Positions 1 to 64,000 of a stretch of DNA of 64,000 bases are shown here, in pieces; within the stretch, counting starts at the first letter, position 1; each line of letters begins with the position of its first letter. The stretch is taken from positions 434,001 to 498,000 of the forward strand of contig JAUJOT010000002.1 in assembly GCA_030447505.1 (NCBI GenBank). The letters run 5' to 3'. The position numbers and the translations under genes were made by a program. The notes under the pieces are model-generated. The model saw only the letters and a program-made list of their open reading frames with translations. It was not told where the DNA came from and did not search any database. This DNA is from Solirubrobacteraceae bacterium (lineage in GTDB: Bacteria; Actinomycetota; Thermoleophilia; Solirubrobacterales; Solirubrobacteraceae).

Positions 1-117
1 GCCGTCAGCGATCTCTCGTTCGAGGACCCAGCCACCGCAGCGCGGCAGCGCGCGGGGACGACCGAACTGCGAGAGCGAGGCTGCGTAGCCGGGATGGGAG
101 TACCCGCGTCCCGTCAT
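1..117 (-). CDS. Partial CDS at left edge, function not recognised
   Basis: An ATG at 117 opens a frame that runs to the window edge (39 codons). It starts 7 nt after the stop of the Wzt-like ATPase, so it is probably the next gene of the same operon. The visible N-terminus contains HPGYAASLSQFGRPR and LPRCGGWVLER. This reads like the opening of a globular soluble protein, not frame noise; no signal peptide or membrane segment is visible. I do not recognise the family. Its place suggests a polysaccharide-related enzyme, possibly another acyl/aminoacyltransferase-type protein, but that is a guess. Confidence 0.5.
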   Translation of the reverse strand, partial: MTGRGYSHPGYAASLSQFGRPRALPRCGGWVLEREIADG

Positions 118-124
118 CGCAGGT

Positions 125-1441
125 CTATCGGATCGCCTGTGCCTCGGCGGCGACGGGCCCGTGGTACGTGGTCTCCCACTCCAGTCGCGGCCGTACCGCG
201 CCCTCCCACTCGCCGTACCAGCCCTCGCGCGTCTCCCCGACGTCGCGCACCTCGAACATCAGAACGTCCTCCATCTGGTGGATCAGGTGGGCAGAGTCCT
301 CCACGACCATGATCTCGATGCGATGAAGCCCGTCGTTGAGCAGGTTGCCCGGCACGTGGCAGGCGTCCCGGAACAGCCCGCGCGGGAAGGGCCGGCCCTG
401 CCATACGCGCTCCTCCATCGGCAGCGCGTTGAAGACCTTGACTCCCTGCTCGTTGTAGACGTGAAGACTCAGGTTGAGGCGCGCGCCGGCGCGCAGGTTC
501 CAGTACTCGAACTCGACGACGAAGTCCGTCGTTACGTAGACCGGATCCTGCGCGCTGCCCCCTTCCGGGCGCACGCGCGCGCTTCGGATCCGTACGCGAT
601 CGTTGCCGGGAGCATCGTCCGGATCGGGCCAGAGCCGCTCCGTCAGCGCGGAGAACGACGTCGCCAGGTAGCGCGAGATGACCTCGCCGGGGGCGCCGTC
701 GGCCACGCAGCGCCCGCCCTCGAGCCAGATCGCGCGACTGCACAGGCTCTCGATCGCCGCCATGTTGTGGCTGACGAACAGCACCGTTCGCCCGCTCGAG
801 GCGGCGTGGCCCATCTTGCCCATGCACCGTTTCTGGAACTCCGCGTCGCCCACCGCGAGGACCTCGTCGACGATCAGGATGTCGGGCTCGACGTGTGCCG
901 CCACCGCGAACGCGAGCCGTGCATGCATGCCGGTCGAATAGCGCTTGACGGGAGTGTCGATGAAACGCTCGACGCCCGCGAAGGCGACGATCTCGTCGAA
1001 CTTCCTGTCGATCTCGGCGCGCCGCATCCCGAGGATGGCGCCGTTGAGCGCGACGTTCTCGCGGCCGGTCAGCTCGGGGTGAAAGCCGGTTCCGACCTCG
1101 AGCAGCGCTCCGATACGGCCGGCGATGTCCGCGTGGCCCTTCGTGGGCTCCGTGATGCGCGCGAGAATCTTCAGCAGCGTGCTCTTGCCCGCTCCGTTTC
1201 GCCCGATGATGCCGACGACCTCGCCTTCGGCGAGCTCGAAGGAGACGCCGTCCAGGGCCCAGATCCACTCGTCGTCGGTCGACGGCTCGACTGCCGGGGC
1301 GGCGCGGCGCAGCTGGCTCAGTCGACGCAGCCGGGTCCGCGTCGCCGCCGCGATGACGTCGCGAATCGTTCCGTAGGACTGGCGTTCGCCGATTCTGTAG
1401 ATCTTGCCGAGTTCAACCGCGCGGATCGCGACATTCGTCAT
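125..1441 (-). CDS. wzt: ABC-2 polysaccharide exporter ATPase (Wzt-like) with C-terminal substrate domain
   Basis: 438 aa. The N-terminal half is an ABC ATPase with Walker A GRNGAGKST (residues 80-88), a signature YSTGM (168-172, the TagH/Wzt variant of LSGGQ) and Walker B ILIVDE (188-193). The part after about residue 250 is a beta-rich domain of the kind that in Wzt proteins reads the exported glycan. The family powers export of undecaprenyl-linked O-antigen, teichoic acid or galactan through a Wzm-type permease. The likely partner is the permease at 2599-3438, now separated by an inserted gene on the other strand. A copy of the permease 3' end ends only 3 nt before this ATG, so the pair was once directly adjacent. 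Start is ATG at 1441. Confidence 0.92.
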   Translation of the reverse strand: MTNVAIRAVELGKIYRIGERQSYGTIRDVIAAATRTRLRRLSQLRRAAPAVEPSTDDEWIWALDGVSFELAEGEVVGIIGRNGAGKSTLLKILARITEPTKGHADIAGRIGALLEVGTGFHPELTGRENVALNGAILGMRRAEIDRKFDEIVAFAGVERFIDTPVKRYSTGMHARLAFAVAAHVEPDILIVDEVLAVGDAEFQKRCMGKMGHAASSGRTVLFVSHNMAAIESLCSRAIWLEGGRCVADGAPGEVISRYLATSFSALTERLWPDPDDAPGNDRVRIRSARVRPEGGSAQDPVYVTTDFVVEFEYWNLRAGARLNLSLHVYNEQGVKVFNALPMEERVWQGRPFPRGLFRDACHVPGNLLNDGLHRIEIMVVEDSAHLIHQMEDVLMFEVRDVGETREGWYGEWEGAVRPRLEWETTYHGPVAAEAQAIR

Positions 1442-1444
1442 CGC

Positions 1445-1492
1445 TCACACCACATCCGCGAACGATCGCTGCATGCGGCGAAAGTATAAGAG
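1445..1492 (-). pseudogene. Remnant of the 3' end of a wzm-type permease gene
   Basis: The last 15 codons before a TGA read LLYFRRMQRSFADVV. The intact permease at 2599-3438 ends LLYFRRMERSFADVV, so 14 of 15 residues match. At DNA level 1441-1490 matches 2595-2644 at 42 of 50 positions, and the match fades just beyond. The stop lies 3 nt before the wzt start, the position expected for the original wzm of this operon. Upstream of the match the frame does not look like a permease. This is a relic left when the FemAB-like gene and/or a replacement permease arrived. Confidence 0.8.
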
Positions 1493-1601
1493 CGCTGCTG
1501 GCGGCCGGTGCCGCAAGGGCGCGCGAAGGCCGGCAGGACGTCGGCTCGGCATGGCGTAGATAGACTTCGCGGCGGGGGACTCACGACGCTGCACGCGACA
1601 G

Positions 1602-2582
1602 ATGGCGGCCGGGCGGATCATCTCTCTGCAGGCGCGTTCGGAGTGGGAGCGCGCGCTCGATGCGGTGCCGCACATGTTCGGTCACACGTGGGGCTTCGCG
1701 CACGCACAGAGCCTGACGCGGGGCGATCGCAGCTTCCTCTACGAGATGCGCGGGGACGGCGTGCGAGCGGTCTGCCCGCTCGTCGAGCGCCCAGTCGACG
1801 ATCGCCGCGACATCGCGACGCCCTACGGCTTCTCGGGGCTCGCCGGTACGGCTGCCTGGCCCGGCCTCGAGGGCCTGCTGGCGGAGCTTGCCAGCAGGCG
1901 CCGCTACGTCGCCGGCTACATCACCGTCAACCCGCTCTTCGGCGACGAATCCTACGGCGCGCCGAAGGAGCGCCATCTCACGAACCACACCTACACGCTC
2001 GATCTGACGCAGGACCTCGAGATCCTTCACTCAAATCTCTCCACGAACCGTAAGCGCCAGCTGCGCGACTGGCGGCCTGACCTGCACGAGTCATACCGTG
2101 AGCCGCTCGCCGACTTCTTCGTCGACGCCTACCCGCCCTTCATCGCGCGCAAGTCGGCGGCCTCCTACTATCGCTTCTCAGAGCGGACCCTGGCCGCCAT
2201 CTGCGCGCTGCCGAACGTCTTCCTGCTCGGCGCACGCGCGCACGGACGCCTCGAAGCCGTCTCGGTGTTCGGGTACACGCGCCACGCCGCAGACTTCCTG
2301 TTCAACGCGTCGCTGCCGGGTGGCGAGCATCACTCCACCTCGCTGATCTGGTCGGCCGTCCATCGGCTCGTCGAGCTGTCGGTGCCGGTGCTGAACCTCG
2401 GCGGCGGGACGAGCCAGGGCGACTCGCTGGCCGAGTACAAGCGGCGCTTCGGCGCACGTCCGCGGCCGATGTATGCGCTGAAGACGGTCTATGACCCGCT
2501 CGCCTACGCAGACCTGTGCAGGCGCGCGGGGCGCGATCCGAACGTCCGCGACGGCTTCTTTCCGGCCTATCGAAGTCCGTGA
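1602..2582 (+). CDS. FemAB/GNAT-like acyl or aminoacyltransferase
   Basis: 326 aa, oriented against its two neighbours. The sequence has the two-lobed GNAT layout of FemAB-related and peptidoglycan-bridge-forming proteins: an N-terminal GNAT half, a central RKSAASYYRFSERT segment, and a C-terminal GGGTSQGDSLAEYKRRFG segment. The last resembles the conserved end of that superfamily, where a lipid-linked sugar or peptidoglycan precursor is modified. No signal peptide or membrane segment is seen, so action at the cytoplasmic face is likely. A modification of the exported glycan or its lipid carrier fits the context but is inference. A TAGACT box at 1561-1566 could be its -10; no Shine-Dalgarno is visible before the ATG. 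It ends 16 nt before the converging permease. Confidence 0.7.
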   Translation: MAAGRIISLQARSEWERALDAVPHMFGHTWGFAHAQSLTRGDRSFLYEMRGDGVRAVCPLVERPVDDRRDIATPYGFSGLAGTAAWPGLEGLLAELASRRRYVAGYITVNPLFGDESYGAPKERHLTNHTYTLDLTQDLEILHSNLSTNRKRQLRDWRPDLHESYREPLADFFVDAYPPFIARKSAASYYRFSERTLAAICALPNVFLLGARAHGRLEAVSVFGYTRHAADFLFNASLPGGEHHSTSLIWSAVHRLVELSVPVLNLGGGTSQGDSLAEYKRRFGARPRPMYALKTVYDPLAYADLCRRAGRDPNVRDGFFPAYRSP

Positions 2583-2598
2583 CGTCTCAGCGCGTCGC

Positions 2599-3438
2599 TC
2601 ACACGACGTCCGCGAACGAACGTTCCATTCGGCGGAAGTACAAGAGCCCGCCCGCCAGCAGCGCCCCGGTCGCGAGCACGGATACCGCGAGCATCGGCCC
2701 CGGAGGTTCTGCCTCCGAGAGCAGCGCCCAGCGGAAGCCGTCGATCACGCCGGCCATCGGATTGAGGCCGTAGACCGCATCCCACGGCTCGGGCACGAGG
2801 CTCGACGGGTACGCGACCGGCGAGACGAACAGCCATAGCTGCACCAGGAACGGGATCACGTAGCGCACGTCTCGGTACAGGACGTTCAACGCCGACAGCC
2901 AGAGGCTGACCGCAAGCGCCGCAAGAGCCGCCAGCAGGACGAAGAACGGCAGCGTCAGGATCGCCGCCGATGGAACGATCCCGTAGACCAGCATCATGAT
3001 CAGCAACACGACGAAGGCGATCGCGAAATCCACCAGACAGGCCAGCACCGCGGCGGTCGGCACGATCAGGCGCGGGAAGTAGACCTTCGCCAGGATGCGC
3101 TCCTGCTCGACGAGGCTGTTGCCGGCGAGGGCGACCGCAGTGGCGAAGAACGTCCACGGCACGAGTGCGGCAAAGGCGAAGACGGGATAGGGCACGTCGC
3201 CGGACGAGATCCCGGCCAAGCTCCCGAAGAAGAGGCTGAAGACGACCATCGTCAAAAACGGCTGAAGCACGGCCCACGCCGCTCCGAACGCCGTCTGCTT
3301 GTAGCGGACCTTGATGTCGCGCCAGGTCAGGAAATAGAAGAGCTCCCGGTAGTCCCACAGCTCTCCGGGTCGCACCGCGACCCATCCACTCGATGGCCGG
3401 ACCGTGGTGCTGCGCCGAACGGAGGTGGTCGAGTCCAT
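2599..3438 (-). CDS. wzm: ABC-2 polysaccharide exporter permease (Wzm-like)
   Basis: 279 aa with about six hydrophobic segments, the usual size and shape of ABC-2 permeases of the Wzm/TagG type. The motif GELWDYRELFYFLTWRDIKVRYKQ before the first membrane span is typical of the amphipathic gate helix of this family. LNVLYRDVRYVIPF is the conserved cytoplasmic segment near the middle. It should pair with the Wzt-like ATPase at 125-1441 and move a completed lipid-linked glycan across the membrane. A TAGGAT box at 3480-3485 is a candidate -10 for a leader of about 40 nt. Start is ATG at 3438. Confidence 0.92.
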   Translation of the reverse strand: MDSTTSVRRSTTVRPSSGWVAVRPGELWDYRELFYFLTWRDIKVRYKQTAFGAAWAVLQPFLTMVVFSLFFGSLAGISSGDVPYPVFAFAALVPWTFFATAVALAGNSLVEQERILAKVYFPRLIVPTAAVLACLVDFAIAFVVLLIMMLVYGIVPSAAILTLPFFVLLAALAALAVSLWLSALNVLYRDVRYVIPFLVQLWLFVSPVAYPSSLVPEPWDAVYGLNPMAGVIDGFRWALLSEAEPPGPMLAVSVLATGALLAGGLLYFRRMERSFADVV

Positions 3439-3781
3439 GCGAGGCGCCGACGCAGCTCTGAGATCGGCCGGCGAGCGCCATCCTAGTCGGTTGCCGAGGG
3501 TCTCCTCGTTGCTCGCTCGACTTCTGCTCCGTGGCGCGGTCGCTTCGGAAAAACGCGCCCGTTCGACCTCGCGCGGATGATGGCGCGACGCCGCTACGCC
3601 GCGCGGCGACCCGCTCGGGGCACCGCTTCAGGGCCGGCCGGGGGCGGATCTCCTACTTATTTCAACCCCAGAGACGGTGTTCCGCTGTCAGATGCTCCGT
3701 ATCCTAGAGTGTTCCGCCAGAGCGGGCCCACGGCCCACAGGCAGCGCCCAATGACTGGGAAACGAGATAGAGCAAACAAGG
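3439..3781. promoter_or_regulatory. Divergent intergenic region, candidate -10 boxes for both sides
   Basis: No credible gene lies in these 343 bases. On the minus strand TAGGAT (3480-3485) could drive wzm. On the plus strand TATCCT (3700-3705) could start a transcript with a leader of about 70 nt for the sugar transferase. Its start at 3782 is preceded closely by an AAGG. No good -35 is seen for either, so both assignments are weak. Confidence 0.35.
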
Positions 3782-5245
3782 ATGGCTTGGACGATGCCGC
3801 CCCCCGAACTTGAGGTCGCTGCTCCGCAATCCTCGGGCCGTGCGCGAGATGACGTGCGCCACTCTGCGGCCTGTCGTCGTGACGACGCCGAGCGCCGCGC
3901 GGCGCGGCCGGTCCGCACCCGCGACTCGTATCGCCGCCGGATGCTCGTGGCCTCCGACGTGCTCTCCGCGCTGCTGGTCTGCGGCGCCGTCCAGCAGCTG
4001 TCGGCGGACCGCGAAGCGGTGCTAGCCGCGCTCGCCTGTGTCCCGGTCTGGGTGCTCCTCGCCAAGCTGCAGGGGCTCTATGACCGCGATCACCGAACCC
4101 TGCGCCACCTGACGGTCGACGAGTTCCCGCAGTTGCTCAGCTGGGCGCTGACCGGCACGATCGCGCTGGGGTTGCTGATGGTCGTGATGGCGCCGGACGC
4201 ATTCGGCGGCGTCTTCGTCGGCGTGTTCGTCGTCGCGATCGTCTCGGCCCTCCTCCTGCGCGGGCTGGCCCGCTGCATCTGGCGCCGGGTCACCCCCCCC
4301 GAGCAAGCGCTGATCATCGGCGACGGATCGCTCGCAAAAGCAGTGCAGCGCAAGCTCGAGCTGTTTCCCGACACGCACGTGCAGGTCGTCGACATCGTTC
4401 CCACCGAGGTCGCCCGGACGAACGGCGCGATCTCGTCAGCCGGTCTCGCCGGCGTCGAGCGGGTCATCCTCGCATCGCAGGCCCTCAACGAGGACGTGCT
4501 GGCCAAGTGCGTGCGGGTCTGTCGCAAGCTCGAGATGAAGCTGAGCGTCGTACCACCGGTGCGGGGCATGTTCGGAACGGCCGTCGAGCTGCGACACATC
4601 GCCGATCTTCCGGTCGTGGAGTACAACACCGGCAATGCGGCTCGCTCGACGCTGATCCTGAAGCGGGCGCTGGATATCGGTGTCGCCCTGATCGCATCGA
4701 TCGTGCTGCTGCCGCTTGCCGCCCTGATCGCACTTGCCGTACGGCTCGGCAGCGGCGGCCCGGTGATCTTCTGTCAGACGCGCGCCGGACGGCACGGGCG
4801 TCCGTTCAGGATCTACAAGTTCCGCACGATGGTGTCCGACGCCGAGGCCCGCCTGTCGGAAGTCGTCTCCCTCGATCGCCTGCCCGAGCCCGTGTTCAAG
4901 CTCGAACGCGATCCGAGGGTCACGCGCGTCGGTCGGTTCCTCCGCCACTCGAGCCTTGACGAGCTTCCGCAGCTCGTCAACGTCCTGAAGGGCGAGATGA
5001 GCCTCGTGGGGCCGCGGCCCGAGCAGGTCGAGCTCGTCGAGCGCTACGGACCCGAGGAGCGCTTCCGGCTCGGTGTCAAGCCCGGCATCACCGGGCCGAT
5101 GCAGGTCTTCGGCCGCGGGCAGCTGACGTTCGAGGAGCGGCTCGCCGTCGAGCGGGAGTACATCGAGAACTACTCGATCGCCCGCGACGTCCTTCTCCTC
5201 GCGCTGACGATCTCCGTCGTCGTCGGCCGGCGGGGCGCATATTAG
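3782..5245 (+). CDS. Polyprenyl-phosphate sugar-1-phosphate transferase (initiating transferase)
   Basis: 487 aa. It has an arginine-rich cytoplasmic start, a cluster of four hydrophobic segments (about residues 55-160), a nucleotide-binding-like middle domain ([19 protein letters not shown]), one more membrane segment near 295-320 and the catalytic bac_transf domain. In that domain [31 protein letters not shown] and GPRPEQVEL are the signature blocks. Enzymes of the WcaJ/WbaP group move a hexose-1-phosphate from a nucleotide sugar to undecaprenyl phosphate, the first membrane step of repeat-unit synthesis. It heads the plus-strand run of glycan genes and ends 7 nt before the next start. The exact sugar cannot be told from sequence. 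Confidence 0.92.
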
Positions 5246-5252
5246 GGCCGCC

Positions 5253-6281
5253 GTGCCGGCGCTGCCGCGCGCATCGCACGCAGGTCGCGACCGGGCGCTG
5301 ATGCGGCGCGAGCACGTCGAGCGGCAGCCGTCGGACCTCTCGGCGACCGTCGTCATCCCGTCGCTGTCCGGCGGTTCGGCGCTCGTACGCCTCGTTCGAT
5401 CGCTGACGCTCGCGAGCGGGCATCTCGAGGTGATCGTCGCCGACAACGGCCTTCCCGAGCACACGCTGTCGCTGCTTGCACAGACCGGGGCACAGGTCGT
5501 CACGATGGAGACGAACCTCGGCTTCGGCGCCGCGGTCAATCGTGCGGCCGTGATGGCCCGGACAGAGGTCCTCGTCGTCCTCAACGACGACATCGAGCCC
5601 CAGAGCGGCTTTCTCGACGCACTCGTCGCGCCCGTCGCCGACGGCGCCGCGATGGTGGCCGGGGTGCTCCTGCAGGAGCTCGCGCCAGACCGGATAGAGA
5701 CCGCGGGCATCGAGCTCGACCGGACGCTGGCGGCTGCCGACTACCTGCACAACGAGCCGATCGCCCGGCTCGAGCAGCCGTTGGCGGCGCCGTTCGGACC
5801 GTCGGGCGGCGCGGCGGCGTACCGGCTGTCGGCGTTTCTCGAGGTCGGTGGTTTCGACGAGAACTTCTTTGCGTACTGCGAGGACCTCGATCTCGCGATC
5901 CGGCTACGGGCCGCCGGTGGCAGATGCGCACTCGCTCCCCGCGCGCGAGCGCTGCACGAGGGATCCGGAACGCTCGGTTACCGCTCGCTGGCGAAGGCGA
6001 ACCTCGTCGGGTTCAGCCGTGGCTACGTACTGCGCAAGTACCGCGTCCTCAACGGCCTGCGCAGTGCGCCGGCCGCCCTGGCGGTCGAGGCGACCGCCGT
6101 CCTCCTGCTGGCGCGACAGCACCGCTCGCTGGCGCCGGGGATCGCGCGAGTCCGTGGTTGGCGAAGTTGCGATGCACGGGCGTCGCCGCCCGCCTGCTCG
6201 GAGATCACCGTCGGGCTTCTGGATGCATGGCGACGGCGCTACGTCCGCGCGCGAATGCCCGCTTCGACTGCCGCGTCGTGA
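5253..6281 (+). CDS. Family 2 glycosyltransferase
   Basis: 342 aa from a GTG at 5253; an internal ATG at 5301 is an alternative start. The GT-A fold is seen in TVVIPSLSGGSALVRLVRSL, VIVADNGLPE, NLGFGAAVNRA, the metal-binding VLNDDIEP and the acceptor region GGAAAYRLSAFLEVGGFDE then YCEDLDLAIRLR. This pattern is that of rhamnosyltransferase-type GT2 enzymes that extend lipid-linked glycans. A hydrophobic segment after residue 270 may sit on the membrane. The start follows the initiating transferase stop by 7 nt, so the two are co-transcribed. Confidence 0.88.
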   Translation: MPALPRASHAGRDRALMRREHVERQPSDLSATVVIPSLSGGSALVRLVRSLTLASGHLEVIVADNGLPEHTLSLLAQTGAQVVTMETNLGFGAAVNRAAVMARTEVLVVLNDDIEPQSGFLDALVAPVADGAAMVAGVLLQELAPDRIETAGIELDRTLAAADYLHNEPIARLEQPLAAPFGPSGGAAAYRLSAFLEVGGFDENFFAYCEDLDLAIRLRAAGGRCALAPRARALHEGSGTLGYRSLAKANLVGFSRGYVLRKYRVLNGLRSAPAALAVEATAVLLLARQHRSLAPGIARVRGWRSCDARASPPACSEITVGLLDAWRRRYVRARMPASTAAS

Positions 6282-6325
6282 TCGCTGCCGCCTGTCTCTC
6301 GCGCGCTCCGTATCGTGTCGCCCCG

Positions 6326-7549
6326 GTGAATGATCGTGGGCCTCAGCATGCGAGGCGAACGCTGGTCGTCCTGCACTCCGAAGCGGCCGCCGGTCCTCCT
6401 CAGCACGTCTTCTCCTGGCTGTCGCCCCTCGCCGAGCGGAGCTCCGTGACGACGGTCGTGCCGGGGCCGGGCACGGCTGCTGAGCTGTACGCGACGATCG
6501 GGCGGACGAGGGTGCTCGGGTTCGACGCGTTGACGTACCCGGATGGCGTTCGAGCGCTCGCTCCATACGTCGCCCGCTTCGCGGCCGATGTCCTGTCCCT
6601 CAGCCGCCTGATCCGGCAGGTCCGACCGGATCTGCTGGTCGTCGTGACCGCATCGGTTCCGGCGGCGCTCGTGGCCGCCCGCCTGCAACGGGTCCCGACG
6701 GTCGTCTTCGTCGGCGAGATCCTCGCCAAGCGGCTGGTGACGACGCGTGGTCGTTCGCTCGCGGCCGCCGCGACGGCGCGGCTGACCGCGGCGCTCGCCG
6801 ACGCCGTCGTCTGCTGCTCGGAGACCGTCGCGCGGCAGTTCGCGCCGCAGCGGACACGGCTGCTGAAAACGATCTACCCGGGCGTGAACGGAAGCCATGG
6901 CGACGGCGACGGCGCGCGGTTCCGCACCCTGCACGGGCTGAGCGAGGCGGATCCGTGCCTTGCCGTGATCGGCAACGTGACGCCCGCCCGCGGGCAGGAC
7001 GTCGCGATCCGCGCGCTTGCGCGGCTGCGCGCGGAGCTTCCGGGCGTGCGCTGCGTGATCGCCGGCGTCCCCCACCCGCGACCCGTCGACATCGCCTACC
7101 GTCAAGAGCTGGCGACGCTCGCCCGCAGCCTGCGGGTAGAGGATGCGGTCGCCTTCGTCGGCCTCGTCGACCCGATTGCAGACCTCTACGCGGCCGCGGA
7201 CGTCGTGGTCAATCCGGCGCGCTTCAACGAGGCGTTCGGACGCGTCGCGATCGAGGCGCTCAGCGCCGGCTGCCCGGTCGTCGCGGCCCGCGTCGGAGCA
7301 ACTCCGGAGATCGTCCGCGACGGGCGCGAAGCGCTGCTGTTCGCGCCCGAGGACGATGAAGCACTGGCGCGAGCGGTCCTGCGGCTGTGGCGCGATCGCG
7401 GGTTGCGCGAGGAGCTCGTGCGCAGGGGGCGACGCCGGGTGGCGGCCAGATACAGCGAGGATCTCGCCGTCCAGGCCTTCGGAGACGTCGTCGAGCGCGT
7501 TCTCGCGGCTCGCGACGCAGGAGCCGCACGTGCGTCGGCGGCGACATGA
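6326..7549 (+). CDS. Family 4 glycosyltransferase
   Basis: 407 aa. I chose the GTG at 6326 because the open frame extends far into the upstream GT2 gene and the family N-terminus begins here (RRTLVVLHSEAAAGPPQHVF). The GT-B fold is complete: an N-terminal Rossmann half, a C-terminal donor half with LAVIGNVTPARGQDVAIRAL, and the donor-site motif NEAFGRVAIEALSAGCPVVA followed by VGATPEIVRDG (the EX7E region). It likely adds one sugar of the repeat unit. The stop is 1 nt before the next ATG, indicating tight operon coupling. Confidence 0.88.
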   Translation: MNDRGPQHARRTLVVLHSEAAAGPPQHVFSWLSPLAERSSVTTVVPGPGTAAELYATIGRTRVLGFDALTYPDGVRALAPYVARFAADVLSLSRLIRQVRPDLLVVVTASVPAALVAARLQRVPTVVFVGEILAKRLVTTRGRSLAAAATARLTAALADAVVCCSETVARQFAPQRTRLLKTIYPGVNGSHGDGDGARFRTLHGLSEADPCLAVIGNVTPARGQDVAIRALARLRAELPGVRCVIAGVPHPRPVDIAYRQELATLARSLRVEDAVAFVGLVDPIADLYAAADVVVNPARFNEAFGRVAIEALSAGCPVVAARVGATPEIVRDGREALLFAPEDDEALARAVLRLWRDRGLREELVRRGRRRVAARYSEDLAVQAFGDVVERVLAARDAGAARASAAT

Positions 7550-7550
7550 G

Positions 7551-9116
7551 ATGAGCGTCGAGAGCCCCCCACTACTGACGACGACGCGAGAACGCGAGCC
7601 GAGCAGTCAACTGCACGACCGGCCCTCGATCGCGGTGCACTGGCTGCGAGCCGCGGCGATAGGGCTCGCGGTTCTCATGCTGGCAGCGCTGACAGCCGTC
7701 TGGCCGGCGCTCACGCTCGTCGGTCTGGGGTTGGTCCTGATCATCGCGCTCGCCTTCTTCGCGCCGCCGTTCGCGCTCGTCGGCGCGATCCTCTTCTACG
7801 GCCTCGAAGGCGCGATCAAGGTCGGACTCGCAAGAGAGCTTCCCGCGCTTGGCGTGACCCCGGAGTCCGTCGGGGCCGCGATCATCGACTTCGTCTTCCT
7901 CGTGGCCGTGCTCGGGGTCGTGCGTCACGATCGAGGTCGGGCGCTGCTCGAGATCTGGAGGAACGTGGGCCGATCGATTCGCATCGCGCTCGCCCTGCTG
8001 GCGGCCTGGATCGCGATCTCCGTCATACAGCTCGCCGTGTCCGGCGACGTCGACTCGGCGCTGGCCGGCTTTCGCCTGTCGCAGGCATACGTGGTGGCCG
8101 TTCTCGCCGGCGCGATGCTGCTGGCCAGGTCGCGCTCCGAGCTCGTCGTGAAGGCGCTCGTCGGCGTGCTGCTCGTCATCACGGCGTACGCCGCCTTCCG
8201 AGCCGTGGCCGGTCCATCCGAAACCGAGCGCGCGGCCGCCTTCGCCCGCTCGACGACGGCGCTCGTGCCGACCGAGGATGGGGTCATCTTCCGCAATTCC
8301 GGCTCCTTCTCGAGCGCGATCGGCCTGGCGAGCTTCCTCGTTCCGGCAGGGGTGTTCCTCTTCGCGCTCGGCCTGTCCTTCGTGCGCCTGCGGCTCGCTG
8401 CCTGGCTCGGATTCGCCCTGGTGCTCGTCGCGCTCGTCGGCAGCTACGTGCGTACGAGCCTGGTGGCGGTCGCGGCGGGCGTCCTGTTCGCCGCGGCTCT
8501 GCTGACATTCGCAAGCGGCCTCGCGAGAACGAGGAAGACGGTGCTCGGACTGGCGGGCGTCCCGGCCCTCGTCGTCCTGATCGCGCTCGGCGCGCTCGTC
8601 CCAACGGCGGTGTCGGGCGGCTCTCAGGCGGTCGAGCAGCGGGGCAGCGGACTGCTCAGACCGCTCTCCGACCCGTCCCTGACGACGCGCGTCGAGCGCT
8701 GGCGTGAATCGCTGGACTCGGTCAAGGCCCATCCGCTCGGAACGGGGTTGGGAACGGTCGGGGGCGCTACCCGTGACAGCGAGGGAAGGGTCCAGGCGTT
8801 CGCCGACAACAGCTACCTGAAGGTCCTTCAGGAGCAGGGGCCGCTCGGTGCCGTCCCGTTCATCCTCGGCATCTTCGGGGTCTTGATCGCGATCGCGGCG
8901 CGCGTCACGCGCAGCGCGATGCCTCTGCGCGGGCTGGCGACCGCGGCCGTCGCAGGGTCGGCGTCGTTCTTCCTGCTCGCGTGGACCTCCGAGGCGATCG
9001 AGCAGCCGGGCAAGGTCCTGGCATGGTTGCTGCTCGGCGTCGCGCTGTGGACCGCGTCGGGAGCGCCGGAACGCGAGCGCGCAGCGCAACCGCAGAGACC
9101 GGGTGAGGCCGCGTGA
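7551..9116 (+). CDS. O-antigen ligase/polymerase family membrane protein
   Basis: 521 aa from ATG 7551, which directly follows the previous stop. About eleven to twelve hydrophobic segments are present. The Wzy_C/WaaL landmark is a periplasmic loop with TRVERWRESLDSVKAHPLGTGLGT, then FADNSYLKVLQEQGPLGAVPF. The latter resembles the HNxxLxxLxExGxxG motif of O-antigen ligases, with D replacing the usual H. Members either polymerise lipid-linked repeat units or attach glycans to an acceptor. In a cluster with a flippase and a Wzz-like protein, polymerase (Wzy) is the more likely role, but ligase cannot be excluded. Confidence 0.88.
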   Translation: MSVESPPLLTTTREREPSSQLHDRPSIAVHWLRAAAIGLAVLMLAALTAVWPALTLVGLGLVLIIALAFFAPPFALVGAILFYGLEGAIKVGLARELPALGVTPESVGAAIIDFVFLVAVLGVVRHDRGRALLEIWRNVGRSIRIALALLAAWIAISVIQLAVSGDVDSALAGFRLSQAYVVAVLAGAMLLARSRSELVVKALVGVLLVITAYAAFRAVAGPSETERAAAFARSTTALVPTEDGVIFRNSGSFSSAIGLASFLVPAGVFLFALGLSFVRLRLAAWLGFALVLVALVGSYVRTSLVAVAAGVLFAAALLTFASGLARTRKTVLGLAGVPALVVLIALGALVPTAVSGGSQAVEQRGSGLLRPLSDPSLTTRVERWRESLDSVKAHPLGTGLGTVGGATRDSEGRVQAFADNSYLKVLQEQGPLGAVPFILGIFGVLIAIAARVTRSAMPLRGLATAAVAGSASFFLLAWTSEAIEQPGKVLAWLLLGVALWTASGAPERERAAQPQRPGEAA

Positions 9117-10588
9117 CCATGCGAGAGCTCGTCGGCTCGCTTCCCGGCTGGGCGCGTTCGCGCTTCGCGCTGGTGATTCCCCTGCTGCTCGTCGTCGTGC
9201 CGGTCGCCGTGAGCCTGCTTCGAGATTCCCACTTCGACACCACGCTCGAGGTGTTTCCCACGACGCCTCCCGGCAACGCCGGAGCGAGTAGCGAATCAAA
9301 CGCCGTCAACCTGCCGGCGCCAGACGAGGTGAACCTCGTCGCCAATCCCGGCTTCGAGCACGACAGGAGCGGCTGGGGCGATCCGCCCGCGTTCAAGGTG
9401 CTCCGCTCCGAGCGGCGCGCGCACACCGGCACCGCCTCGCTGCGCTCCTCCACCGAGCAGCGGGCGCCGGCCGACACGAATGCCGGCCACACCTACATCG
9501 TCTTCCCGCGCGCCGGGAGCTACCGCGTCAAGGCGTGGGCGTATCTCCCGGCGACGACGGGCGAAGGCCGGCCCGGCGTCTTCCTCGAGGGCTTCTCGGG
9601 GAGCACGCAGCTCAAGCAGACGCTGGGCGATCCGGCGCGTCGCGGAACGTGGCAGTGGGTGTCGACCGACTACGCGATCTCACCACAGGACCTGGAGGGG
9701 TCTCTCGTCCTGCGCGACCTTCCGGCCTCGACCGCAGCCGGCGGCGCGGGCCCCGACGCGGGTGGCGAGCGGGTCTTGTACTGGGACGACGTGAGCGTGA
9801 CCGCGCGCCGGCCCGACCGGACAAGCGATCCGGTCGCAGCAGCCGCCAGCCTGCGCTCCGCGCTGCGCGAGCCGCAGCTGCGCTCCGACATCGCGCGCAT
9901 CGCGGCAGACACCAACCTCTACGACCCGCGCCGAACGATCGTCGAACGCAGCCCGCGTAACGGCACGCTCAGCTTCGTCGTCAGGGTGGCGAACGACACG
10001 CCGAGTGACGCGAACAGGTTGGCCGGGCCACTTCGCTCCACCCTGCTCGACGCGGCGCGACGCGCCACTCGTCGCCGCGCCGCGAAGACGTGGCAGCAGC
10101 TCATCGCGATTGTCGGCGACCGTCTGGCGCCGCGCAAGCGCGCGCTCCTCGAGCAGCGGGCCGGGGTCCTCGAGCGGCTGATCGGAGCACAGCCGGCGGA
10201 CGTCGTGGCGCCGCCCGCGCCTGCGCCCAAACCGAGCAGGCTGACGCAGGCACAACTTCTGCAGGCTCATGAGGATCGGCAGGCGATCATCTCGAGGACC
10301 GGCGACGACCTCCCGCCCTGGCAGCGCGCGCTGGTGCAAGAGCAGGCCGACAACCTGCAACGCATGATCGCTGCTGACACCGCCGAGTTCGTCGTGCTGC
10401 CCGCGAACGCTCCGGTCGAGCCGACACGACCGCTCGACCGCCTGCTCGCCAACCTTCCCGGACCCTTTCCGAAGCGGGTCGGGCCGCTCTCGGCGGGGGC
10501 GGCGGGGCTGATCTGCGCGATCCTGTTCCTCGGCATGCTCATCACGATGACCGCGGCGCGTCAGTACGCCGCCGGCGGCAGTCGCTGA
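9113..10588 (+). CDS. Wzz-like chain-length protein with inserted carbohydrate-binding-like domain
   Basis: 491 aa from GTG 9113 overlapping the previous stop (GTGA); an ATG at 9119 is the alternative. TM1 is residues 18-36, followed by DTTLEVFPT as in Wzz proteins, and TM2 is about 460-482, preceded by a Pro-rich stretch (VEPTRPLDRLLANLPG). This is the topology of polysaccharide co-polymerases. Between them, residues about 74-230 look like a CenC/CBM4_9-type beta-sandwich: NLVANPGFEHDRSGWG, HTGTASLRSS, RAGSYRVKAWAYL, YWDDVSVTA. After it a Wzz-like stretch resumes (LREPQLRSDIARIAADTNLY, FVVRVANDTPSDANRLA) and leads into a helical region. Regulation of chain length with direct glycan contact is a plausible role. 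Confidence 0.7.
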   Translation: MTMRELVGSLPGWARSRFALVIPLLLVVVPVAVSLLRDSHFDTTLEVFPTTPPGNAGASSESNAVNLPAPDEVNLVANPGFEHDRSGWGDPPAFKVLRSERRAHTGTASLRSSTEQRAPADTNAGHTYIVFPRAGSYRVKAWAYLPATTGEGRPGVFLEGFSGSTQLKQTLGDPARRGTWQWVSTDYAISPQDLEGSLVLRDLPASTAAGGAGPDAGGERVLYWDDVSVTARRPDRTSDPVAAAASLRSALREPQLRSDIARIAADTNLYDPRRTIVERSPRNGTLSFVVRVANDTPSDANRLAGPLRSTLLDAARRATRRRAAKTWQQLIAIVGDRLAPRKRALLEQRAGVLERLIGAQPADVVAPPAPAPKPSRLTQAQLLQAHEDRQAIISRTGDDLPPWQRALVQEQADNLQRMIAADTAEFVVLPANAPVEPTRPLDRLLANLPGPFPKRVGPLSAGAAGLICAILFLGMLITMTAARQYAAGGSR

Positions 10589-10590
10589 AG

Positions 10591-11565
10591 ATGCGCTCGT
10601 GGCGCCCGACCGCGTGGTTTGCGATCGTGTGGACGCTCGCGATGGCGGTCTGGCTCGTCCTGTACGAGCAGACGCACGCGACATGCGGGCCCGAGATCGA
10701 GCGCGACTGCTCGATCGGGCTGAGCGTCACCGCCGGGCTGGGCCGGCCCGGCATCGTCCTGCTCTGGTCGCTGGGCGTGGCGGCGTTCGCCGTGACGTGG
10801 TTGACGGACCGTCACCGGCGGTCGAAGACCGGGCAGCGCCCGCAGAAGCGCGGACCACGCCCGCTGCCTGCCGCCGCCATGCTGGCGGTCGTCCTCGCCG
10901 CGACGGTCGTGGTGGCCCTACCCGCATCGACGCGCCCGACGCGCGAGGTGCCCCCGACAGCGGCCGAGGCCGTGGACGTCCAAGTCGTCTCGGCGATCCT
11001 TCATCCGTCGGCTTCATCGGCCGGACGCCGCCGCCATGCCGCACGTGTCAGCGTGCACGTCCGGCTGAACAACCGCGGCAGTCGCCGCGTCACGTTGACG
11101 CAGCCGATGCTGCTGTCCGGCGGCGCGGCGCTCGCCTACGATCGCCGCCAGTTCGCGCTCGATCCGCTGCGGCCCGGAGTGGTCGTGGACGCCACGTTGC
11201 GATTCGAGCCGCGCTCGGCGTTCACCCAGCGCCTCGTCACGGCCCGTGACGCGCGGCTTCAGATCGCCGGTCGAACGATTCCGCTGACGCTGAAGATCGG
11301 CGCACCGGTGCGCAAGTCGCCGCTGCGCGGCGTGTCACCTCCGCCCGCGGTCGAGCGCGCGACGAGTCCCCCGCCTGCGAGCGCGCCGCCGCCGGCGGCC
11401 GGCCGCGCTCGCTCAGATCCGCAAGCGCCGCGCGCGGCACCGCCCCGCGCGGCACCGCCCCGGCGAGACCCGCCCGTTCGAGCGACACCACCGCCGCCAC
11501 CGCCAAGGCCCCCGGCCGGCAGGAACCGGGATCCGGACGGCCCCGTCTTCGACGACTCCGGCTGA
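10591..11565 (+). CDS. Membrane protein with proline-rich tail, unknown function
   Basis: 324 aa, starting 3 nt after the Wzz-like gene. Three hydrophobic segments are visible (about residues 8-25, 48-68 and 92-110). A periplasmic-like beta-rich domain follows (VSVHVRLNNRGSRRVTLTQP). The last 80 residues are almost wholly Pro, Ala and Arg, probably disordered and wall-spanning. Two cysteines (TCGPEIERDC) lie in the first outside loop and could form a disulfide. No known family is recognised. Its place between the chain-length protein and a glycosyltransferase suggests a structural part of the glycan assembly machinery. Confidence 0.7.
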   Translation: MRSWRPTAWFAIVWTLAMAVWLVLYEQTHATCGPEIERDCSIGLSVTAGLGRPGIVLLWSLGVAAFAVTWLTDRHRRSKTGQRPQKRGPRPLPAAAMLAVVLAATVVVALPASTRPTREVPPTAAEAVDVQVVSAILHPSASSAGRRRHAARVSVHVRLNNRGSRRVTLTQPMLLSGGAALAYDRRQFALDPLRPGVVVDATLRFEPRSAFTQRLVTARDARLQIAGRTIPLTLKIGAPVRKSPLRGVSPPPAVERATSPPPASAPPPAAGRARSDPQAPRAAPPRAAPPRRDPPVRATPPPPPPRPPAGRNRDPDGPVFDDSG

Positions 11566-11569
11566 CCAC

Positions 11570-12739
11570 GTGCCGCGGGCGGAAGTCCATCAGCAGGACC
11601 GCGCGACGCCGTCCGAGCACCCAGCATCCGGCGCGCCCGATATCGCCGCGCGAACGGCGATCGTTCACGACTGGTTTCAGGGCTTTCACGGCTCCGAGCG
11701 CGTCGTCGATGCGATTCGCACGGGGTTGTTCGCGCCGGGAAACACGCCCGATGTCTTCACCTTCCACGCGGCGCGCGAGCTGCTCCCGCGCGAGCTCGCG
11801 GAGTCGATCGTGCACGAGTCGCGACTCGCGGCGCTCCCGGGTCTGCGCCAGCGCGGACACGACCCGGGGCGCTGGCGGCTGCTCTTCCCGACGATGCCGT
11901 GGTATTTTCGTGGGCTCGACCTCGATTCCTACGAGCTCGTGATCGCCTCCTCGCACGCGTTCGCCGTCCAGGTGCGTCCGCGCGTCGACGCCGTCTTCCT
12001 CTGCTACTGCCACACCCCGATCCGCTGGGCATGGCGGACCGGCGAGGATCATCGCAGCGCCGCTCTGCGACCACTGCTCGGGCGGCTGCGCAGGCTCGAC
12101 CTCGAAGCGTCACGGCGCCCCGACTGCTACGTCGCGAACTCGCAGGCCGTGCGCGAGCGGATCCAGCGCTCGTACGGGCGAGAGTCGGTCGTCATCCATC
12201 CGCCCGTCGACGTCGACGACTTCGATCCGGCCGCAGAGAAGGAGCCGGGCCACTTCCTGTGGGTGAACCGGCTCGTCGCCTACAAGCGACCGGCGGCCGT
12301 CGCGGAAGCGTTCCGGGATCTGCCGTACCGGCTGACGATGGTCGGCATCGGACCGCTCGAAGCGTCGCTGCGAGCGTCGCTGCCGCCGAACGTCTCCCTG
12401 CACAGTTGGCTCCCGCGCGAGCAGCTGACCGCGCTCTACGCCCGCGCATCCGGCTATCTGCACGTCGGCGAGGAGGACTTCGGGATCTCGATGGTGGAGG
12501 CGCTTGCCGCTGGGACGCCCGTCATCGGCCTCGCACGCGGCGGCGCGCTCGACATCGTCCGCGACGGCGTCGACGGCGTCCTCGTCGACAGCGCCGAGAC
12601 GACAGCGCTGCGGGCGGCGATCGAACGCGTGGCAAGCGAGCAGTGGGATCCGGCGGCGCTGCGTGCGCGGGCGGAGGCGTTCTCGCGCGAGCGGTTCCTC
12701 GAGCGGCTCGGATCCCTCGTTCAGTCGTTGCGCCGCTGA
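11570..12739 (+). CDS. Family 4 glycosyltransferase (mannosyltransferase-like)
   Basis: 389 aa from GTG 11570, 4 nt after the previous stop. The N-terminal domain has the GT4 opening TAIVHDWFQGFHGSERVVDAI and the conserved YCHTPIRWAW block. The donor domain carries FLWVNRLVAYKRPAAVAEAF, and the C-terminal half has GEEDFGISMVEALAAGTPVIGLARGG, the EX7E donor site. This subgroup is often annotated as mannosyl- or rhamnosyltransferase in capsule clusters. It is the last gene of the plus-strand glycan operon (3782-12739). Confidence 0.88.
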   Translation: MPRAEVHQQDRATPSEHPASGAPDIAARTAIVHDWFQGFHGSERVVDAIRTGLFAPGNTPDVFTFHAARELLPRELAESIVHESRLAALPGLRQRGHDPGRWRLLFPTMPWYFRGLDLDSYELVIASSHAFAVQVRPRVDAVFLCYCHTPIRWAWRTGEDHRSAALRPLLGRLRRLDLEASRRPDCYVANSQAVRERIQRSYGRESVVIHPPVDVDDFDPAAEKEPGHFLWVNRLVAYKRPAAVAEAFRDLPYRLTMVGIGPLEASLRASLPPNVSLHSWLPREQLTALYARASGYLHVGEEDFGISMVEALAAGTPVIGLARGGALDIVRDGVDGVLVDSAETTALRAAIERVASEQWDPAALRARAEAFSRERFLERLGSLVQSLRR

Positions 12740-12776
12740 GCTCGGCGTCGCCCGTCGGCTTGCCGCCAGCGCAGGT

Positions 12777-14180
12777 TCACCTCATCCTGATCAGCAGCAC
12801 GTCGTCGCCCACGTCGGCGGTGAAGGACCGGGCAGTCCGGCGGCGCGAGGGCCTCAGGCCACGCGTCGGGCGGTAGCTCGTGAGCGTCATGCGGCGATCC
12901 AGCGTCACCCGGACCGCGGTGCTCGGATTGCTGATGTCCGTGCGGGCGTTCTCATCCCAGACCGTCGAGTCCTGCCACAGCGCCAGCCAGTACGAGCCGT
13001 CGGCCTTCTGAAGCAGCATGTCCCGGACCGCGCCGCGCGGCCCTGCGCCGTCCGGGTCGGCGGTCCTCGACAGCGAGTAGCGCAGCCGCCTTCGCGGGCT
13101 GCGGCGCGGGCTGTCCAGCAGGGCGATCGTATTTCTCAGCGCGGTTGCGCTGGGCTTGTAGGACCAGTCGCTCTCGAACAGCCCGTAGTTCAGCTCCACG
13201 TCGGCGAGCGCCGGATCGGGGTGCTCATCGACGAGCTCGTAGGCGAACGTGCGCTTGACCCCGGCCTTCGCGTGCTCGAGGAACAGGCGCGGCATGTAGA
13301 TCGCTATCGCCCGCTGCGATGCCGGAGCGTGCGTGCTGGTTGTGTTCATGGCATCGTGGTAACCGGTCTCCGTCGCGTAGACGGGAGCTCGCGCGCCGCC
13401 GAACTGGTACCTGCGCACGCTCGCCATCTGTGACGCGAACCCGTACTCGCCGGGCCGGCTCGGGCGCCTGCCTCCCGAATAGGGATGCATCGTCCCGCCG
13501 TCGGCGCGGTCGGAGATGTCACCCAGCCGCTGCACGGCGCCCGCCTGAATGGCGGGGCCGAGGACAGGCACCCTCAGAGGCGGCCCGAATCTCCTGTTCT
13601 TCGCCTGCTGATGCATCTGACGTTGGCATAGCCGTGCAGAGCCGACCCAGTCGGTTCCCGCGGCGACCAGGTCGGGCTCGTTGACGCCCTCGAGCGCGTC
13701 CAGCGACGAGCGCACCCTGGTCTTGGCGTCCTTGACGTAGATCGCCCAGGGAACGCCGGGGGACTCGACGCGGCAGGCGATCAGGGTGCTCTTGATTCCC
13801 GCGGCCGCGAGGTCGTTCACGCGCTCGAAGAAGCTCTGCGTGTGGTCGGGATCGAATCCGTCGCGGATGTGCCGGACGCCGAGTTCGCGCAGGCGCCGCC
13901 TGACCATCGCGTAATCGCCGTATGACGTCTGGACGTAGAACAGGTGCGTGTTGATGCCGATCGTGTCGACGAAGGCGCGCGCGTCGACGGCCAGCGACCG
14001 GCGGACGCTGCGAGACGCACCCGTCGACGTGCACGCTCGGTCGGATTGGCGGCCGGCCGCCCCGCACCCGCTGTCGAGGCTGCGGCCACCGCTTGTCTCG
14101 TGACGCAGCAAGGGATAGGCCAGCACGCCGAGCAGAGTCGCGACGATCGCCATCTTCAAGGGTCGGGACATGACCTGCAT
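12777..14180 (-). CDS. Secreted clan GH-A-like glycosidase
   Basis: 467 aa from ATG 14180; ATG 14171 is an equally good start. The N-terminus is a signal peptide or membrane anchor (RPLKMAIVATLLGVLAYPLL). The body looks like a (beta/alpha)8 barrel of GH39/GH5-like retaining glycosidases: GINTHLFYVQTSYGDY, LRELGVRHIRDGFD, then ALEGVNEPDLV with the probable acid/base Glu of NEP (codon 13677-13679) and VYATETGYH with the probable nucleophile Glu (codon 13368-13370). A C-terminal beta domain follows (DGSYWLALWQDS). It would trim or remodel a glycan outside the membrane. Genes of this type in capsule clusters often act on the polymer made there, but the substrate is unknown. Confidence 0.72.
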   Translation of the reverse strand: MQVMSRPLKMAIVATLLGVLAYPLLRHETSGGRSLDSGCGAAGRQSDRACTSTGASRSVRRSLAVDARAFVDTIGINTHLFYVQTSYGDYAMVRRRLRELGVRHIRDGFDPDHTQSFFERVNDLAAAGIKSTLIACRVESPGVPWAIYVKDAKTRVRSSLDALEGVNEPDLVAAGTDWVGSARLCQRQMHQQAKNRRFGPPLRVPVLGPAIQAGAVQRLGDISDRADGGTMHPYSGGRRPSRPGEYGFASQMASVRRYQFGGARAPVYATETGYHDAMNTTSTHAPASQRAIAIYMPRLFLEHAKAGVKRTFAYELVDEHPDPALADVELNYGLFESDWSYKPSATALRNTIALLDSPRRSPRRRLRYSLSRTADPDGAGPRGAVRDMLLQKADGSYWLALWQDSTVWDENARTDISNPSTAVRVTLDRRMTLTSYRPTRGLRPSRRRTARSFTADVGDDVLLIRMR

Positions 14181-14256
14181 CAGACGATATGCGATGTCCT
14201 GGGATGCGCTCGCCGCTACACGGGTTCGCGTGCGGCGGCGTGAGGACGACCCGCTT

Positions 14257-15669
14257 TCATGCGCCCGTAGGCGCTCTGCCCCCGAGGATCCTCGAGACTC
14301 CCGCCTCGGTTGCCAGCATCTGCAGGTCGCGAGGCATGAGCGCCATCGCAAGTACCGACCAGACCGCCAGCGCCGCCGCCACCGCGAGTGGCAGGCCGGT
14401 CAACGTCGGCATCTGATCGGCGACGGCGCGGCCGGCCGCCGCCGCCGCGGTCGCGATCAGCGCGGCATGCGCAAGCGTCGTCAGCCGCAGCCTCAAGAAC
14501 CTGCGCGAGTTGACGTACAGCAGTGCCGCCGTCGCCACCAGCGCAGCAAGGAACGCGGCCCCGATCGCCTCGGCGCCGAATCGCGGCGCGAAGGCGATCG
14601 CGGCCGTCCACAGCACGACGAGTTGCACCGCGCCACCCAGAAGCGGCGCGCGCAGGTCGCCGCGCGCCTGCACGAGCCCCCAGAGCGCGACCCAGAGCGG
14701 CCCGAGCACCATCCAGCCCACGGCGGCCAGCGTGACCGGCAGGATCACGCCCTCCCATTCGCGCCCCAGGACGCCGCCCACGAGCGCGGGAGCGCTTCCG
14801 ACGATCGTCGCGAGCAGCGCGGCAGCGGCCAGTGCCGTGATTCCAAGCACGCGCTGGGCCTGACGTTCGTCCTCCTCGCGGCTTGCCACCTTCGAGAAAG
14901 CCACGAAGCCGACGCGCCCGACCGTCTGGAACAGGACGACCGGCGCCACGAGCAGCCGCTGTGCCAGTGCCCACACGCCGGTCACCGACGCTCCCGAGAA
15001 GGTCAGCAGAAGCAGGTTGAGGCCGCCGTCGCGAACGGCGTACAGGGACTCCGAGAGCTGGAAGGCCGCCCCGAAGCGCCATATCCGGCGCAGGACGCCC
15101 AGCCGGCGCGTCAGGCGTACGCGCACGGGCGAAACGACGAGGCCGGCCGCGACGCCCGCCGCAGCCGACGCGCACGCGGCCGGCGCGAGGCTCCAGATGC
15201 CCGCGCCGAGAGCCGCAAGCGAGACGGCGACGCCGTACAACGCAAGCTGCTCGGTGACGTCCATGACCGACAGCGGGACATATTGAAGCTCCCGCTCGAG
15301 CACGCACGCCGGCGCCACGCGGGGCGAGGAGATCGGCAGCGCGAGCAGCGCCAGGCCGATTGCCTGGGCTTCCTCTGCGCGGGCACCGAGCGCCGGCAGC
15401 AGCCCGAACGCCAGACCCAGGCCGCCCGCCGCCGCGACCAGGCCGAAACAGATCTGGAACGTGAACAGTGCGTTCAGCTCGCCCTCGCTGGGCGCTTCGG
15501 CGCGCCGCAGCAGCGTGGCCCCGAGGCCGCTGCGGGTCACCGCCTGGAGTGCCGCCACAAGCCCGAGACCGACGGCCCAGACGCCGAAGGCGCCCGGTCC
15601 GAGCACGATCGCCAGGACAAGGCCTCCGGTCATCGTCAGCACCCGGATCGCCAGGTCGCGGGCGACCAT
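14257..15669 (-). CDS. Polysaccharide flippase (Wzx/MurJ-like, MOP superfamily)
   Basis: 470 aa from ATG 15669, giving the usual flippase length; a GTG at 15672 and a CTG at 15726 are possible longer starts. About twelve to fourteen hydrophobic helices cover the whole length, with the typical opening ARDLAIRVLTMTGGLVLAIVLGPGAFGVWAVG. A middle loop with VGRVGFVAFSKVASREEDERQA is also characteristic of Wzx-type exporters. It likely flips the lipid-linked repeat unit to the outer face for polymerisation by the Wzy-like protein at 7551-9116. It sits directly after a glycosyltransferase on the same strand. Confidence 0.88.
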   Translation of the reverse strand: MVARDLAIRVLTMTGGLVLAIVLGPGAFGVWAVGLGLVAALQAVTRSGLGATLLRRAEAPSEGELNALFTFQICFGLVAAAGGLGLAFGLLPALGARAEEAQAIGLALLALPISSPRVAPACVLERELQYVPLSVMDVTEQLALYGVAVSLAALGAGIWSLAPAACASAAAGVAAGLVVSPVRVRLTRRLGVLRRIWRFGAAFQLSESLYAVRDGGLNLLLLTFSGASVTGVWALAQRLLVAPVVLFQTVGRVGFVAFSKVASREEDERQAQRVLGITALAAAALLATIVGSAPALVGGVLGREWEGVILPVTLAAVGWMVLGPLWVALWGLVQARGDLRAPLLGGAVQLVVLWTAAIAFAPRFGAEAIGAAFLAALVATAALLYVNSRRFLRLRLTTLAHAALIATAAAAAGRAVADQMPTLTGLPLAVAAALAVWSVLAMALMPRDLQMLATEAGVSRILGGRAPTGA

Positions 15670-15722
15670 CACGCGGACGCCACGGCGAACCGCCTGCGCG
15701 AGCGTGTGATCCTGTCGCTCGT

Positions 15723-17045
15723 TCAGCGCGCTCGCGCTCCAGCGGCGTCGGGTCTTCGCGCAGCGACGCGGGCGCGCGCGAGGGCGTATCGGAGCGCGAG
15801 CCCGCGAACGGTCGCTCCGGCCTTCAGACGCGACTGTGGTGCTTCGATCAGCTCGATGAGCGGCTCGACCGCGTGCCGCCACGTCAGCTGCCGGCGAAAC
15901 AGCGCGACTCGCTCCCGTACGCGCGCGTATTCGTCCTGGTCGTCGCAGAGCTCGAGGATCGCCCGTGCACAGCTCTCGACATCCCCGAAGCGCACCGTCC
16001 GCCCCAGCCCGTTGCGATCGACGAGGTCGCTCAACGCACCGCCCTCGGTGGTCACGACCGGCAGGGCGGCCCAGAGATAGTCCAGAATCCGCGTGCGGTA
16101 GGCGAACGTCGTCTCGACGTGGCGCGAATGCACGTTGATGCCTATGTCGGCTGCCAGCAGGTAGTTCTGGCGCTCCTCGTAGGAGACCCAGCCGAAGTCG
16201 AAGAACACCGTGCGGTCCTTGACGCCGAGCTCCTCGGCCAGCCGGATCGTGCGACCCGTCGTGGTCATCTCGCCGCCGTAGCCCGAGTTCGGGTGGCGCA
16301 GCCCGAGGCAGTAGAGCTTGATGTCGTCGCGGGTCGCGGAGATCTTCGCCATCGCCCGGATCAGCGTCTCCGGGTCGAACCAGTCCCACAGGTTGCCCGG
16401 CCAGATCAGGACGCGGTCGTCGTCGCGCGCATGGGGAAGCCCTGCGCGGACGTCGTCGATCGTCGCGCGCGGCGGATCGACGTCGACCCCGAGCCCGACC
16501 GCCGCGACGAGGTGCCCGAGCATCGGGTCGAGCCGGAAGTCGTCCAGCGAGATCCTCCCGAGCGCCGCCAGCGCACCGAGCAGCGCATTGCGCTGGTCGG
16601 TGTTGGCGCCGATGAACGCTCTGCCGGTCAGCAGCAGGATCCGATGGCGCAGGCTGTAGGCCTCCCAGCGCAGGCGCTGCTCGGTGCTACGGCTGTCGAG
16701 CGCCCCCTGGAAGGTCAGCATCTCGAAGAACGGCGCGTACAGGTCGTAGATCGTGCGCACCCCGGTGCCGGCGAGAAACACCATGCTCCTGCAATCCAAC
16801 CCGCCCTGCGCGACGATCACGTCAAACGATCTCGCGAGCTCCCGCATCTGGCGGTGGCGGCGCGGCAGCGTACCGATCGCACGCACGCCCTCGAGCTCGA
16901 CCTCCTGCGGGTCGTTGGTGACCATCAACGTCACCTCGAAGCGCCCGTCGCGCGCCAGCTCGCGCGCGAAGTGGAAGTAGCGGATCCCCGGAGCCGCCAT
17001 CTTCTCGCCGACGAAGTCGTTCGGCGCGAGGAGAACTCGCTTCAT
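15723..17045 (-). CDS. Glycosyltransferase, GT-B fold
   Basis: 440 aa from ATG 17045. The N-terminal half begins MKRVLLAPNDFVGEKMAAPGI and has FDVIVAQGG and RTIYDLYAPFF. The donor half shows RVLIWPGNLWDWFDPETLIRAM, a catalytic-face loop, and FAYRTRILDYLWAALPVVTTEGGALSDLVDRNGLG. This layout is that of GT4-like transferases common in actinobacterial capsule loci. It precedes the flippase with little spacing, so the two likely form one transcript. Sugar and linkage are not predictable. Confidence 0.85.
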   Translation of the reverse strand: MKRVLLAPNDFVGEKMAAPGIRYFHFARELARDGRFEVTLMVTNDPQEVELEGVRAIGTLPRRHRQMRELARSFDVIVAQGGLDCRSMVFLAGTGVRTIYDLYAPFFEMLTFQGALDSRSTEQRLRWEAYSLRHRILLLTGRAFIGANTDQRNALLGALAALGRISLDDFRLDPMLGHLVAAVGLGVDVDPPRATIDDVRAGLPHARDDDRVLIWPGNLWDWFDPETLIRAMAKISATRDDIKLYCLGLRHPNSGYGGEMTTTGRTIRLAEELGVKDRTVFFDFGWVSYEERQNYLLAADIGINVHSRHVETTFAYRTRILDYLWAALPVVTTEGGALSDLVDRNGLGRTVRFGDVESCARAILELCDDQDEYARVRERVALFRRQLTWRHAVEPLIELIEAPQSRLKAGATVRGLALRYALARARVAARRPDAAGARAR

Positions 17046-17181
17046 CGGCTACGGCTCGCGAGAATCGTGCGCGACGCCGGCGCGGGCCGCGCTCCGAAGG
17101 CGGCGTTGTCGCTGAGGGTGCGCCGCAAGGGCGGCGACGATAACAGTAAGGCAGGCCTCCCGGCGCTGCCGCCGAGCTGAT

Positions 17182-17982
17182 CTACCCCTCGACGCTGGCG
17201 TAGACCTCGTCGAGCAGTGCGTCGCGGTCGTTGAGATCGAAGTTCTCCGCGAGGTACTTGTCGGTCTCCGCGCGCGATTGGCCGTTGAGCGCCATGTTCA
17301 GCGCGATCAGCCGTGCGCCCTCGAGGTCCTCGTCGTCGCCGTCGCCGTCGCCGCCGCCCACCGCCTCGACGTCGGGCGCTTCCTCGACGACGACCCCGAA
17401 GACCTCGGCCTCCTCGACGATGACGACGTCCTCGACGATCGGCGCAGCGGGCACCGACTGCTCCGAGATGCGCCCCGCAGCGTCGTACAACTCGCCCATG
17501 TTGCCCGACAACAGCGAGAGGTCGGCGTTCAGCCGGTTGGCGCCCGTACGCAGCGATTCGACGAGCGCGTTGAGCTCGCTCTCCATCGCGTCGACGCGCT
17601 GGAGCATGAGCGCAGTCGCCTCGTGGACCTTGCCGACGTGCTCCTGCGCGCGCTCGATCGCCTCGTCGCGCGTGCGCTGCGCGTCGCGGGCGGCATCGTC
17701 GCCTGTCTGTGCCGCCTGCTCGCGGGCGTCGCGCTCGATCGCGGCGGCGCTCGCCTCGGCGGCCTCGACGATCGCCTGAACCTGAGCGCTCGCGACGGAC
17801 GCAAGCGATGCAGGCGGGCTCGGCGTGGTGGCCGGCGCCGCCGGCTGCGTCGCCTGCGCGCGCTTCAGCGCCTCGACCTCGCGGGCGACTGCGGCGAGGT
17901 GGGCGTCGACGGCCGTAGGCTCGTAGCCACGACGACCGAAGGGAAAGTCTCTCTTCTCAATGGACTGACGGTCGAGCGCCAA
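17182..17982 (-). CDS. DivIVA-domain coiled-coil protein
   Basis: 266 aa. The N-terminus IEKRDFPFGRRGYEPTAVDAHL is the DivIVA/Wag31 membrane-curvature motif. It is followed by a long Ala/Glu/Arg coiled coil (residues about 35-165) and an acidic tail that ends in a helical domain (ALNGQSRAETDKYLAENFDL). DivIVA proteins mark poles or septa and recruit wall-growth machinery in actinobacteria. The start is TTG at 17982, supported by a perfect GGAGG at 17988-17992 with 5 nt spacing. No ATG is available in frame near it. Confidence 0.85.
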   Translation of the reverse strand: MALDRQSIEKRDFPFGRRGYEPTAVDAHLAAVAREVEALKRAQATQPAAPATTPSPPASLASVASAQVQAIVEAAEASAAAIERDAREQAAQTGDDAARDAQRTRDEAIERAQEHVGKVHEATALMLQRVDAMESELNALVESLRTGANRLNADLSLLSGNMGELYDAAGRISEQSVPAAPIVEDVVIVEEAEVFGVVVEEAPDVEAVGGGDGDGDDEDLEGARLIALNMALNGQSRAETDKYLAENFDLNDRDALLDEVYASVEG

Positions 17983-18030
17983 CGATGCCTCCGTGAGTCT
18001 TTTGCGAACGGACGAGCGACGAGTCAGACC

Positions 18031-18216
18031 CTAGCGCGGTCGGCCGGGGAGTCCCACCCCGGCCGGACCGCGGTCGTCTGGCAGCAGCGCGGCCGGTTGC
18101 GCCCCCGAGACGAGGATCGCGTACGGGTCGCGCGTGCGGCGCCACGGCAGGTCGCGGCCGTGCTCGTCGTACCACGTCAGGACGGCGTCCTGGAGCGGCG
18201 TGCGGGTCAGGCTCAG
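18031..18216 (-). pseudogene. N-terminal remnant of a mutY-like adenine glycosylase
   Basis: One frame behind uvrB, overlapping its TGA and ending at TAG 18031-18033, reads AVLTWYDEHGRDLPWRRTRD and continues PYAILVS. This is the hallmark start of MutY (LPWRxTRDPYxIxVSE, normally followed by MLQQT). After VS the homology stops and the frame runs into GAQPAALLPDD. Only about 35 of the usual 300 or more residues remain, and no ATG or GTG opens the frame. It is a decayed gene fragment. MutY removes adenine opposite 8-oxoguanine. Confidence 0.72.
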
Positions 18217-20240
18217 GCCGGCGCCTCGTTGGCCTGGGCGGTGAGCAGCTCGCGGCGCACGTCGCGGATCTCGTCGCGCACCCGCGCGGCGTACTCGAAG
18301 CGCAGCTCCTCGGCCGCGGCGAGCATCTCCTCCTCGAGCTCGACGATCGTCTGCTCGAGCTCGGAGAGCGACATCGCCGCTGACCCCGTCGCGACCCGCC
18401 CACGCCGCTTGCGCTTGCCCTTGCCCGGTAGCTTGGACTCCGACTGCAGGAACTCGGCGATGTCCGAGATCCCCTTGACGATCGTCGCGGCGGTGATGCC
18501 GTGCTGCTCGTTGTAGGCGAGCTGGATCGCGCGCCGGCGGTCGGTCTCCGACAGGGCCGCGCGCATCGCGTCGGTCTCCTTGTCGGCGTACATGAGGACC
18601 TTGCCCTCGATGTTGCGCGCCGCGCGGCCGATCGTCTGGATCAGCGACGTCTCCCCGCGCAGGAAGCCCTCCTTGTCGGCGTCGAGGATCGCGACGAGCG
18701 AGACCTCGGGCAGGTCGAGCCCCTCGCGCAGCAGGTTGACGCCCACGAGCACGTCGTACTCCCCCAGCCGCAGGTCGCGGATGATCTGGATGCGCTCGAG
18801 CGTGTCGATCTCCGAGTGCAGGTAGCGGACCTTGAAGCCCATCTCGAGCAGGTAGTCCGTGAGGTCCTCGCTCATCTTCTTCGTCAGCGTCGTGACGAGC
18901 GTGCGCTCCTCGCGGTCGACGACGCTGCGGATCTCGTTCATCAGGTCGTCGATCTGGTTGCGCGTCTCGCGCACCTCGACGATCGGGTCGACGATCCCCG
19001 TCGGGCGCACGATCTGCTCGACGACGCGGCCCGAGTTGGCCTTCTCGTACCTGCCCGGCGTCGCTGAGACGAACACGACCGTCGGCGTGATCGAGAGGAA
19101 CTCGTCGAACTTCTGTGGACGGTTGTCGAGCGCGCTCGGCAGGCGGAAGCCGTAGTCGACGAGCGTCTGCTTGCGCGAGCGGTCGCCCTCGTACATGCCG
19201 CCGATCTGCGGCACGGTCTGGTGCGATTCGTCGAGGAAGCAGACGAAGTCCTCAGGGAAGTAGTCGATCAGGCAGTACGGGCGCGCGCCGGGCGGGCGGC
19301 CGTCGAGGATCCGCGAGTAGTTCTCGATCCCGTTGCAGAAGCCCATCTCGCGCAGCATCTCCATGTCGTACTGCGTGCGCTGCCTGAGCCGGTGCGATTC
19401 GAGCAGCTTGCCCTCCGCCTCGAGCTCCGCGCAGCGCTCGTTGAGCTCGCGCGCGATCTCCTGCACGGAGCGGTCGATCATGCCCTCCTTGACGTTGTAG
19501 TGCGTCGCCGGCCAGACGGCGACGTGCTCGAGGTCGTCGGCGATCAACTCGCCCGTCAGCGGGTCGAAGTGCTGCAGGCGCTCGACCTCGTCGCCGAAGA
19601 GCGTCACGCGGAAGGCGGTCTCCTCGTAGGCGGGAAAGACCTCGAGGCACTCGCCGCGCACCCGGAAGGTGCCGCGCCCGAGCGCGGTGTCGTTGCGCGT
19701 GTACTGGATCGAGACGAGCTTTCGCAGCAGCTCGTCGCGATCGACGAGGTCGCCCCTGCGCAGGACCTGCATGTTCATCTCGTAGGTCTCCGGCGAGCCG
19801 AGGCCGAAGATCGCGGACACGCTGGCGACGATGATCACGTCGCGGCGGGCGAAGAGCGCGGCGGTCGCGGCGTGGCGCAGGCGGTCGACCTCCTCGTTGA
19901 TCGCCGAGTCCTTCTCGATGTAGAGGTCGCGCGAGGGCACGTACGCCTCGGGCTGGTAGTAGTCGTAGTAGGAGACGAAGTACTCGACCGCGTTGTCGGG
20001 GAAGAACGTGCGGAACTCGTTGCACAGCTGCGCGGCGAGCGTCTTGTTGTGAGCCAGTACGAGCGTCGGGCGCTGGAGCTCCTCGATGACGCCGGCCATC
20101 GTCATCGTCTTGCCGGTGCCGGTCGCGCCGAGCAGCGTCGTGAAGCGATCGCCGTCGCGCACCGCGCGGGCGATCTGCGCGATCGCCGCGGGCTGGTCGG
20201 CGGCCGGGGTGAAGATGTCGTCGAGCTTGAACTCGGGCAC
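18213..20240 (-). CDS. uvrB: Excinuclease ABC subunit B
   Basis: 675 aa, normal UvrB size, with the GTG at 20240 chosen because the conserved start ([18 protein letters not shown]) begins there. Walker A is GATGTGKT. The beta-hairpin [12 protein letters not shown] that clamps damaged DNA, the helicase box [13 protein letters not shown] and motif [26 protein letters not shown] are intact. The C-terminal UVR motif ([24 protein letters not shown]) that binds UvrC is present. It acts in nucleotide excision repair with UvrA and UvrC, which are not in this window. Confidence 0.97.
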
Positions 20241-20246
20241 CGGCCA

Positions 20247-20252
20247 ACGATA
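20247..20252 (-). promoter_or_regulatory. Leaderless -10 box of uvrB
   Basis: TATCGT on the minus strand, 6 nt before the GTG start of uvrB, with no Shine-Dalgarno between. This spacing places the transcript start at the start codon. No convincing -35 or SOS box is seen upstream. Confidence 0.5.
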
Positions 20253-20342
20253 GCGGCGGCTGCGGCCGGGGCCGGGCCGCAACCGCCGATCAGCTTCGCC
20301 TCGTCGTCGCGGCGCCCTGACCCGCCAGAGGCGCAGCGGATA

Positions 20343-20366
20343 CGCCCGCCGCGCCGGCGGCGGGCG
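20343..20366 (-). terminator. Strong hairpin after the 20374 gene
   Basis: A perfect 10-bp stem (CGCCCGCCGC / GCGGCGGGCG) with a 4-nt loop lies 7 nt downstream of the stop codon at 20374, in the right place for a terminator of that minus-strand gene. No T-run follows, which is common in high-GC actinobacteria. Confidence 0.6.
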
Positions 20367-20373
20367 CGTCCGT

Positions 20374-21690
20374 TCAGCGCCTGTTGTTGCGCACGTACAC
20401 GCGCCCGTTGCGGATCACCGTCAGGCGCAGCCGCTGACGGCTCGTGATCGGGCCTGGCCGCAGCGCGCGATACGCGAACTCGATCGTCCGCGTGTCGAGG
20501 TCGATCGGCAGGATCAGCGTCAGCTTGCCGCCGCGGCGCGACTTCAGCCCGGTCTTGACCAGGCGCCGCTTGCCGTCCCGACGGATGTGATAGACGTCGA
20601 TCCGCGCGCCGACGATGCCGCGCCCGCTGCGCGTGCGCAGCACCCCACGCGTGACGACGCGGTTGCCGAAGCGGCTCGTGTAGCGCCGGCGGTTTCCGGA
20701 CCTCGCCTTGACGAACCTCATCCGCAGCAGTCCGCGCAGCGCTGCCTGGCGCTGCGCCGACGAGCCCGTGACGACGTTCGGTCGGGGGAACTCGACGGGA
20801 CCGTAGACGTTCGTCTCGTTGCCGGCCGCGTCCTGGACGACGATCTCGACGGCGTGCGGACCCTGCGGCAGTGTGCGCACGTCGACGGTCACCTGCGCGG
20901 CCTTCACCGCCGCGGGGCAGGGCACGCGCACGTTGAACTGGTGGGGGTCGTCGTCGGCGGGGTGCACGTCGGCGCACGGCGCGGGCGCGAGCGCAACCGC
21001 CTGCGTGGGCTTGCCGTCGACCTTGATCAGCGCGCGATAGACGCCGCCGCCGACGTCCGCGGCGTCGAAGCCGACGCGCAGCCTGCCGGAGACGTCGCCG
21101 TCGTCGAGCACGCGGACGTTGCCGACCGCCGGCGGTAGCACGTCCTCCAGCGAGACGTACATGTGCGTGGCGCTGACGCCGACGGGTCGGGTGCACGTCC
21201 TTCCGGAGTTCGTGCACAGCACCCTGAACTCGAGGTAGCTGCCGTTGAGTCCCTGCTTGTCGAGCGGAGCGGTGAGATCGGCGACGCAGCTGGAGGTCGG
21301 CGACGGCGCGCAGCTCTCGAGCAGGGCGGTGTCGGTTCGCATCAGGTAGGAGATGTCCTCCGGCTCGCTGCTCGGGCCCAGGCCGCGCGTCGCTCGCCTC
21401 GCTTGGACGCGGACGATCCGCGTGCCCGCCGGCGCGTCGAAGCGCCAGCTCGCGCTCGCGTTGCCGTTCGGCTGCGGTTCGGGGAGGGCGGCGAAGAGCG
21501 CGCCGTTCTGCGCGCAGGTGTTCGCGGTCAGCCCGCCGGGCGTCGACGAGGGGACCCAGCCGTCGGCGGCGTTGGGCTGGCCGAGCGGGTCGTGACAGGA
21601 GGTGACGAGGTACTCGTCGGCGCTCGCCGCGGCCGGTGAGAGCAGCAGCAGGCCGACCACGGCGGCCGGCACCCAGAACGATCGCAGCAT
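20374..21690 (-). CDS. Secreted protein with Ig-like domains, unknown function
   Basis: 438 aa. It has a clear signal peptide ([23 protein letters not shown], cut near residue 24). The mature protein is beta-rich with six to eight cysteines, probably in disulfides. Segments such as [20 protein letters not shown] and [18 protein letters not shown] resemble the bacterial Ig-like/fibronectin-like repeats often found in large secreted actinobacterial proteins. The last 100 residues are basic ([22 protein letters not shown]) and may contact wall polymers. No enzyme motif is visible. It stands alone between uvrB and a lytic transglycosylase. Confidence 0.75.
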
Positions 21691-21855
21691 CAGATTTCCC
21701 CCACCGTCGTGGCACCCGTGCCGGTTATCGACCCGTAGCTACGTCTCGGGCGTTGCAGCGGGGGCATCGTGAGAACGTCGATTTCCCCTGCATTCGACCG
21801 CCTCACCGGACCCCGCTGTCGGCATCGTTGCAGGTCGGCGCTTCGAGCGCCACCG

Positions 21856-22503
21856 CTACAGCCCCAGCTCGCGGTCGTACTTCTCGCGATAGTCCTGGCG
21901 CGCGTCCAGCACGCGCGAGACGTACTCGCGTGTTTCGGTGAACGGGATCTGCTCGATGACGAACGCCCGCTCGGACATGCTGGCCTCGGCGATCCAGCGA
22001 TCGACGTTGCCCTCGCCGCCGTTGTAGGCGGCGAGCGCGAGGACGGTGTTGTCGCCGTAGCGTTCGAGCAGGTAGCGCAGGTAGAAGGCGCCGTAGGAGA
22101 TGTTGATCTGCGGCGTCGACAGGTCGCCCTGCTGAAAGCGGGTGGCGCCCGACAGGCGCGCGATGTAGCGGGCGGTCTGCGGCGTGATCTGCATCAGCCC
22201 GCGCGCCCCCGCGCGCGAGGTGGCGTCGCGGAAGCGCGACTCGGCGTAGATCACGGCCGCCAGCAGCGACGGGTCGAGATCCTTCGCCTCGGCCTGCTGG
22301 CGGATGATGTCCTCGTGCGCGAGCGGCAACGCGAGCTCGCGCATGACGTCGGGCAGCCGCGGAAGCAGGACGCTCGCAACAAGCGCGGCCAGCAGCGCGA
22401 CCCCGAGCGTCAGCGTCGCGCGGCGCCGCCGGCGGCGGCGAAACGCGGCGTGCGACCGGCGGCGGGTCGCGGGCGCTCTGGCTGAGGCGGTGCGCGTGCT
22501 CAT
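21856..22503 (-). CDS. Lytic transglycosylase, SLT domain, membrane anchored
   Basis: 215 aa. A very basic N-terminus precedes one membrane span (ATLTLGVALLAALVASVLL). The outside domain is a complete SLT/GH23 fold: YAESRFRDATSRAGARGLMQ with the catalytic Glu in the ES motif, TPQTARYIARLSG, and LALAAYNGGEGNVDRW. It cleaves the MurNAc-GlcNAc bond of peptidoglycan to a 1,6-anhydro product. The ATG overlaps the coaE stop (ATGA), so it is translated together with coaE. Confidence 0.92.
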   Translation of the reverse strand: MSTRTASARAPATRRRSHAAFRRRRRRRATLTLGVALLAALVASVLLPRLPDVMRELALPLAHEDIIRQQAEAKDLDPSLLAAVIYAESRFRDATSRAGARGLMQITPQTARYIARLSGATRFQQGDLSTPQINISYGAFYLRYLLERYGDNTVLALAAYNGGEGNVDRWIAEASMSERAFVIEQIPFTETREYVSRVLDARQDYREKYDRELGL

Positions 22504-23156
22504 CGGCTGCCCAGACTCGACAGCACGCCGGACAGCTCGCGCTCGAGCTCCTCGATCGTGCCGCTGTTGGACACCGTGTACGTCGCGCGGCGGGCTTTCT
22601 CCTCCTGCGGGAGCTGCCGCGCTGCGCGCTCGTCAACGCCGACATGACCGCGCGCGGCGGCGCGCTGCGTCCGCACCGCCTCGTCGGCGACGACCGCGAC
22701 GGTCGCGTCGTAGATCGCCTCCATGCCGGCCTCGAACAGCAGCGGCGTCTCGACGACCGCGGCGGCCGGCGCCGGCTCGCACGCCGCGATCTGCTCGCGC
22801 CAGGCAGCGATCCGCGCCGCCACGCGGGGCCATACCTGACCTTCGAGCCAGGCGCGCTCGGAGGGCGCGGTGAACGCCCGCGCAGCGATCGCGGCGCGGT
22901 CGACGACGCCGCCGGGCGCGACCTGCTCGCCCCAGCGCGCGACGACGAGGTCGCGCAGCTCGGGCGAGGCGTACAGCTCGTGGACGACCGCGTCGGTCGA
23001 CAGCGTCGCCGCCCCGAGCCGTTTCAGTGCATCCAGGGCAGTCGACTTGCCTGCTCCCATTCCCCCGGTCAGACCGACGAACGGGACCTTCGCCGGCGAC
23101 CCTGCGTCAGGTCCCGGCGCGATCGTCCGCCTCGGGCTCGACGGCCTCGGGCTCAT
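22500..23156 (-). CDS. coaE: Dephospho-CoA kinase
   Basis: 218 aa. The P-loop GGMGAGKST and the substrate loop STDAVVHELY with VVETPLLFEAG are diagnostic of CoaE, which phosphorylates dephospho-CoA in the last step of CoA synthesis. The only in-frame ATG near the conserved start is 23156. This adds about 22 residues before VPFVGLTGG and makes the gene overlap rpsA by 50 bp. No closer GTG or TTG exists in frame. The stop overlaps the start of the transglycosylase. Confidence 0.93.
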   Translation of the reverse strand: MSPRPSSPRRTIAPGPDAGSPAKVPFVGLTGGMGAGKSTALDALKRLGAATLSTDAVVHELYASPELRDLVVARWGEQVAPGGVVDRAAIAARAFTAPSERAWLEGQVWPRVAARIAAWREQIAACEPAPAAAVVETPLLFEAGMEAIYDATVAVVADEAVRTQRAAARGHVGVDERAARQLPQEEKARRATYTVSNSGTIEELERELSGVLSSLGSR

Positions 23157-24525
23157 CGCCTGCGGCGACGGCGACGCGCGCGTCGGCAGCGATCGCCTCC
23201 GCCCCGCCCGCGCCGGCGTCGGCGTCGGCGTCGGGCTTCGCGACGCCCGCGTCGGCCTGCGCCGCGGGCGCATCCAGGTCACCTGCGAACACCTCTTCGC
23301 TGAGTCCCAGCGCGGGGACGTCGTCGAGATCGCCGGCACCCTCCTCGGCGCCGTCCGACAACGCGGCGAGCTCCTCGGGCGGCAGCACCTTCGGCTCGAG
23401 CACCTGGCCCTCGACGCGCTTGACGCTCAGCGACAGGCGCCGCCGCTCGGAGTCGATCTCGAGGATCTTCACCTTCACGTCGTCGCCCGGCGCGACGATC
23501 TCGCGCGGGTTCTCGACATGATGCGGCGCAAGCTCGGAGATGTGCACGAGACCCTCGACGCCGTCCAGGATCTCGACGAAGGCGCCGAACGTCACGACCT
23601 TCGTGACCGTGCCCTCGAGCTCGTCGCCGACGTTGTACGTGTCGACGACACGCTGCCACGGGTCCTCCTGCGTCTGCTTGAGCCCGAGCGAGATGCGCTG
23701 GCGATCGCGGTCGATGTCGAGCACCTTGACCGCGACGGTGTCGCCGATCGAGAGGATCTCGCTGGGGTGGTTGACGTGCGACCACGACAGCTCGGAGATG
23801 TGGATCAGACCGTCGATGCCGTTGAGGTCGACGAACGCGCCGAAGTCGACGATGTTCGAGATCTGGCCCTCGACGATCAGACCCGGCTGCAGGCGGTCGA
23901 GGATCTCCTGGCGCTGCTCCTTGCGCTCCTCCTCGAGCACGGCGCGCCGGGACAGGACGACGTTGTTGCGCGAGCGGTTGAGCTCGATCACCTTGCACTC
24001 GATCTTCGTGTGCAGGTACTCGTCGAGGTTCGGGACGCGGCGGATGTCGACGAGCGAGGCGGGCAGGAAGCCGCGCACCCCGAGGTCGATGATCAGGCCG
24101 CCCTTGACGACCTCGATGACCGTCCCCTCGACGGGCTCGCCGGACTCGGCCGCCGCCTCGATGCGCCGCCACGCCTTCTCGAAGCGGGCGCGCTTCTTGG
24201 ACATGATCAGGCGGCCGTCCTGATCCTCCTTCGTGAGGACGAGCGCGTCGACCTCCTCGCCCATCTCGACCTCGTCGTGCGGGTCGACGGCCTTGCGGAT
24301 CGAAAGCTCGTTGGAGGGGATGACCCCCTCGCTCTTGTAGCCGATGTCGACGAGGACCTCGTCGTTGTCGATCCGGACGACGATGCCGGTGACGACCTCG
24401 CCCTCCTCGAAGAGCGTGAACGTCGCGTCGTAGTTCGGGACGATCTGCCCGTCGATCTCGAGCAGCAGACCGTCTGAGCCTTCGACGACCTTCGCTGCTG
24501 ACCCTGCGTCGGTGACAGTTGACAT
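23107..24525 (-). CDS. rpsA: 30S ribosomal protein S1
   Basis: 472 aa. Four S1 domains follow one another: the first in EGEVVTGIVVRIDNDEVLVDIG, then GEPVEGTVIEVVKGGLIIDLG, VEGQISNIVDFGAFVDL and LEGTVTKVVTFGAFVEI, the last two with the VNHPSEILSIGD and VENPREIVAPGD signatures. Four-domain S1 is usual in actinobacteria. After residue about 375 an Ala/Asp/Glu-rich acidic tail of some 90 residues follows, which is likely disordered. A TAACCT box (24535-24540) 9 nt before the ATG suggests a leaderless message. Confidence 0.96.
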   Translation of the reverse strand: MSTVTDAGSAAKVVEGSDGLLLEIDGQIVPNYDATFTLFEEGEVVTGIVVRIDNDEVLVDIGYKSEGVIPSNELSIRKAVDPHDEVEMGEEVDALVLTKEDQDGRLIMSKKRARFEKAWRRIEAAAESGEPVEGTVIEVVKGGLIIDLGVRGFLPASLVDIRRVPNLDEYLHTKIECKVIELNRSRNNVVLSRRAVLEEERKEQRQEILDRLQPGLIVEGQISNIVDFGAFVDLNGIDGLIHISELSWSHVNHPSEILSIGDTVAVKVLDIDRDRQRISLGLKQTQEDPWQRVVDTYNVGDELEGTVTKVVTFGAFVEILDGVEGLVHISELAPHHVENPREIVAPGDDVKVKILEIDSERRRLSLSVKRVEGQVLEPKVLPPEELAALSDGAEEGAGDLDDVPALGLSEEVFAGDLDAPAAQADAGVAKPDADADAGAGGAEAIAADARVAVAAGDEPEAVEPEADDRAGT

Positions 24526-24561
24526 GTGACGGGGAGGTTAGCGCCCTTACAATCCGGCCGC
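24526..24561. promoter_or_regulatory. Divergent promoter region in 36 bp (rpsA / flavoprotein)
   Basis: Only 36 bases separate the two start codons, yet each side has a -10: TAACCT on the minus strand (24535-24540, 9 nt from the rpsA ATG) and TACAAT on the plus strand (24548-24553, 8 nt from the ATG at 24562). Both would give leaderless messages, and each -35 must lie at or inside the opposite gene start. Confidence 0.55.
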
Positions 24562-25710
24562 ATGCCAATTCGAGCCACCAAGCGGGGCGGTGCACGGACG
24601 CCGCTGCACGGCGAATGGGACGTGCTGATCTGCGGTGCGAGCTTCGCCGGGCTGACGGTCGCGCGCGAGCTCGCGCGCACCGACGCGCGCGTGCTGATGA
24701 TCGATCGCTACGAGATCGGCGAGCGCCAGACGAGCGCCTGCGCGGCGCCGACGACATGGCTCGAGCAGCTCGGCCTGATGGACGCCGTCCAGCAGACGTT
24801 CGACGAGCTCGTCGTGCACGTTCCCGACCATACGTACCGCTGGCCGCTGCCGTTTGCGTTCTCGACGTTCGACTACCGTCGCATCTGCGCGCTGCTGCGC
24901 GAGCAGTCCGAGGGCTCCGCGCAGTTCGAGACGGCGACGATCAAGGGCGCGCCCTCGCGCACGGGCTTCACCGTCCACACCGACCGCGGCGACCTCAGCG
25001 CTCCGCTGATCGTCGACGCGCTCGGCTGGCGGCGGATCCTCGGCGCCGGCGCGAATGTCCAGCCGCCCAACGCGCGCCTGTCGCGCGGCCTGGAGGTCCA
25101 TCCGCACGCGAGCGGCTCGGACCTCGAGCTGTGGATCGACCCGAAGTACGTGCGGCGCGGCTACTCGTGGTCGTTTCCGGCCGACGGCGAGCTGCGCGTC
25201 GGCGTCGGCTCCTTCGATCCGCACGACCACGTCAAGGAGCCGACGCTGCAGCTCGCGTCCGACGTCGGCGTGCCGGCCGAGCGCTGGCAGGGCAACTGGA
25301 TCCCGCATCAGCTGCGGCCCGCCGTCGAGGACGGGATCTTCTTCGTGGGCGACTCGGCGGGCCATTGCCTGCCGACGACGGCGGAGGGCATCCGCCCCGC
25401 GTTCTACTTCGGGATCGCGCTCGGGCGCGAGCTCGTCGACGTCGTCGAGGGCCGCCAGACGCGCGAGCAGGCGCTGACGCGCTACGGCGCGTTCTCGCAC
25501 GACCACCTGTGGCAGTACCGCTGGCTGCTGCGCGTGCAGAACTGGGTCGGACGGATCACGCCGACGCGGCTGCTGTCGCCGGTGATCGGCGCGATCAGCG
25601 CGCCGCGTCTCGTGCGCTGGTCCTTCGGTCACTACCGCGACATCTGCGCGCCGGAGTTCGTGCTGCAGGGGCCGCCCGCGCCCGCGCGGCGCGGCGCGAT
25701 CGCGGCGTAG
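24562..25710 (+). CDS. FAD-dependent oxidoreductase, geranylgeranyl-reductase-like
   Basis: 382 aa from ATG 24562; an upstream ATG at 24526 would overlap the rpsA promoter and is disfavoured. The FAD-binding Rossmann motif is WDVLICGASFAGLTVARELA (GxGxxG variant GASFAG). The second FAD site is FVGDSAGHCLPTTAEGIRPAF, the GD motif of the geranylgeranyl reductase/PHBH superfamily. Such enzymes reduce isoprenoid chains or hydroxylate aromatic substrates; which applies here is not clear. No membrane segment is present. Confidence 0.82.
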   Translation: MPIRATKRGGARTPLHGEWDVLICGASFAGLTVARELARTDARVLMIDRYEIGERQTSACAAPTTWLEQLGLMDAVQQTFDELVVHVPDHTYRWPLPFAFSTFDYRRICALLREQSEGSAQFETATIKGAPSRTGFTVHTDRGDLSAPLIVDALGWRRILGAGANVQPPNARLSRGLEVHPHASGSDLELWIDPKYVRRGYSWSFPADGELRVGVGSFDPHDHVKEPTLQLASDVGVPAERWQGNWIPHQLRPAVEDGIFFVGDSAGHCLPTTAEGIRPAFYFGIALGRELVDVVEGRQTREQALTRYGAFSHDHLWQYRWLLRVQNWVGRITPTRLLSPVIGAISAPRLVRWSFGHYRDICAPEFVLQGPPAPARRGAIAA

Positions 25711-25722
25711 CGATCGAAGCGG

Positions 25723-26166
25723 TCAGTCGCGCACGACCAGGTACGTCCCGATCGCCAGCAGCACGATGCCGGCGACCCGCACCACCGTCACCGGCTGCTT
25801 GACGACGCCGAGCAGCCCGAAGTGGTCGACGACCACCGACACGGCGAGCTGTCCTGCGATCGTCGCCGCGACGACGCCGCCGGCGCCGAGCGAGCGGACC
25901 GTCACCAGCACCGACGTGATGTATGCCGCGCCCAGCAGCCCGCCGGAGAGGTAGTACCAGGTCAGGTGCCGCGCTTCGGCGATCTGGCCCAGGCCGCCCC
26001 TCGCGAGCGCCGCGATGCAGGCCAGCGCGACCGTCCCGATCGCGAACGACACGAACGCCGCCTGCCAGGTCCCGATCGTCTTGCCGAGCATCGAGTTGAT
26101 CGGCGCCTGCAGCGCTACGAGGCCGCCTGTGAACGCCGTCAGCAGCACGGCGGCGCCACGGTCCAC
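25723..26166 (-). CDS. YdcZ-type (DMT superfamily) membrane protein
   Basis: 147 aa with five hydrophobic helices. The start is the GTG at 26166, 2 nt after the polA stop. The motif FTGGLVALQAPINSMLGKTIGTWQAAFVSFAIG is typical of the DUF606/YdcZ family, half-size relatives of drug/metabolite transporters that usually act as dimers. Substrate is unknown. Coupling to polA is positional only. Confidence 0.82.
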   Translation of the reverse strand: MDRGAAVLLTAFTGGLVALQAPINSMLGKTIGTWQAAFVSFAIGTVALACIAALARGGLGQIAEARHLTWYYLSGGLLGAAYITSVLVTVRSLGAGGVVAATIAGQLAVSVVVDHFGLLGVVKQPVTVVRVAGIVLLAIGTYLVVRD

Positions 26167-26168
26167 GG

Positions 26169-28745
26169 CTACTTGGCCTCCATCCAGGTCGGGCCGACGC
26201 CGATGTCGACCGCGAGCGGCGGGTCGTGCTCCCAGACGGCGCACATCTCGCGCCGGATCAGCTCGCGAACCGCCTCGACCTCGTCGGGCGGCCCCTCGAA
26301 GAGCAGCTCGTCGTGGACCGTCAGGATCGGGCGCACGACCGAGTCGCGCAGCGCCGCGTCGACGCGCACGAGGGCGAGCTTCATGACGTCCGCGGCCGTG
26401 CCCTGGATGACCGTGTTCACCGCGAGCCGCTCACCGAGCGTGCGGACCTGCCAGTTGCGCGCCTTGAGCTCGGGGATCTGGCGCCGCCGCCCCCACAGCG
26501 TCGTGACGTGCCCGCTCTCCGTCGCCTGTGCGATCGTCGCCTCGATGAACGAGCGCACGGCGGGAAAGCGCTCGAGGTACGTGTCGATGATCTCCTTGGC
26601 CTCCTCGCGCGAGATCGCGAGGCGGTCGGCGAGCCCGTAGTCGCTGAGGCCGTAGACGATCCCGTAGTTGACCATCTTCGCCTTCGAGCGCTGGCCGAGA
26701 TCGAGGTCCTCGGGCGCGGTCGCGAAGACCTTCGACGCCGTCGCCGTGTGGACGTCCTCGCCGCGCACGAAGATCTCCTTGAGGACCGGCTCGTCGGCGA
26801 TGTGGGCCAGCACGCGCAACTCGATCTGCGAGTAGTCGGCGCTGAGCAGCACGTTGCCCGGTGCCGCGTCGAAGCAGCCGCGGATCTCGCGTCCCAGCGC
26901 GGTGCGGATCGGGACGTTCTGCATGTTCGGGTTCGTCGAGGCGAGGCGCCCCGTCGTGGCGGCGGCCTGCAGGAACGTCGTGTGGATCCGCGAGCGGCCG
27001 TCGACGAGCTGCGGCAGGACGCTGAAGTACGTCTTGTCGAGCTGGTTGAGCTCGCGCCAGCGCTCGATCAGCGGGATGATCTCGTGCTCGTCGCGGATCG
27101 CCTGCAGCACGCGCGCGTCGGTCGAGAATCCCGTCTTGCCACGCCGCTTCTTCGACAGGCCGAGCTTGACGAAGAGGATCTCGCCGAGCTGCTGCGGGGA
27201 GCCGATGACGAACTCCGTGCCGGCGAGGGCGAAGATCGTGCGCTCGAGGTCGCGCACCTCGTCGCGTACGCGCGCGGTGATCTCCTGCAGGCGATCGGTG
27301 TTCAGCCGCACGCCGGCGACCTCCATACGCCGCAGCACCGCGACGAGCGGCAGCTCGATCTCCTGCATCACCGTCACGAGCCCGCGGGCGACGATCTGCT
27401 CGCGCTGCCACGCCGACAGCTCGCCGATCAGGATCGCTTCGGCGGCGACCTCGTCCTCGACGCCGGGCGCGCCGAGGCCGCGCTCCTCGAGCAGCTCGCG
27501 CAGCGGGTAGCCGCGGCGGGCAGGCTCGAGCAGGTACGCGCCGAGCAGCGCGTCGTGGGCGATCTTCGGCGGCACGACAGCGAGCGCCTTTGCGTCGTAG
27601 GCGACGACGGGGCGCTCGCCGGCGGCCGCGACGAGCTGCTCGGGGCCGTCCATCGTGCCGGTCAGCACGTCGTCGCCGGCGGCGACGGCGAAGCGCCAGG
27701 AGCTGTCGACCGCGAGCAGCTCGCCCTCGGGCACCTCGGGCGGGCGCGCGACGAGCACGAGCTCCTGCGCGGGCAGCGCGGCGATGTCGCGAAGGCCGCC
27801 CGTGCGAACGCTCGCGCTGACCTCGCGCGACGCCTCCGGCGCCGGAGCCGCCTGCTCAGCGCCGAGGAACTCCTCCAGCCGCCGCAACGGGTCGCGCAGC
27901 TCGAACTCGCGGAAGACCTCGCGCAGCTTCGAGCGGTCGGGCTTCAGCGACGCCGCCGCGACGACGTCGAGGTCGACCGGAAGGTCGCGGCGCATCGTCG
28001 CCAGCAGCTTGGAGACGCGCGCGTCCTCGGCGTGCCTGGTGAGGTTCTCCTTGCGCTTGGCGCCGGAGATCTGGTCGACCGAGCCGAGCACGCCCTCGAG
28101 GTCGCCGTAGCTGCGCAGAAGCTGCGCGGCCGTCTTGTCGCCGATGCCGGGAACGCCCGGGATGTTGTCGCTCGTGTCGCCCTTCAGGCCATAGAAGTCG
28201 GGAATCAGCTGCGGCGCGATGCCGTAGCGCTCGACGACCGCAGCGTGGTCGTAGAGCTTCGTGTCGGTGATGCCGCGCGACGTCGCCATCACGGTCACGA
28301 GCCCGTCGGCGTCGATCAGCTGAAACGCGTCGCGATCGCCCGTCACGATCACGACGGGAAGCGACTGCTCGCGAGCGCGCTCGGCGAGCGTCGCGATCAC
28401 GTCGTCGGCCTCGAAGCCCTCCAGCCGCGTGTTCGTGTAGCCGAAGGCCTCGACGAGCGGCTCGAAGTGCGGCCATTGCTCCTTCAGCAGGTCGGGCCGC
28501 GTCGAGCGCCCGGACTTGTACTCGGCGTAGACCTCCTTGCGCCCGCTGGCGCCCGCGTCCCAGACGACGACGGTCGGCTTCGTGCCGTGCTCGGTGAGGA
28601 TCTTCACGAGCATCGAGGCGAAGCCGAAGATCGCGTTCGTCGGAAATCCGGTCGACGTGGCGATCGACTCCGGTAACGCGAAGAACGCGCGGTAGACGAG
28701 CGAGTTGCCGTCGATCAGGTAGAGCGCGTCGCGGCGGTCGGCCAT
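26169..28745 (-). CDS. polA: DNA polymerase I, proofreading domain inactive
   Basis: 858 aa. The 5'-3' exonuclease domain is intact (DGNSLVYRAFFALP, GFEADDVIATLA, GDRDAFQLI, GLKGDTSDNIPGVPGIGDKT). The polymerase has motif A DYSQIELRVLAHIADE, motif B RSKAKMVNYGIVYGLSDYG and motif C TVHDELLFE. The middle 3'-5' exonuclease-like domain (about residues 330-440) is short, and its DxE position reads LLAVDSSWRF, so the metal ligands are lost, as in Taq polymerase. It fills gaps after excision repair and removes RNA primers. A TAGAGT box lies 9 nt before the ATG. Confidence 0.96.
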   Translation of the reverse strand: MADRRDALYLIDGNSLVYRAFFALPESIATSTGFPTNAIFGFASMLVKILTEHGTKPTVVVWDAGASGRKEVYAEYKSGRSTRPDLLKEQWPHFEPLVEAFGYTNTRLEGFEADDVIATLAERAREQSLPVVIVTGDRDAFQLIDADGLVTVMATSRGITDTKLYDHAAVVERYGIAPQLIPDFYGLKGDTSDNIPGVPGIGDKTAAQLLRSYGDLEGVLGSVDQISGAKRKENLTRHAEDARVSKLLATMRRDLPVDLDVVAAASLKPDRSKLREVFREFELRDPLRRLEEFLGAEQAAPAPEASREVSASVRTGGLRDIAALPAQELVLVARPPEVPEGELLAVDSSWRFAVAAGDDVLTGTMDGPEQLVAAAGERPVVAYDAKALAVVPPKIAHDALLGAYLLEPARRGYPLRELLEERGLGAPGVEDEVAAEAILIGELSAWQREQIVARGLVTVMQEIELPLVAVLRRMEVAGVRLNTDRLQEITARVRDEVRDLERTIFALAGTEFVIGSPQQLGEILFVKLGLSKKRRGKTGFSTDARVLQAIRDEHEIIPLIERWRELNQLDKTYFSVLPQLVDGRSRIHTTFLQAAATTGRLASTNPNMQNVPIRTALGREIRGCFDAAPGNVLLSADYSQIELRVLAHIADEPVLKEIFVRGEDVHTATASKVFATAPEDLDLGQRSKAKMVNYGIVYGLSDYGLADRLAISREEAKEIIDTYLERFPAVRSFIEATIAQATESGHVTTLWGRRRQIPELKARNWQVRTLGERLAVNTVIQGTAADVMKLALVRVDAALRDSVVRPILTVHDELLFEGPPDEVEAVRELIRREMCAVWEHDPPLAVDIGVGPTWMEAK

Positions 28746-28754
28746 CGGCTCGGC

Positions 28755-28760
28755 ACTCTA
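28755..28760 (-). promoter_or_regulatory. Leaderless -10 box of polA
   Basis: TAGAGT on the minus strand, 9 nt upstream of the polA ATG, without a Shine-Dalgarno between. It fits the TAnnnT pattern seen at many starts in this window. Confidence 0.45.
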
Positions 28761-28859
28761 CGGATCCCCGACGTCGCCTCCGACCGGGCGTCGCTGCGAC
28801 GCTCGAGCAGCCACGACCGCCCGTCGACCTGGCTCGAACCGACCGCCGGCGGCGGCCCG

Positions 28860-28865
28860 TATGCT
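28860..28865 (+). promoter_or_regulatory. Leaderless -10 box of the TIGR01777-type gene
   Basis: TATGCT on the plus strand ends 6 nt before the second of two tandem ATGs (28869 and 28872). This favours 28872 as the start of a leaderless message. Confidence 0.5.
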
Positions 28866-28871
28866 CGGATG

Positions 28872-29774
28872 ATGAGGGTCACCGTCACGGGCGCCACCGG
28901 CCGCGTCGGCCGCCATCTCGTCGCAGCGCTCAAGCAACGCGGCGACGAGGTCGCGGCACTGTCGCGCGATCCCGACCGCGCGACCGAGCTGCTCGGCGTC
29001 GAGGCGTTCGCCTGGAACATCAAGGAGGACGCTGCGCCGAAGCAGGCGCTCACGGGCCGTGACGCGATCGTCCACCTCGCCGGCGAGGACGTCGGCCAGC
29101 GCTGGAGCGCCAAGGTCAAGGCCGAGATCCTCGACAGCCGCGTGCGCGGGACGCGCAACATCGTCCACACCATCTTCGACACCACGCCGCGGCCGAAGGC
29201 GCTGATCTGCGCGTCTGCGTCGGGCTACTACGGTGCGCGCAAGGACGAGATCGTCGACGAGTCGGCCGGACCCGGCAGCGACTGGCTCGCGGAGGTCGTC
29301 GCGCGCTGGGAGCGCCAGGCGGAGACCGCGAAGATCGGCACGCGGACGGTCGTGGTCCGCACCGGGATCGTGCTCGACGCACACGGCGGTGCGCTGAAGA
29401 GGATGCTGCCGCCGTTCAAGGCCGGGATCGGCGGGCCGATCGGCAGCGGCAAGCAGTACGTGCCGTGGATCCACCTCGACGACCTCGTCGGCATCTACCT
29501 CGCTGCGATCGACAACCCCACGTTTCAGGGGCCGATCAACGCCTGCGCGCCGGAGCCGGTCACGAACAAGGCGTTCGCCAGGGCGCTCGGCCGCGCGCTC
29601 AGACGTCCGGCGGTCGCGCCCGTGCCGGGGTTCGCGCTCAAGCTCCTCTACGGCGCGATGAGCCAGATCGTCCTGACAGGCCAGCGGATGGTGCCCGCAC
29701 GCGCCGCCGAGCTCCCCTACGAGTTCAAGCACCCCGATCTCGACGAGGCGCTGCGCAGCACGATCGCCTCCTGA
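28872..29774 (+). CDS. TIGR01777-family epimerase (SDR fold)
   Basis: 300 aa. The NAD(P)-binding motif VTVTGATGRVGRHLVAAL opens the protein. IVHLAGEDVGQRWSAKVKAEIL, SRVRGTRN and the catalytic-type region CASASGYYGARKDEIVDES follow, and the C-terminal DUF1731-like end contains FKHPDLDEALRSTIAS. Family members (E. coli YfcH, plant homologue of SulA) are predicted sugar-nucleotide epimerases of unknown substrate; some affect cell division. It is transcribed alone, divergent from polA. Confidence 0.9.
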   Translation: MRVTVTGATGRVGRHLVAALKQRGDEVAALSRDPDRATELLGVEAFAWNIKEDAAPKQALTGRDAIVHLAGEDVGQRWSAKVKAEILDSRVRGTRNIVHTIFDTTPRPKALICASASGYYGARKDEIVDESAGPGSDWLAEVVARWERQAETAKIGTRTVVVRTGIVLDAHGGALKRMLPPFKAGIGGPIGSGKQYVPWIHLDDLVGIYLAAIDNPTFQGPINACAPEPVTNKAFARALGRALRRPAVAPVPGFALKLLYGAMSQIVLTGQRMVPARAAELPYEFKHPDLDEALRSTIAS

Positions 29775-29801
29775 GCGCGCAGCGTGCGACGCCGCGCTCT
29801 G

Positions 29802-30023
29802 TCAGCTTCGCGTCCGCTTGCGACGACCCCAGTCCGACGTCGGCTTGGCCGGGACGACGAGCCAGATCAGCACGCCGACGAACGTCAGCAGCAGGCCGGA
29901 GGCAAGACCGGCGCGCTCGCCGTAGCCCTTCTTGTTCGACAAGAAGCTCGCGACGATCGCCGACAGCAGCCAGCCGTACAGCAGGTACAGCGCGCTCGCC
30001 CCGATCACGCCGAGGACTGTCAT
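29802..30023 (-). CDS. Small two-TM membrane protein
   Basis: 73 aa from ATG 30023, overlapping the livF stop by 4 nt. Two hydrophobic helices (about residues 4-27 and 37-57) are joined by a short loop (SNKKGYGERAG) and followed by a basic tail (GRRKRTRS). The first helix pair resembles small proteins annotated only as hypothetical. Its coupling to livF makes it the last gene of the transporter operon; a role in that transporter is possible but not shown. Confidence 0.75.
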   Translation of the reverse strand: MTVLGVIGASALYLLYGWLLSAIVASFLSNKKGYGERAGLASGLLLTFVGVLIWLVVPAKPTSDWGRRKRTRS

Positions 30024-30727
30024 CCGCCGAGGTAGGCCTTCCGGACGTCGGGGTTCGTCCGCAGCGTCGCAGAGCGGTCGGCCATCGCGACGCTGCCGGT
30101 CTCCAGCACGTAGGCGCGCTGCGACACCGCGAGCGCGTAGTTGGCGTTCTGCTCGACGAGCAGGATCGTCGTGCCCTGGCGATTGATCTCGGCGATCGTC
30201 TCGTAGATGCGCTCGACGAGGATCGGCGCGATGCCCATCGACGGCTCGTCGAGCAGCAGGAGCTTCGGACGAGCCATCAGCGCGCGGCCGATCGCGAGCA
30301 TCTGCTGCTCGCCGCCGGACATCGTGCCGGCCTTCTGGCGCTCGCGCTCCTGCAGGCGGGGAAACAGCTCGAAGACGCGTCGCATGTCGTCGGCGACCTC
30401 GTCGTCGCGGCGCAGGTAGGCGCCCATGTCGAGGTTCTCGCGCACGGTCATGCGCGGGAAGCAGCGCCGCCCCTCGGGCGACTGCGAGATCCCGAGCTTG
30501 ACGATCTCCGCCGGCGCGGTGCGCGTGATGTTCTCGCCCAGGAAGCGGATGTCGCCGGTGCGCGGCGGCGTCAGCCCCGAGATCGACCGCAGCGTCGTCG
30601 ACTTGCCGGCGCCGTTGGCGCCGATCAGCGTGACGCACTCGCCCTCGTCGACGGTCAGCGAGATGCTCTTCAGCGCCCGGATGTTGCCGTAGTAGGTGCT
30701 GATCTCGTCGATCTCCAGCAGCGCCAT
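30020..30727 (-). CDS. livF: Branched-chain amino acid ABC transporter ATPase LivF
   Basis: 235 aa, standard LivF length. Walker A GANGAGKST, Q-loop region LGISQSPEGRRCFPRMTVRENL, signature MSGGEQQMLAIGRALM, Walker B LLLLDEPSMG and the H-region are all intact. With LivG it drives import of branched-chain or other amino acids through LivHM. The ATG overlaps the livG stop by one base (TGATG). Confidence 0.95.
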   Translation of the reverse strand: MALLEIDEISTYYGNIRALKSISLTVDEGECVTLIGANGAGKSTTLRSISGLTPPRTGDIRFLGENITRTAPAEIVKLGISQSPEGRRCFPRMTVRENLDMGAYLRRDDEVADDMRRVFELFPRLQERERQKAGTMSGGEQQMLAIGRALMARPKLLLLDEPSMGIAPILVERIYETIAEINRQGTTILLVEQNANYALAVSQRAYVLETGSVAMADRSATLRTNPDVRKAYLGG

Positions 30728-31542
30728 CAGACAACGCCCCCCTGACGCTGGCGCTCGGCCTCCTGCTTGCCGAGATACGCCTCGACGACGAGCGGGTCGG
30801 TACGCACCGTCTGCGCGTCTCCCTCGGAGATCTTCTCGCCGTGGTCGAGCACCGTGACGTGCTCCGAGACGCCCATGACGACCTTCATGTCGTGCTCGAT
30901 GAGCAGGATCGACAGCCCGAGCTCGTCGCGCAGGCGCTCCATGAAGCGCGTCAGGTCCTCGGACTCCTGCGGGTTCATGCCCGCCGTCGGCTCGTCGAGC
31001 AGCAGCAGCTTCGGATCGGAGGCCAGTGCACGCGCGATCTCGACGCGGCGCTGGTCGCCGTAGGAGAGGTTCGTCGCAAGCTGCTCGTGCAGCGCCGACC
31101 GCAGGCCGACGTACTCCAGCGCCTCTGCGGCCTTGTCGCGCACGCGCTGCTCTTCCCGGCGCACGCGCGGCGGCCGCAGGATCGATCCGAACAGACCGGC
31201 CTTCATGCGGGCGTGCTGGCCCACCATGACGTTCTCGAGCGCCGTCATCGTGCCGAACAGGCGGATGTTCTGGAACGTGCGCGCGATGCCGAGCGCCATG
31301 ATCTTGTCCGGGCGGACCGCGGTGATGTCCTTGCCCTCGAAGCGCACGCGCCCGAGCGTCGGCTTGTACAGCCCGGTGAGGATGTTGAAGAACGTCGTCT
31401 TGCCGGCGCCGTTGGGACCGATCAGCGAGACGATCGCGCCCCGCGGAATCGCGAACGAGACGTCGTTGACGGCGGTCAGGCCGCCGAACTGCTTCGTGAT
31501 CGCCTCGGCGGCGAGGATCGGGCCGGTGCCGTCCGCGCTCAT
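30727..31542 (-). CDS. livG: Branched-chain amino acid ABC transporter ATPase LivG
   Basis: 271 aa. I chose ATG 31542, which overlaps the livM stop (ATGA), over the long upstream extension of the frame. Walker A GPNGAGKTTFFN, the LivG hallmark GIARTFQNIRLFGTMTALENVM, signature LSYGDQRRVEIARAL, Walker B LLLLDEPTAGMNPQE and the LIEHDMKVVMG switch region are present. It forms the ATPase pair with LivF. Confidence 0.95.
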   Translation of the reverse strand: MSADGTGPILAAEAITKQFGGLTAVNDVSFAIPRGAIVSLIGPNGAGKTTFFNILTGLYKPTLGRVRFEGKDITAVRPDKIMALGIARTFQNIRLFGTMTALENVMVGQHARMKAGLFGSILRPPRVRREEQRVRDKAAEALEYVGLRSALHEQLATNLSYGDQRRVEIARALASDPKLLLLDEPTAGMNPQESEDLTRFMERLRDELGLSILLIEHDMKVVMGVSEHVTVLDHGEKISEGDAQTVRTDPLVVEAYLGKQEAERQRQGGVV

Positions 31543-32750
31543 GACATGCGCGCCTCGTAGACGGCCTCGTCGGTCTCGATCGACTCGTCGCGAAGCTCCA
31601 TCTGCCGTCGTCGCTCGGGGATCAGCCCCTCGGGCCGCAACACCATCATGATCAGCAGCAGGAAGCCGAAGATCCCGAACGACAGCTGCGTCAGATCGAA
31701 GTCGAGGCCGAGCGCGCTGGGCACGTCGTTGAGCACGTCGGGAATCAGCCGGTTGTTGATGAACGACAGCGCGATCGCACCCAGCACCACGCCCCAGATC
31801 GACCCCAGGCCGCCGAGGATGATCATCGCGAGCAGGAAGATCGAGAACGAGAACTGGAACTGGTCGGCGTTGACCGTGTTCAGATACGACCCGAGGAAGG
31901 CGCCCGAGATGCCGCCGAACGCCGCGCCGGTGCCATAGGCCATCAGCTTCGTCTTGACCAGCGGCACGCCCATCGAGGCGGCCGCGACCTCGTCCTCGCG
32001 CAGGGCGATCCAGGCCCGTCCGAGACGCGAGTCGCGCAGGCGCAGGTTCACGAACAGCACGAGCAGCACGAGCGCGAACGCAAGCCAGTACCACGGCCGC
32101 AACTCGAGCGACGTGAACGGGGCGAGCAACGGCAGGTCGACCTTGTCGACCGGCGTGATGCCCTGGCGCCCGGCGGTCAGCGTCTGCTCGCCGCCGAGGA
32201 AGCCCAGTGCGATCTGGTCGCCGTTGATCGCGATGCGGCCGATGATCTCGCCGAAGGCCAGCGTGACGATCGCGATGTAGTCGCCGCGCAGCCGCAGCGT
32301 CGGCAGGCCGATCGCCATCCCGGCGATCGTGCAGAAGAGCACCGCGATGACGACGATGATCAAGAAGTTGAGGTGGATGCCCGGCGCCTCGGCGGCGATG
32401 CCGGTGACGAGCACGTGGATGCCGTTCTCGGTGATGCCCGAGAAGAAGAACGAGCCGAACCAGCCGATCGTGTACGCCCCGATCGCGAAGAACGCGACGT
32501 AGCCGAGGTCCAGCAGCCCCGCGAAGCCGACGATGATGTTCAGCCCCAGCGCCATCACCACGTAGGCCAGCGCGAGCGTGGCGTCGTCGATGAACCCGCC
32601 GCCGGCGTCGAAGAAGAACGGCAGGACCAGCCCGCCGACGATCAGCGCGGCCGCCAGCAGGCGCCGCGCGGCGATCGGCAGCTGATCGGGCCGGCCGAAG
32701 CGCCGCGAGCGCGCCTGCGCGCGCTCCTCGACTCCGACTGCCGTGCTCAC
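31539..32750 (-). CDS. livM: Branched-chain amino acid ABC transporter permease LivM
   Basis: 403 aa from GTG 32750, overlapping the livH stop (GTGA). About ten hydrophobic helices; the family motifs ALGLNIIVGFAGLLDLGYVAFFAIGAY and LREDEVAAASMGVPLVKTKLMAYGTGAAFGGISGA are clear. A loop of roughly 40 residues after TIGWFGSFF, and a C-terminal cytoplasmic tail, extend it beyond the shortest members. It forms the channel with LivH. Confidence 0.94.
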   Translation of the reverse strand: MSTAVGVEERAQARSRRFGRPDQLPIAARRLLAAALIVGGLVLPFFFDAGGGFIDDATLALAYVVMALGLNIIVGFAGLLDLGYVAFFAIGAYTIGWFGSFFFSGITENGIHVLVTGIAAEAPGIHLNFLIIVVIAVLFCTIAGMAIGLPTLRLRGDYIAIVTLAFGEIIGRIAINGDQIALGFLGGEQTLTAGRQGITPVDKVDLPLLAPFTSLELRPWYWLAFALVLLVLFVNLRLRDSRLGRAWIALREDEVAAASMGVPLVKTKLMAYGTGAAFGGISGAFLGSYLNTVNADQFQFSFSIFLLAMIILGGLGSIWGVVLGAIALSFINNRLIPDVLNDVPSALGLDFDLTQLSFGIFGFLLLIMMVLRPEGLIPERRRQMELRDESIETDEAVYEARMS

Positions 32751-33802
32751 CCCGCCTCCCGGGTCTCTTCGCCGAGCAGCCCGGACGGCTTGAAGGTCAT
32801 GATCAGCACGAGGTACGCGAAGACGATCGCGGGCGTCCATTCGCCGCCGATCCGGTTGTCGGAGATCTGCTGGATGAAGCCGATGATGAAGCCGCCCAAG
32901 ACCGCGCCGCGGACGTTGCCGATGCCTCCCATGACCGCCGCGGTGAACGCGATCAGCCCCGCGGTGAAGCCCTGGAAGTACCAGATCGTCGTCTGGTACA
33001 GCGCGTAGATGAGGCCCGCCGCGCCGGCCAGCATGCCGCCGATCAGGAACGTCAGAGAGATCGTCGTGTCGACGTTGATGCCCATCAGGCGGGCGGCGTC
33101 GGGGTCCTGCGCGGTCGCACGCATCGCCTTGCCCAGCCTGCTGCGCGTGATGAACGCGGTCATCAGCAGCACGAGCGGGATCGTGACCACGACGGCGAGC
33201 AGGTCACCGTTGGTGACGACGACGCCCGCGACCGTGAAGAGCGCATTCTGCGACTCGATCAGATCGACGATGCCCTCCGGCGAGCCGCCACGCCACAGCA
33301 GGCCGACGTTCTGCAGGATGAAGGACATGCCGACCGCGGTGATCAGCGGCGCCAGCTTCGGGGAGCCGCGCAGCGGCCGGTAGGCGACGCGCTCGATCAT
33401 CACGTTGAGCGTGCCCGAGACGACCATCGCCAGCAGGAGGACCGCCACCAGCCCGAAGACCAGGCCGGCCGTGCCGGTCACGGCGCCGAGGCCGATCGTC
33501 GCGAACAGGCTGGCGGACGCGAACGAGCCGATCATGAAGACCTCGCCGTGGGCGAAGTTGATCAGCTCGATGATGCCGTAGACGAGCGTGTAGCCGATCG
33601 CCACCAGCGCCCAGATGGCCCCGTTCGAGAGGCCGTCGACGAGGTTGTTGGCAAGCCGGCTGAGGTCGCCGTCGGTGCGCAGGTCGTCGATCCCGTACGC
33701 GACCGGCAGCACGAGCAGGGCGAGGATCAGGCCGTACTGGCCGAGCGCGTTGCGCAGCACGGCGAGCGGCGAGCGGGCGGCGGGGATCCTGGCGGCTTCC
33801 AT
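32747..33802 (-). CDS. livH: Branched-chain amino acid ABC transporter permease LivH
   Basis: 351 aa, about nine hydrophobic helices. The LivH signature DGLSNGAIWALVAIGYTLVYGIIELINFAHGEVF is intact, as is the loop TRSRLGKAMRATAQDPDAARLMGIN that contacts the ATPases. The N-terminus is about 50 residues longer than in E. coli LivH and holds an additional hydrophobic segment. It is the first permease of the operon and follows the binding protein after a strong stem-loop. Confidence 0.94.
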   Translation of the reverse strand: MEAARIPAARSPLAVLRNALGQYGLILALLVLPVAYGIDDLRTDGDLSRLANNLVDGLSNGAIWALVAIGYTLVYGIIELINFAHGEVFMIGSFASASLFATIGLGAVTGTAGLVFGLVAVLLLAMVVSGTLNVMIERVAYRPLRGSPKLAPLITAVGMSFILQNVGLLWRGGSPEGIVDLIESQNALFTVAGVVVTNGDLLAVVVTIPLVLLMTAFITRSRLGKAMRATAQDPDAARLMGINVDTTISLTFLIGGMLAGAAGLIYALYQTTIWYFQGFTAGLIAFTAAVMGGIGNVRGAVLGGFIIGFIQQISDNRIGGEWTPAIVFAYLVLIMTFKPSGLLGEETREAG

Positions 33803-33828
33803 CAGTTCTTCTGTTCACCCTCTGAGAA

Positions 33829-33859
33829 CGGCGGGGCGGGCGTCCTGCCCGCCCCGCCG
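33829..33859 (-). terminator. Intra-operon stem-loop between binding protein and livH
   Basis: A perfect 13-bp inverted repeat (CGGCGGGGCGGGC / GCCCGCCCCGCCG) with a 5-nt loop lies in the 69 bases between the binding-protein stop (33872) and the livH start (33802). There is no T-run. A partial terminator or RNA-protecting stem here would keep binding-protein levels above those of the membrane parts, as seen in many ABC operons. Confidence 0.7.
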
Positions 33860-33871
33860 AACCCGGGCTTT

Positions 33872-35197
33872 CTACTCGTCGGCCTGACCGCCCTCGGCGG
33901 GACCGGTGCCGCCGCCGGGGGCGTCGCCGCCCGGCTCGGCCTTGGCCTCGACGGACTTGTCGAAGACCAGCTCGCCCTTGTCGTCGATCGTGTACACGCC
34001 GTACGTCGTCAGCGTCGTGTCGCCGTTGTCGTCGATCGAGTACTTCCCGAGCACGGACTCGCGGTCCTTCGTGTTGAACAGCGCCTCGACGACGCTCTCC
34101 TTCGCGCCGTCGGAGCGTGCGATCGCGTCGAGCGCGAGGCGCATCGCCTCGTAGCCGTAGATCGCGTACGGGTCGGGGTTCTTCTCGCCGAACTTGTCCG
34201 CAAAGGCCTTGAAGAACTGCTGGCCCTCCTGCGGGTAGGACTCGGGGTCGAGCGTCGCAACCGTGACCTTGACGCGCTTGGCGACGTTCGACGGGATGCC
34301 GCCCTCGCCCGGATCGGCGAAGCCCGACTCCGCGACGCCGTCGGGGCCGTACAGCTTGGCGTTGGGCAGCGCCGCGGCGAAGTCCTTGAAGATCTGGACC
34401 GCGCCGTTGGCGGTGATCCCGGAGAACACGAAGCAGTCCGTCCCGCGACGCTCGGCCGCCGCCGCGACGGAGCGGTAGTTCGGCGCCTTGGGATCGATGC
34501 CGTTGTTGCCCGTGATCTTCATCCCGAGCTCCTTGACGGAGTTCTCGATGTTGCGCGCCAGGCCGACGCCGTAGACCTCCTTGTCGTTGGCGATGTAGAT
34601 GTTCTTGCAGCCGTCCTCCTGCATGACCGTCGCCAGCGCCGCGCCCTGGATCGTGTCCTTGGGCACGATCCGCACGTAATGGCGCTTGCCCGTCGGGTAG
34701 TACTTCTCGGGCTCGCCCTTGTCCGCGCCGGGCTGGTCGGAGGTCAGGCCGACGGCGGTGTTCGCCGGCGAGATCTGCGGCACGAAGGCCTCGTTGAGGA
34801 TCGGCATCGAGACCGCCGAGGCGCCGGAGTTGAACTCGCCGATGTAGGCGCCGATGTTGTCGTCCTGCGCGGCCCTGCGGGCGTTCTGCGCCGTCGCCTC
34901 CGGCGTCCAATTGCCGGCCTGGGCGGTCGAGTCGTCGAGCGAGCGGTAGTTGATCTCGAACTTCCCGGCCTTGTTGTTCGCCTGCTCGAGCGCGAGCTTG
35001 ATGCCGTTGACCATCGCCGTCGTCTGCGGACGCGAGGCGCCCTGCAGCGGCAGGCTCGAGTAGACCGTCAGCGTCTTCGCCGCGCTCTCCGTCGGAGTTC
35101 CCGCGGCGCCCTGTTCGTCTTCGTCGCCGCATGCCGCGACGCCGACGGCCGACAGCGCGACGACGCAGCTGAATGTCACAAGTCGATGCAGTTTCAA
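33872..35197 (-). CDS. livJ: Branched-chain amino acid-binding lipoprotein
   Basis: 441 aa. The start is TTG 35197: a GGGAG sits 6 nt upstream, and it begins a proper lipoprotein signal (KLHRLVTFSCVVALSAVGVAAC, lipobox VAAC). An upstream ATG at 35245 would bury this signal. The mature protein is a type I periplasmic binding fold of the LivJ/ANF group: TLTVYSSLPLQGASR, ANTAVGLTSDQPGADKGEP, DPYAIYGYEAMRLALDAIA. It captures amino acids outside the membrane for LivHMGF. A Gly/Pro/Glu-rich tail ends the protein. Confidence 0.93.
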   Translation of the reverse strand: MKLHRLVTFSCVVALSAVGVAACGDEDEQGAAGTPTESAAKTLTVYSSLPLQGASRPQTTAMVNGIKLALEQANNKAGKFEINYRSLDDSTAQAGNWTPEATAQNARRAAQDDNIGAYIGEFNSGASAVSMPILNEAFVPQISPANTAVGLTSDQPGADKGEPEKYYPTGKRHYVRIVPKDTIQGAALATVMQEDGCKNIYIANDKEVYGVGLARNIENSVKELGMKITGNNGIDPKAPNYRSVAAAAERRGTDCFVFSGITANGAVQIFKDFAAALPNAKLYGPDGVAESGFADPGEGGIPSNVAKRVKVTVATLDPESYPQEGQQFFKAFADKFGEKNPDPYAIYGYEAMRLALDAIARSDGAKESVVEALFNTKDRESVLGKYSIDDNGDTTLTTYGVYTIDDKGELVFDKSVEAKAEPGGDAPGGGTGPAEGGQADE

Positions 35198-35300
35198 GTC
35201 ATTCTCCCGCAGCACGGTGGACAGATTGATCGGCGGATCGTACACCTGTTCCTGCGGCGCGAGTGCAGTTGTACGGGCGCGTGCAGCGAGCGTACGGCGA
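35198..35300 (-). promoter_or_regulatory. Leader and candidate promoter of the liv binding-protein gene
   Basis: Minus-strand TACGAT (35237-35242) could be the -10 of a transcript with a leader of about 33 nt that carries the GGGAG ribosome site near 35204-35208. The -35 is not recognisable. The second binding-protein gene ends at 35301, so read-through is also possible. Confidence 0.4.
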
Positions 35301-36539
35301 TCACTCGCGGACCTCCAGCAGTTTGTCGAGCACGAACCGCGAACCTCTGATCCGATTTCCGGCGTATCGCGAGAGCGTCGTGTCGCCGAAACGGTCGATC
35401 GAGTAGCGGCCGAGCACGGATTCGCGGTCGTGGATCGCGAAGAACGCGTTCGTGACCGCGCGGCGGTCGTTGCCCTTGATGCCCGCCGACCGAATCGAAT
35501 GCAGCACCGCGGCGGCCGCCTCGTAGGCCTGCAGCGCCTCCGGCGCCGGCTGGCGCCCGAACGTCGTTCGGAAGCGGTCGCGGAATGCGCGCGCGCTGGG
35601 CGGCAGCAGGCGCGGCCGCAGCGCCGGCGTCGTCACGTGCATGCGCCGCCGCCCAGCATCGCCGAGCGCGCTCACGAACGCCTGGTCGACGACGGCAGCG
35701 GGGCCGAACAGCTGCATCCGCGGGGCGGCGGCCGCGACCGCGTTGAAGATCCGCGCCGCGCCGCCGTCCGTCGTGCCCGCGAAGAGAAAGGCATCGGCCC
35801 CGGTCTCGGCGACGTTCTTCGCCGCCCCGGAGAGGTCGTCTCTCAGCGCGTTGATCCGGCCGCGCTCGAACACCTCGATCCCCTGCCGCTGCGCCGCCTT
35901 CTCGACCTGGTCGGCCAGCCCGCCGCCGTAGATCTGGCGGTCGGCGAGCAGCGCCAGGGTGCGCACGCCGGACGCCTTCATGTAGCCGACCAGCGCCGAC
36001 GCCTGCACGTGGTCGGCCGGTACCACGCGGCCGAAGGTGCGCTCCCCCGACGGATAGAAGCGCTCGGGCTCGCCCTGGCGGCGGCTTTCCCGCGTCAGCC
36101 CGTCGTACGTGCTCGACGGGCTGACCTGCAGGATGTGGCCCTCGTTGGTCAGCGGCAGCGAGAGTGCCGTGGCGGCGGAGTCGCGCTCGCCGATGTAGGC
36201 GATCGCGTTGAGGTCGCGGACGGCCTGGCGCGCGTTGTCGAGCACCTTCTCGGCGGTCCAGGTTCGAGCCTCACGCGTCGCGGCGTCGAGCGGCACGTAC
36301 GTGACGCTGAACGGCCCGACCTTGCCGCCGGCCTCCTGCAGGGCCAGCTTGATGGCGTTGACCATGTCGCGCGCGCGGTCGCGGTCGGGACCCTGCAACG
36401 GCAGGCTCGAGTAGATCGTCAGCGTGTCGCTGCCGTTCTGGACCGCGCTGTCGTTCTCGCTGCCGCAGCCGCTCAGGCCGGCGCCGAGCGCGATCGCGGC
36501 GAGGACGCCGACGACGCCCGCGCGGAACCCGCCGGACAC
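35301..36539 (-). CDS. Second amino acid-binding lipoprotein, paralogue of LivJ
   Basis: 412 aa from GTG 36539, which begins a lipoprotein signal (RAGVVGVLAAIALGAGLSGC, lipobox LSGC). It is clearly related to the LivJ-like protein next door: TLTIYSSLPLQGPDR against TLTVYSSLPLQGASR, and DRESVLGRYSIDRFGDTTLSRYA against DRESVLGKYSIDDNGDTTLTTYG. The ligand pocket region is divergent, so it may bring another ligand to the same transporter. It starts 8 nt after the small membrane protein gene and so is read from the trp side. Confidence 0.88.
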   Translation of the reverse strand: MSGGFRAGVVGVLAAIALGAGLSGCGSENDSAVQNGSDTLTIYSSLPLQGPDRDRARDMVNAIKLALQEAGGKVGPFSVTYVPLDAATREARTWTAEKVLDNARQAVRDLNAIAYIGERDSAATALSLPLTNEGHILQVSPSSTYDGLTRESRRQGEPERFYPSGERTFGRVVPADHVQASALVGYMKASGVRTLALLADRQIYGGGLADQVEKAAQRQGIEVFERGRINALRDDLSGAAKNVAETGADAFLFAGTTDGGAARIFNAVAAAAPRMQLFGPAAVVDQAFVSALGDAGRRRMHVTTPALRPRLLPPSARAFRDRFRTTFGRQPAPEALQAYEAAAAVLHSIRSAGIKGNDRRAVTNAFFAIHDRESVLGRYSIDRFGDTTLSRYAGNRIRGSRFVLDKLLEVRE

Positions 36540-36547
36540 CGGCGCGG

Positions 36548-36706
36548 CTACTCCCTGTTGGGCAGGTACGGGGCGAGCAGCTTTGCGGTCGCGCCGAGCG
36601 TGATGATCACGGTCGTGATCAGGAACGCGTCGATCGACTTCCAGCCGATCGCCCAGAGGACGATCCACGCGGCGAGACCGAAGGTTGTGGCGAGCGCGAG
36701 ACCCAT
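36548..36706 (-). CDS. 52-aa small membrane protein
   Basis: An ATG at 36706 opens a 52-codon frame ending TAG at 36548. It encodes two short hydrophobic helices (GLALATTFGLAAWIVLWAIG and DAFLITTVIITLGATAKLL) and ends PYLPNRE. It fits exactly between trpA (stop 36720) and the second binding protein (start 36539). A TAGGCT box lies 9 nt before its ATG. The amino-acid composition and close fit argue for a real gene; the function is unknown. Confidence 0.68.
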   Translation of the reverse strand: MGLALATTFGLAAWIVLWAIGWKSIDAFLITTVIITLGATAKLLAPYLPNRE

Positions 36707-36719
36707 GGGCGGCGCCAGC

Positions 36720-37563
36720 CTAACGGATGAGCCCGGCGGCGAGCCCCGCTACGAGCTCGCCGGCGACCGCGGCGGCGTCGTCGGCCTCGGAGACGGCGCG
36801 GATCAGCCGGCTGGCGACGATCACCCCGTCGGCGCCGGCGGCCGCCGCTGCCGCCGCCTGATCGGGCGTCGAGATGCCGAACCCCAGTGCGACCGGCAGC
36901 TCCGAGCGCTCCTTGACGCGCGCCAGCAGGCCCGTCACGTGGTCGCCGAGCGCCGCCCGCTCGCCGGTCGTCCCGACGACCGACACGACGTAGATGAAGC
37001 CCCGCGCCTCGGCCGCGATCGCCGTCAGGCGATCGTCGGGCGTCGTCGGCGCGACGAGCGGCACGAGCGCGACGGCGGCGGCGTCGCAGGCGGCGCGCAC
37101 CTCGCCGGCCTCGTGCAGCGGCAGGTCGGGGACGATCAGCCCGCTGATGCCGGCGCCGGCGAGGCGGCCTGCGAACGCCTCGGCTCCGCGCGCGAGCACG
37201 AGGTTCACGTAGCACATCAGCACGACCGGGACGCGTCGCGAGAGCGCCTCGCCGACCTGCAGCACGCCGTCGAGCGTCACTCCCGCCCGCAGCGCGGCGC
37301 TGCCCGCGGCATGGATCACGGGGCCGTCGGCGAGCGGGTCGGAGTACGGGACGCCGAGCTCGACGAGGTCGGCGCCGCCGTCGGCGTAGGCCTCGCCGAT
37401 CGCAAGCGACGTCTCGAGGTCGGGATAGCCGCCCATGACGTAGGGCATCAGCGCGGCGCGCCCGCGGCGCAGGGCGAAGGCCGCCGCGATCCGGTCCGCG
37501 CCGGTGTGCCGAATGGCGGGAACCCGGTCGCGCGCGCTCTTCGACCGGGTCTTCGGATGGCCG

Positions 37564-37571
<8 letters not shown>
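36720..37571 (-). CDS. trpA: Tryptophan synthase alpha chain
   Basis: 283 aa. The catalytic Glu and Asp blocks are intact: [14 protein letters not shown] and [20 protein letters not shown], then [27 protein letters not shown] and [13 protein letters not shown]. It splits indole-3-glycerol phosphate to indole, which passes to TrpB. A basic N-terminal extension of about 25 residues precedes the conserved start. The ATG overlaps the trpB stop by 8 bp. Confidence 0.96.
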
Positions 37572-38757
<1,186 letters not shown>

Positions 38758-38764
38758 GCGGGCC

Positions 38765-38770
38765 ATCCTA
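38765..38770 (-). promoter_or_regulatory. Leaderless -10 box of trpB
   Basis: TAGGAT, spacer GGCCCGC, then ATGACC. The block from GAT through the spacer to ATGACC is identical to that before trpF (39458-39463), so trpB seems to have its own leaderless promoter. Confidence 0.6.
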
Positions 38771-38805
38771 GTGGTGCGTCGTGTGCGTCCCTGAGCGCGC
38801 CGCAA

Positions 38806-39450
38806 TCACGACGCCTGCGCGACGCTCGCGCCGCGGACCGCCTCGTAAAAGCCCCGCAGCTTGTCGGGATCCTTGACTCCCCGGGCCGACTCGGTGCCGC
38901 TCGCGACGTCGACGGCGAAGGGCCCTGCGACGGCGATCGCCTCCGCGACGTTGTCCGGCGTCAGCCCGCCGCTGAGGATTGCGGGGGGGCCGAGCTTCGC
39001 CCTGCGCACGAGCTCCCAGTCGATCGTCTGGCCGGTGCCGCCGCGCACGCCCTCGACGTGGGCGTCGAGCAGCAGGAAGTCGGTGTGGTAGGCGCCCGCG
39101 GCCTGCAGCGTCGCCCGCGATCGGACGCGCAGGGCCTTGATGACCTTCGCACCGGTGCGCCGCGCGACCTCGCTGCAGAACAGCGGCCCCTCGTCGCCGT
39201 GCAGCTGCACGAAGTCCAGCCCGGCCATCTGGACGGTCAGGTCGATCTCCTCCAGGCGCGCGTTGACGAACACGCCGGTGAGATGGACCGTACGCCGCAG
39301 CGCGCTTGCGATCAGCTGCGCCTCGTCGAGCTCGCAACGCCGCGGCGACCCCGGCCAGAAGATCATTCCCAGCGCCCACGCGCCGGCCTCCGCCGCGAGA
39401 TGGGCGTCGGCGAGGGTCGTTATCCCGCAGTGCTTGATGCGCGTGGTCAT
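38806..39450 (-). CDS. trpF: Phosphoribosylanthranilate isomerase
   Basis: 214 aa. Conserved blocks are TRIKHCGITTLADAHLAAEAG (with the catalytic Cys), ALGMIFWPGSPR, GVFVNARLEEI, DFVQLHGDE, DFLLLDAHVEGVRGGTG (catalytic Asp) and LSGGLTPDNVAEAI. It is the third step from anthranilate in tryptophan synthesis. The ATG at 39450 follows a TACGAT box by 7 nt. htrA ends 31 nt upstream on the same strand. Confidence 0.95.
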   Translation of the reverse strand: MTTRIKHCGITTLADAHLAAEAGAWALGMIFWPGSPRRCELDEAQLIASALRRTVHLTGVFVNARLEEIDLTVQMAGLDFVQLHGDEGPLFCSEVARRTGAKVIKALRVRSRATLQAAGAYHTDFLLLDAHVEGVRGGTGQTIDWELVRRAKLGPPAILSGGLTPDNVAEAIAVAGPFAVDVASGTESARGVKDPDKLRGFYEAVRGASVAQAS

Positions 39451-39457
39451 GCGGGCC

Positions 39458-39463
39458 ATCGTA
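39458..39463 (-). promoter_or_regulatory. Leaderless -10 box of trpF
   Basis: TACGAT with the 7-nt spacer GGCCCGC before ATGACC, the same arrangement as before trpB. Confidence 0.6.
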
Positions 39464-39481
39464 GAGCGCCCGGGCGGGCGC

Positions 39482-40618
39482 TCAGAAGCCCGGACGGCGC
39501 CCGAGCGTGACCGTCACGACGCTGCGCGTTCCGTCGCGCAGGATCTGCAGGACGACGCGGTCGCCCGGCCGGCGGTCGCCGATCAGCTGCGAGACGTCGT
39601 CGGAGTCGCGCACCTTCTTGCCGTCGACGGCCTTGATGATGTCACCGCCCACGCGCACGCTGTCGGCGCCGACCTCCTGCTCCTCGTCGCCGCCGCGCAG
39701 GCCGGCCCGATCGGCCGGGCTGCCCGGCTCGACGGTCTGCACCAGCGCGCCGTCCGGCGAGGCGAGGTTCAGCTCGTCGAGCCCCTCGTCGATCGTGCGC
39801 GTGCCGACGCCGAGATAGGCGCGCTGCAGCGAGCCACCGCGACGCAGCTGCGGGATGACGTCCTTCGCAGTGTCGATCGGGACCGCGAAGCCGATGCCGA
39901 CGTTGCCGCCGCCGCTGCCGCCCGTCTCGATCTGCGAGTTGACGCCGATCACCTTGCCCTGCGCGTCGATCAGCGGGCCGCCGGAGTTGCCGGGGTTGAT
40001 CGCGGCGTCCGTCTGGATCACGTTGTTGATCGTGAAGCCGGGCTGCAGTGACGGGATCGAGCGCTGCAGCGCCGAGACGACGCCGGTCGTCAGCGTGCGG
40101 TCCAACCCGAATGGGTTGCCGATCGCGACCGTCGGGTCGCCGACCTGCACGCCGTCGGAGGAGCCGAGCTCGAGCGGCTCGAGGTCGAGGCCGTCCGGGT
40201 CGACGAGCAGCAGCGCGAGGTCGGTCGACGGGTCGCGCCCGGCGACGCGGGCGCGCGCGCTTCGCTTGTCGCCGAAGCGCACCGTCACGCGCGTGGCGCC
40301 CTCGACGACGTGGGCGTTGGTCACGATCGAGCCGCCCTTGCCGATCACGAAGCCCGACCCGCTCGACTGGCCCTCCTGCTCGGGGGCGAACGGCGAGGCC
40401 GTCTGCGTGACGTTCGCCGTGATGAACACGACGCCGGGCGCGTCGCGCTTGTAGATCTCGCGCGGCGTCAGCGCACCTTCCTTCGGGTTGGCGAGGTCGG
40501 TTGCGCCCGCGAGCACGGTCTTTGTCTCGCCGCCGCCGGCGGCGCCGCTCAACAGCAGGACCGCAGCGACCACGGCGCCGCCGATCAGCGCCGCGACGAA
40601 GTGCGTGACGTGGGTCAT
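39482..40618 (-). CDS. HtrA/DegP-type membrane serine protease with PDZ domain
   Basis: 378 aa. One N-terminal membrane span (FVAALIGGAVVAAVLLLSGAAGG) anchors the protein. The trypsin-like domain has a full triad: His in IVTNAHVVEGA, Asp in RDPSTDLALLLVD and Ser in INPGNSGGPLID. A single PDZ domain follows (QTVEPGSPADRAGLRGGDE ... DIIKAVDGKKV). Such proteases degrade or sense misfolded envelope proteins. Its position inside the trp gene run, between trpC and trpF, is unusual. Confidence 0.94.
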   Translation of the reverse strand: MTHVTHFVAALIGGAVVAAVLLLSGAAGGGETKTVLAGATDLANPKEGALTPREIYKRDAPGVVFITANVTQTASPFAPEQEGQSSGSGFVIGKGGSIVTNAHVVEGATRVTVRFGDKRSARARVAGRDPSTDLALLLVDPDGLDLEPLELGSSDGVQVGDPTVAIGNPFGLDRTLTTGVVSALQRSIPSLQPGFTINNVIQTDAAINPGNSGGPLIDAQGKVIGVNSQIETGGSGGGNVGIGFAVPIDTAKDVIPQLRRGGSLQRAYLGVGTRTIDEGLDELNLASPDGALVQTVEPGSPADRAGLRGGDEEQEVGADSVRVGGDIIKAVDGKKVRDSDDVSQLIGDRRPGDRVVLQILRDGTRSVVTVTLGRRPGF

Positions 40619-40649
40619 CGGGTCCGGCGCTGGATCTCGGGCGCGTACG

Positions 40650-41453
40650 TCACAGCGACAGCCCGTCGGTGTCGTCGGCGCCCGTCAGCGCGCGCAGCGC
40701 GCTCTCGGGATCGGACGCGCGCATCAGCGATTCGCCGATCAGCACGCCGTCGACGCCGACGCGCTCGAGCGCGTCGAGCTGCTCGCGCGCGTGAAAGCCC
40801 GATTCCGAGACGACGGTCTTGCCCGCCGGGATGTCGGCGAGCAGCTCGAAGGTGCGCTCGATGTCGACGCTGAAGTCGGCGAGGTCGCGGTTGTTGATCC
40901 CGATCACGTCGGCGTCGAGGATCTCCAGCGCGCACTCGAGCTCCTCCTCGTCGTGCACCTCGACGAGCACGTCGAGGTCCAGCGCGCGCGCCTCGGCGTG
41001 CAGCTCGACGAGCGCGCGCGACTCGAGCGCGGCGACGATCAGCAGGATCGCGTCCGCGCCGGCGGCCGCCGACTCGTAGAGCTGGTAGGGATCGACGATG
41101 AAGTCCTTGCGCAGGATCGGCAGCGCCGAGGCGGCGCGCGCCTCGCGCAGGTCGTCGAGCGAGCCGCCGAAGTGCTTGCCCTCGGTGAGGATCGAGAGCG
41201 CGGCGGCGCCGCCGCGCTCGTAGGCCAGCACGACCTCGCCGACGGTCGCGCCCTCGCGGATCTCACCGGCCGACGGCGAGCGGCGCTTGTGCTCGGCGAT
41301 CACCGACACGCCCGGCAGCGTCAGCGCCTCCGAGAAGGGGCGGTCGTCGCCACGGCGCGCGAGCGCGGACTCCAGTGCCGACATCGGGATCTCGGCGCGG
41401 CGCCGGCGCACGTCCTCGCGCGTGCCGGCGACGATCCTCTCGAGCACGTTCAC
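40650..41453 (-). CDS. trpC: Indole-3-glycerol phosphate synthase
   Basis: 267 aa from GTG 41453, overlapping the trpD stop (GTGA). Conserved blocks are SVIAEHKRRSPSAGEI (catalytic Lys), ALSILTEGKHFGGSLDDL, PILRKDFIVDPYQLYESAAAGADAILLI, VEVHDEEEL, IGINNRDLADFSVD and VVSESGFHAREQLDAL. It closes the ring of CdRP to indole-3-glycerol phosphate. It is co-transcribed with trpD. Confidence 0.97.
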   Translation of the reverse strand: MNVLERIVAGTREDVRRRRAEIPMSALESALARRGDDRPFSEALTLPGVSVIAEHKRRSPSAGEIREGATVGEVVLAYERGGAAALSILTEGKHFGGSLDDLREARAASALPILRKDFIVDPYQLYESAAAGADAILLIVAALESRALVELHAEARALDLDVLVEVHDEEELECALEILDADVIGINNRDLADFSVDIERTFELLADIPAGKTVVSESGFHAREQLDALERVGVDGVLIGESLMRASDPESALRALTGADDTDGLSL

Positions 41454-42496
41454 GCCCGCGCCGCCTCCTCGGCGAGCTCCCGGGTGCGGGCGATCAGGGC
41501 GTCGAGCGTGCGCGTCGCCGAGCCGTCGTCGATCGCGGCCTGCGCGGCCTCGACGCCCGCCGCCAGGTCGTCGGCGCGGCCGGCGGCGTAGATCGCAGCG
41601 CCCGCGTTGAGCACGGCAAGGTCGCGGCGTGGTCCGGGCTCGCCGCCGAAGATCGCGCGCGTCGTGTCGGCGTTGTCGTCGGGTGAGCCGCCGAGGACCG
41701 CCTCGGGGTCGCCGACCGTCGACAGCCCACAGTCCTCCGGTCGCACGGTGTAGGTCTTCAGGTCGGCGCCGCCGACTTCGACGACGGTGGTGGGGGCCGA
41801 GATGCTCATCTCGTCGAGCGCGTCCTGGGAGGATACGACCAGGGCACGGTCGACGCCGAGCATTGCCAGCGCGCCCGCCATGATCTCCACGTAGGCGGGG
41901 TCCGAGACGCCGATCAGCTGCCGGCGCGCACGGGCCGGGTTCGTCAGCGGGCCGAGGAAGTTGAAGATCGTGCGCACGCCGAGCTCCTTGCGAACGGGCA
42001 CGACGAAGCGCGTCGCCTGGTGGTGGCGCGGAGCGAACATGAAGCCGAAGCCGAGCTCGTCGATGCAGGCGCCGACGGCCTGCGCATCGAGGTCGATCCG
42101 CACGCCGAGGGCCTCGAGCAGGTCGGCGGAGCCCGAGAGCCCGGTGGCCGAGCGGTTGCCGTGCTTGGCGACCGGGCAGCCGGCGCCCGCCGCGATCAGC
42201 GCCGCGGTCGTGGAGACGTTGAACGTCGGCCGGCCGCCGCCCGTGCCCGCGGTGTCGACGAGCTCGTCGCGCGCCGTGGTGACCGGTGTCGCGAGGGCGC
42301 GCATCGTGCGCGCCAGGCCGGCGAGCTCCTCGACCGTCTCCCCCTTCGTGCGAAGTGCGATCAGCAGCCCCGAGATCTGCACCTCGGAGGCGTCACCGGC
42401 CATGATCAGCTCGAGCACCTCCGCCGCCTCGTCGACGCTCAGGTGCCGGCCCGACGCGACCTTGTCGATCGCCTGTGTGAGGACCGGATCTGGCAC
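41450..42496 (-). CDS. trpD: Anthranilate phosphoribosyltransferase
   Basis: 348 aa from GTG 42496, 13 nt after plsC. Conserved blocks are GLLIALRTKGETVEELAGLA, DTAGTGGGRPTFNVSTTAALI (PRPP loop), AKHGNRSATGLSGSADLLEALG, FMFAPRHHQATRFVVPVRKELG and RTIFNFLGPLTNPA. It joins anthranilate to PRPP. It heads the trpD-trpC-htrA-trpF-trpB-trpA run. Confidence 0.97.
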   Translation of the reverse strand: MPDPVLTQAIDKVASGRHLSVDEAAEVLELIMAGDASEVQISGLLIALRTKGETVEELAGLARTMRALATPVTTARDELVDTAGTGGGRPTFNVSTTAALIAAGAGCPVAKHGNRSATGLSGSADLLEALGVRIDLDAQAVGACIDELGFGFMFAPRHHQATRFVVPVRKELGVRTIFNFLGPLTNPARARRQLIGVSDPAYVEIMAGALAMLGVDRALVVSSQDALDEMSISAPTTVVEVGGADLKTYTVRPEDCGLSTVGDPEAVLGGSPDDNADTTRAIFGGEPGPRRDLAVLNAGAAIYAAGRADDLAAGVEAAQAAIDDGSATRTLDALIARTRELAEEAARA

Positions 42497-42509
42497 GGCG
42501 CCGCGCAGC

Positions 42510-43172
42510 CTAGCCGCCGTCGGCCGACGTCGCGGCGATCTTCCGCCGCCGCCCGGCGGCGGTGATCGGGGCGATCGCGCGGATCTCGTCGATGACGCGC
42601 ACGGCGAGGTCGGAGGGCGACTCGCCGGGGCGCAGCCCTTCGGCCGGCGGCAGAAAGCGGACGTGCAGGCGGGGGCGCCGGGGAAAGCGCGCGATCTCGG
42701 TCGAGCCGGTGACGGCGACCGGCACGATCGCGGCCTCCGGCACCGCCGCGACGAGCCGGCCGAGCCCGCTGCGCGGGCGCAGCCTGCGCCCGAGGCTGCG
42801 CGTGCCCTCGGGAAAGATCCCGATGCAGCTGCCGCCGCGCAGCTCGGCGATCGCGCGGTCCAGCGCGCCGGCGTCGGCGCTGCCGCGCAGGATCGGGATC
42901 TGGCCCATGCCGTCGAGCACCCTGTTCAGGCCCTTGACCTTCCACAGCGAGGATTTCGACAGCGCGCGGATCTGGCGGCGCTCGATCGCAGCGATGCCGA
43001 TCACGACCGGGTCCCAGTAGGAGTCGTGATTGCCGACGATCACCAGCGGCCCGTGGGCGGGAAGGTGCTCCTCGCCCTCGACCTTCAGCCGGCCCCACAG
43101 GCGCACGACGGGAACGCTGATCGCGAGCGCAGCGCGGTAGGTGCGCGTGATCGGCTCACGGTCGCTCTTCAT
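42510..43172 (-). CDS. plsC: 1-acyl-sn-glycerol-3-phosphate acyltransferase-like protein
   Basis: 220 aa from ATG 43172, placed by a TACACT box 10 nt upstream. The HX4D catalytic motif is in IVGNHDSYWDPVVIG, and the glycerophosphate-binding motif is GIFPEGTRSLG. The family adds the second acyl chain to lysophosphatidic acid; some members acylate other lipids. A 13-nt gap to trpD suggests they share a transcript although the pathways differ. Confidence 0.88.
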   Translation of the reverse strand: MKSDREPITRTYRAALAISVPVVRLWGRLKVEGEEHLPAHGPLVIVGNHDSYWDPVVIGIAAIERRQIRALSKSSLWKVKGLNRVLDGMGQIPILRGSADAGALDRAIAELRGGSCIGIFPEGTRSLGRRLRPRSGLGRLVAAVPEAAIVPVAVTGSTEIARFPRRPRLHVRFLPPAEGLRPGESPSDLAVRVIDEIRAIAPITAAGRRRKIAATSADGG

Positions 43173-43182
43173 GGGCCGGCGA

Positions 43183-43188
43183 AGTGTA
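43183..43188 (-). promoter_or_regulatory. -10 box upstream of plsC
   Basis: TACACT on the minus strand, 10 nt before the ATG at 43172, compatible with a nearly leaderless transcript. Confidence 0.4.
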
Positions 43189-43258
43189 GGTGCGGGCGCG
43201 GTCATACGGTCGTCCACTGCCGTTTCCGCGTCGACGCTGCCTGGGTACGGCGGCCTGC

Positions 43259-43714
43259 ATGGAGATCCTGATCGTCGTACTGCTGCTCGTCATCGTCGCG
43301 GCGCTGGCGTTCGCATGGATGAAGCTTCGCCCCGGCGCGCCGGGGAGCGCCGGCGGGCTGTCCGGGCGGGCGGGCGGCCTGCGCGGGCGCCGCCGTACCG
43401 CCGTCGCCTCGCGCCACGACCCGATGGCGGAGGCCGTCGAGCGTCATGCGCGCGCGACCGATCCGCACGAGGCGGCCGAAGAGGAGCTGCGCCTGCGCGC
43501 GCAGGCCAACCGCGTCGCCGCCGACCTGCACGCGCGCGAGGCCGCGTCGCTGGATGCCCAGACGCGCGGCGTCGGCGGACGCGAGCACGGCGCTCCCGCG
43601 CACGAGTACGAGCAGCCCGCGTACGGCGACGGCCGGCCGCTGTACGAGGACGAGCACGGTCGCACGGTGTACGAGGACGGCACCCCGGTTCAGAGGGACG
43701 ACCGGCCGAGGTAG
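43259..43714 (+). CDS. Small N-terminally anchored protein, unknown
   Basis: 151 aa from ATG 43259. One membrane helix at the N-terminus (EILIVVLLLVIVAALAFAW) is followed by a Gly/Arg-rich linker, a helical charged segment (HDPMAEAVERHARATDPHEAAEEELRLR) and a tail with two tandem tyrosine/acidic units (YGDGRPLYEDEHG, RTVYEDGTPVQRD). No family recognised. It stands alone, divergent from plsC. Confidence 0.7.
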   Translation: MEILIVVLLLVIVAALAFAWMKLRPGAPGSAGGLSGRAGGLRGRRRTAVASRHDPMAEAVERHARATDPHEAAEEELRLRAQANRVAADLHAREAASLDAQTRGVGGREHGAPAHEYEQPAYGDGRPLYEDEHGRTVYEDGTPVQRDDRPR

Positions 43715-43810
43715 GGGTTCCGACACAAGTCCCCGTACCCCGACGGCCCGGCGTTGGTCGCGCTCAAGATCGAGAACGACCCTCTTGCCGCACGCAGCGC
43801 TCCGCGCGGT

Positions 43811-44401
43811 TCAGGCTCTCGCGTCGGCGCGGCCGAGCGTGGCGCGCGCAGGCTTGCCCGCCGCGGCAGCGCCGGCGATGCGCAGGCCGACGACGATCTG
43901 GAAGACGCCGATCAACGCGCTGCTCCCGTAGTCGGCGCCGACGATCGCGAACAGCGTCACCACCGGGAGCGCGACCCCGACCCATCCCGGCATCAGGCGC
44001 GCGCGGCGGATCGCGATGCCGAGGACGACGCTCCCCACGACCCACGTGAGGATCGCGATCGGAGCGGTCACCCCGAACCACGACGTCTCCTCCCCGTTGA
44101 CGACGATCCCCGAGATGACGATGCACTGACCGGCGGCGCCGGCGATCGCCAGGAGGGCACCGGCACGCCCGAGGCGGCCGTCGGCGCCGCGGTGATGGAG
44201 ATGCAGCGCGAGCAGGGCGGGCACCGCCAGCGCGAGGCAGAGGGCGAAGAGGCCGAACCCGAGGTAGTCGGTGGTGGTCGAGAGGACGGGGCGCGTGTCC
44301 TGGGCATTGGAGCTCAGCAGGGCGGCTGCGGCGAACACGACCCAGCACCCGCCACCGGCGGCGGCGAGCTGTGCGAGCAGACGGAGCTTGGACAGTGACA
44401 T
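43811..44401 (-). CDS. DUF4386-like integral membrane protein
   Basis: 196 aa from ATG 44401, supported by AAAGGA 6 nt upstream. Six hydrophobic helices fill the protein. The motifs SKLRLLAQLAAAGGGCWVVFAAA and TDYLGFGLFALCLALAVPALLALHLHHRG are reminiscent of DUF4386/DoxX-like small membrane proteins. It is divergent from the two-component system and may be its target; that link is positional. Confidence 0.72.
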   Translation of the reverse strand: MSLSKLRLLAQLAAAGGGCWVVFAAAALLSSNAQDTRPVLSTTTDYLGFGLFALCLALAVPALLALHLHHRGADGRLGRAGALLAIAGAAGQCIVISGIVVNGEETSWFGVTAPIAILTWVVGSVVLGIAIRRARLMPGWVGVALPVVTLFAIVGADYGSSALIGVFQIVVGLRIAGAAAAGKPARATLGRADARA

Positions 44402-44557
44402 CGGAATCCTTTCGTCGAGCAGTTGACACGGCGACCGTACGGCCGGCGCCGGCAGTCGTCGTCGGCGCCAGGGCTCGATCCGATGCGACCGCAGGGCGAG
44501 CACGCGTACACCAAAAGGTTGATGTCAGGACAGATGCGAGCCCCTACCGTTCGTCGC
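44402..44557. promoter_or_regulatory. Divergent promoter region of membrane protein and two-component system
   Basis: The minus side has an AAAGGA ribosome site for the 44401 start. The plus side has TACCGT (44545-44550) 7 nt before the kinase ATG, with TTGATG at 44519-44524 as a distant -35-like element (20 nt spacing). The kinase message is probably leaderless. Confidence 0.4.
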
Positions 44558-45712
44558 ATGGCGAACGTCCGCTCACCATCGCGCGCGGATGTCGCGCTCG
44601 CCGGCGTCCTGGCCACGTACGCGCTCGTCGAGGGGCTGGTCGTCGACGCGCCGACCGGGTGGCTGGTGGGCGCGCCGCTGGCCATGCTCTCCTTCGCGTG
44701 GCGGCGCGCGTACCCGTTCGCCGTCATCGCGCTGGTGTTGGTGCTCGTCCTGCTGCTCGGCGCGGTGGGACTGCACCCCTCGAACGCCGTGCTTCCGCTG
44801 CCGGTGATCATCGTCTGCGCGTACACGGCGGGGCGCGAGACGCCGACCGGCCGCCTCGCGCTGCTCGGCGCCGCCGCGATCGTCGGCTGGATGGCGATCG
44901 GGCTGGGCTTCGGCAGCTCGGCCGCCGAGAACTCCGAGGCGGGGGACCTCGTCGCGCTGCTCGTCCTGGTCGGCGGCGCGGCCGGCGCCGGGTATGTGAT
45001 CCGCCTGCGTCACAGCGAGAACGCCAAGCTGCAGTCGCTGACCGCCGAGCTCGCGACCCAACGCGACGCGCGTGCGCGCGCAGCGGTCGCGGAGGAACGG
45101 GCGCGGGTCGCCCGCGAGCTGCACGACGTGGTCGCCCACAGCGTGTCGCTGATCGCGGTGCAGGCCGGCGCCGCGGAGGAGCTCATGGGCCGCGACGATG
45201 CGCGGGCACGCGAGGCGCTGCATGCGGTCCAGGAGACCGCTCGCGGCGCGCTCGGGGAGATGCGACGGCTGCTGAGCGTCCTGCGCACCGACGACGAGGC
45301 GCCCGGCCTGACGCCGCAGCCCGGCCTCGCCGCCGTCACCGACCTCGTGGCTCAGGCGCGCGGCGGGGGGCTGCCCGTCGAGCTGCGCGAGGAGGGCAGC
45401 CGCGGGATCGTGCCCGCGGGAATCGACCTCTCCGCGTTTCGCATCCTGCAGGAGGCGCTGACCAACGTTCGCAAGCATGCGGGAGCGGCACCGACGGACG
45501 TGCTGGTGCGCTACGCGGCGGACGCGGTCGAGGTCGAGGTGTCCAACGTCGATCCGCCCGGCGCGACGACGCGCAACGGGCACGACGGCGGCTACGGCAT
45601 CGCCGGGATGAGCGAGCGGGCGCGGATCTGCGGGGGCACGCTCGACGCCGGGCGCCGCGACGGACGGTTCGTCGTCCATGCCCGTCTCCCCCTGCCCACA
45701 GCACGCGAGTGA
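44558..45712 (+). CDS. Sensor histidine kinase, HisKA_3 (NarL/DesK type)
   Basis: 384 aa from ATG 44558, chosen over the long upstream extension. Five to six hydrophobic helices in the first 155 residues form the sensor. The dimerisation helix carries the phospho-His in EERARVARELHDVVAHSVSLI. The ATPase has an N box ILQEALTNVRKHA and G boxes GGYGIAGMSERARICGG. No large outside domain is present, so it probably senses membrane or small-molecule signals. It overlaps the regulator by GTGA. Confidence 0.93.
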   Translation: MANVRSPSRADVALAGVLATYALVEGLVVDAPTGWLVGAPLAMLSFAWRRAYPFAVIALVLVLVLLLGAVGLHPSNAVLPLPVIIVCAYTAGRETPTGRLALLGAAAIVGWMAIGLGFGSSAAENSEAGDLVALLVLVGGAAGAGYVIRLRHSENAKLQSLTAELATQRDARARAAVAEERARVARELHDVVAHSVSLIAVQAGAAEELMGRDDARAREALHAVQETARGALGEMRRLLSVLRTDDEAPGLTPQPGLAAVTDLVAQARGGGLPVELREEGSRGIVPAGIDLSAFRILQEALTNVRKHAGAAPTDVLVRYAADAVEVEVSNVDPPGATTRNGHDGGYGIAGMSERARICGGTLDAGRRDGRFVVHARLPLPTARE

Positions 45713-46365
45713 TCAAGACGCTCGTCGTCGACGATCAGGCGCTCGTCCGCGGTGGCCTGCGCGCGATGCTCGAGACCAAGGACGACATCGACGTCGTCGG
45801 CGAGGCGGCGGACGGTGTCGAGGCGGTCGAGCAGTCACGCCTGCGACGACCGGACGTCGTCCTGATGGACATCCGCATGCCGCGAATGGACGGCATCGAG
45901 GCGACCCGCCGGCTGATGGCCGCGACACAGGCGCCCAAGGTGCTCATACTCACGACCTTCGACGTCGACGAGTACGTCTACGAGGCGATGCGCGCGGGCG
46001 CGGCGGGATTCCTGCTGAAGGACACGCCCCCGTCGGCGCTCGCCGAGGGGATCCGGACGGTGATGGCCGGCGAGGCGCTGCTCGCGCCGTCGGTCACCCG
46101 TCGCCTCGTCGAGCACTTCGTCCGTCGCCCCCCGCCGACAGCGACGGTGACCGCGACGTTCTCCGAGCTCACGTCGCGCGAGCTCGAGATCCTCGGACAC
46201 GTCGCGGGCGGTCTCTCCAACCGAGAGATCGCCTCGAAGCTCTTCCTCTCGGAGGCGACCGTGAAGACGCACGTCACGCGGATCCTCGCCAAGCTCGGGC
46301 TCCGCGGGCGCGTTCAGGCAGTCGTCCTGGCGTACGAGACCGGGCTCGTCGAGCGAGGTGGCTGA
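45709..46365 (+). CDS. LuxR/NarL-family response regulator
   Basis: 218 aa from GTG 45709 overlapping the kinase stop. The receiver has the acidic pair in TLVVDDQALVRGG, the phosphoacceptor Asp in DVVLMDIRMPRMDG, and the Thr and Lys sites in LILTTFDVDE and GFLLKDTPP. The LuxR-type helix-turn-helix is ELTSRELEILGHVAGGLSNR followed by SEATVKTHVTRILAKLGL. It is the partner of the upstream kinase. It ends 16 nt from the converging trpG. Confidence 0.95.
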   Translation: MIKTLVVDDQALVRGGLRAMLETKDDIDVVGEAADGVEAVEQSRLRRPDVVLMDIRMPRMDGIEATRRLMAATQAPKVLILTTFDVDEYVYEAMRAGAAGFLLKDTPPSALAEGIRTVMAGEALLAPSVTRRLVEHFVRRPPPTATVTATFSELTSRELEILGHVAGGLSNREIASKLFLSEATVKTHVTRILAKLGLRGRVQAVVLAYETGLVERGG

Positions 46366-46381
46366 CGCCGCGGGGGCGCGA

Positions 46382-46944
<563 letters not shown>

Positions 46945-46948
<4 letters not shown>

Positions 46949-48462
46949 GGCCAATCGGGTTGCTGTGACGCGAGCTCCACCGCGCGCAGCACCGCACGCG
47001 CCTTCGCCTCGCTCTCGGCGAACTCGTAGGCCGGCTGCGCGTCGGCGACGGTGCCGCCGCCGGCCTGCACGTGGGCGCGGCCGTCCTTCATCACGACGGT
47101 GCGGATGTGGATCGCCGTGTCGAGGTCGCCGGTGTAGGACAGGTAGCCGATCGCTCCGCCGTAGCCGCCGCGCTTGATCGGCTCGAGCTCGTCGATGATC
47201 TGCATCGCGCGGACCTTCGGCGCGCCCGACAGCGTGCCCGCAGGCAGCACGGAGCGCAGCGCGTCCATGGCGCTGACGTCGGGGCGCAGCGTGCCCGAGA
47301 CGTTGGAGACGATGTGCATGACGTGCGAGTACGTCTCGACGGCCATGAAGCGGTCGACGTTGACCGAGCCGTACTCGCAGACGCGGCCGAGGTCGTTGCG
47401 GCCGAGGTCGACGAGCATGACGTGCTCGGCGCGCTCCTTCTCGTCGGCGAGCAGGTCCTCGGCGATCCGCTCGTCCTCCTCGAGCGTCGTGCCGCGGGGG
47501 CGCGTGCCCGCGATCGGCCGCGTCGCGACGTGGCGTCCGGTCACGGTCAGGACCGGCTCCGGCGACGCGCCCGCGACCTGGAAGTCGAGGAAGTCGAGGA
47601 AGTACATGTACGGGCTCGGGTTGACGACGCGCAGTCCGCGGTAGATCGAGAACGGGTCGATGTCGAGGTCCGCCGACCAGCGCTGCGAGGGCACGACCTG
47701 AAACGCGTCGCCGGCGTGGATGTACTCGACGATCCGCGCGACGTTGGCCTCGAACTGCTCGCGCGACATGTTCGAGGAGAACGTCGGCCGCGGCCGCGCA
47801 GGCGTCGGCTGCGGCCGCGGCACCGGCCCGGCGAGCAGGTCGCGCGCCTTCTGGATCGTCGCGACGGCGTCGGCGTAGGCCGTCTCGAGGCCGCTGCCGT
47901 CGTCGTCGTCGACGTAGACGTTCACGAGCACGCTGATCGTGTGCTTGAGGTGGTCGAAGACGAGCAGGACGTCTGACAGCATCAGCGCCATGTCGGGCAG
48001 GCCGACGGGGTCGGGGTTCGGCTCGCCGAGCGGCTCGACCGTGCGCACGAGGTCATAGCCGAAGTAGCCGACCGCGCCGCCGGCGAACGGCGGCATGTCG
48101 GGCCATGGCGCCTGGCGGTGACGCGCGACCTCGTCGGCGGCAAGGGCGTAGGGATCGGCCGGCTCGTCGCCGAGCGACCAGCGCACGACCTTGCGCGGGC
48201 GCACGCCGATGAAGCTGTAGCGGCCGACCTGCTGGCCGCGCTCGGCCGACTCGAGCAGGAACGAGGCGTTCTGCGGCTCGCGGCCGCGCAGCTTCAGGAA
48301 CGCCGAGACCGGTGTCTCCGTGTCGTCGATGAACGAGTGGCGCAGCGCGATCAGGTTGTAGTCGCGCGAGAGCACGCGAACCTCGTCTAGCGACGGCTCG
48401 ACCGGGAAGCCGCCCCCGCCCACCAGCGGCGGGCGGGCCGCGTCGTCAGTCGCGACGCCCAT
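46945..48462 (-). CDS. trpE: Anthranilate synthase component I
   Basis: 505 aa from ATG 48462, overlapping the hisIE stop by 17 bp. The N-terminal regulatory part has [27 protein letters not shown] (LLES, the tryptophan-binding site). The chorismate-binding part carries [57 protein letters not shown] and [15 protein letters not shown]. It converts chorismate to anthranilate with TrpG and is probably inhibited by tryptophan. Confidence 0.96.
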
Positions 48463-49042
48463 TGAGCACGATTGCGGCGTCGACGAGCGAGCGCTCGCGC
48501 CCGCGCAGCAGGACGGCGAGGTGGTACAGCACGTCGGCGGCCTCGCTGTCGACGCGCTCGTCGGATTCCTCGCGTACGGCGCGCGCGACCTCCTCGGCCT
48601 CCTCGCGCACCTTCTCCCCCGCGAGCTCCGGCTCGTCGAGCAGCGCGACCGTGTAGGAGCCCGGCGGCCGATCGGCGGCGCGCTGCGCCAGCGTGCGCTC
48701 GAGGATCGGCAGCGCCTCGTGCGGCGCCGGCGGCTCGAGGTCGCCGTTGTGAAAGCACGTGCGCCGGCCGCTGTGGCAGGCCGGACCGGCGGGCTCGACG
48801 AGGGCGAGCAGCGCGTCGCCGTCGCAGTCCAGCCGCAGGGCGCGGACCGCCTGCGTGTTGCCGCTCGTCGCGCCCTTGTGCCACTGCTCCTGTCGCGAGC
48901 GGCTGTACAGGTGCAGCTCGCCGCTCTCGCGGGTGCGGCGGACCGCCTCGGCGTTCGCATAGGCGAGCGTCAGGACCTCGCCGCTGCGCCAGTCCTGGAC
49001 GATGACCGGCACGAGGCCCTGCCTGTCGTAGGCGATCTCCAT
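48446..49042 (-). CDS. hisI: Bifunctional phosphoribosyl-AMP cyclohydrolase / phosphoribosyl-ATP pyrophosphatase
   Basis: 198 aa. The HisI half has [14 protein letters not shown], the metal site CDGDALL and the zinc motif [11 protein letters not shown]. The HisE half has [17 protein letters not shown] and [14 protein letters not shown]. The fused protein performs steps two and three of histidine synthesis. It is joined to trpE by a 17-bp overlap, linking two amino acid pathways on one message. A TAGACT box lies 9 nt before the ATG. Confidence 0.95.
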
Positions 49043-49051
49043 CAGCCTGGC

Positions 49052-49057
49052 AGTCTA
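49052..49057 (-). promoter_or_regulatory. Leaderless -10 box of hisI-trpE-trpG
   Basis: TAGACT on the minus strand, 9 nt before the hisI ATG, without a Shine-Dalgarno. A leaderless start leaves no room for a trp leader peptide here. Confidence 0.5.
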
Positions 49058-49092
49058 GGTCCAAAGCGCGCCGCCGCCCGCCCACAGAACGA

Positions 49093-49122
49093 CGACGGCC
49101 ACCTCGGGCGAGGTGGCCGTCG
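49093..49122. terminator. Perfect 13-bp hairpin upstream of hisI
   Basis: CGACGGCCACCTC and GAGGTGGCCGTCG flank a 4-nt loop. It stands 51 nt upstream of the hisI ATG, probably ending transcripts that come from the right on the minus strand. It has no T-run. Confidence 0.55.
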
Positions 49123-49126
49123 CGTC

Positions 49127-49161
49127 ACGTCCGTGTATGCCTGCGAATACGTCCGTGTATG
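49127..49161. repeat. 13-bp tandem direct repeat
   Basis: ACGTCCGTGTATG occurs at 49127-49139 and again at 49149-49161 (22-nt period), followed by the related CGTACGTCCTTGTA. Two turns of helix between copies would suit a protein-binding site, but nothing proves it. Confidence 0.5.
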
Positions 49162-49332
49162 TCTGGACCGCGTCCTACGCGTCGTACGTCCTTGTACTGC
49201 TGCAACGCGCAGCGCCGGCAAAGGTTGGTCGGTGAGCAGCGCGATCGCAGCCGATCGCGAGATCCGCGCGGTCACTGTGCCATCCCACGCCGGCAACGGC
49301 CCCCGTTCGGCGGCGCTGGCGCCGCAGTCACC

Positions 49333-49608
49333 TCACTGCAGCGTGATCGTGCAGCAACGCCGCGCGTGGTCGGTGGCGCACGCGGCGACGCGGCGGCTGT
49401 CCGACGCCCCCGTCAGCACACCGTCGACGGCGGCCGCCGCCAGTCGGCAGACAAGCTCGGGTCGAGCGGGTGACACCAGCGGGCAGGGACACGCGCTCAG
49501 CGCTACGAGATCGTCGCGCAGCTCGGCGCTGAAGCCCAGCCGGGCGGCCCGGGCGCCCGACGACAGCCTGATTCGCGCGACGGCGTGGACCAGCGTCCGC
49601 GCTGAGAT
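49333..49608 (-). pseudogene. C-terminal remnant of a cysteine-rich HTH regulator
   Basis: A minus-strand frame ending TGA at 49333 encodes about 91 residues with no start codon. Its end reads LVALSACPCPLVSPARPELV then CRLAAAAVDGVLTG and RRCCTITLQ. The pattern CPxxxL...ELVCxL...A.V.GVL...RCC..L is that of the C-terminal domain of SufR/ArsR-like actinobacterial regulators, whose four cysteines are thought to hold a metal or FeS cluster. The HTH half is absent. The gene appears to have been cut at the hairpin region near 49620, next to the cation transporter. Confidence 0.5.
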
Positions 49609-49622
49609 GACTGGTGATGGCC

Positions 49623-49672
49623 CTGGCCCCGGCGCTGGCGTGCCGGGGCCAGACGGTTTGGCAGCCCGTCTG
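49623..49672. terminator. Two overlapping hairpins after the cation transporter gene
   Basis: CTGGCCCCGGC / GCCGGGGCCAG (49623-49652, 11-bp stem) overlaps CAGACGG / CCGTCTG (49650-49672, 7-bp stem). They lie 23-72 nt past the stop of the minus-strand transporter gene and could act as a terminator or as alternative structures. Confidence 0.55.
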
Positions 49673-49694
49673 AAGCGCCCCGGCGGACGGGGGA

Positions 49695-50417
49695 TCAGCC
49701 GGCGCTGCAGCAGTCGTCCTGTCGGTCGTCGTGGCGCAGCTCGGCCAGCGGGTCGGAGGCGCAGGCGCAGGCCTCCCCGCGCCAGGCCTCACGACCTTCC
49801 TTGACGGCGACGGCCGCGATCAGCAGCCCGACCACCGGGTCAAGCCACCACGCGCCGAACGCGGCGTTGGCGAGCAGCCCGGCGAGCAGCGCGGCGGCGA
49901 GGTACGCGCAGAGCAGGTTCTGCCTTCCTTCGCCCTTCGTCGCAGCCGAGCCGATCTGGTCGGCGATGCGCTGCTTGGCGATGCCGAGGTACGGCATCAC
50001 GACGAGGCTCGAGGCGCTGAGCCCGATCCCCAGCCAGCTCACGTCCGGGCGCTCGCCCTCGACGAGCGCCTGGACCGACTCGAAGCCGACATACGGCGCG
50101 AGGATGAAGAACTGGATCGCGACGAGTTTCTGCGCCCGCTGCTCGGCCGCCTCGGAGAACATCCGCGTGCCCGTGAAGCGCCAGATGATGATCGCGCTCG
50201 CAAGGCCCTCGATCGCCGAGTCGATGCCGAACCCGATCAACGCGACCGATCCGGCGAGGATGCCGGCGAGGACCGCGACGCCGCCCTCGATCGTCATGTA
50301 CGCCAGGCTCGCCCAGGAAAGCAGCTTCGCGCGGCTGGCGAGGCGCTGGTACGTCTCCCTGCCGACCGGCGCGCCCGCGGGCGACACCGGCGCGTGCAGC
50401 GCGCCGGGCGTGCTCAT
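49695..50417 (-). CDS. Cation-diffusion-type transporter with Cys-rich tail
   Basis: 240 aa with about five to six hydrophobic helices. GGVAVLAGILAGSVALIGFGIDSAIEGLASAIIIW is the CDF-type helix pair with a metal Asp, and ANAAFGAWWLDPVVGLLIAAVAV carries a second Asp. The tail GEACACASDPLAELRHDDRQDDCCSAG has four cysteines, a His and acids: a likely metal sensor or chaperone site. The ATG overlaps the ArsR repressor stop (ATGA), so both are made together. It probably exports a divalent metal such as Zn, Cd or Co. Confidence 0.85.
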   Translation of the reverse strand: MSTPGALHAPVSPAGAPVGRETYQRLASRAKLLSWASLAYMTIEGGVAVLAGILAGSVALIGFGIDSAIEGLASAIIIWRFTGTRMFSEAAEQRAQKLVAIQFFILAPYVGFESVQALVEGERPDVSWLGIGLSASSLVVMPYLGIAKQRIADQIGSAATKGEGRQNLLCAYLAAALLAGLLANAAFGAWWLDPVVGLLIAAVAVKEGREAWRGEACACASDPLAELRHDDRQDDCCSAG

Positions 50418-50770
50418 CGCGCCGCCTCGACAGCGCCGTGGACCGCTGCCAGCAGCGCGCGGCCGGCGTCGGTCAGCGCGTACATGACCATCTTGCCGTC
50501 GCGCCGGCGGGCGACGAGGCCGACCGTGCGCAGCGCGCGCAGATGATGGGAGACGAGGTTCTCCGGGCGTTCACAGACCCAGGCGATGTCACAGACGCAC
50601 AGCTCGTCGCCCGCGGCGAGCGCCGTGGCGATCGTCAGACGCGTCGGGTCGGCGAGCGCCTTGGCGCGCTCGGCGAGCCGGCCCGCGAGGTCGTCGGGCA
50701 GGCGCGCCGCACGCAGGGCCTCGGCCTTGCGCAGGTCCAGACAGAGAAGCTCGCAGCGGTCGTCGCTCAT
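50414..50770 (-). CDS. ArsR-family metal repressor, CadC-like
   Basis: 118 aa. The winged helix has AERAKALADPTRLTIATAL, the alpha-3 metal box ELCVCDIAWVCERPENLVSHHL and the wing RRRDGKMVMYAL. Cysteines at residues 6 and 10, together with C58 and C60, match the alpha-3N Cd/Pb/Bi site of CadC from S. aureus (C7, C11, C58, C60) almost exactly. Metal binding would release DNA and switch on the transporter behind it. It is leaderless (TACGAT 7 nt before ATG). Confidence 0.92.
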   Translation of the reverse strand: MSDDRCELLCLDLRKAEALRAARLPDDLAGRLAERAKALADPTRLTIATALAAGDELCVCDIAWVCERPENLVSHHLRALRTVGLVARRRDGKMVMYALTDAGRALLAAVHGAVEAAR

Positions 50771-50777
50771 GGCTGCG

Positions 50778-50805
50778 ATCGTAGCGACGTCTCAACCGGT
50801 GTCGA
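50778..50805 (-). promoter_or_regulatory. Promoter of the metal repressor-transporter operon
   Basis: Minus strand: -35 TCGACA (50800-50805), 16-nt spacer, -10 TACGAT (50778-50783), 7 nt to the ATG. The spacer holds ACCGGT and flanking GAC/GTC blocks that could be the repressor operator; no clean 12-2-12 palindrome is seen. Confidence 0.55.
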
Positions 50806-51101
50806 TACGACGATCTGCAGTCCGAACGGGTCGGCACGCCGCCAGTCTGCAAGCGCGACCAAGCCGCTACGCAAGTCGCTGTTGCCCGCGGCCTGGCCCT
50901 ATGAGCTTCGCGTGCTAGGTACCTGTGCGGTCGGCTGGGTGGGTGGCGGTCGGGCAGGCTGCGCGCGCGACGCGCGGTCAGGCTGATATCCGCGGTTGGG
51001 TGCCGCAGGACCGTTGATTTCGTCGTGGGGAACCGCTGCCTACGATCGGGCGTGGCCAGCGGGAGCGCGTTGCAACTCGCGGTCGGGCATCCTGTACGAC
51101 T
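50806..51101. other. Intergenic region, no gene seen
   Basis: Between the repressor and the 51102 gene no frame looks coding. A short GCGCGCGCGAC/GCGCG run near 50970 is palindromic. No clear promoter box for the downstream gene was found. Confidence 0.5.
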
Positions 51102-52346
51102 GTGCAGAACGAACGCACCCCCGGGGAGCGCGCACAAGCAGCGCAGGAGCGCGCGGCGCGCCGATCGGCGCGCACGAACAAGCCGGCGCGGAGGCGCAGG
51201 CTGCCGGCCGCCGATGCCGCAGCGCCCGCGTCACGCGGCGCCTCCCGCGCCGCTGCCTCCGTCCGCGCGGAGCCGGACGCCGTCGGCAGCAGGCAGGCCA
51301 CGTCCCACCATGCCTCCTCGGTCTCCACGCGTGCTGCTGGAGTGCTTCGCCGCGGGCGCGCGGCAGTCGCGGGGTTCGGTGGCGCAAGGCTGCCGGCGGC
51401 GCTGCGGCGGCGAGGGGCAGTCATCGCTGGCGCAGCCACCGTCGTGGTGCTCGCCGGCGTCGTCTTCGCGTTCGCCGGCGACGGATCGGAGGCAGGCCCG
51501 AAACGGGTCAGCGCCACGGACGGCGCGCCTCGAGCGGCAAAGCCCGCGCCCCTGCCACAGCTGCCCGGTGGCGGCCGACGGATCTTCCCCGACCGGCGCG
51601 TCGTCGCCTTCTACGGCAATCCTGCGGCGGCGGCGCTAGGTGTGCTGGGCATCGGCAAGCCCTCGACGATGATCGCGAAGCTGCGCCGTCAGGCCAAGCC
51701 GTACGCGCGCAAGACCCGCCCCGTCCTGCCGGCGCTCGAGCTCATCTCGAGCATCGCCGCCAACGCCCCCGGCAACGACGGCAGGTACGTCAACCACGTC
51801 CCGGCCAAGATCATCAACCGCTACCTGCGCGCGGCCCGCAAGGCCAAGGCGATCCTCATCCTCGACATCCAACCCGGCCACGCCGACTTCATGTCAGAGA
51901 CCAGGCGGCTACGCCGCTGGCTCAAGGAGCCCGACGTGGGCCTGGCGATCGATCCGGAGTGGCACACCCCCGGCGTGGTTCCCGGGACGCAGCTCGGCTC
52001 CGTCACCGCGGGCGAGGTCAACCAGGTCACCCGCTACGTCGCAAAGATCGTCCGAGACGGGCGCCTGCCGCAGAAGCTCTTCATCATCCATCAGTTCACG
52101 CAGGGCATGGTCCGCAACAAAAGCCAGCTGCAGACGCCGCCCGAGCTGGCGGTGACGATGAACGTCGACGGCTTCGGCAGCCGCTCAGGCAAGCTGTCGA
52201 AGTACAAGGACTTCACCCGCAAACGCAACCGTCCGGCGGGCACGCACGTCGGCTTCAAGCTGTTCTATCACGAGGACACGAACCTCTACACGCCGAAGGC
52301 GGTCATGGCGCTCAAGCCGCGCCCGGACCTGATCATGTATGAGTGA
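51102..52346 (+). CDS. Membrane-anchored extracellular protein, unknown
   Basis: 414 aa from GTG 51102. A long Ala/Arg-rich cytoplasmic start (about 105 residues) precedes one membrane span (GAVIAGAATVVVLAGVVFAFAG). The outside domain begins FPDRRVVAFYGNPAAAALGVLG and contains AKAILILDIQPGHADFM, EPDVGLAIDPEWHTPG and QKLFIIHQFTQGMVRN, which read as strands and helices of a TIM-barrel-like enzyme with conserved acids. Similar proteins exist in other actinobacteria without known function. The first part differs in composition from the outside part. Confidence 0.75.
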   Translation: MQNERTPGERAQAAQERAARRSARTNKPARRRRLPAADAAAPASRGASRAAASVRAEPDAVGSRQATSHHASSVSTRAAGVLRRGRAAVAGFGGARLPAALRRRGAVIAGAATVVVLAGVVFAFAGDGSEAGPKRVSATDGAPRAAKPAPLPQLPGGGRRIFPDRRVVAFYGNPAAAALGVLGIGKPSTMIAKLRRQAKPYARKTRPVLPALELISSIAANAPGNDGRYVNHVPAKIINRYLRAARKAKAILILDIQPGHADFMSETRRLRRWLKEPDVGLAIDPEWHTPGVVPGTQLGSVTAGEVNQVTRYVAKIVRDGRLPQKLFIIHQFTQGMVRNKSQLQTPPELAVTMNVDGFGSRSGKLSKYKDFTRKRNRPAGTHVGFKLFYHEDTNLYTPKAVMALKPRPDLIMYE

Positions 52347-52499
52347 CGACAGCTAGGCCGGGCGAGGGCGGCGCTCGCGGGGAGCGATCAACGGACGGGC
52401 AGCGTCCCCTGCGTCGGAGGGGCATGCATCCGCCACACGGCCGGCTGCGCAACAACAGCCGAGGCAGACTCGATACGCGATCCCGGGAGGGAGCACTCG

Positions 52500-52937
52500 A
52501 TGGCAGAGCCGACACTTCAGCGGGGATCTGAGGGGCAGGACGTCAAGGATCTGCAGGAGGCCCTGATCGAGCTTGACTTCAAGCCCGGCGAGGTCGACGG
52601 CGTCTTCGGCGTCTTCACGCTGAGCGCGGTGAAGTCGTTTCAGACCTGGGCCCAGCTCATGGCCGACGGCATCGTCGGCCCGGAGACCTGGGAGAAGCTC
52701 GACGACGCCGACAGGTCGGACCCGACGATCCACAACGGCAGCGAGGGCGTCGCCGTCCGCGGACTACAGCGCCGCCTGATCGCCGCCGGCTTCGACGTCG
52801 ACGAGATCGACGGGCGCTTCGGCGCGCAGACGGAGGCGGCTGTGCGGGCGTTCCAAGAGCGCTACGAGCTCGACGTCGACGGCGTCGTCGGGCCGCAGAC
52901 CTGGGAACGCCTCAAGACGCTCGAGCGCAGCATCTGA
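52500..52937 (+). CDS. Protein with two tandem peptidoglycan-binding domains
   Basis: 145 aa. ATG 52500 follows GGGAGGGAG with good spacing. Two PG_binding_1 repeats make up the whole protein: LQRGSEGQDVKDLQEAL ... DGIVGPETWEKL and IHNGSEGVAVRGLQRRL ... DGVVGPQTWERL. There is no signal peptide and no catalytic part, so either it is exported by another route or it binds a glycan inside the cell. Highly acidic. Confidence 0.9.
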   Translation: MAEPTLQRGSEGQDVKDLQEALIELDFKPGEVDGVFGVFTLSAVKSFQTWAQLMADGIVGPETWEKLDDADRSDPTIHNGSEGVAVRGLQRRLIAAGFDVDEIDGRFGAQTEAAVRAFQERYELDVDGVVGPQTWERLKTLERSI

Positions 52938-53026
52938 TCGGCGGGGCGTCACGCGCGACTGGCCTCACGCAGCGCACGGCTGACCTCCGCCCCGCGAGGC
53001 GCGAGCGCGAATAGGATCCCGGGGCC

Positions 53027-53761
53027 GTGAGGTCGGCGTTGATCGCGATGAGCTACAACATCCGTCAGGGCCGGGGCGTCGACGGCGTGCTGGACCTCGA
53101 ACGCATCGCCGCCGTGATCCGTGCGCAGAACGCCGATCTGGTGGCGCTTCAGGAGGTGGCGCGGCACTGGTCTGCGGACAGCGACTTCCGCGACCAGCCG
53201 GCCGAGCTCGAGCGCCTGTTGGGGATGAAGTCGGTCTTCGGCGCCAACCTCGACCGCGACCCCGCGGAGCCCGGCGCGCCGCGCCGCCAGTACGGGACCG
53301 CGATCCTGAGCGCCTGGCCGCTGCTGGACAGTCACAACATCCTGCTGCCGCGCGCGAGCAGCGACAGCGAGCAGCGCGGGCTGCTCGTGCTCGACGTCGA
53401 CGTGCAGGGCGCGCCGTTTCGTCTGCACAACACGCATCTGGGCGTCAGCGCCGCGGATCGGGGACTTCAGGTCGAGCCGGTCCTCGCCGAGACCGGCAGG
53501 GCAGCGCTACCGCACGCGCTGCTCGGCGACTTCAACGCGCGGCCGGCCGCGCCCGAGCTCACGCCGCTGTTCGAGCGCTTGCGGGACGCCTGGAAGGCCG
53601 GCGGCGGGGGCGACGGCTTCACGTTCCCGGCCGGCGAGCCGACCGCGCGCATCGATTACGTCTTCGTCTCCCCGCAGCTGCAGGTTCGTGACGTGCGCGT
53701 GCCCGCGCTCGCGGGCTCCGATCACCTACCGGTCGTCGCCGAACTCGCCGTCGCCGACTGA
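53027..53761 (+). CDS. Endonuclease/exonuclease/phosphatase family protein
   Basis: 244 aa from GTG 53027. The EEP metal and catalytic residues are in place: AMSYNIRQGRG (Asn), LVALQEV (Glu), LHNTHLGV (His), LLGDFNARP (Asp, Asn), RIDYVFVS (Asp) and GSDHLPVVAEL (Asp-His). The family includes nucleases and phosphodiesterases; the substrate is unknown. No signal peptide. A TAGGAT box at 53012-53017 is 9 nt before the start. Confidence 0.88.
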   Translation: MRSALIAMSYNIRQGRGVDGVLDLERIAAVIRAQNADLVALQEVARHWSADSDFRDQPAELERLLGMKSVFGANLDRDPAEPGAPRRQYGTAILSAWPLLDSHNILLPRASSDSEQRGLLVLDVDVQGAPFRLHNTHLGVSAADRGLQVEPVLAETGRAALPHALLGDFNARPAAPELTPLFERLRDAWKAGGGGDGFTFPAGEPTARIDYVFVSPQLQVRDVRVPALAGSDHLPVVAELAVAD

Positions 53762-53817
53762 CCCGACGAGTCGACACTGCCGATCCCCGACAGGCTCTCT
53801 CGTCGATCCGGTCGTGG

Positions 53818-55026
53818 CTACATCGTGCGCACCGCGACGCCGTCCGCGCCCTCCGCGACGAACGACCGCGCCGCATCGAGGTCGTCGGCGCGGTCGACGG
53901 CGAGCGCCGCAGCGACCTTGCCGCCGTCGAGGTAGAAGACGCTGAAGCTGCCGCTGCCGGGATCGCCGCGGACGATCTCCTCGTCCCAGGACGCCGCAGG
54001 GCCGACGTACTCGATCGTCGCCCAGTCGGCGAGATCGCTCCAGAAGTACGGGATCTCCGAGTAGGGCCACTCGGCGCCGAGCATCGCGCGCGCGACATGG
54101 CGGCCCTGCTCGGCGGCGACCTCCTCGTGCTCGACCCGCAGCCGCCGGCCGTGGATGACGCTGTCGTACTCGCAGATGTCGCCGGCGGCGAAGATCCCCT
54201 CGACGGACGTGCACAGGCCGCTGTCGCACGCCACGCCACCGGTCTCGCCGAGCTCGAGACCGGCCTTGCGCGCGAGCATGACGTCGGGCGTGGCGCCTAC
54301 GCCGACGACGACGACGTCGGCGTCGACACGCCGCCCGTCCGCGCAGACGAGGCCGTCGACGCGCCCCTCCTCTCCCTCGCCCGCGAACTGCACGACGTCG
54401 GCCTCGGCGACGATCTCGATCCCATGCGCTGTCAGCAGGTCGCGGACATACGCGCCGACGAGCGGGCCGAAGCCGCGCTCGGTCGGCAGCGCCTCCTGCA
54501 TGACGAGGGTGCACTGCTTGCCGAGCAACGTCAGCGAGGCGGCGACCTCGGTCGCGATGTAGGACCCGCCGACGATCGCGACGCGCTGCGCCTGCGCGAC
54601 GTCCTCGCGCAGCGAATCGGCATTGCCGAGCGCGCGCAGGTAGTGGATGCCCTCGCGCTGAGCGCCCTCCGCGCGCAGCCGGCGCACCATCGCGCCCGTC
54701 GCGACGAGCGCCTGGCCGAAGCCGACGACCTCGCGTCCGACCTTCGCCGTGCGGACGTCGGGGTCGAGGTCCATGACCGGCGTGCGCGTGAGCAGCTCGA
54801 CGTCGTTGTCGGCGTACCACGACTGCGGATGGACGAGCGTCGACGCGCGCTCCTCGCGGCCCTGCAGGTACCCCTTCGTGATCGGCGGGCGGTGATAGGG
54901 CGCGTCCTGCTCGCGCGTCGCGAGCGTGATCGACCCGTCGAAGCCGCCGGCGCGCAGCTCGGCGGCCGCGGCCGCCGACGCGATGCCGCCGCCGATCAGC
55001 AGGATGTCGACGTCGCGGTCGCTCAT
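53818..55026 (-). CDS. Ferredoxin/rubredoxin reductase-like FAD/NAD(P) oxidoreductase
   Basis: 402 aa; a GGAGAGG site precedes the ATG. FAD site ILLIGGGIASAAAAAELR, the family block YHRPPITKGYLQG, NAD site RVAIVGGSYIATEVAASL and second FAD site GIFAAGDICEYDSVIHGR are all present, followed by a C-terminal reductase domain (PYFWSDLADWATIEYVG). Such enzymes pass electrons from NAD(P)H to a ferredoxin or Rieske protein. No electron carrier gene is adjacent. Confidence 0.9.
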   Translation of the reverse strand: MSDRDVDILLIGGGIASAAAAAELRAGGFDGSITLATREQDAPYHRPPITKGYLQGREERASTLVHPQSWYADNDVELLTRTPVMDLDPDVRTAKVGREVVGFGQALVATGAMVRRLRAEGAQREGIHYLRALGNADSLREDVAQAQRVAIVGGSYIATEVAASLTLLGKQCTLVMQEALPTERGFGPLVGAYVRDLLTAHGIEIVAEADVVQFAGEGEEGRVDGLVCADGRRVDADVVVVGVGATPDVMLARKAGLELGETGGVACDSGLCTSVEGIFAAGDICEYDSVIHGRRLRVEHEEVAAEQGRHVARAMLGAEWPYSEIPYFWSDLADWATIEYVGPAASWDEEIVRGDPGSGSFSVFYLDGGKVAAALAVDRADDLDAARSFVAEGADGVAVRTM

Positions 55027-55126
55027 CGCTGCCCTCTCCCCACGTCGAACCTGTCGGCCATCGTGCCTCCTCGTTCGTCTCGCTGCGCCGACTCTAGTGT
55101 CGCCGGCAGGGGCCCCCGCACGACGG

Positions 55127-56008
55127 CTACTCGATCCCCAGGCGGTCCAGCAGGCCGTCGTCGCCGCGCCAGCCGCGGCGCACGCGGACGGCGAGGTCGA
55201 GGTGCACGCGGGTGCCGAGCTGACGCTCGAGCTCGCGCCGCGCGGCGGTGCCGATCGCCTTGATCATCCGCCCCTGGGCGCCGATCAGGATCCCCTTCTG
55301 TGACTCGGCCTCGACCCAGGCGAGCGCCTTGACGCGCGTGAGGTCCTCGCGGCTGTCGTCGACGTCCTCGACGTGGACCTCGACGGCGTGCGGGACCTCC
55401 TGGAACGTGCGGCGCAGGATCTGCTCGCGGATCAGCTCGGCGAGCAGCACGGACTGCGGCTGGTCGGACGGATCGTCGACGTCGAAGAAGTGCGGGCCCT
55501 CGGGCAGCAGGCCGATGAGGTGCTCGACGAGCCGCTCGACGCCGGTGCCCTTGCGCGCCGACAGCGGGAAGATCTGATCCGAGACGTCGAGCTCGGCTGC
55601 CTGCTGCAGCGCCGCGACCGTGCGCGCGCGGTCCAGGCGATCGATCTTGTTGACGACGATCGCGACCGGGATCGCGGCGCGGGCGAGCGCGCCGGCGATG
55701 AAGCGGTCACCGGGCCCGACGCCCTGCTCGCCGTTGAGCAGCAGCAGTGCCGCATCGGCGTCGACGAGCTCCCGCTCGACGCGCGACTGCATGCGCTGCG
55801 TGAGCGCGTCGCGCGGGCGCTGCACGCCGGGCAGGTCGACGAGCACGAGCTGGGCGTCGCCGCGCATCGCGATCCCTCGGATCGCGCGCCGCGTCGTCTG
55901 CGGCTTGTCGGAGACGATCGCGATCTTCTGCCCGACGATCGCGTTGACGAGCGTCGACTTGCCGACGTTCGGCCGGCCGGCGAGCGCGACGAAGCCGGCG
56001 CGGCTCAT
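55127..56008 (-). CDS. era: GTPase Era
   Basis: 293 aa from ATG 56008; a GTG at 56050 would add 14 residues. G1 GRPNVGKST, G2 QTTRR, G3 VDLPGVQ, G4 NKIDR and the SARKG box are intact. The C-terminal KH domain (QKGILIGAQGRMIKAIGTAA) binds the 3' end of 16S rRNA. Era matures the 30S subunit. It follows ybeY closely, as is usual. Confidence 0.96.
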   Translation of the reverse strand: MSRAGFVALAGRPNVGKSTLVNAIVGQKIAIVSDKPQTTRRAIRGIAMRGDAQLVLVDLPGVQRPRDALTQRMQSRVERELVDADAALLLLNGEQGVGPGDRFIAGALARAAIPVAIVVNKIDRLDRARTVAALQQAAELDVSDQIFPLSARKGTGVERLVEHLIGLLPEGPHFFDVDDPSDQPQSVLLAELIREQILRRTFQEVPHAVEVHVEDVDDSREDLTRVKALAWVEAESQKGILIGAQGRMIKAIGTAARRELERQLGTRVHLDLAVRVRRGWRGDDGLLDRLGIE

Positions 56009-56054
56009 GGGTCCGACCGCGGATCCGCAGATGCGCTCGCTCTGCCCCACCTGC

Positions 56055-56465
56055 TCACGGCTCGGCGTCGGGCGAGACCCAGGACATGATCTCGCGCTGC
56101 ACGGCGAGCATCTCGCCGTCGTCGCTCTCGTGGTCCATGCCCGTCAGGTGCAGCGCGCCGTGGACGATCGCCTCGCGCAGGTCGCTGGTGTGCTCCGCGC
56201 AGATCACGATGTCGCCGAGCTCGCGCGGGCCTGCAACCGCGTCGACGCCGTCGATCGGGAATGACAGCACGTCGGTCGGGCCGCGCTTCGCGCGGTGCGC
56301 GACGTTCAGCTCGGCGATCCGCTCGGAACTGACGAACTCGACCGCGACGTGGCCGCTGTCGATCCCGGCCGAGCCGAGCGCGAACGCGAGCAGGCGCTCG
56401 ATCTCCTCCAGCGGCAGGATCGGCCCGCCGACGCCGAGGACCTCGATCTCCAGGGCGTCGCTCAA
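56055..56465 (-). CDS. ybeY: Endoribonuclease YbeY
   Basis: 136 aa. The start is a TTG at 56465 that overlaps the phoH stop (TTGA); no other start fits. The zinc site HxxxHxxxxxH is [11 protein letters not shown], preceded by [10 protein letters not shown]. YbeY processes 16S rRNA and works with Era in ribosome quality control. Part of yqeY-phoH-ybeY-era. Confidence 0.93.
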
Positions 56466-57439
56466 GCCCGGCGGCGGTCCGCCGGCCGCAACTCCGACGT
56501 GCGGCTCTCGGCGTGCGCGGCGTACGCCTCGACGATCCGCTGCACGAGCCGGTGGCGCACCACGTCCTCGCCGCCGAAGCGCACGAAGTCGATGCCCTCG
56601 ATGCCCTGGAGGATGTCGCTGATCACGACGAGGCCCGACCCCTCGTTCTTCGGCAGGTCGATCTGCGTCACGTCTCCCGTGACGACCATCTTCGAGTTGA
56701 AGCCCAGCCGCGTGAGGATCATCTTCATCTGCTCGGGCGTCGTGTTCTGGGCCTCGTCGAGGATGATGAAGCTGTCGTTCAGCGTGCGGCCGCGCATGAA
56801 CGCCAGCGGCGCGACCTCGATCTGACCGCGCTCGAGGTAGGCCGAGACCTTCTCGGCGTCGAGCATGTCGTGCAGCGCGTCGAACAGCGGGCGCAGGTAG
56901 GGATCGATCTTCGCCATCAGATCGCCGGGCAGGAAGCCGAGGCGCTCGCCGGCCTCGACGGCCGGGCGGGTGAGGATGATCCGGTTGACCTCGCGGCGAC
57001 TCAGCGCGGCGGCGGCGAGCGCGACGGCGAGAAACGTCTTGCCGGTGCCGGCGGGGCCGATCCCGAACGTGATCGTGTTCTTGCGGATCGAGTCGACGTA
57101 GCGCTTCTGGTTGACGGTCTTCGGCGCGACCTGCTTCGAGCGGTGGCGCCAGACGACGTCCTCGAGGATCTCGGCGGGCGAGCGGTGCTGGTCCAGCGCG
57201 CCGGTCACGGCGGCGATCGTGCCGGGCGCGATGTCGTGGCCCTGCTCGATCAGCTCTGCGAGCTCGCGTACGACGACCGCCGCCGCGTTGACGGCCTCCT
57301 CCTCGCCGTCGAGCGTGACGACGTTGCCGCGCAGGTACAGGTCGCACGCGACGTGGCCTTCGAGCGCGCGCAGCACGGCGTCGCCGCTGCCGGCGAGCTC
57401 CGTCGCGGCCTGGTTGGACAGCTCGATCTGGGTGCGCAT
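56462..57439 (-). CDS. PhoH-family ATPase
   Basis: 325 aa. Walker [18 protein letters not shown], Walker [18 protein letters not shown] and the sensor region GDVTQIDLP are intact, with the PhoH-like N-terminal KH-like part ([17 protein letters not shown]). PhoH proteins are probably RNA helicases; their linkage to ybeY and era supports an RNA role. The ATG overlaps the yqeY stop by one base. Confidence 0.94.
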
Positions 57440-57870
57440 CAGTGGTTGAGCGCCTCGCGAACGAGCGCCGAGACGCGCTTTCCGTCGGCCCGCGCGCCGA
57501 CGACCGCCATCGCGGCCTTCATCACCTGGCCCATCTCCTTCGGCGACTGGGCGCCGATCTCGGCGACGGCGGCGGCGACGATGCCACGCAGCTCGTCGTC
57601 GGGCAGCTCGGCCGGCAGGTAGCCCTCGATGATCCGCGCTTCGGCCTCCTCGCCGTCGGCGAGCTCGGCGCGGCCGGCGTCACGAAAGGCGGCCGCGGAC
57701 TCCAGGCGGCGCTTGCGCTCGCGGCGCAGCACCGCGAGCTCGTCCGCAGTTCCCTCCTTGGCGTTCTTCTGCAGCTCGCTGAGGACGAGCCGCAATGCGG
57801 CGACACGTTCCTTCTCGCCCGCCCGCATCGCGGAGGCGACGTCCTGCTTGACCGTGTCGACCAACGTCAT
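57439..57870 (-). CDS. GatB/YqeY domain protein
   Basis: 143 aa from ATG 57870. The fold matches Yqe[31 protein letters not shown] and [32 protein letters not shown]. This domain is the tRNA-binding tail of GatB/GatE; the free-standing form has no fixed role. A TATGCT box (57880-57885) lies 9 nt before the ATG, so this is the first gene of the four-gene operon. Confidence 0.93.
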
Positions 57871-57879
57871 CTGCCGTCC

Positions 57880-57885
57880 AGCATA
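57880..57885 (-). promoter_or_regulatory. -10 box of the yqeY-phoH-ybeY-era operon
   Basis: TATGCT, 9 nt before the yqeY ATG, with no Shine-Dalgarno; a leaderless or near-leaderless start. Confidence 0.5.
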
Positions 57886-57917
57886 CGCAGGCTGCCGATG
57901 CGTTCCCCCGGCACGCG

Positions 57918-59288
57918 TCAGGCGACGCGGCTCTGATCGCTCTGGGCGGAGACGACGCCGGCGTGGGCGGCGCCGTCGGGCCCGGATTCGCCGTCCGCGA
58001 GCGATGCGCCCAGCGAGCGCGGCTCGCCGAGCCGGCCGAGCTCGGCGGTGTCGCGGCCGAACAGCAGGCCGATGTTCCAGTCGACGAGCAGCCGCGCCCG
58101 GCGGCCCACGCCCGGGATCATCGCCAAGTGGTAGGTGCGAGCGAGGATCCACGCCCGCGTCCCGCTCCACGTGATCGGTCCGGTCGTCGCGACGGCCTTG
58201 CGGCGCCCCAAGTCCACGAACACGCCCTTCGTCTTGTAGGTGAAGCGCCGCATCCGCCCGGCGCCGCCGAGTGCGCTCGCGACGTTGCGGCCGACGAGGC
58301 GGCCTTGGCGGATCGCATGCTGAGCCGTCGGCGGGCAGGGCATGCCCTTGCGCGCCGGATCGGGCACCGCGGCGCAGTCGCCGATCGCCCAGACGTTGTC
58401 GAGGCCCTTGACCCGCAGGCGGCTGTCGGTGTCGATCCGGCCGCGCTCGCCGAGCGGCAGCCCGAACTGCGCCACGACGGGATGCGGCTTGACGCCCGCG
58501 GTCCAGACGAGCGTGCGCGTCGGCACGATCTCGCCGTCGCTGAGGCGCGCGCTGTGCGCCGTGACCTCGTCGAGCGTCGTCTCCGTGCGGATCTCGATTC
58601 CGCGCGCGCGCAGCTCGCGAACGGCGAAGTCGGCGAGCTTGGGCCCGATCTCCGGCATCACGCGCTCGCTCGCCTCGACGAGGATCCAGCGCATCCCGGT
58701 CACGCGGCAGCGCGGGTAGAGGTCGATGATGTCGGCGGCGAAGTCCTGCAGCTCGGCGAGGCCCTCGAGTCCGGCGTAGCCCGCGCCGACGAAGACGTAC
58801 GTGAGGTACTCGCGGCGCGCGTCGCCGTCCTCGAGCGTCTCGGCGATCTCGAGCGTGCGGATCAGGTGGTTGCGCACGGCGATCGCGTCGGGCAGCGACT
58901 TCAGCGCCCTGGCGTGCTCGGCGAGACCGGGGATCGGCAGCATGCGGCTGACCGAGCCGACGGCGACGATCAGCTGGTCGTAGGGCAGATCCTCGATCGT
59001 TCCCTCCAGCGAGCGAACGTGCAGGACGTTGCGCCCCGGCGACGCGCCCGTGATCTTCGCCAGGCGCAGGTGGATCGAGCGGTCGAGCTCCTCGCGCAGC
59101 GGCACGACGACGTGGCGCGGCTCGAGCGTGCCCGCCGCCGCACCGGGCAGCAGCGGCGTGTAGAGCATGAAGTTGTCCTCGCTGACCAGCCGCACGCGGG
59201 CGCTGTGCGGCGGCAGTACGCGAGCGAGCGTGCGCGCGGCGTAGAAGCCGCCGAATCCGCCGCCGGCGATGAGGACGTCCCAGGCCAT
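57918..59288 (-). CDS. Type II NADH dehydrogenase-like flavoprotein
   Basis: 456 aa. FAD site VLIAGGGFGGFYAARTLA, NADH site YVFVGAGYAGLEGLAEL, second FAD site VWAIGDCAAVPD and the quinone-side segment KGMPCPPTAQHAIRQG are typical of NDH-2. The C-terminal part has an amphipathic membrane-binding stretch (ARLLVDWNIGLLFGRD). It oxidises NADH and reduces quinone without pumping protons. It is transcribed alone from a TAGCCT box about 10 nt before the ATG. Confidence 0.9.
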   Translation of the reverse strand: MAWDVLIAGGGFGGFYAARTLARVLPPHSARVRLVSEDNFMLYTPLLPGAAAGTLEPRHVVVPLREELDRSIHLRLAKITGASPGRNVLHVRSLEGTIEDLPYDQLIVAVGSVSRMLPIPGLAEHARALKSLPDAIAVRNHLIRTLEIAETLEDGDARREYLTYVFVGAGYAGLEGLAELQDFAADIIDLYPRCRVTGMRWILVEASERVMPEIGPKLADFAVRELRARGIEIRTETTLDEVTAHSARLSDGEIVPTRTLVWTAGVKPHPVVAQFGLPLGERGRIDTDSRLRVKGLDNVWAIGDCAAVPDPARKGMPCPPTAQHAIRQGRLVGRNVASALGGAGRMRRFTYKTKGVFVDLGRRKAVATTGPITWSGTRAWILARTYHLAMIPGVGRRARLLVDWNIGLLFGRDTAELGRLGEPRSLGASLADGESGPDGAAHAGVVSAQSDQSRVA

Positions 59289-59345
59289 CTGCCTGCGCAG
59301 GCTATCCCGCTCGGCGCGCGGCGAAGCGACCGATCGAGAGGAACG

Positions 59346-60170
59346 TCAGCGCGCCAGCGTCAGCGCGGCCCACTCGCCGCGCTCGCGGCGGTCGCGCTCG
59401 CGCAGTCCGTGTCGCGCTGCGAAGGCCGCCGCGATCGCGTCGGCCTCGGCGCGCAGCAGGCCGCCGGCGATCAGCACGCGCGGCGGCTCACCCGCGAAGC
59501 CGCTGTGCGCGACGTGCTCGAGCAGCGGTCGCAGGAGGTTCGCGACGACGGTCGCTGCCGCCGGCGCGGGGCCGGCCTGCAGCAGGTCGCCGTGGCGGAC
59601 CTCGATCTGCACGCCGTTGCGCTCCGCGTTCTCGCGCGCCGCCGCAACGGCCTCGTGCTCGTGGTCGATGCCGAGGACCGGGTCCCAGCCGAGCTTCGCC
59701 GCGGCGATCGCCAGCACGCCCGAGCCGCAGCCGAGGTCGATCAGCGCTCCGTCGGGCTCGCCGAGCTCGAGCAGCGCCTCGAGGCACAGCCGCGTCGTGT
59801 CGTGCGCGCCGGTGCCAAAGGCCTGGTTGGGATCGATGACGATCTCCAGCAGCCGTTGCCGCGCCGCCGGCGGCTCGGCCCACGGCGGGCGCACGTGCAG
59901 CCGCCCCCCGATCGTCACCGGCTTGTGGAAGTCGCGCCAGCGCGCGGCCCAGTCGTCGGCGATCTCGGTCGTCGTGACCTCGACGAGCGCGGCGCCGGCC
60001 GCGGCGCGCAGGTCGGGCAGCGCCGGCAGCTCACCGGGCGCGCCGTAGACCGCGTACTCGATCGTGTCGCCGCGGTCGACCTCCTCGACGCCCGCGGGGG
60101 CGAGCTCGAGCAGCTCGGCGAGGGCGATCTCGGCGTCGGCGCGCGCGACGCGGATCGCGAGCCGGATCAT
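59346..60170 (-). CDS. prmA: Ribosomal protein L11 methyltransferase
   Basis: 274 aa from ATG 60170, supported by AGGGCGG upstream; an ATG at 60215 would add 15 unusual residues. The N-terminal L11-binding part is followed by DPNQAFGTGAHDTTRLCLEALL, the SAM motif ALIDLGCGSGVLAIAAAKLG and VVANLLRPLLEHV, all hallmarks of PrmA. It trimethylates L11. It follows dnaJ and hrcA on one message, a frequent gene order. Confidence 0.93.
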   Translation of the reverse strand: MIRLAIRVARADAEIALAELLELAPAGVEEVDRGDTIEYAVYGAPGELPALPDLRAAAGAALVEVTTTEIADDWAARWRDFHKPVTIGGRLHVRPPWAEPPAARQRLLEIVIDPNQAFGTGAHDTTRLCLEALLELGEPDGALIDLGCGSGVLAIAAAKLGWDPVLGIDHEHEAVAAARENAERNGVQIEVRHGDLLQAGPAPAAATVVANLLRPLLEHVAHSGFAGEPPRVLIAGGLLRAEADAIAAAFAARHGLRERDRRERGEWAALTLAR

Positions 60171-60225
60171 CGCGCGCGGCCGCCCTGGGGCTCGACCCCC
60201 GCGACAGTCGAGCAATGACGCGCTG

Positions 60226-61356
60226 TCACCCCTGCAGGACGCGCTTGAGCTTGGCGAACATCGATTCCTCGGACTTCGTGTTCGCGTCGGTCATCGTGTC
60301 GGCGAGCCGCTGCATGAGCTTGCGCTGCTCGTCGCTGAGCTGTCGCGGGATGACGACGTTGGCGATCACGCGCAGGTCGCCGCGGCGGCCCGGGCGGCGC
60401 AGCAGCGGCATCCCGCGGCCGCGCAGCTCGTAGACCTCGCCGGGCTGCGTGCCCGGGCGCAGATGGACGTCCTCGCTGCCCTCGAGCGTCGGCACCTCGA
60501 GCTTGGCGCCGAGCGCGGCCACCGGCGCAGGCACGTCGAGCACGGTGATGAGGTCGTTGCCGTCGCGGATGAAGCGCTCGTGCGGCTTGACCGAGACGTG
60601 CACGTAGAGGTCGCCCGACGGCCCGCCGGCGTCGCCGGCGTGGCCGCGCCCCGCGACGCGGATCCGCTGCCCTTCGGAGATTCCGGCCGGGATGTCGACG
60701 CTGACGGCGTGCGTGAGCATCTCCCGCCCGCGGCCTTCGCAGCGCGCGCAGCGCTTCTCTGCGACCTTGCCGTCGCCGCCGCAGACGTCGCAGGAGACCG
60801 TTCGCGCGACCTGGCCGAACGGCGTGCGGCTGACGGCCTGCAGGACGCCGTTGCCGTTGCAGCGCTCGCAGGTCTTGATCGGGGTTCCGGGCTCGGCGCC
60901 GTTGCCGTTGCAGCGCTCGCAGCGGTCGACGACCTCGTAGCGCACGTCGACCGGCGTGCCGGCGACCGCCTGCTCGAGGTCGATCTCGACGGCGACCTGG
61001 ACGTCGCCGCCCGAGCGCGGCCCCATCGCGCCTCGGAAGCCGCCGAAGCCGCCGCCGGCGCCGCCGAAGAACGCGTCGAAGAGGTCCGAGATCGAGCCGA
61101 AGCCCTCGAAGTTCGGGCTCTGGCCGCCGCGCCGCAGGCCGTCGTAGCCGTAGCGGTCATAGACCTGGCGGCGGTCGGGATCGGACAGGATCTCGTAGGC
61201 CTCAGCGGCCTCCTTGAACTTCTCCTCGGCGTCGGGGTCGTGGTTGTTGACGTCCGGGTGCAGCTCGCGCGCGAGCTTGCGAAACGCCTTCTTGACCTCG
61301 GCCTCGTCGGCGCTGCGGCCGACGCCGAGCACCTCGTAGCAATCGCGCTTGCTCAC
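60226..61356 (-). CDS. dnaJ: Chaperone DnaJ
   Basis: 376 aa from GTG 61356, overlapping the hrcA stop (GTGA). J domain with HPD in ARELHPDVNNHDPDAEEKF; a Gly/Phe-rich linker (FDAFFGGAGGGFGGFRG); four zinc-finger repeats CERCNGNG, CERCNGNG, CDVCGGDG, CARCEGRG; and the two substrate-binding beta domains. It delivers unfolded proteins to DnaK. The first two zinc repeats are more alike than usual. Confidence 0.97.
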   Translation of the reverse strand: MSKRDCYEVLGVGRSADEAEVKKAFRKLARELHPDVNNHDPDAEEKFKEAAEAYEILSDPDRRQVYDRYGYDGLRRGGQSPNFEGFGSISDLFDAFFGGAGGGFGGFRGAMGPRSGGDVQVAVEIDLEQAVAGTPVDVRYEVVDRCERCNGNGAEPGTPIKTCERCNGNGVLQAVSRTPFGQVARTVSCDVCGGDGKVAEKRCARCEGRGREMLTHAVSVDIPAGISEGQRIRVAGRGHAGDAGGPSGDLYVHVSVKPHERFIRDGNDLITVLDVPAPVAALGAKLEVPTLEGSEDVHLRPGTQPGEVYELRGRGMPLLRRPGRRGDLRVIANVVIPRQLSDEQRKLMQRLADTMTDANTKSEESMFAKLKRVLQG

Positions 61357-62366
61357 GCGTCGTACACCTCTTCGACGAAGCGCGACAGCTGGGCCGCGGC
61401 CTGGCGCACGACGCCGATCGTCATGCCGTAGTCCATCGCCACCGGGCCGATCAGCGAGACGGTGCCCAGCGGCCGCAGCGGCAGGCCGTAGCCCATCGCG
61501 ACCATCGCCAGCGAGCGCAGCGCGGGCGGCTCGTTCTCGGCGCCGATGCGGACGATGACGTCGCGCTCGTCGAGGGCGCTGCGCAGCATCTCGAGCAGCG
61601 TCACACGGCCCTCGAGCATCTGCATGAGCGCGTTGATCTGCGTGACGTCGTGGAAGCGGTACTCCGAGAAGAGCCGCGCCGTGCCGTCGAAGTACAGCGA
61701 GTCCTCGGCGGTCGCGGCGAGATTCGTGAACGCCGGCATCAGGCGATCGAGGAAGCTGCGCTCGCTCTGCGACAGCGTCGGGTCCGAGAGCCGCGAGTGG
61801 AGCTTGCGCGCACCGAGGCCGAGGCCGACGAGCTGCTCGTTGAGGAACTCCGCCGCCCACGCGACGACGCCGTTGTCGACGGCCGCGTCAAAGGCGAGGA
61901 TCCGCTTCGAGACGCCGCCGCTCGACGTGATGATCACGATCATCACGATCTGCGGCTGCAGAAGGAGAACCTCGATGTGGCGGATCGTCGCCGTGTTGAT
62001 CGGCGGCGCGGAGACGATCGCGAGCAGGTTCGTGATCTGCGACAGCGTCTCCGTCGTCGCGCGCATCGCGGCGTCGACCTCGCGGCGGGTCAGCTCGAGC
62101 TCGATCGTCGCGCCGCTGCGGCCGGCCGGCAGCAGGCGATCGACGAAGTAGCGATAGCCCGCGTCCGTCGGGACGCGCCCGGCGGACGTGTGCGGGTGCG
62201 CGAGCAGGCCGAGCTCCTCGAGCTGGGCGAGCTCGTGGCGCACGGTCGACGACCCGGCCGGCAGCTCAGGGTCTGCGGCCAGCGTGCGCGACGCGACGGG
62301 CTGGACCGTCGCCTGGTAGGCGAGGACGACCTTGCGCAGGATCAGCTCTTGGCGGGGCGTGAGCAC
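61353..62366 (-). CDS. hrcA: Heat-shock repressor HrcA
   Basis: 337 aa from GTG 62366. Winged helix with LTPRQELILRKVVLAYQATV, PVASRTLA, SSTVRHELAQLEELGLL and the HTSAGRVPTDAGYRYFVD block that identifies HrcA; the C-terminal GAF-like part ends VSLIGPVAMDYGMTIGVV. HrcA represses chaperone genes through CIRCE sites; none was found here, so its targets are elsewhere or the site is degenerate. Confidence 0.96.
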   Translation of the reverse strand: MLTPRQELILRKVVLAYQATVQPVASRTLAADPELPAGSSTVRHELAQLEELGLLAHPHTSAGRVPTDAGYRYFVDRLLPAGRSGATIELELTRREVDAAMRATTETLSQITNLLAIVSAPPINTATIRHIEVLLLQPQIVMIVIITSSGGVSKRILAFDAAVDNGVVAWAAEFLNEQLVGLGLGARKLHSRLSDPTLSQSERSFLDRLMPAFTNLAATAEDSLYFDGTARLFSEYRFHDVTQINALMQMLEGRVTLLEMLRSALDERDVIVRIGAENEPPALRSLAMVAMGYGLPLRPLGTVSLIGPVAMDYGMTIGVVRQAAAQLSRFVEEVYDA

Positions 62367-62373
62367 CTGCTCG

Positions 62374-62379
62374 ATTGTA
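62374..62379 (-). promoter_or_regulatory. Leaderless -10 box of hrcA-dnaJ-prmA
   Basis: TACAAT, close to consensus TATAAT, lies exactly 7 nt before the GTG start of hrcA with no Shine-Dalgarno. Confidence 0.65.
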
Positions 62380-62429
62380 CGAGCGGGCTGTGAGCGGCCC
62401 GTCTCCCGACGCGATCGCAACCGCTGGGG

Positions 62430-62459
62430 TTGACTCGCTCAGCCGTGCAGAGATATGTT
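62430..62459 (+). promoter_or_regulatory. Promoter of the MetE-like gene
   Basis: -35 TTGACT (62430-62435), 18-nt spacer, -10 TATGTT (62454-62459). The start of transcription near 62466 leaves a leader of about 145 nt with a GAGGAG site before the ATG, unlike the leaderless genes around it. Confidence 0.6.
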
Positions 62460-62610
62460 CGCGCGCGAGGAGACGGGTCTGTATCTCTCGCCCACGCGGC
62501 GAGTGCTCGAGTTGTGGACCCAAGCGCGAGGATGCGAGGACACAACCGCCGGCCGGGCGCACGCGCGGCGCTGCAGCATCCGGTGAACCTACAGCGAGGA
62601 GACGTAACGC

Positions 62611-63769
62611 ATGTCCGACTACAATCCCAGGGCCGAGACCGGTATCCCCACCGAGCCCGTCGGGTCCCTTCCCCGGCCGTCGAAGCTTCAGGCCGCCTAT
62701 GCGGACTATGACGCCGGCAAGATCTCCAAGGAGGACCTGGAGAAGCTGCAGGACGAGGCCGTCAAGGACTCGATCGAGCGCTCGGAAGCGACAGGGCAGC
62801 CGATCAACTCCGATGGCGAGCAGCGCTGGTCGTCGTTCGCGACGTACCCGATCGCCGACACGCTTGCGGGAACCGGCCTGGCGCCGAACCTCGGCCCGGG
62901 CGGCCAGTTCTTCGCGATCTTCGCCGACGGCCACGGCCGCCAGCTGCCCAAGCTCACGGGCGGGCCGCTGAAGTACAACTACTACGCCGCCGACACGTAC
63001 AAGAAGTCCCTGCAGTACGCGACGAAGCCGCTCAAGCAGGCGGTCATCGCGCCCTCGATGCTGGCCCTCCTGTACCCGCTCAAGGACCCGGTCGAGGGCT
63101 ACTCGCGCGAGGAGTTCGAGGAGGACATCGTCCAGGAGTGCGTGACGGACATCCGCAAGTGCTTCGAGGCCGGCGCGCCGCACGTCTCGATCGACTTCAC
63201 CGAGGGCCGCCTCGCCACCCCGTGAGGATCCGCGCAACCCGTGGACGGGCGCGGGCCTGCTGCCGCACTTCATCGAGCTCAACAACCGCGTGCTGGAGAA
63301 CTTCTCCGACGAGGAGCGCCGCAACATCGGCATCCACACGTGCCCGGGCGGCGACCGCGACTCGGTCCACTCCGCCGACGTGCCGTACAACAACCTCCTG
63401 CCGGAGATGTTCAAGATCAACGCCGGCTACTTCCTGATCCAGCTCGCGTCAGAGCGCGACAAGGACCCGATCTACGAGTCGATCGGACAGCACAGCCGCG
63501 ACGACCAGATGTGCTACATCGGCGTCACCGTGACGCAGTCGCCGCGTCCCGAGAGCGCGCAGGAGATCTGCGACGCGATCGTGCGTGCGGCCGACTTCAT
63601 CCCCAAGGAGCGCCTCGGCACGACCGACGACTGCGGCTTCTCGCCGTTCTCGATCGACGAGAAGCCCAACCACGGCTCGCCGGACTACGCGCGCGAGATC
63701 GCGTTCCAGAAGATCGCCAACCGCGTCGAGGGCACGCGCCGCGCAGCCGAGAAGCTCGGCGTCAGCTAG
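62611..63769 (+). pseudogene. MetE-like (cobalamin-independent methionine synthase family) gene with one-base frameshift
   Basis: Two frames encode one protein. The first (62611-63225, 204 aa) runs PVGSLPRPSKLQAAYADYD to CFEAGAPHVSIDFTEGRLAT and stops at TGA. The second frame continues REDPRNPWTGAGLLPHFIEL through RNIGIHTCPGGDRDSVH and TTDDCGFSPFSIDE to a TAG at 63769. Removing one C from the CCCC at 63218-63221 joins them into about 385 aa of the MetE C-terminal (UROD/MetE-like) family. The zinc ligands (His and Cys of HTCPGG, Cys of DDCGFSPF) lie after the shift. The break is either a sequencing error or recent decay; the downstream frame is otherwise clean. Members methylate homocysteine or related thiols. 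Confidence 0.85.
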
Positions 63770-63798
63770 GCCCTACTGCAGGTTCCGACGTTCGCGAG

Positions 63799-63820
63799 CG
63801 GCCCGCCATCCGGCGGGCCG
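63799..63820 (+). terminator. Terminator of the MetE-like gene
   Basis: A 9-bp stem CGGCCCGCC / GGCGGGCCG with the loop ATCC, 30 nt after the stop and followed by TCTGCGTTTG, a weak T-rich stretch. Confidence 0.75.
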
Positions 63821-63921
63821 TCTGCGTTTGCTGATCGGTTTGTGGCAGACGGGCGTGGTTTCGTGACGCTCGGGGCGAGACGATCCGCTTGATGCCCGCG
63901 ATTGCAGCCGAACGAGAGCGT

Positions 63922-63964
63922 GCGTGGCGCCTTGGTCGGGGTCAGACCGACAAAGGCGCCACGC
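63922..63964. repeat. Long inverted repeat at the right edge
   Basis: GCGTGGCGCCTT pairs with AAGGCGCCACGC (12 bp). After one mismatch GTCGG pairs with CCGAC, around a 7-nt loop. This is longer than a usual terminator. No gene is recognised in 63821-64000. Confidence 0.7.
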
Positions 63965-64000
63965 GCCGTGACGTCGAGGTCGCGCTTCTGGCGGCCGAGC

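Follow-up and report, generated by a model that had tools for sequence, protein, structure and literature searches.

A Wzz/Wzc-like polysaccharide co-polymerase with an inserted CBM-like domain, encoded next to a Wzy-family polymerase

It is still debated how polysaccharide co-polymerases (PCPs) determine the length of the chain, and the models differ in whether the co-polymerase scaffolds several polymerases or encloses the growing chain (discussed in PMC12881504). WzzE is described as forming a complex with WzyE (PMC10030265). In a 2026 cryo-EM study, the jellyroll of Escherichia coli Wzc (residues 112-204) bound glycans on an array, its deletion strongly reduced colanic acid, and the intact polymer was not bound by the jellyroll in cosedimentation (PMC12881504). 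Because glycan binding has been reported for this jellyroll, a PCP that recognizes glycans is a known idea. Here we describe a PCP-like protein carrying a sugar-binding type of module at a different and previously unseen place. It is encoded in a 64,000-nucleotide stretch of DNA from a Solirubrobacteraceae bacterium, and this whole stretch is referred to below as the window.

The co-polymerase-like gene and its polysaccharide locus

The plus-strand frame at 9113-10588 is a genuine open reading frame of 491 codons with a 491-aa product, and from the frame itself, its relatives and the full-length fold it was annotated as a Wzz/Wzc-like polysaccharide co-polymerase gene with an inserted CBM-like domain and without a kinase domain. 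The start codon is GTG, with a further in-frame ATG at 9119, and it overlaps by 4 bases (GTGA, 9113-9116) the TGA stop of the adjoining upstream wzy gene (7551-9116, plus strand), whose product belongs to the Wzy/O-antigen-ligase family of polymerases according to its sequence and to Pfam Wzy_C (E 3.9e-14). Residues of the window protein are numbered here from the T encoded at 9116. The C-terminus lies about 10 residues past the second transmembrane helix (TM2), which leaves no room for a C-terminal tyrosine kinase such as that of Wzc.

The neighboring genes encode an ABC exporter pair, an initiating sugar transferase, glycosyltransferases and a Polysacc_synt_3 flippase, and for this reason the region is a surface-polysaccharide locus, within which the co-polymerase is genetically linked to Wzy. 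The exporter ATPase (125-1441) and permease (2599-3438) lie on the minus strand, and a Wzx-like flippase is found at 14257-15570 of the same locus, so two export routes may coexist. Another contig of the same genome carries two canonical Wzz-plus-kinase genes. The third gene of the cluster (10591-11565, plus strand) encodes a conserved membrane-anchored protein that is also present downstream in the related loci L003, L004 and L077, and no Pfam family matched it above the cut-off. In L077 the frame of its counterpart (6342-8195) additionally encodes a kinase domain (Pkinase, E 2e-28), and in L004 an extracytoplasmic segment of its counterpart (9930-11234) is present as a near-exact repeat.

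The PCP-like flanks and a duplicated helical hairpin

Hydropathy and AF2 agree on two transmembrane helices flanking an extracytoplasmic part. TM1 spans about residues 17-36 (within 12-38; AF2 helix 20-35; 9164-9223), and TM2 spans residues 457-480 (within about 454-483; AF2 helix 457-487; 10484-10555); these and all other features of the protein given below are on the plus strand. In the N-terminal half, the AF2 model places TM1, a strand at 40-48, the beta-sandwich described in the next section, helices at 239-263 and strands at 274-278 and 287-293, and in the C-terminal half it places a long helix (296-334), three further helices, a strand at 425-436 and TM2. The strand at 40-48 (FDTTLEVFP, 9233-9259) corresponds to the first PCP strand, residues 239-263 (9830-9904) to PCP helix 1 and residues 274-334 (9935-10117) to PCP strands 2 and 3 with the long helix.

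The full-length model, built from an alignment of four sequences, has low confidence (pLDDT 53, pTM 0.36). When it was compared with known structures by VIA-align, the highest scores were obtained with Wzc (Z 10.1, over residues 1-483) and KpsE (Z 8.9), and lower in the ranking came WzzE (Z 7.6), the Wzz component of the complex with Wzy (7.1) and FepE (6.9). The thirteen best rows were all PCPs, from two classes and with both transmembrane helices included, but Z values of about 8-10 at an rmsd near 9 Å are modest matches, and HMG-CoA reductase domains scored close to the PCPs over the alpha/beta core, which indicates that this core arrangement is common. The flanks are thus predicted, with moderate confidence, to have the fold of a Wzz/Wzc-type PCP. 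Neither of the two outcomes that the earlier note had named as refuting its proposal was seen: a sandwich is present between the two halves, and the flanking parts resemble PCPs in fold in this low-confidence full-length model.

The comparison of sequences points more weakly in the same direction. With the CBM excised and TM1 retained, the family profile could be aligned collinearly, at E values of 3e-5 to 2e-4, with that of 26 canonical Wzz sequences from the order, from TM1 through the Pro-rich end. In this alignment FDTTLEV is paired with the Y.A.A.l.v strand of canonical Wzz, and ANDTPSDANRLA (residues 292-303, 9989-10024), the stretch that had been singled out as Wzz-like, is paired with the D.P..A..LAN strand-helix motif. 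This profile-profile match is marginal and driven by TM1, and the soluble PCP part alone, compared as a profile with canonical Wzz, did not beat shuffled columns. Moreover, neither the full protein nor the version with the CBM removed was matched by the Pfam Wzz/PCP families, and a PDB sequence search with the full-length protein gave no match. Because Pfam Wzz does not match and the profile match is marginal and TM1-driven, the window protein is called here PCP-like.

The region before TM2, which the earlier note had described only as helical, is indeed helical and proved to contain a diverged duplication. From the long helix to TM2 a helical hairpin occurs twice, in diverged form (residues 327-370, 10094-10225, and residues 389-432, 10280-10411), each copy ending in a strand and a Pro-rich segment. 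The local score of the repeat in the window protein was 84, compared with a mean of 29.6 (sd 5.1) and a maximum of 49 in shuffled sequences. The repeat also scored above every shuffle in the relatives L004 and L006, and in L003 a single shuffle scored higher. As judged by eye, the single hairpin found in canonical Wzz from the order resembles the repeated one.

The inserted CBM-like domain and its distribution

A CBM-like beta-sandwich had been proposed to lie between the two Wzz halves at about residues 74-230, and AF2, structure matches and PDB profile matches confirmed it, with boundaries at residues 67-233 (9314-9814), as an insertion that separates PCP strand 1 from helix 1. Modeled in isolation from an alignment of 11 related domains, it forms a ten-strand beta-sandwich (pLDDT 83.6, pTM 0.81). 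A Foldseek search of the PDB with this model gave CBM22 as the best match (E 8.8e-7, TM 0.69), with CBM16, CBM61 and CBM4 also found, and VIA-align matched the same families at Z values of 12.6-14.9 (14.9 for CBM22, 14.0 for CBM16, 13.5 for CBM61 and 12.7 for CBM4-2). When the alignment profile of the domain was compared with all PDB chains, the first-ranked matches came from the same CBM families as by fold, namely 4xup (CBM22, E 1.5e-6), 2zew (CBM16, E 1.2e-5) and 1k42 (E 9.6e-5). Pfam CBM_4_9 matched the window domain below threshold (E 0.0017 and 0.0027) and, among five single domains from relatives, it gave three sub-threshold matches and none with the other two; its best whole-protein match among the relatives had an E value of 1.2e-5. 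Since a confident model, fold matches and PDB profile matches agree, the identity of the domain as a CBM is solid at the superfamily level. VIA-align also showed that Stig cyclases, which have another function, share the fold, so that fold alone leaves sugar binding putative. The domain is at least as conserved as the PCP part (61 and 59% versus about 50% identity in two distant relatives), and its dN/dS of 0.41 between the window protein and L003 indicates purifying selection.

Relatives of the window protein, with whole-protein identities of 54-74%, were found in L003 (643 aa, 74% identical), in L004 and L008 (apparently one sequence) and in L006. The family is rare, being present in 3 of 399 genomes of the class, the window's own included, and only in the window's own genome in a sample of 396 genomes of the phylum. 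L003 and L004 contain a tandem pair of CBMs, and the window protein and L006 contain a single one. The first copies are 52% identical to each other, the second copies 57-73%, and identity between the two kinds is about 40%; by second-copy identity the window protein pairs with L003 (73%) and L006 with L004 (64%). This pattern suggests an ancestral tandem pair from which the first copy was probably lost in both sub-lineages. A collapse of tandem CBMs during assembly of the window sequence was rejected as an explanation, given that the copies of the relatives are only about 40% identical. Matches in L007, L013, L016 and L020 proved to be spurious or of no relevance, and L012, L014 and L015, together with the phylum-wide matches that were inspected, were for the most part secreted proteins carrying a CBM4_9-like domain at the C-terminus and not PCPs.

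The coupling to wzy is also found in the relatives. In L003 the end of wzy and the start of the PCP gene share 4 bases (ATGA), and in L004 (6429-9926) wzy continues into the CBM-bearing PCP gene as one uninterrupted frame of 1165 aa; L008 has the same fused sequence. L004 and L008 thus appear to represent a natural fusion of polymerase and co-polymerase, as read from the continuous frame.

CBM-like modules were also observed in another family within the class, where Wzy-like proteins (L055-L058) have such a domain in a long extracytoplasmic loop, upstream of an RP..G.GFG motif. Paralogues present in three of these four genomes (L064-L066) are devoid of the domain and align on both sides of it. 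One member, L055, which is also the protein labelled L017, was matched by CBM_4_9 (E 3.3e-4) and by Wzy_C (E 5.7e-4), in each case below the curated cut-off. Because the modules of these Wzy-like polymerases share only 23-29% identity with the CBMs of the window family, the simplest reading is that CBMs were inserted separately in polymerases and in the co-polymerase.

Proposed role and comparison with known systems

Our preferred reading, which we consider probable, is that the gene encodes a Wzz/Wzc-type co-polymerase of a Wzx/Wzy-like locus whose CBM4/16/22-type module grips repeat units or the chain beside Wzy. It builds on features that were computed directly, that is, the fold and conservation of the domain, the PCP-like flanks (of moderate strength), the wzy coupling or fusion and the variation in copy number. 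The co-polymerase would oligomerize into a PCP assembly that surrounds or adjoins the Wzy protein from the overlapping upstream gene, in a complex with it, and TM1 and the first strand would hold the CBM near the membrane. Glycan binding by the CBM would then consist in gripping repeat units carried on undecaprenyl, or the chain as it grows, and by feeding or holding the chain at Wzy the domain may affect modal length, as a form of length control, or retention. A wider and tentative proposal is that sugar-binding modules have been inserted repeatedly in the membrane machinery that polymerizes surface glycans in the class, once lineage by lineage into the co-polymerase or the polymerase, and that their number (one or two) tunes the grip on the chain and its length, so that they would act as a polymer-holding ruler.

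CBMs are usually attachment modules, and the inserted domain might simply keep the finished polysaccharide on the membrane or wall, with no control of polymerization and with the Wzz-like fold as a scaffold only. The same type of module at the C-terminus of secreted proteins in the phylum and the lack of a kinase domain would fit such an anchor, but the overlap or fusion with wzy, the PCP-like fold and the modules within polymerases point to assembly rather than storage, and we consider this explanation unlikely. A fold compatible with other functions, as in the Stig cyclases, and a labile copy number would also be expected of a sandwich that had lost sugar binding and served as a structural or protein-protein module, for instance to dock Wzy or to widen the PCP ring. 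The closest PDB sequence relatives of known function are, however, sugar-binding CBMs, and purifying selection acts on the domain, although a spacer could be under such selection too; a non-binding module seems to us quite unlikely.

A more radical possibility would be that the window protein is an unrelated protein with two transmembrane helices whose alpha/beta core only resembles that of PCPs. The missing Pfam Wzz match, the low confidence of the full-length model and the nearly equal scores of the HMG-CoA reductase domains over the core argue in its favor. Nevertheless, it is hard to reconcile with thirteen top structural matches that include both membrane helices, with a strand-helix-strand order and a D.P..A..LA motif collinear with canonical Wzz, and with the adjacency or fusion to wzy, and we regard it as very improbable.

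If the co-polymerase role holds, the CBM could grip the very polymer whose synthesis the protein aids, sugar binding itself being putative. A co-polymerase with one or two CBM copies, sometimes fused to the polymerase, would make contact with the polymer testable by removing or counting modules, and natural variation in module number is unusual and itself testable. That Wzy-like polymerases carry such inserts in parallel suggests that a glycan grip and polymerization have been joined more than once. Our search of the open-access literature found no description of a Wzz or Wzy protein with an internal CBM.

Among the known systems, the PCP-1 proteins (Wzz, WzzE and FepE) resemble the window protein in having two transmembrane helices, no kinase and the same order of core elements. 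They differ from it in the absence of a CBM, and Pfam Wzz does not match the window protein; ordinary Wzz has no such sugar-binding fold, unlike the window family, and none of the canonical Wzz sequences retrieved from the order contained a CBM. KpsE (PCP-3) is a structural match (Z 8.9) that operates with an ABC transporter, and the literature consulted on KpsE describes no CBM insertion. The CBM22, CBM16, CBM61 and CBM4 modules share the fold and a detectable sequence similarity with the window domain, but they occur in glycoside hydrolases that degrade polysaccharides, whereas the window module is part of a membrane-bound assembly protein. The Wzy-like polymerases with an insert (L055-L059) have a module of the same superfamily, also in an extracytoplasmic loop of the polysaccharide assembly machinery, but in the polymerase instead of the co-polymerase.

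Wzc (PCP-2a) is the best match of the full-length model and likewise a PCP to which a beta-sandwich close to the membrane has been added. When canonical Wzz was aligned to Wzc, the aligned blocks covered residues 19-109 and 214 onward, which places the Wzc jellyroll (about 93 aa) after helix 1, whereas the window module (about 165 aa) lies before helix 1. In addition, the window-family module is of the CBM4/16/22 type and can be doubled, unlike the jellyroll, and Wzc has a tyrosine kinase that the window protein lacks. The profile of the window CBM detected no similarity to the sequence of the Wzc jellyroll. Because of this and of the different insertion site, the window protein seems to represent a solution reached independently, with a module different from that of Wzc. 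The "new design" claimed in the earlier note is therefore too strong a term, given the glycan binding reported for the Wzc jellyroll (PMC12881504), and what is new with respect to Wzc is the type of module, its insertion site, its variable copy number and its link to the polymerase.
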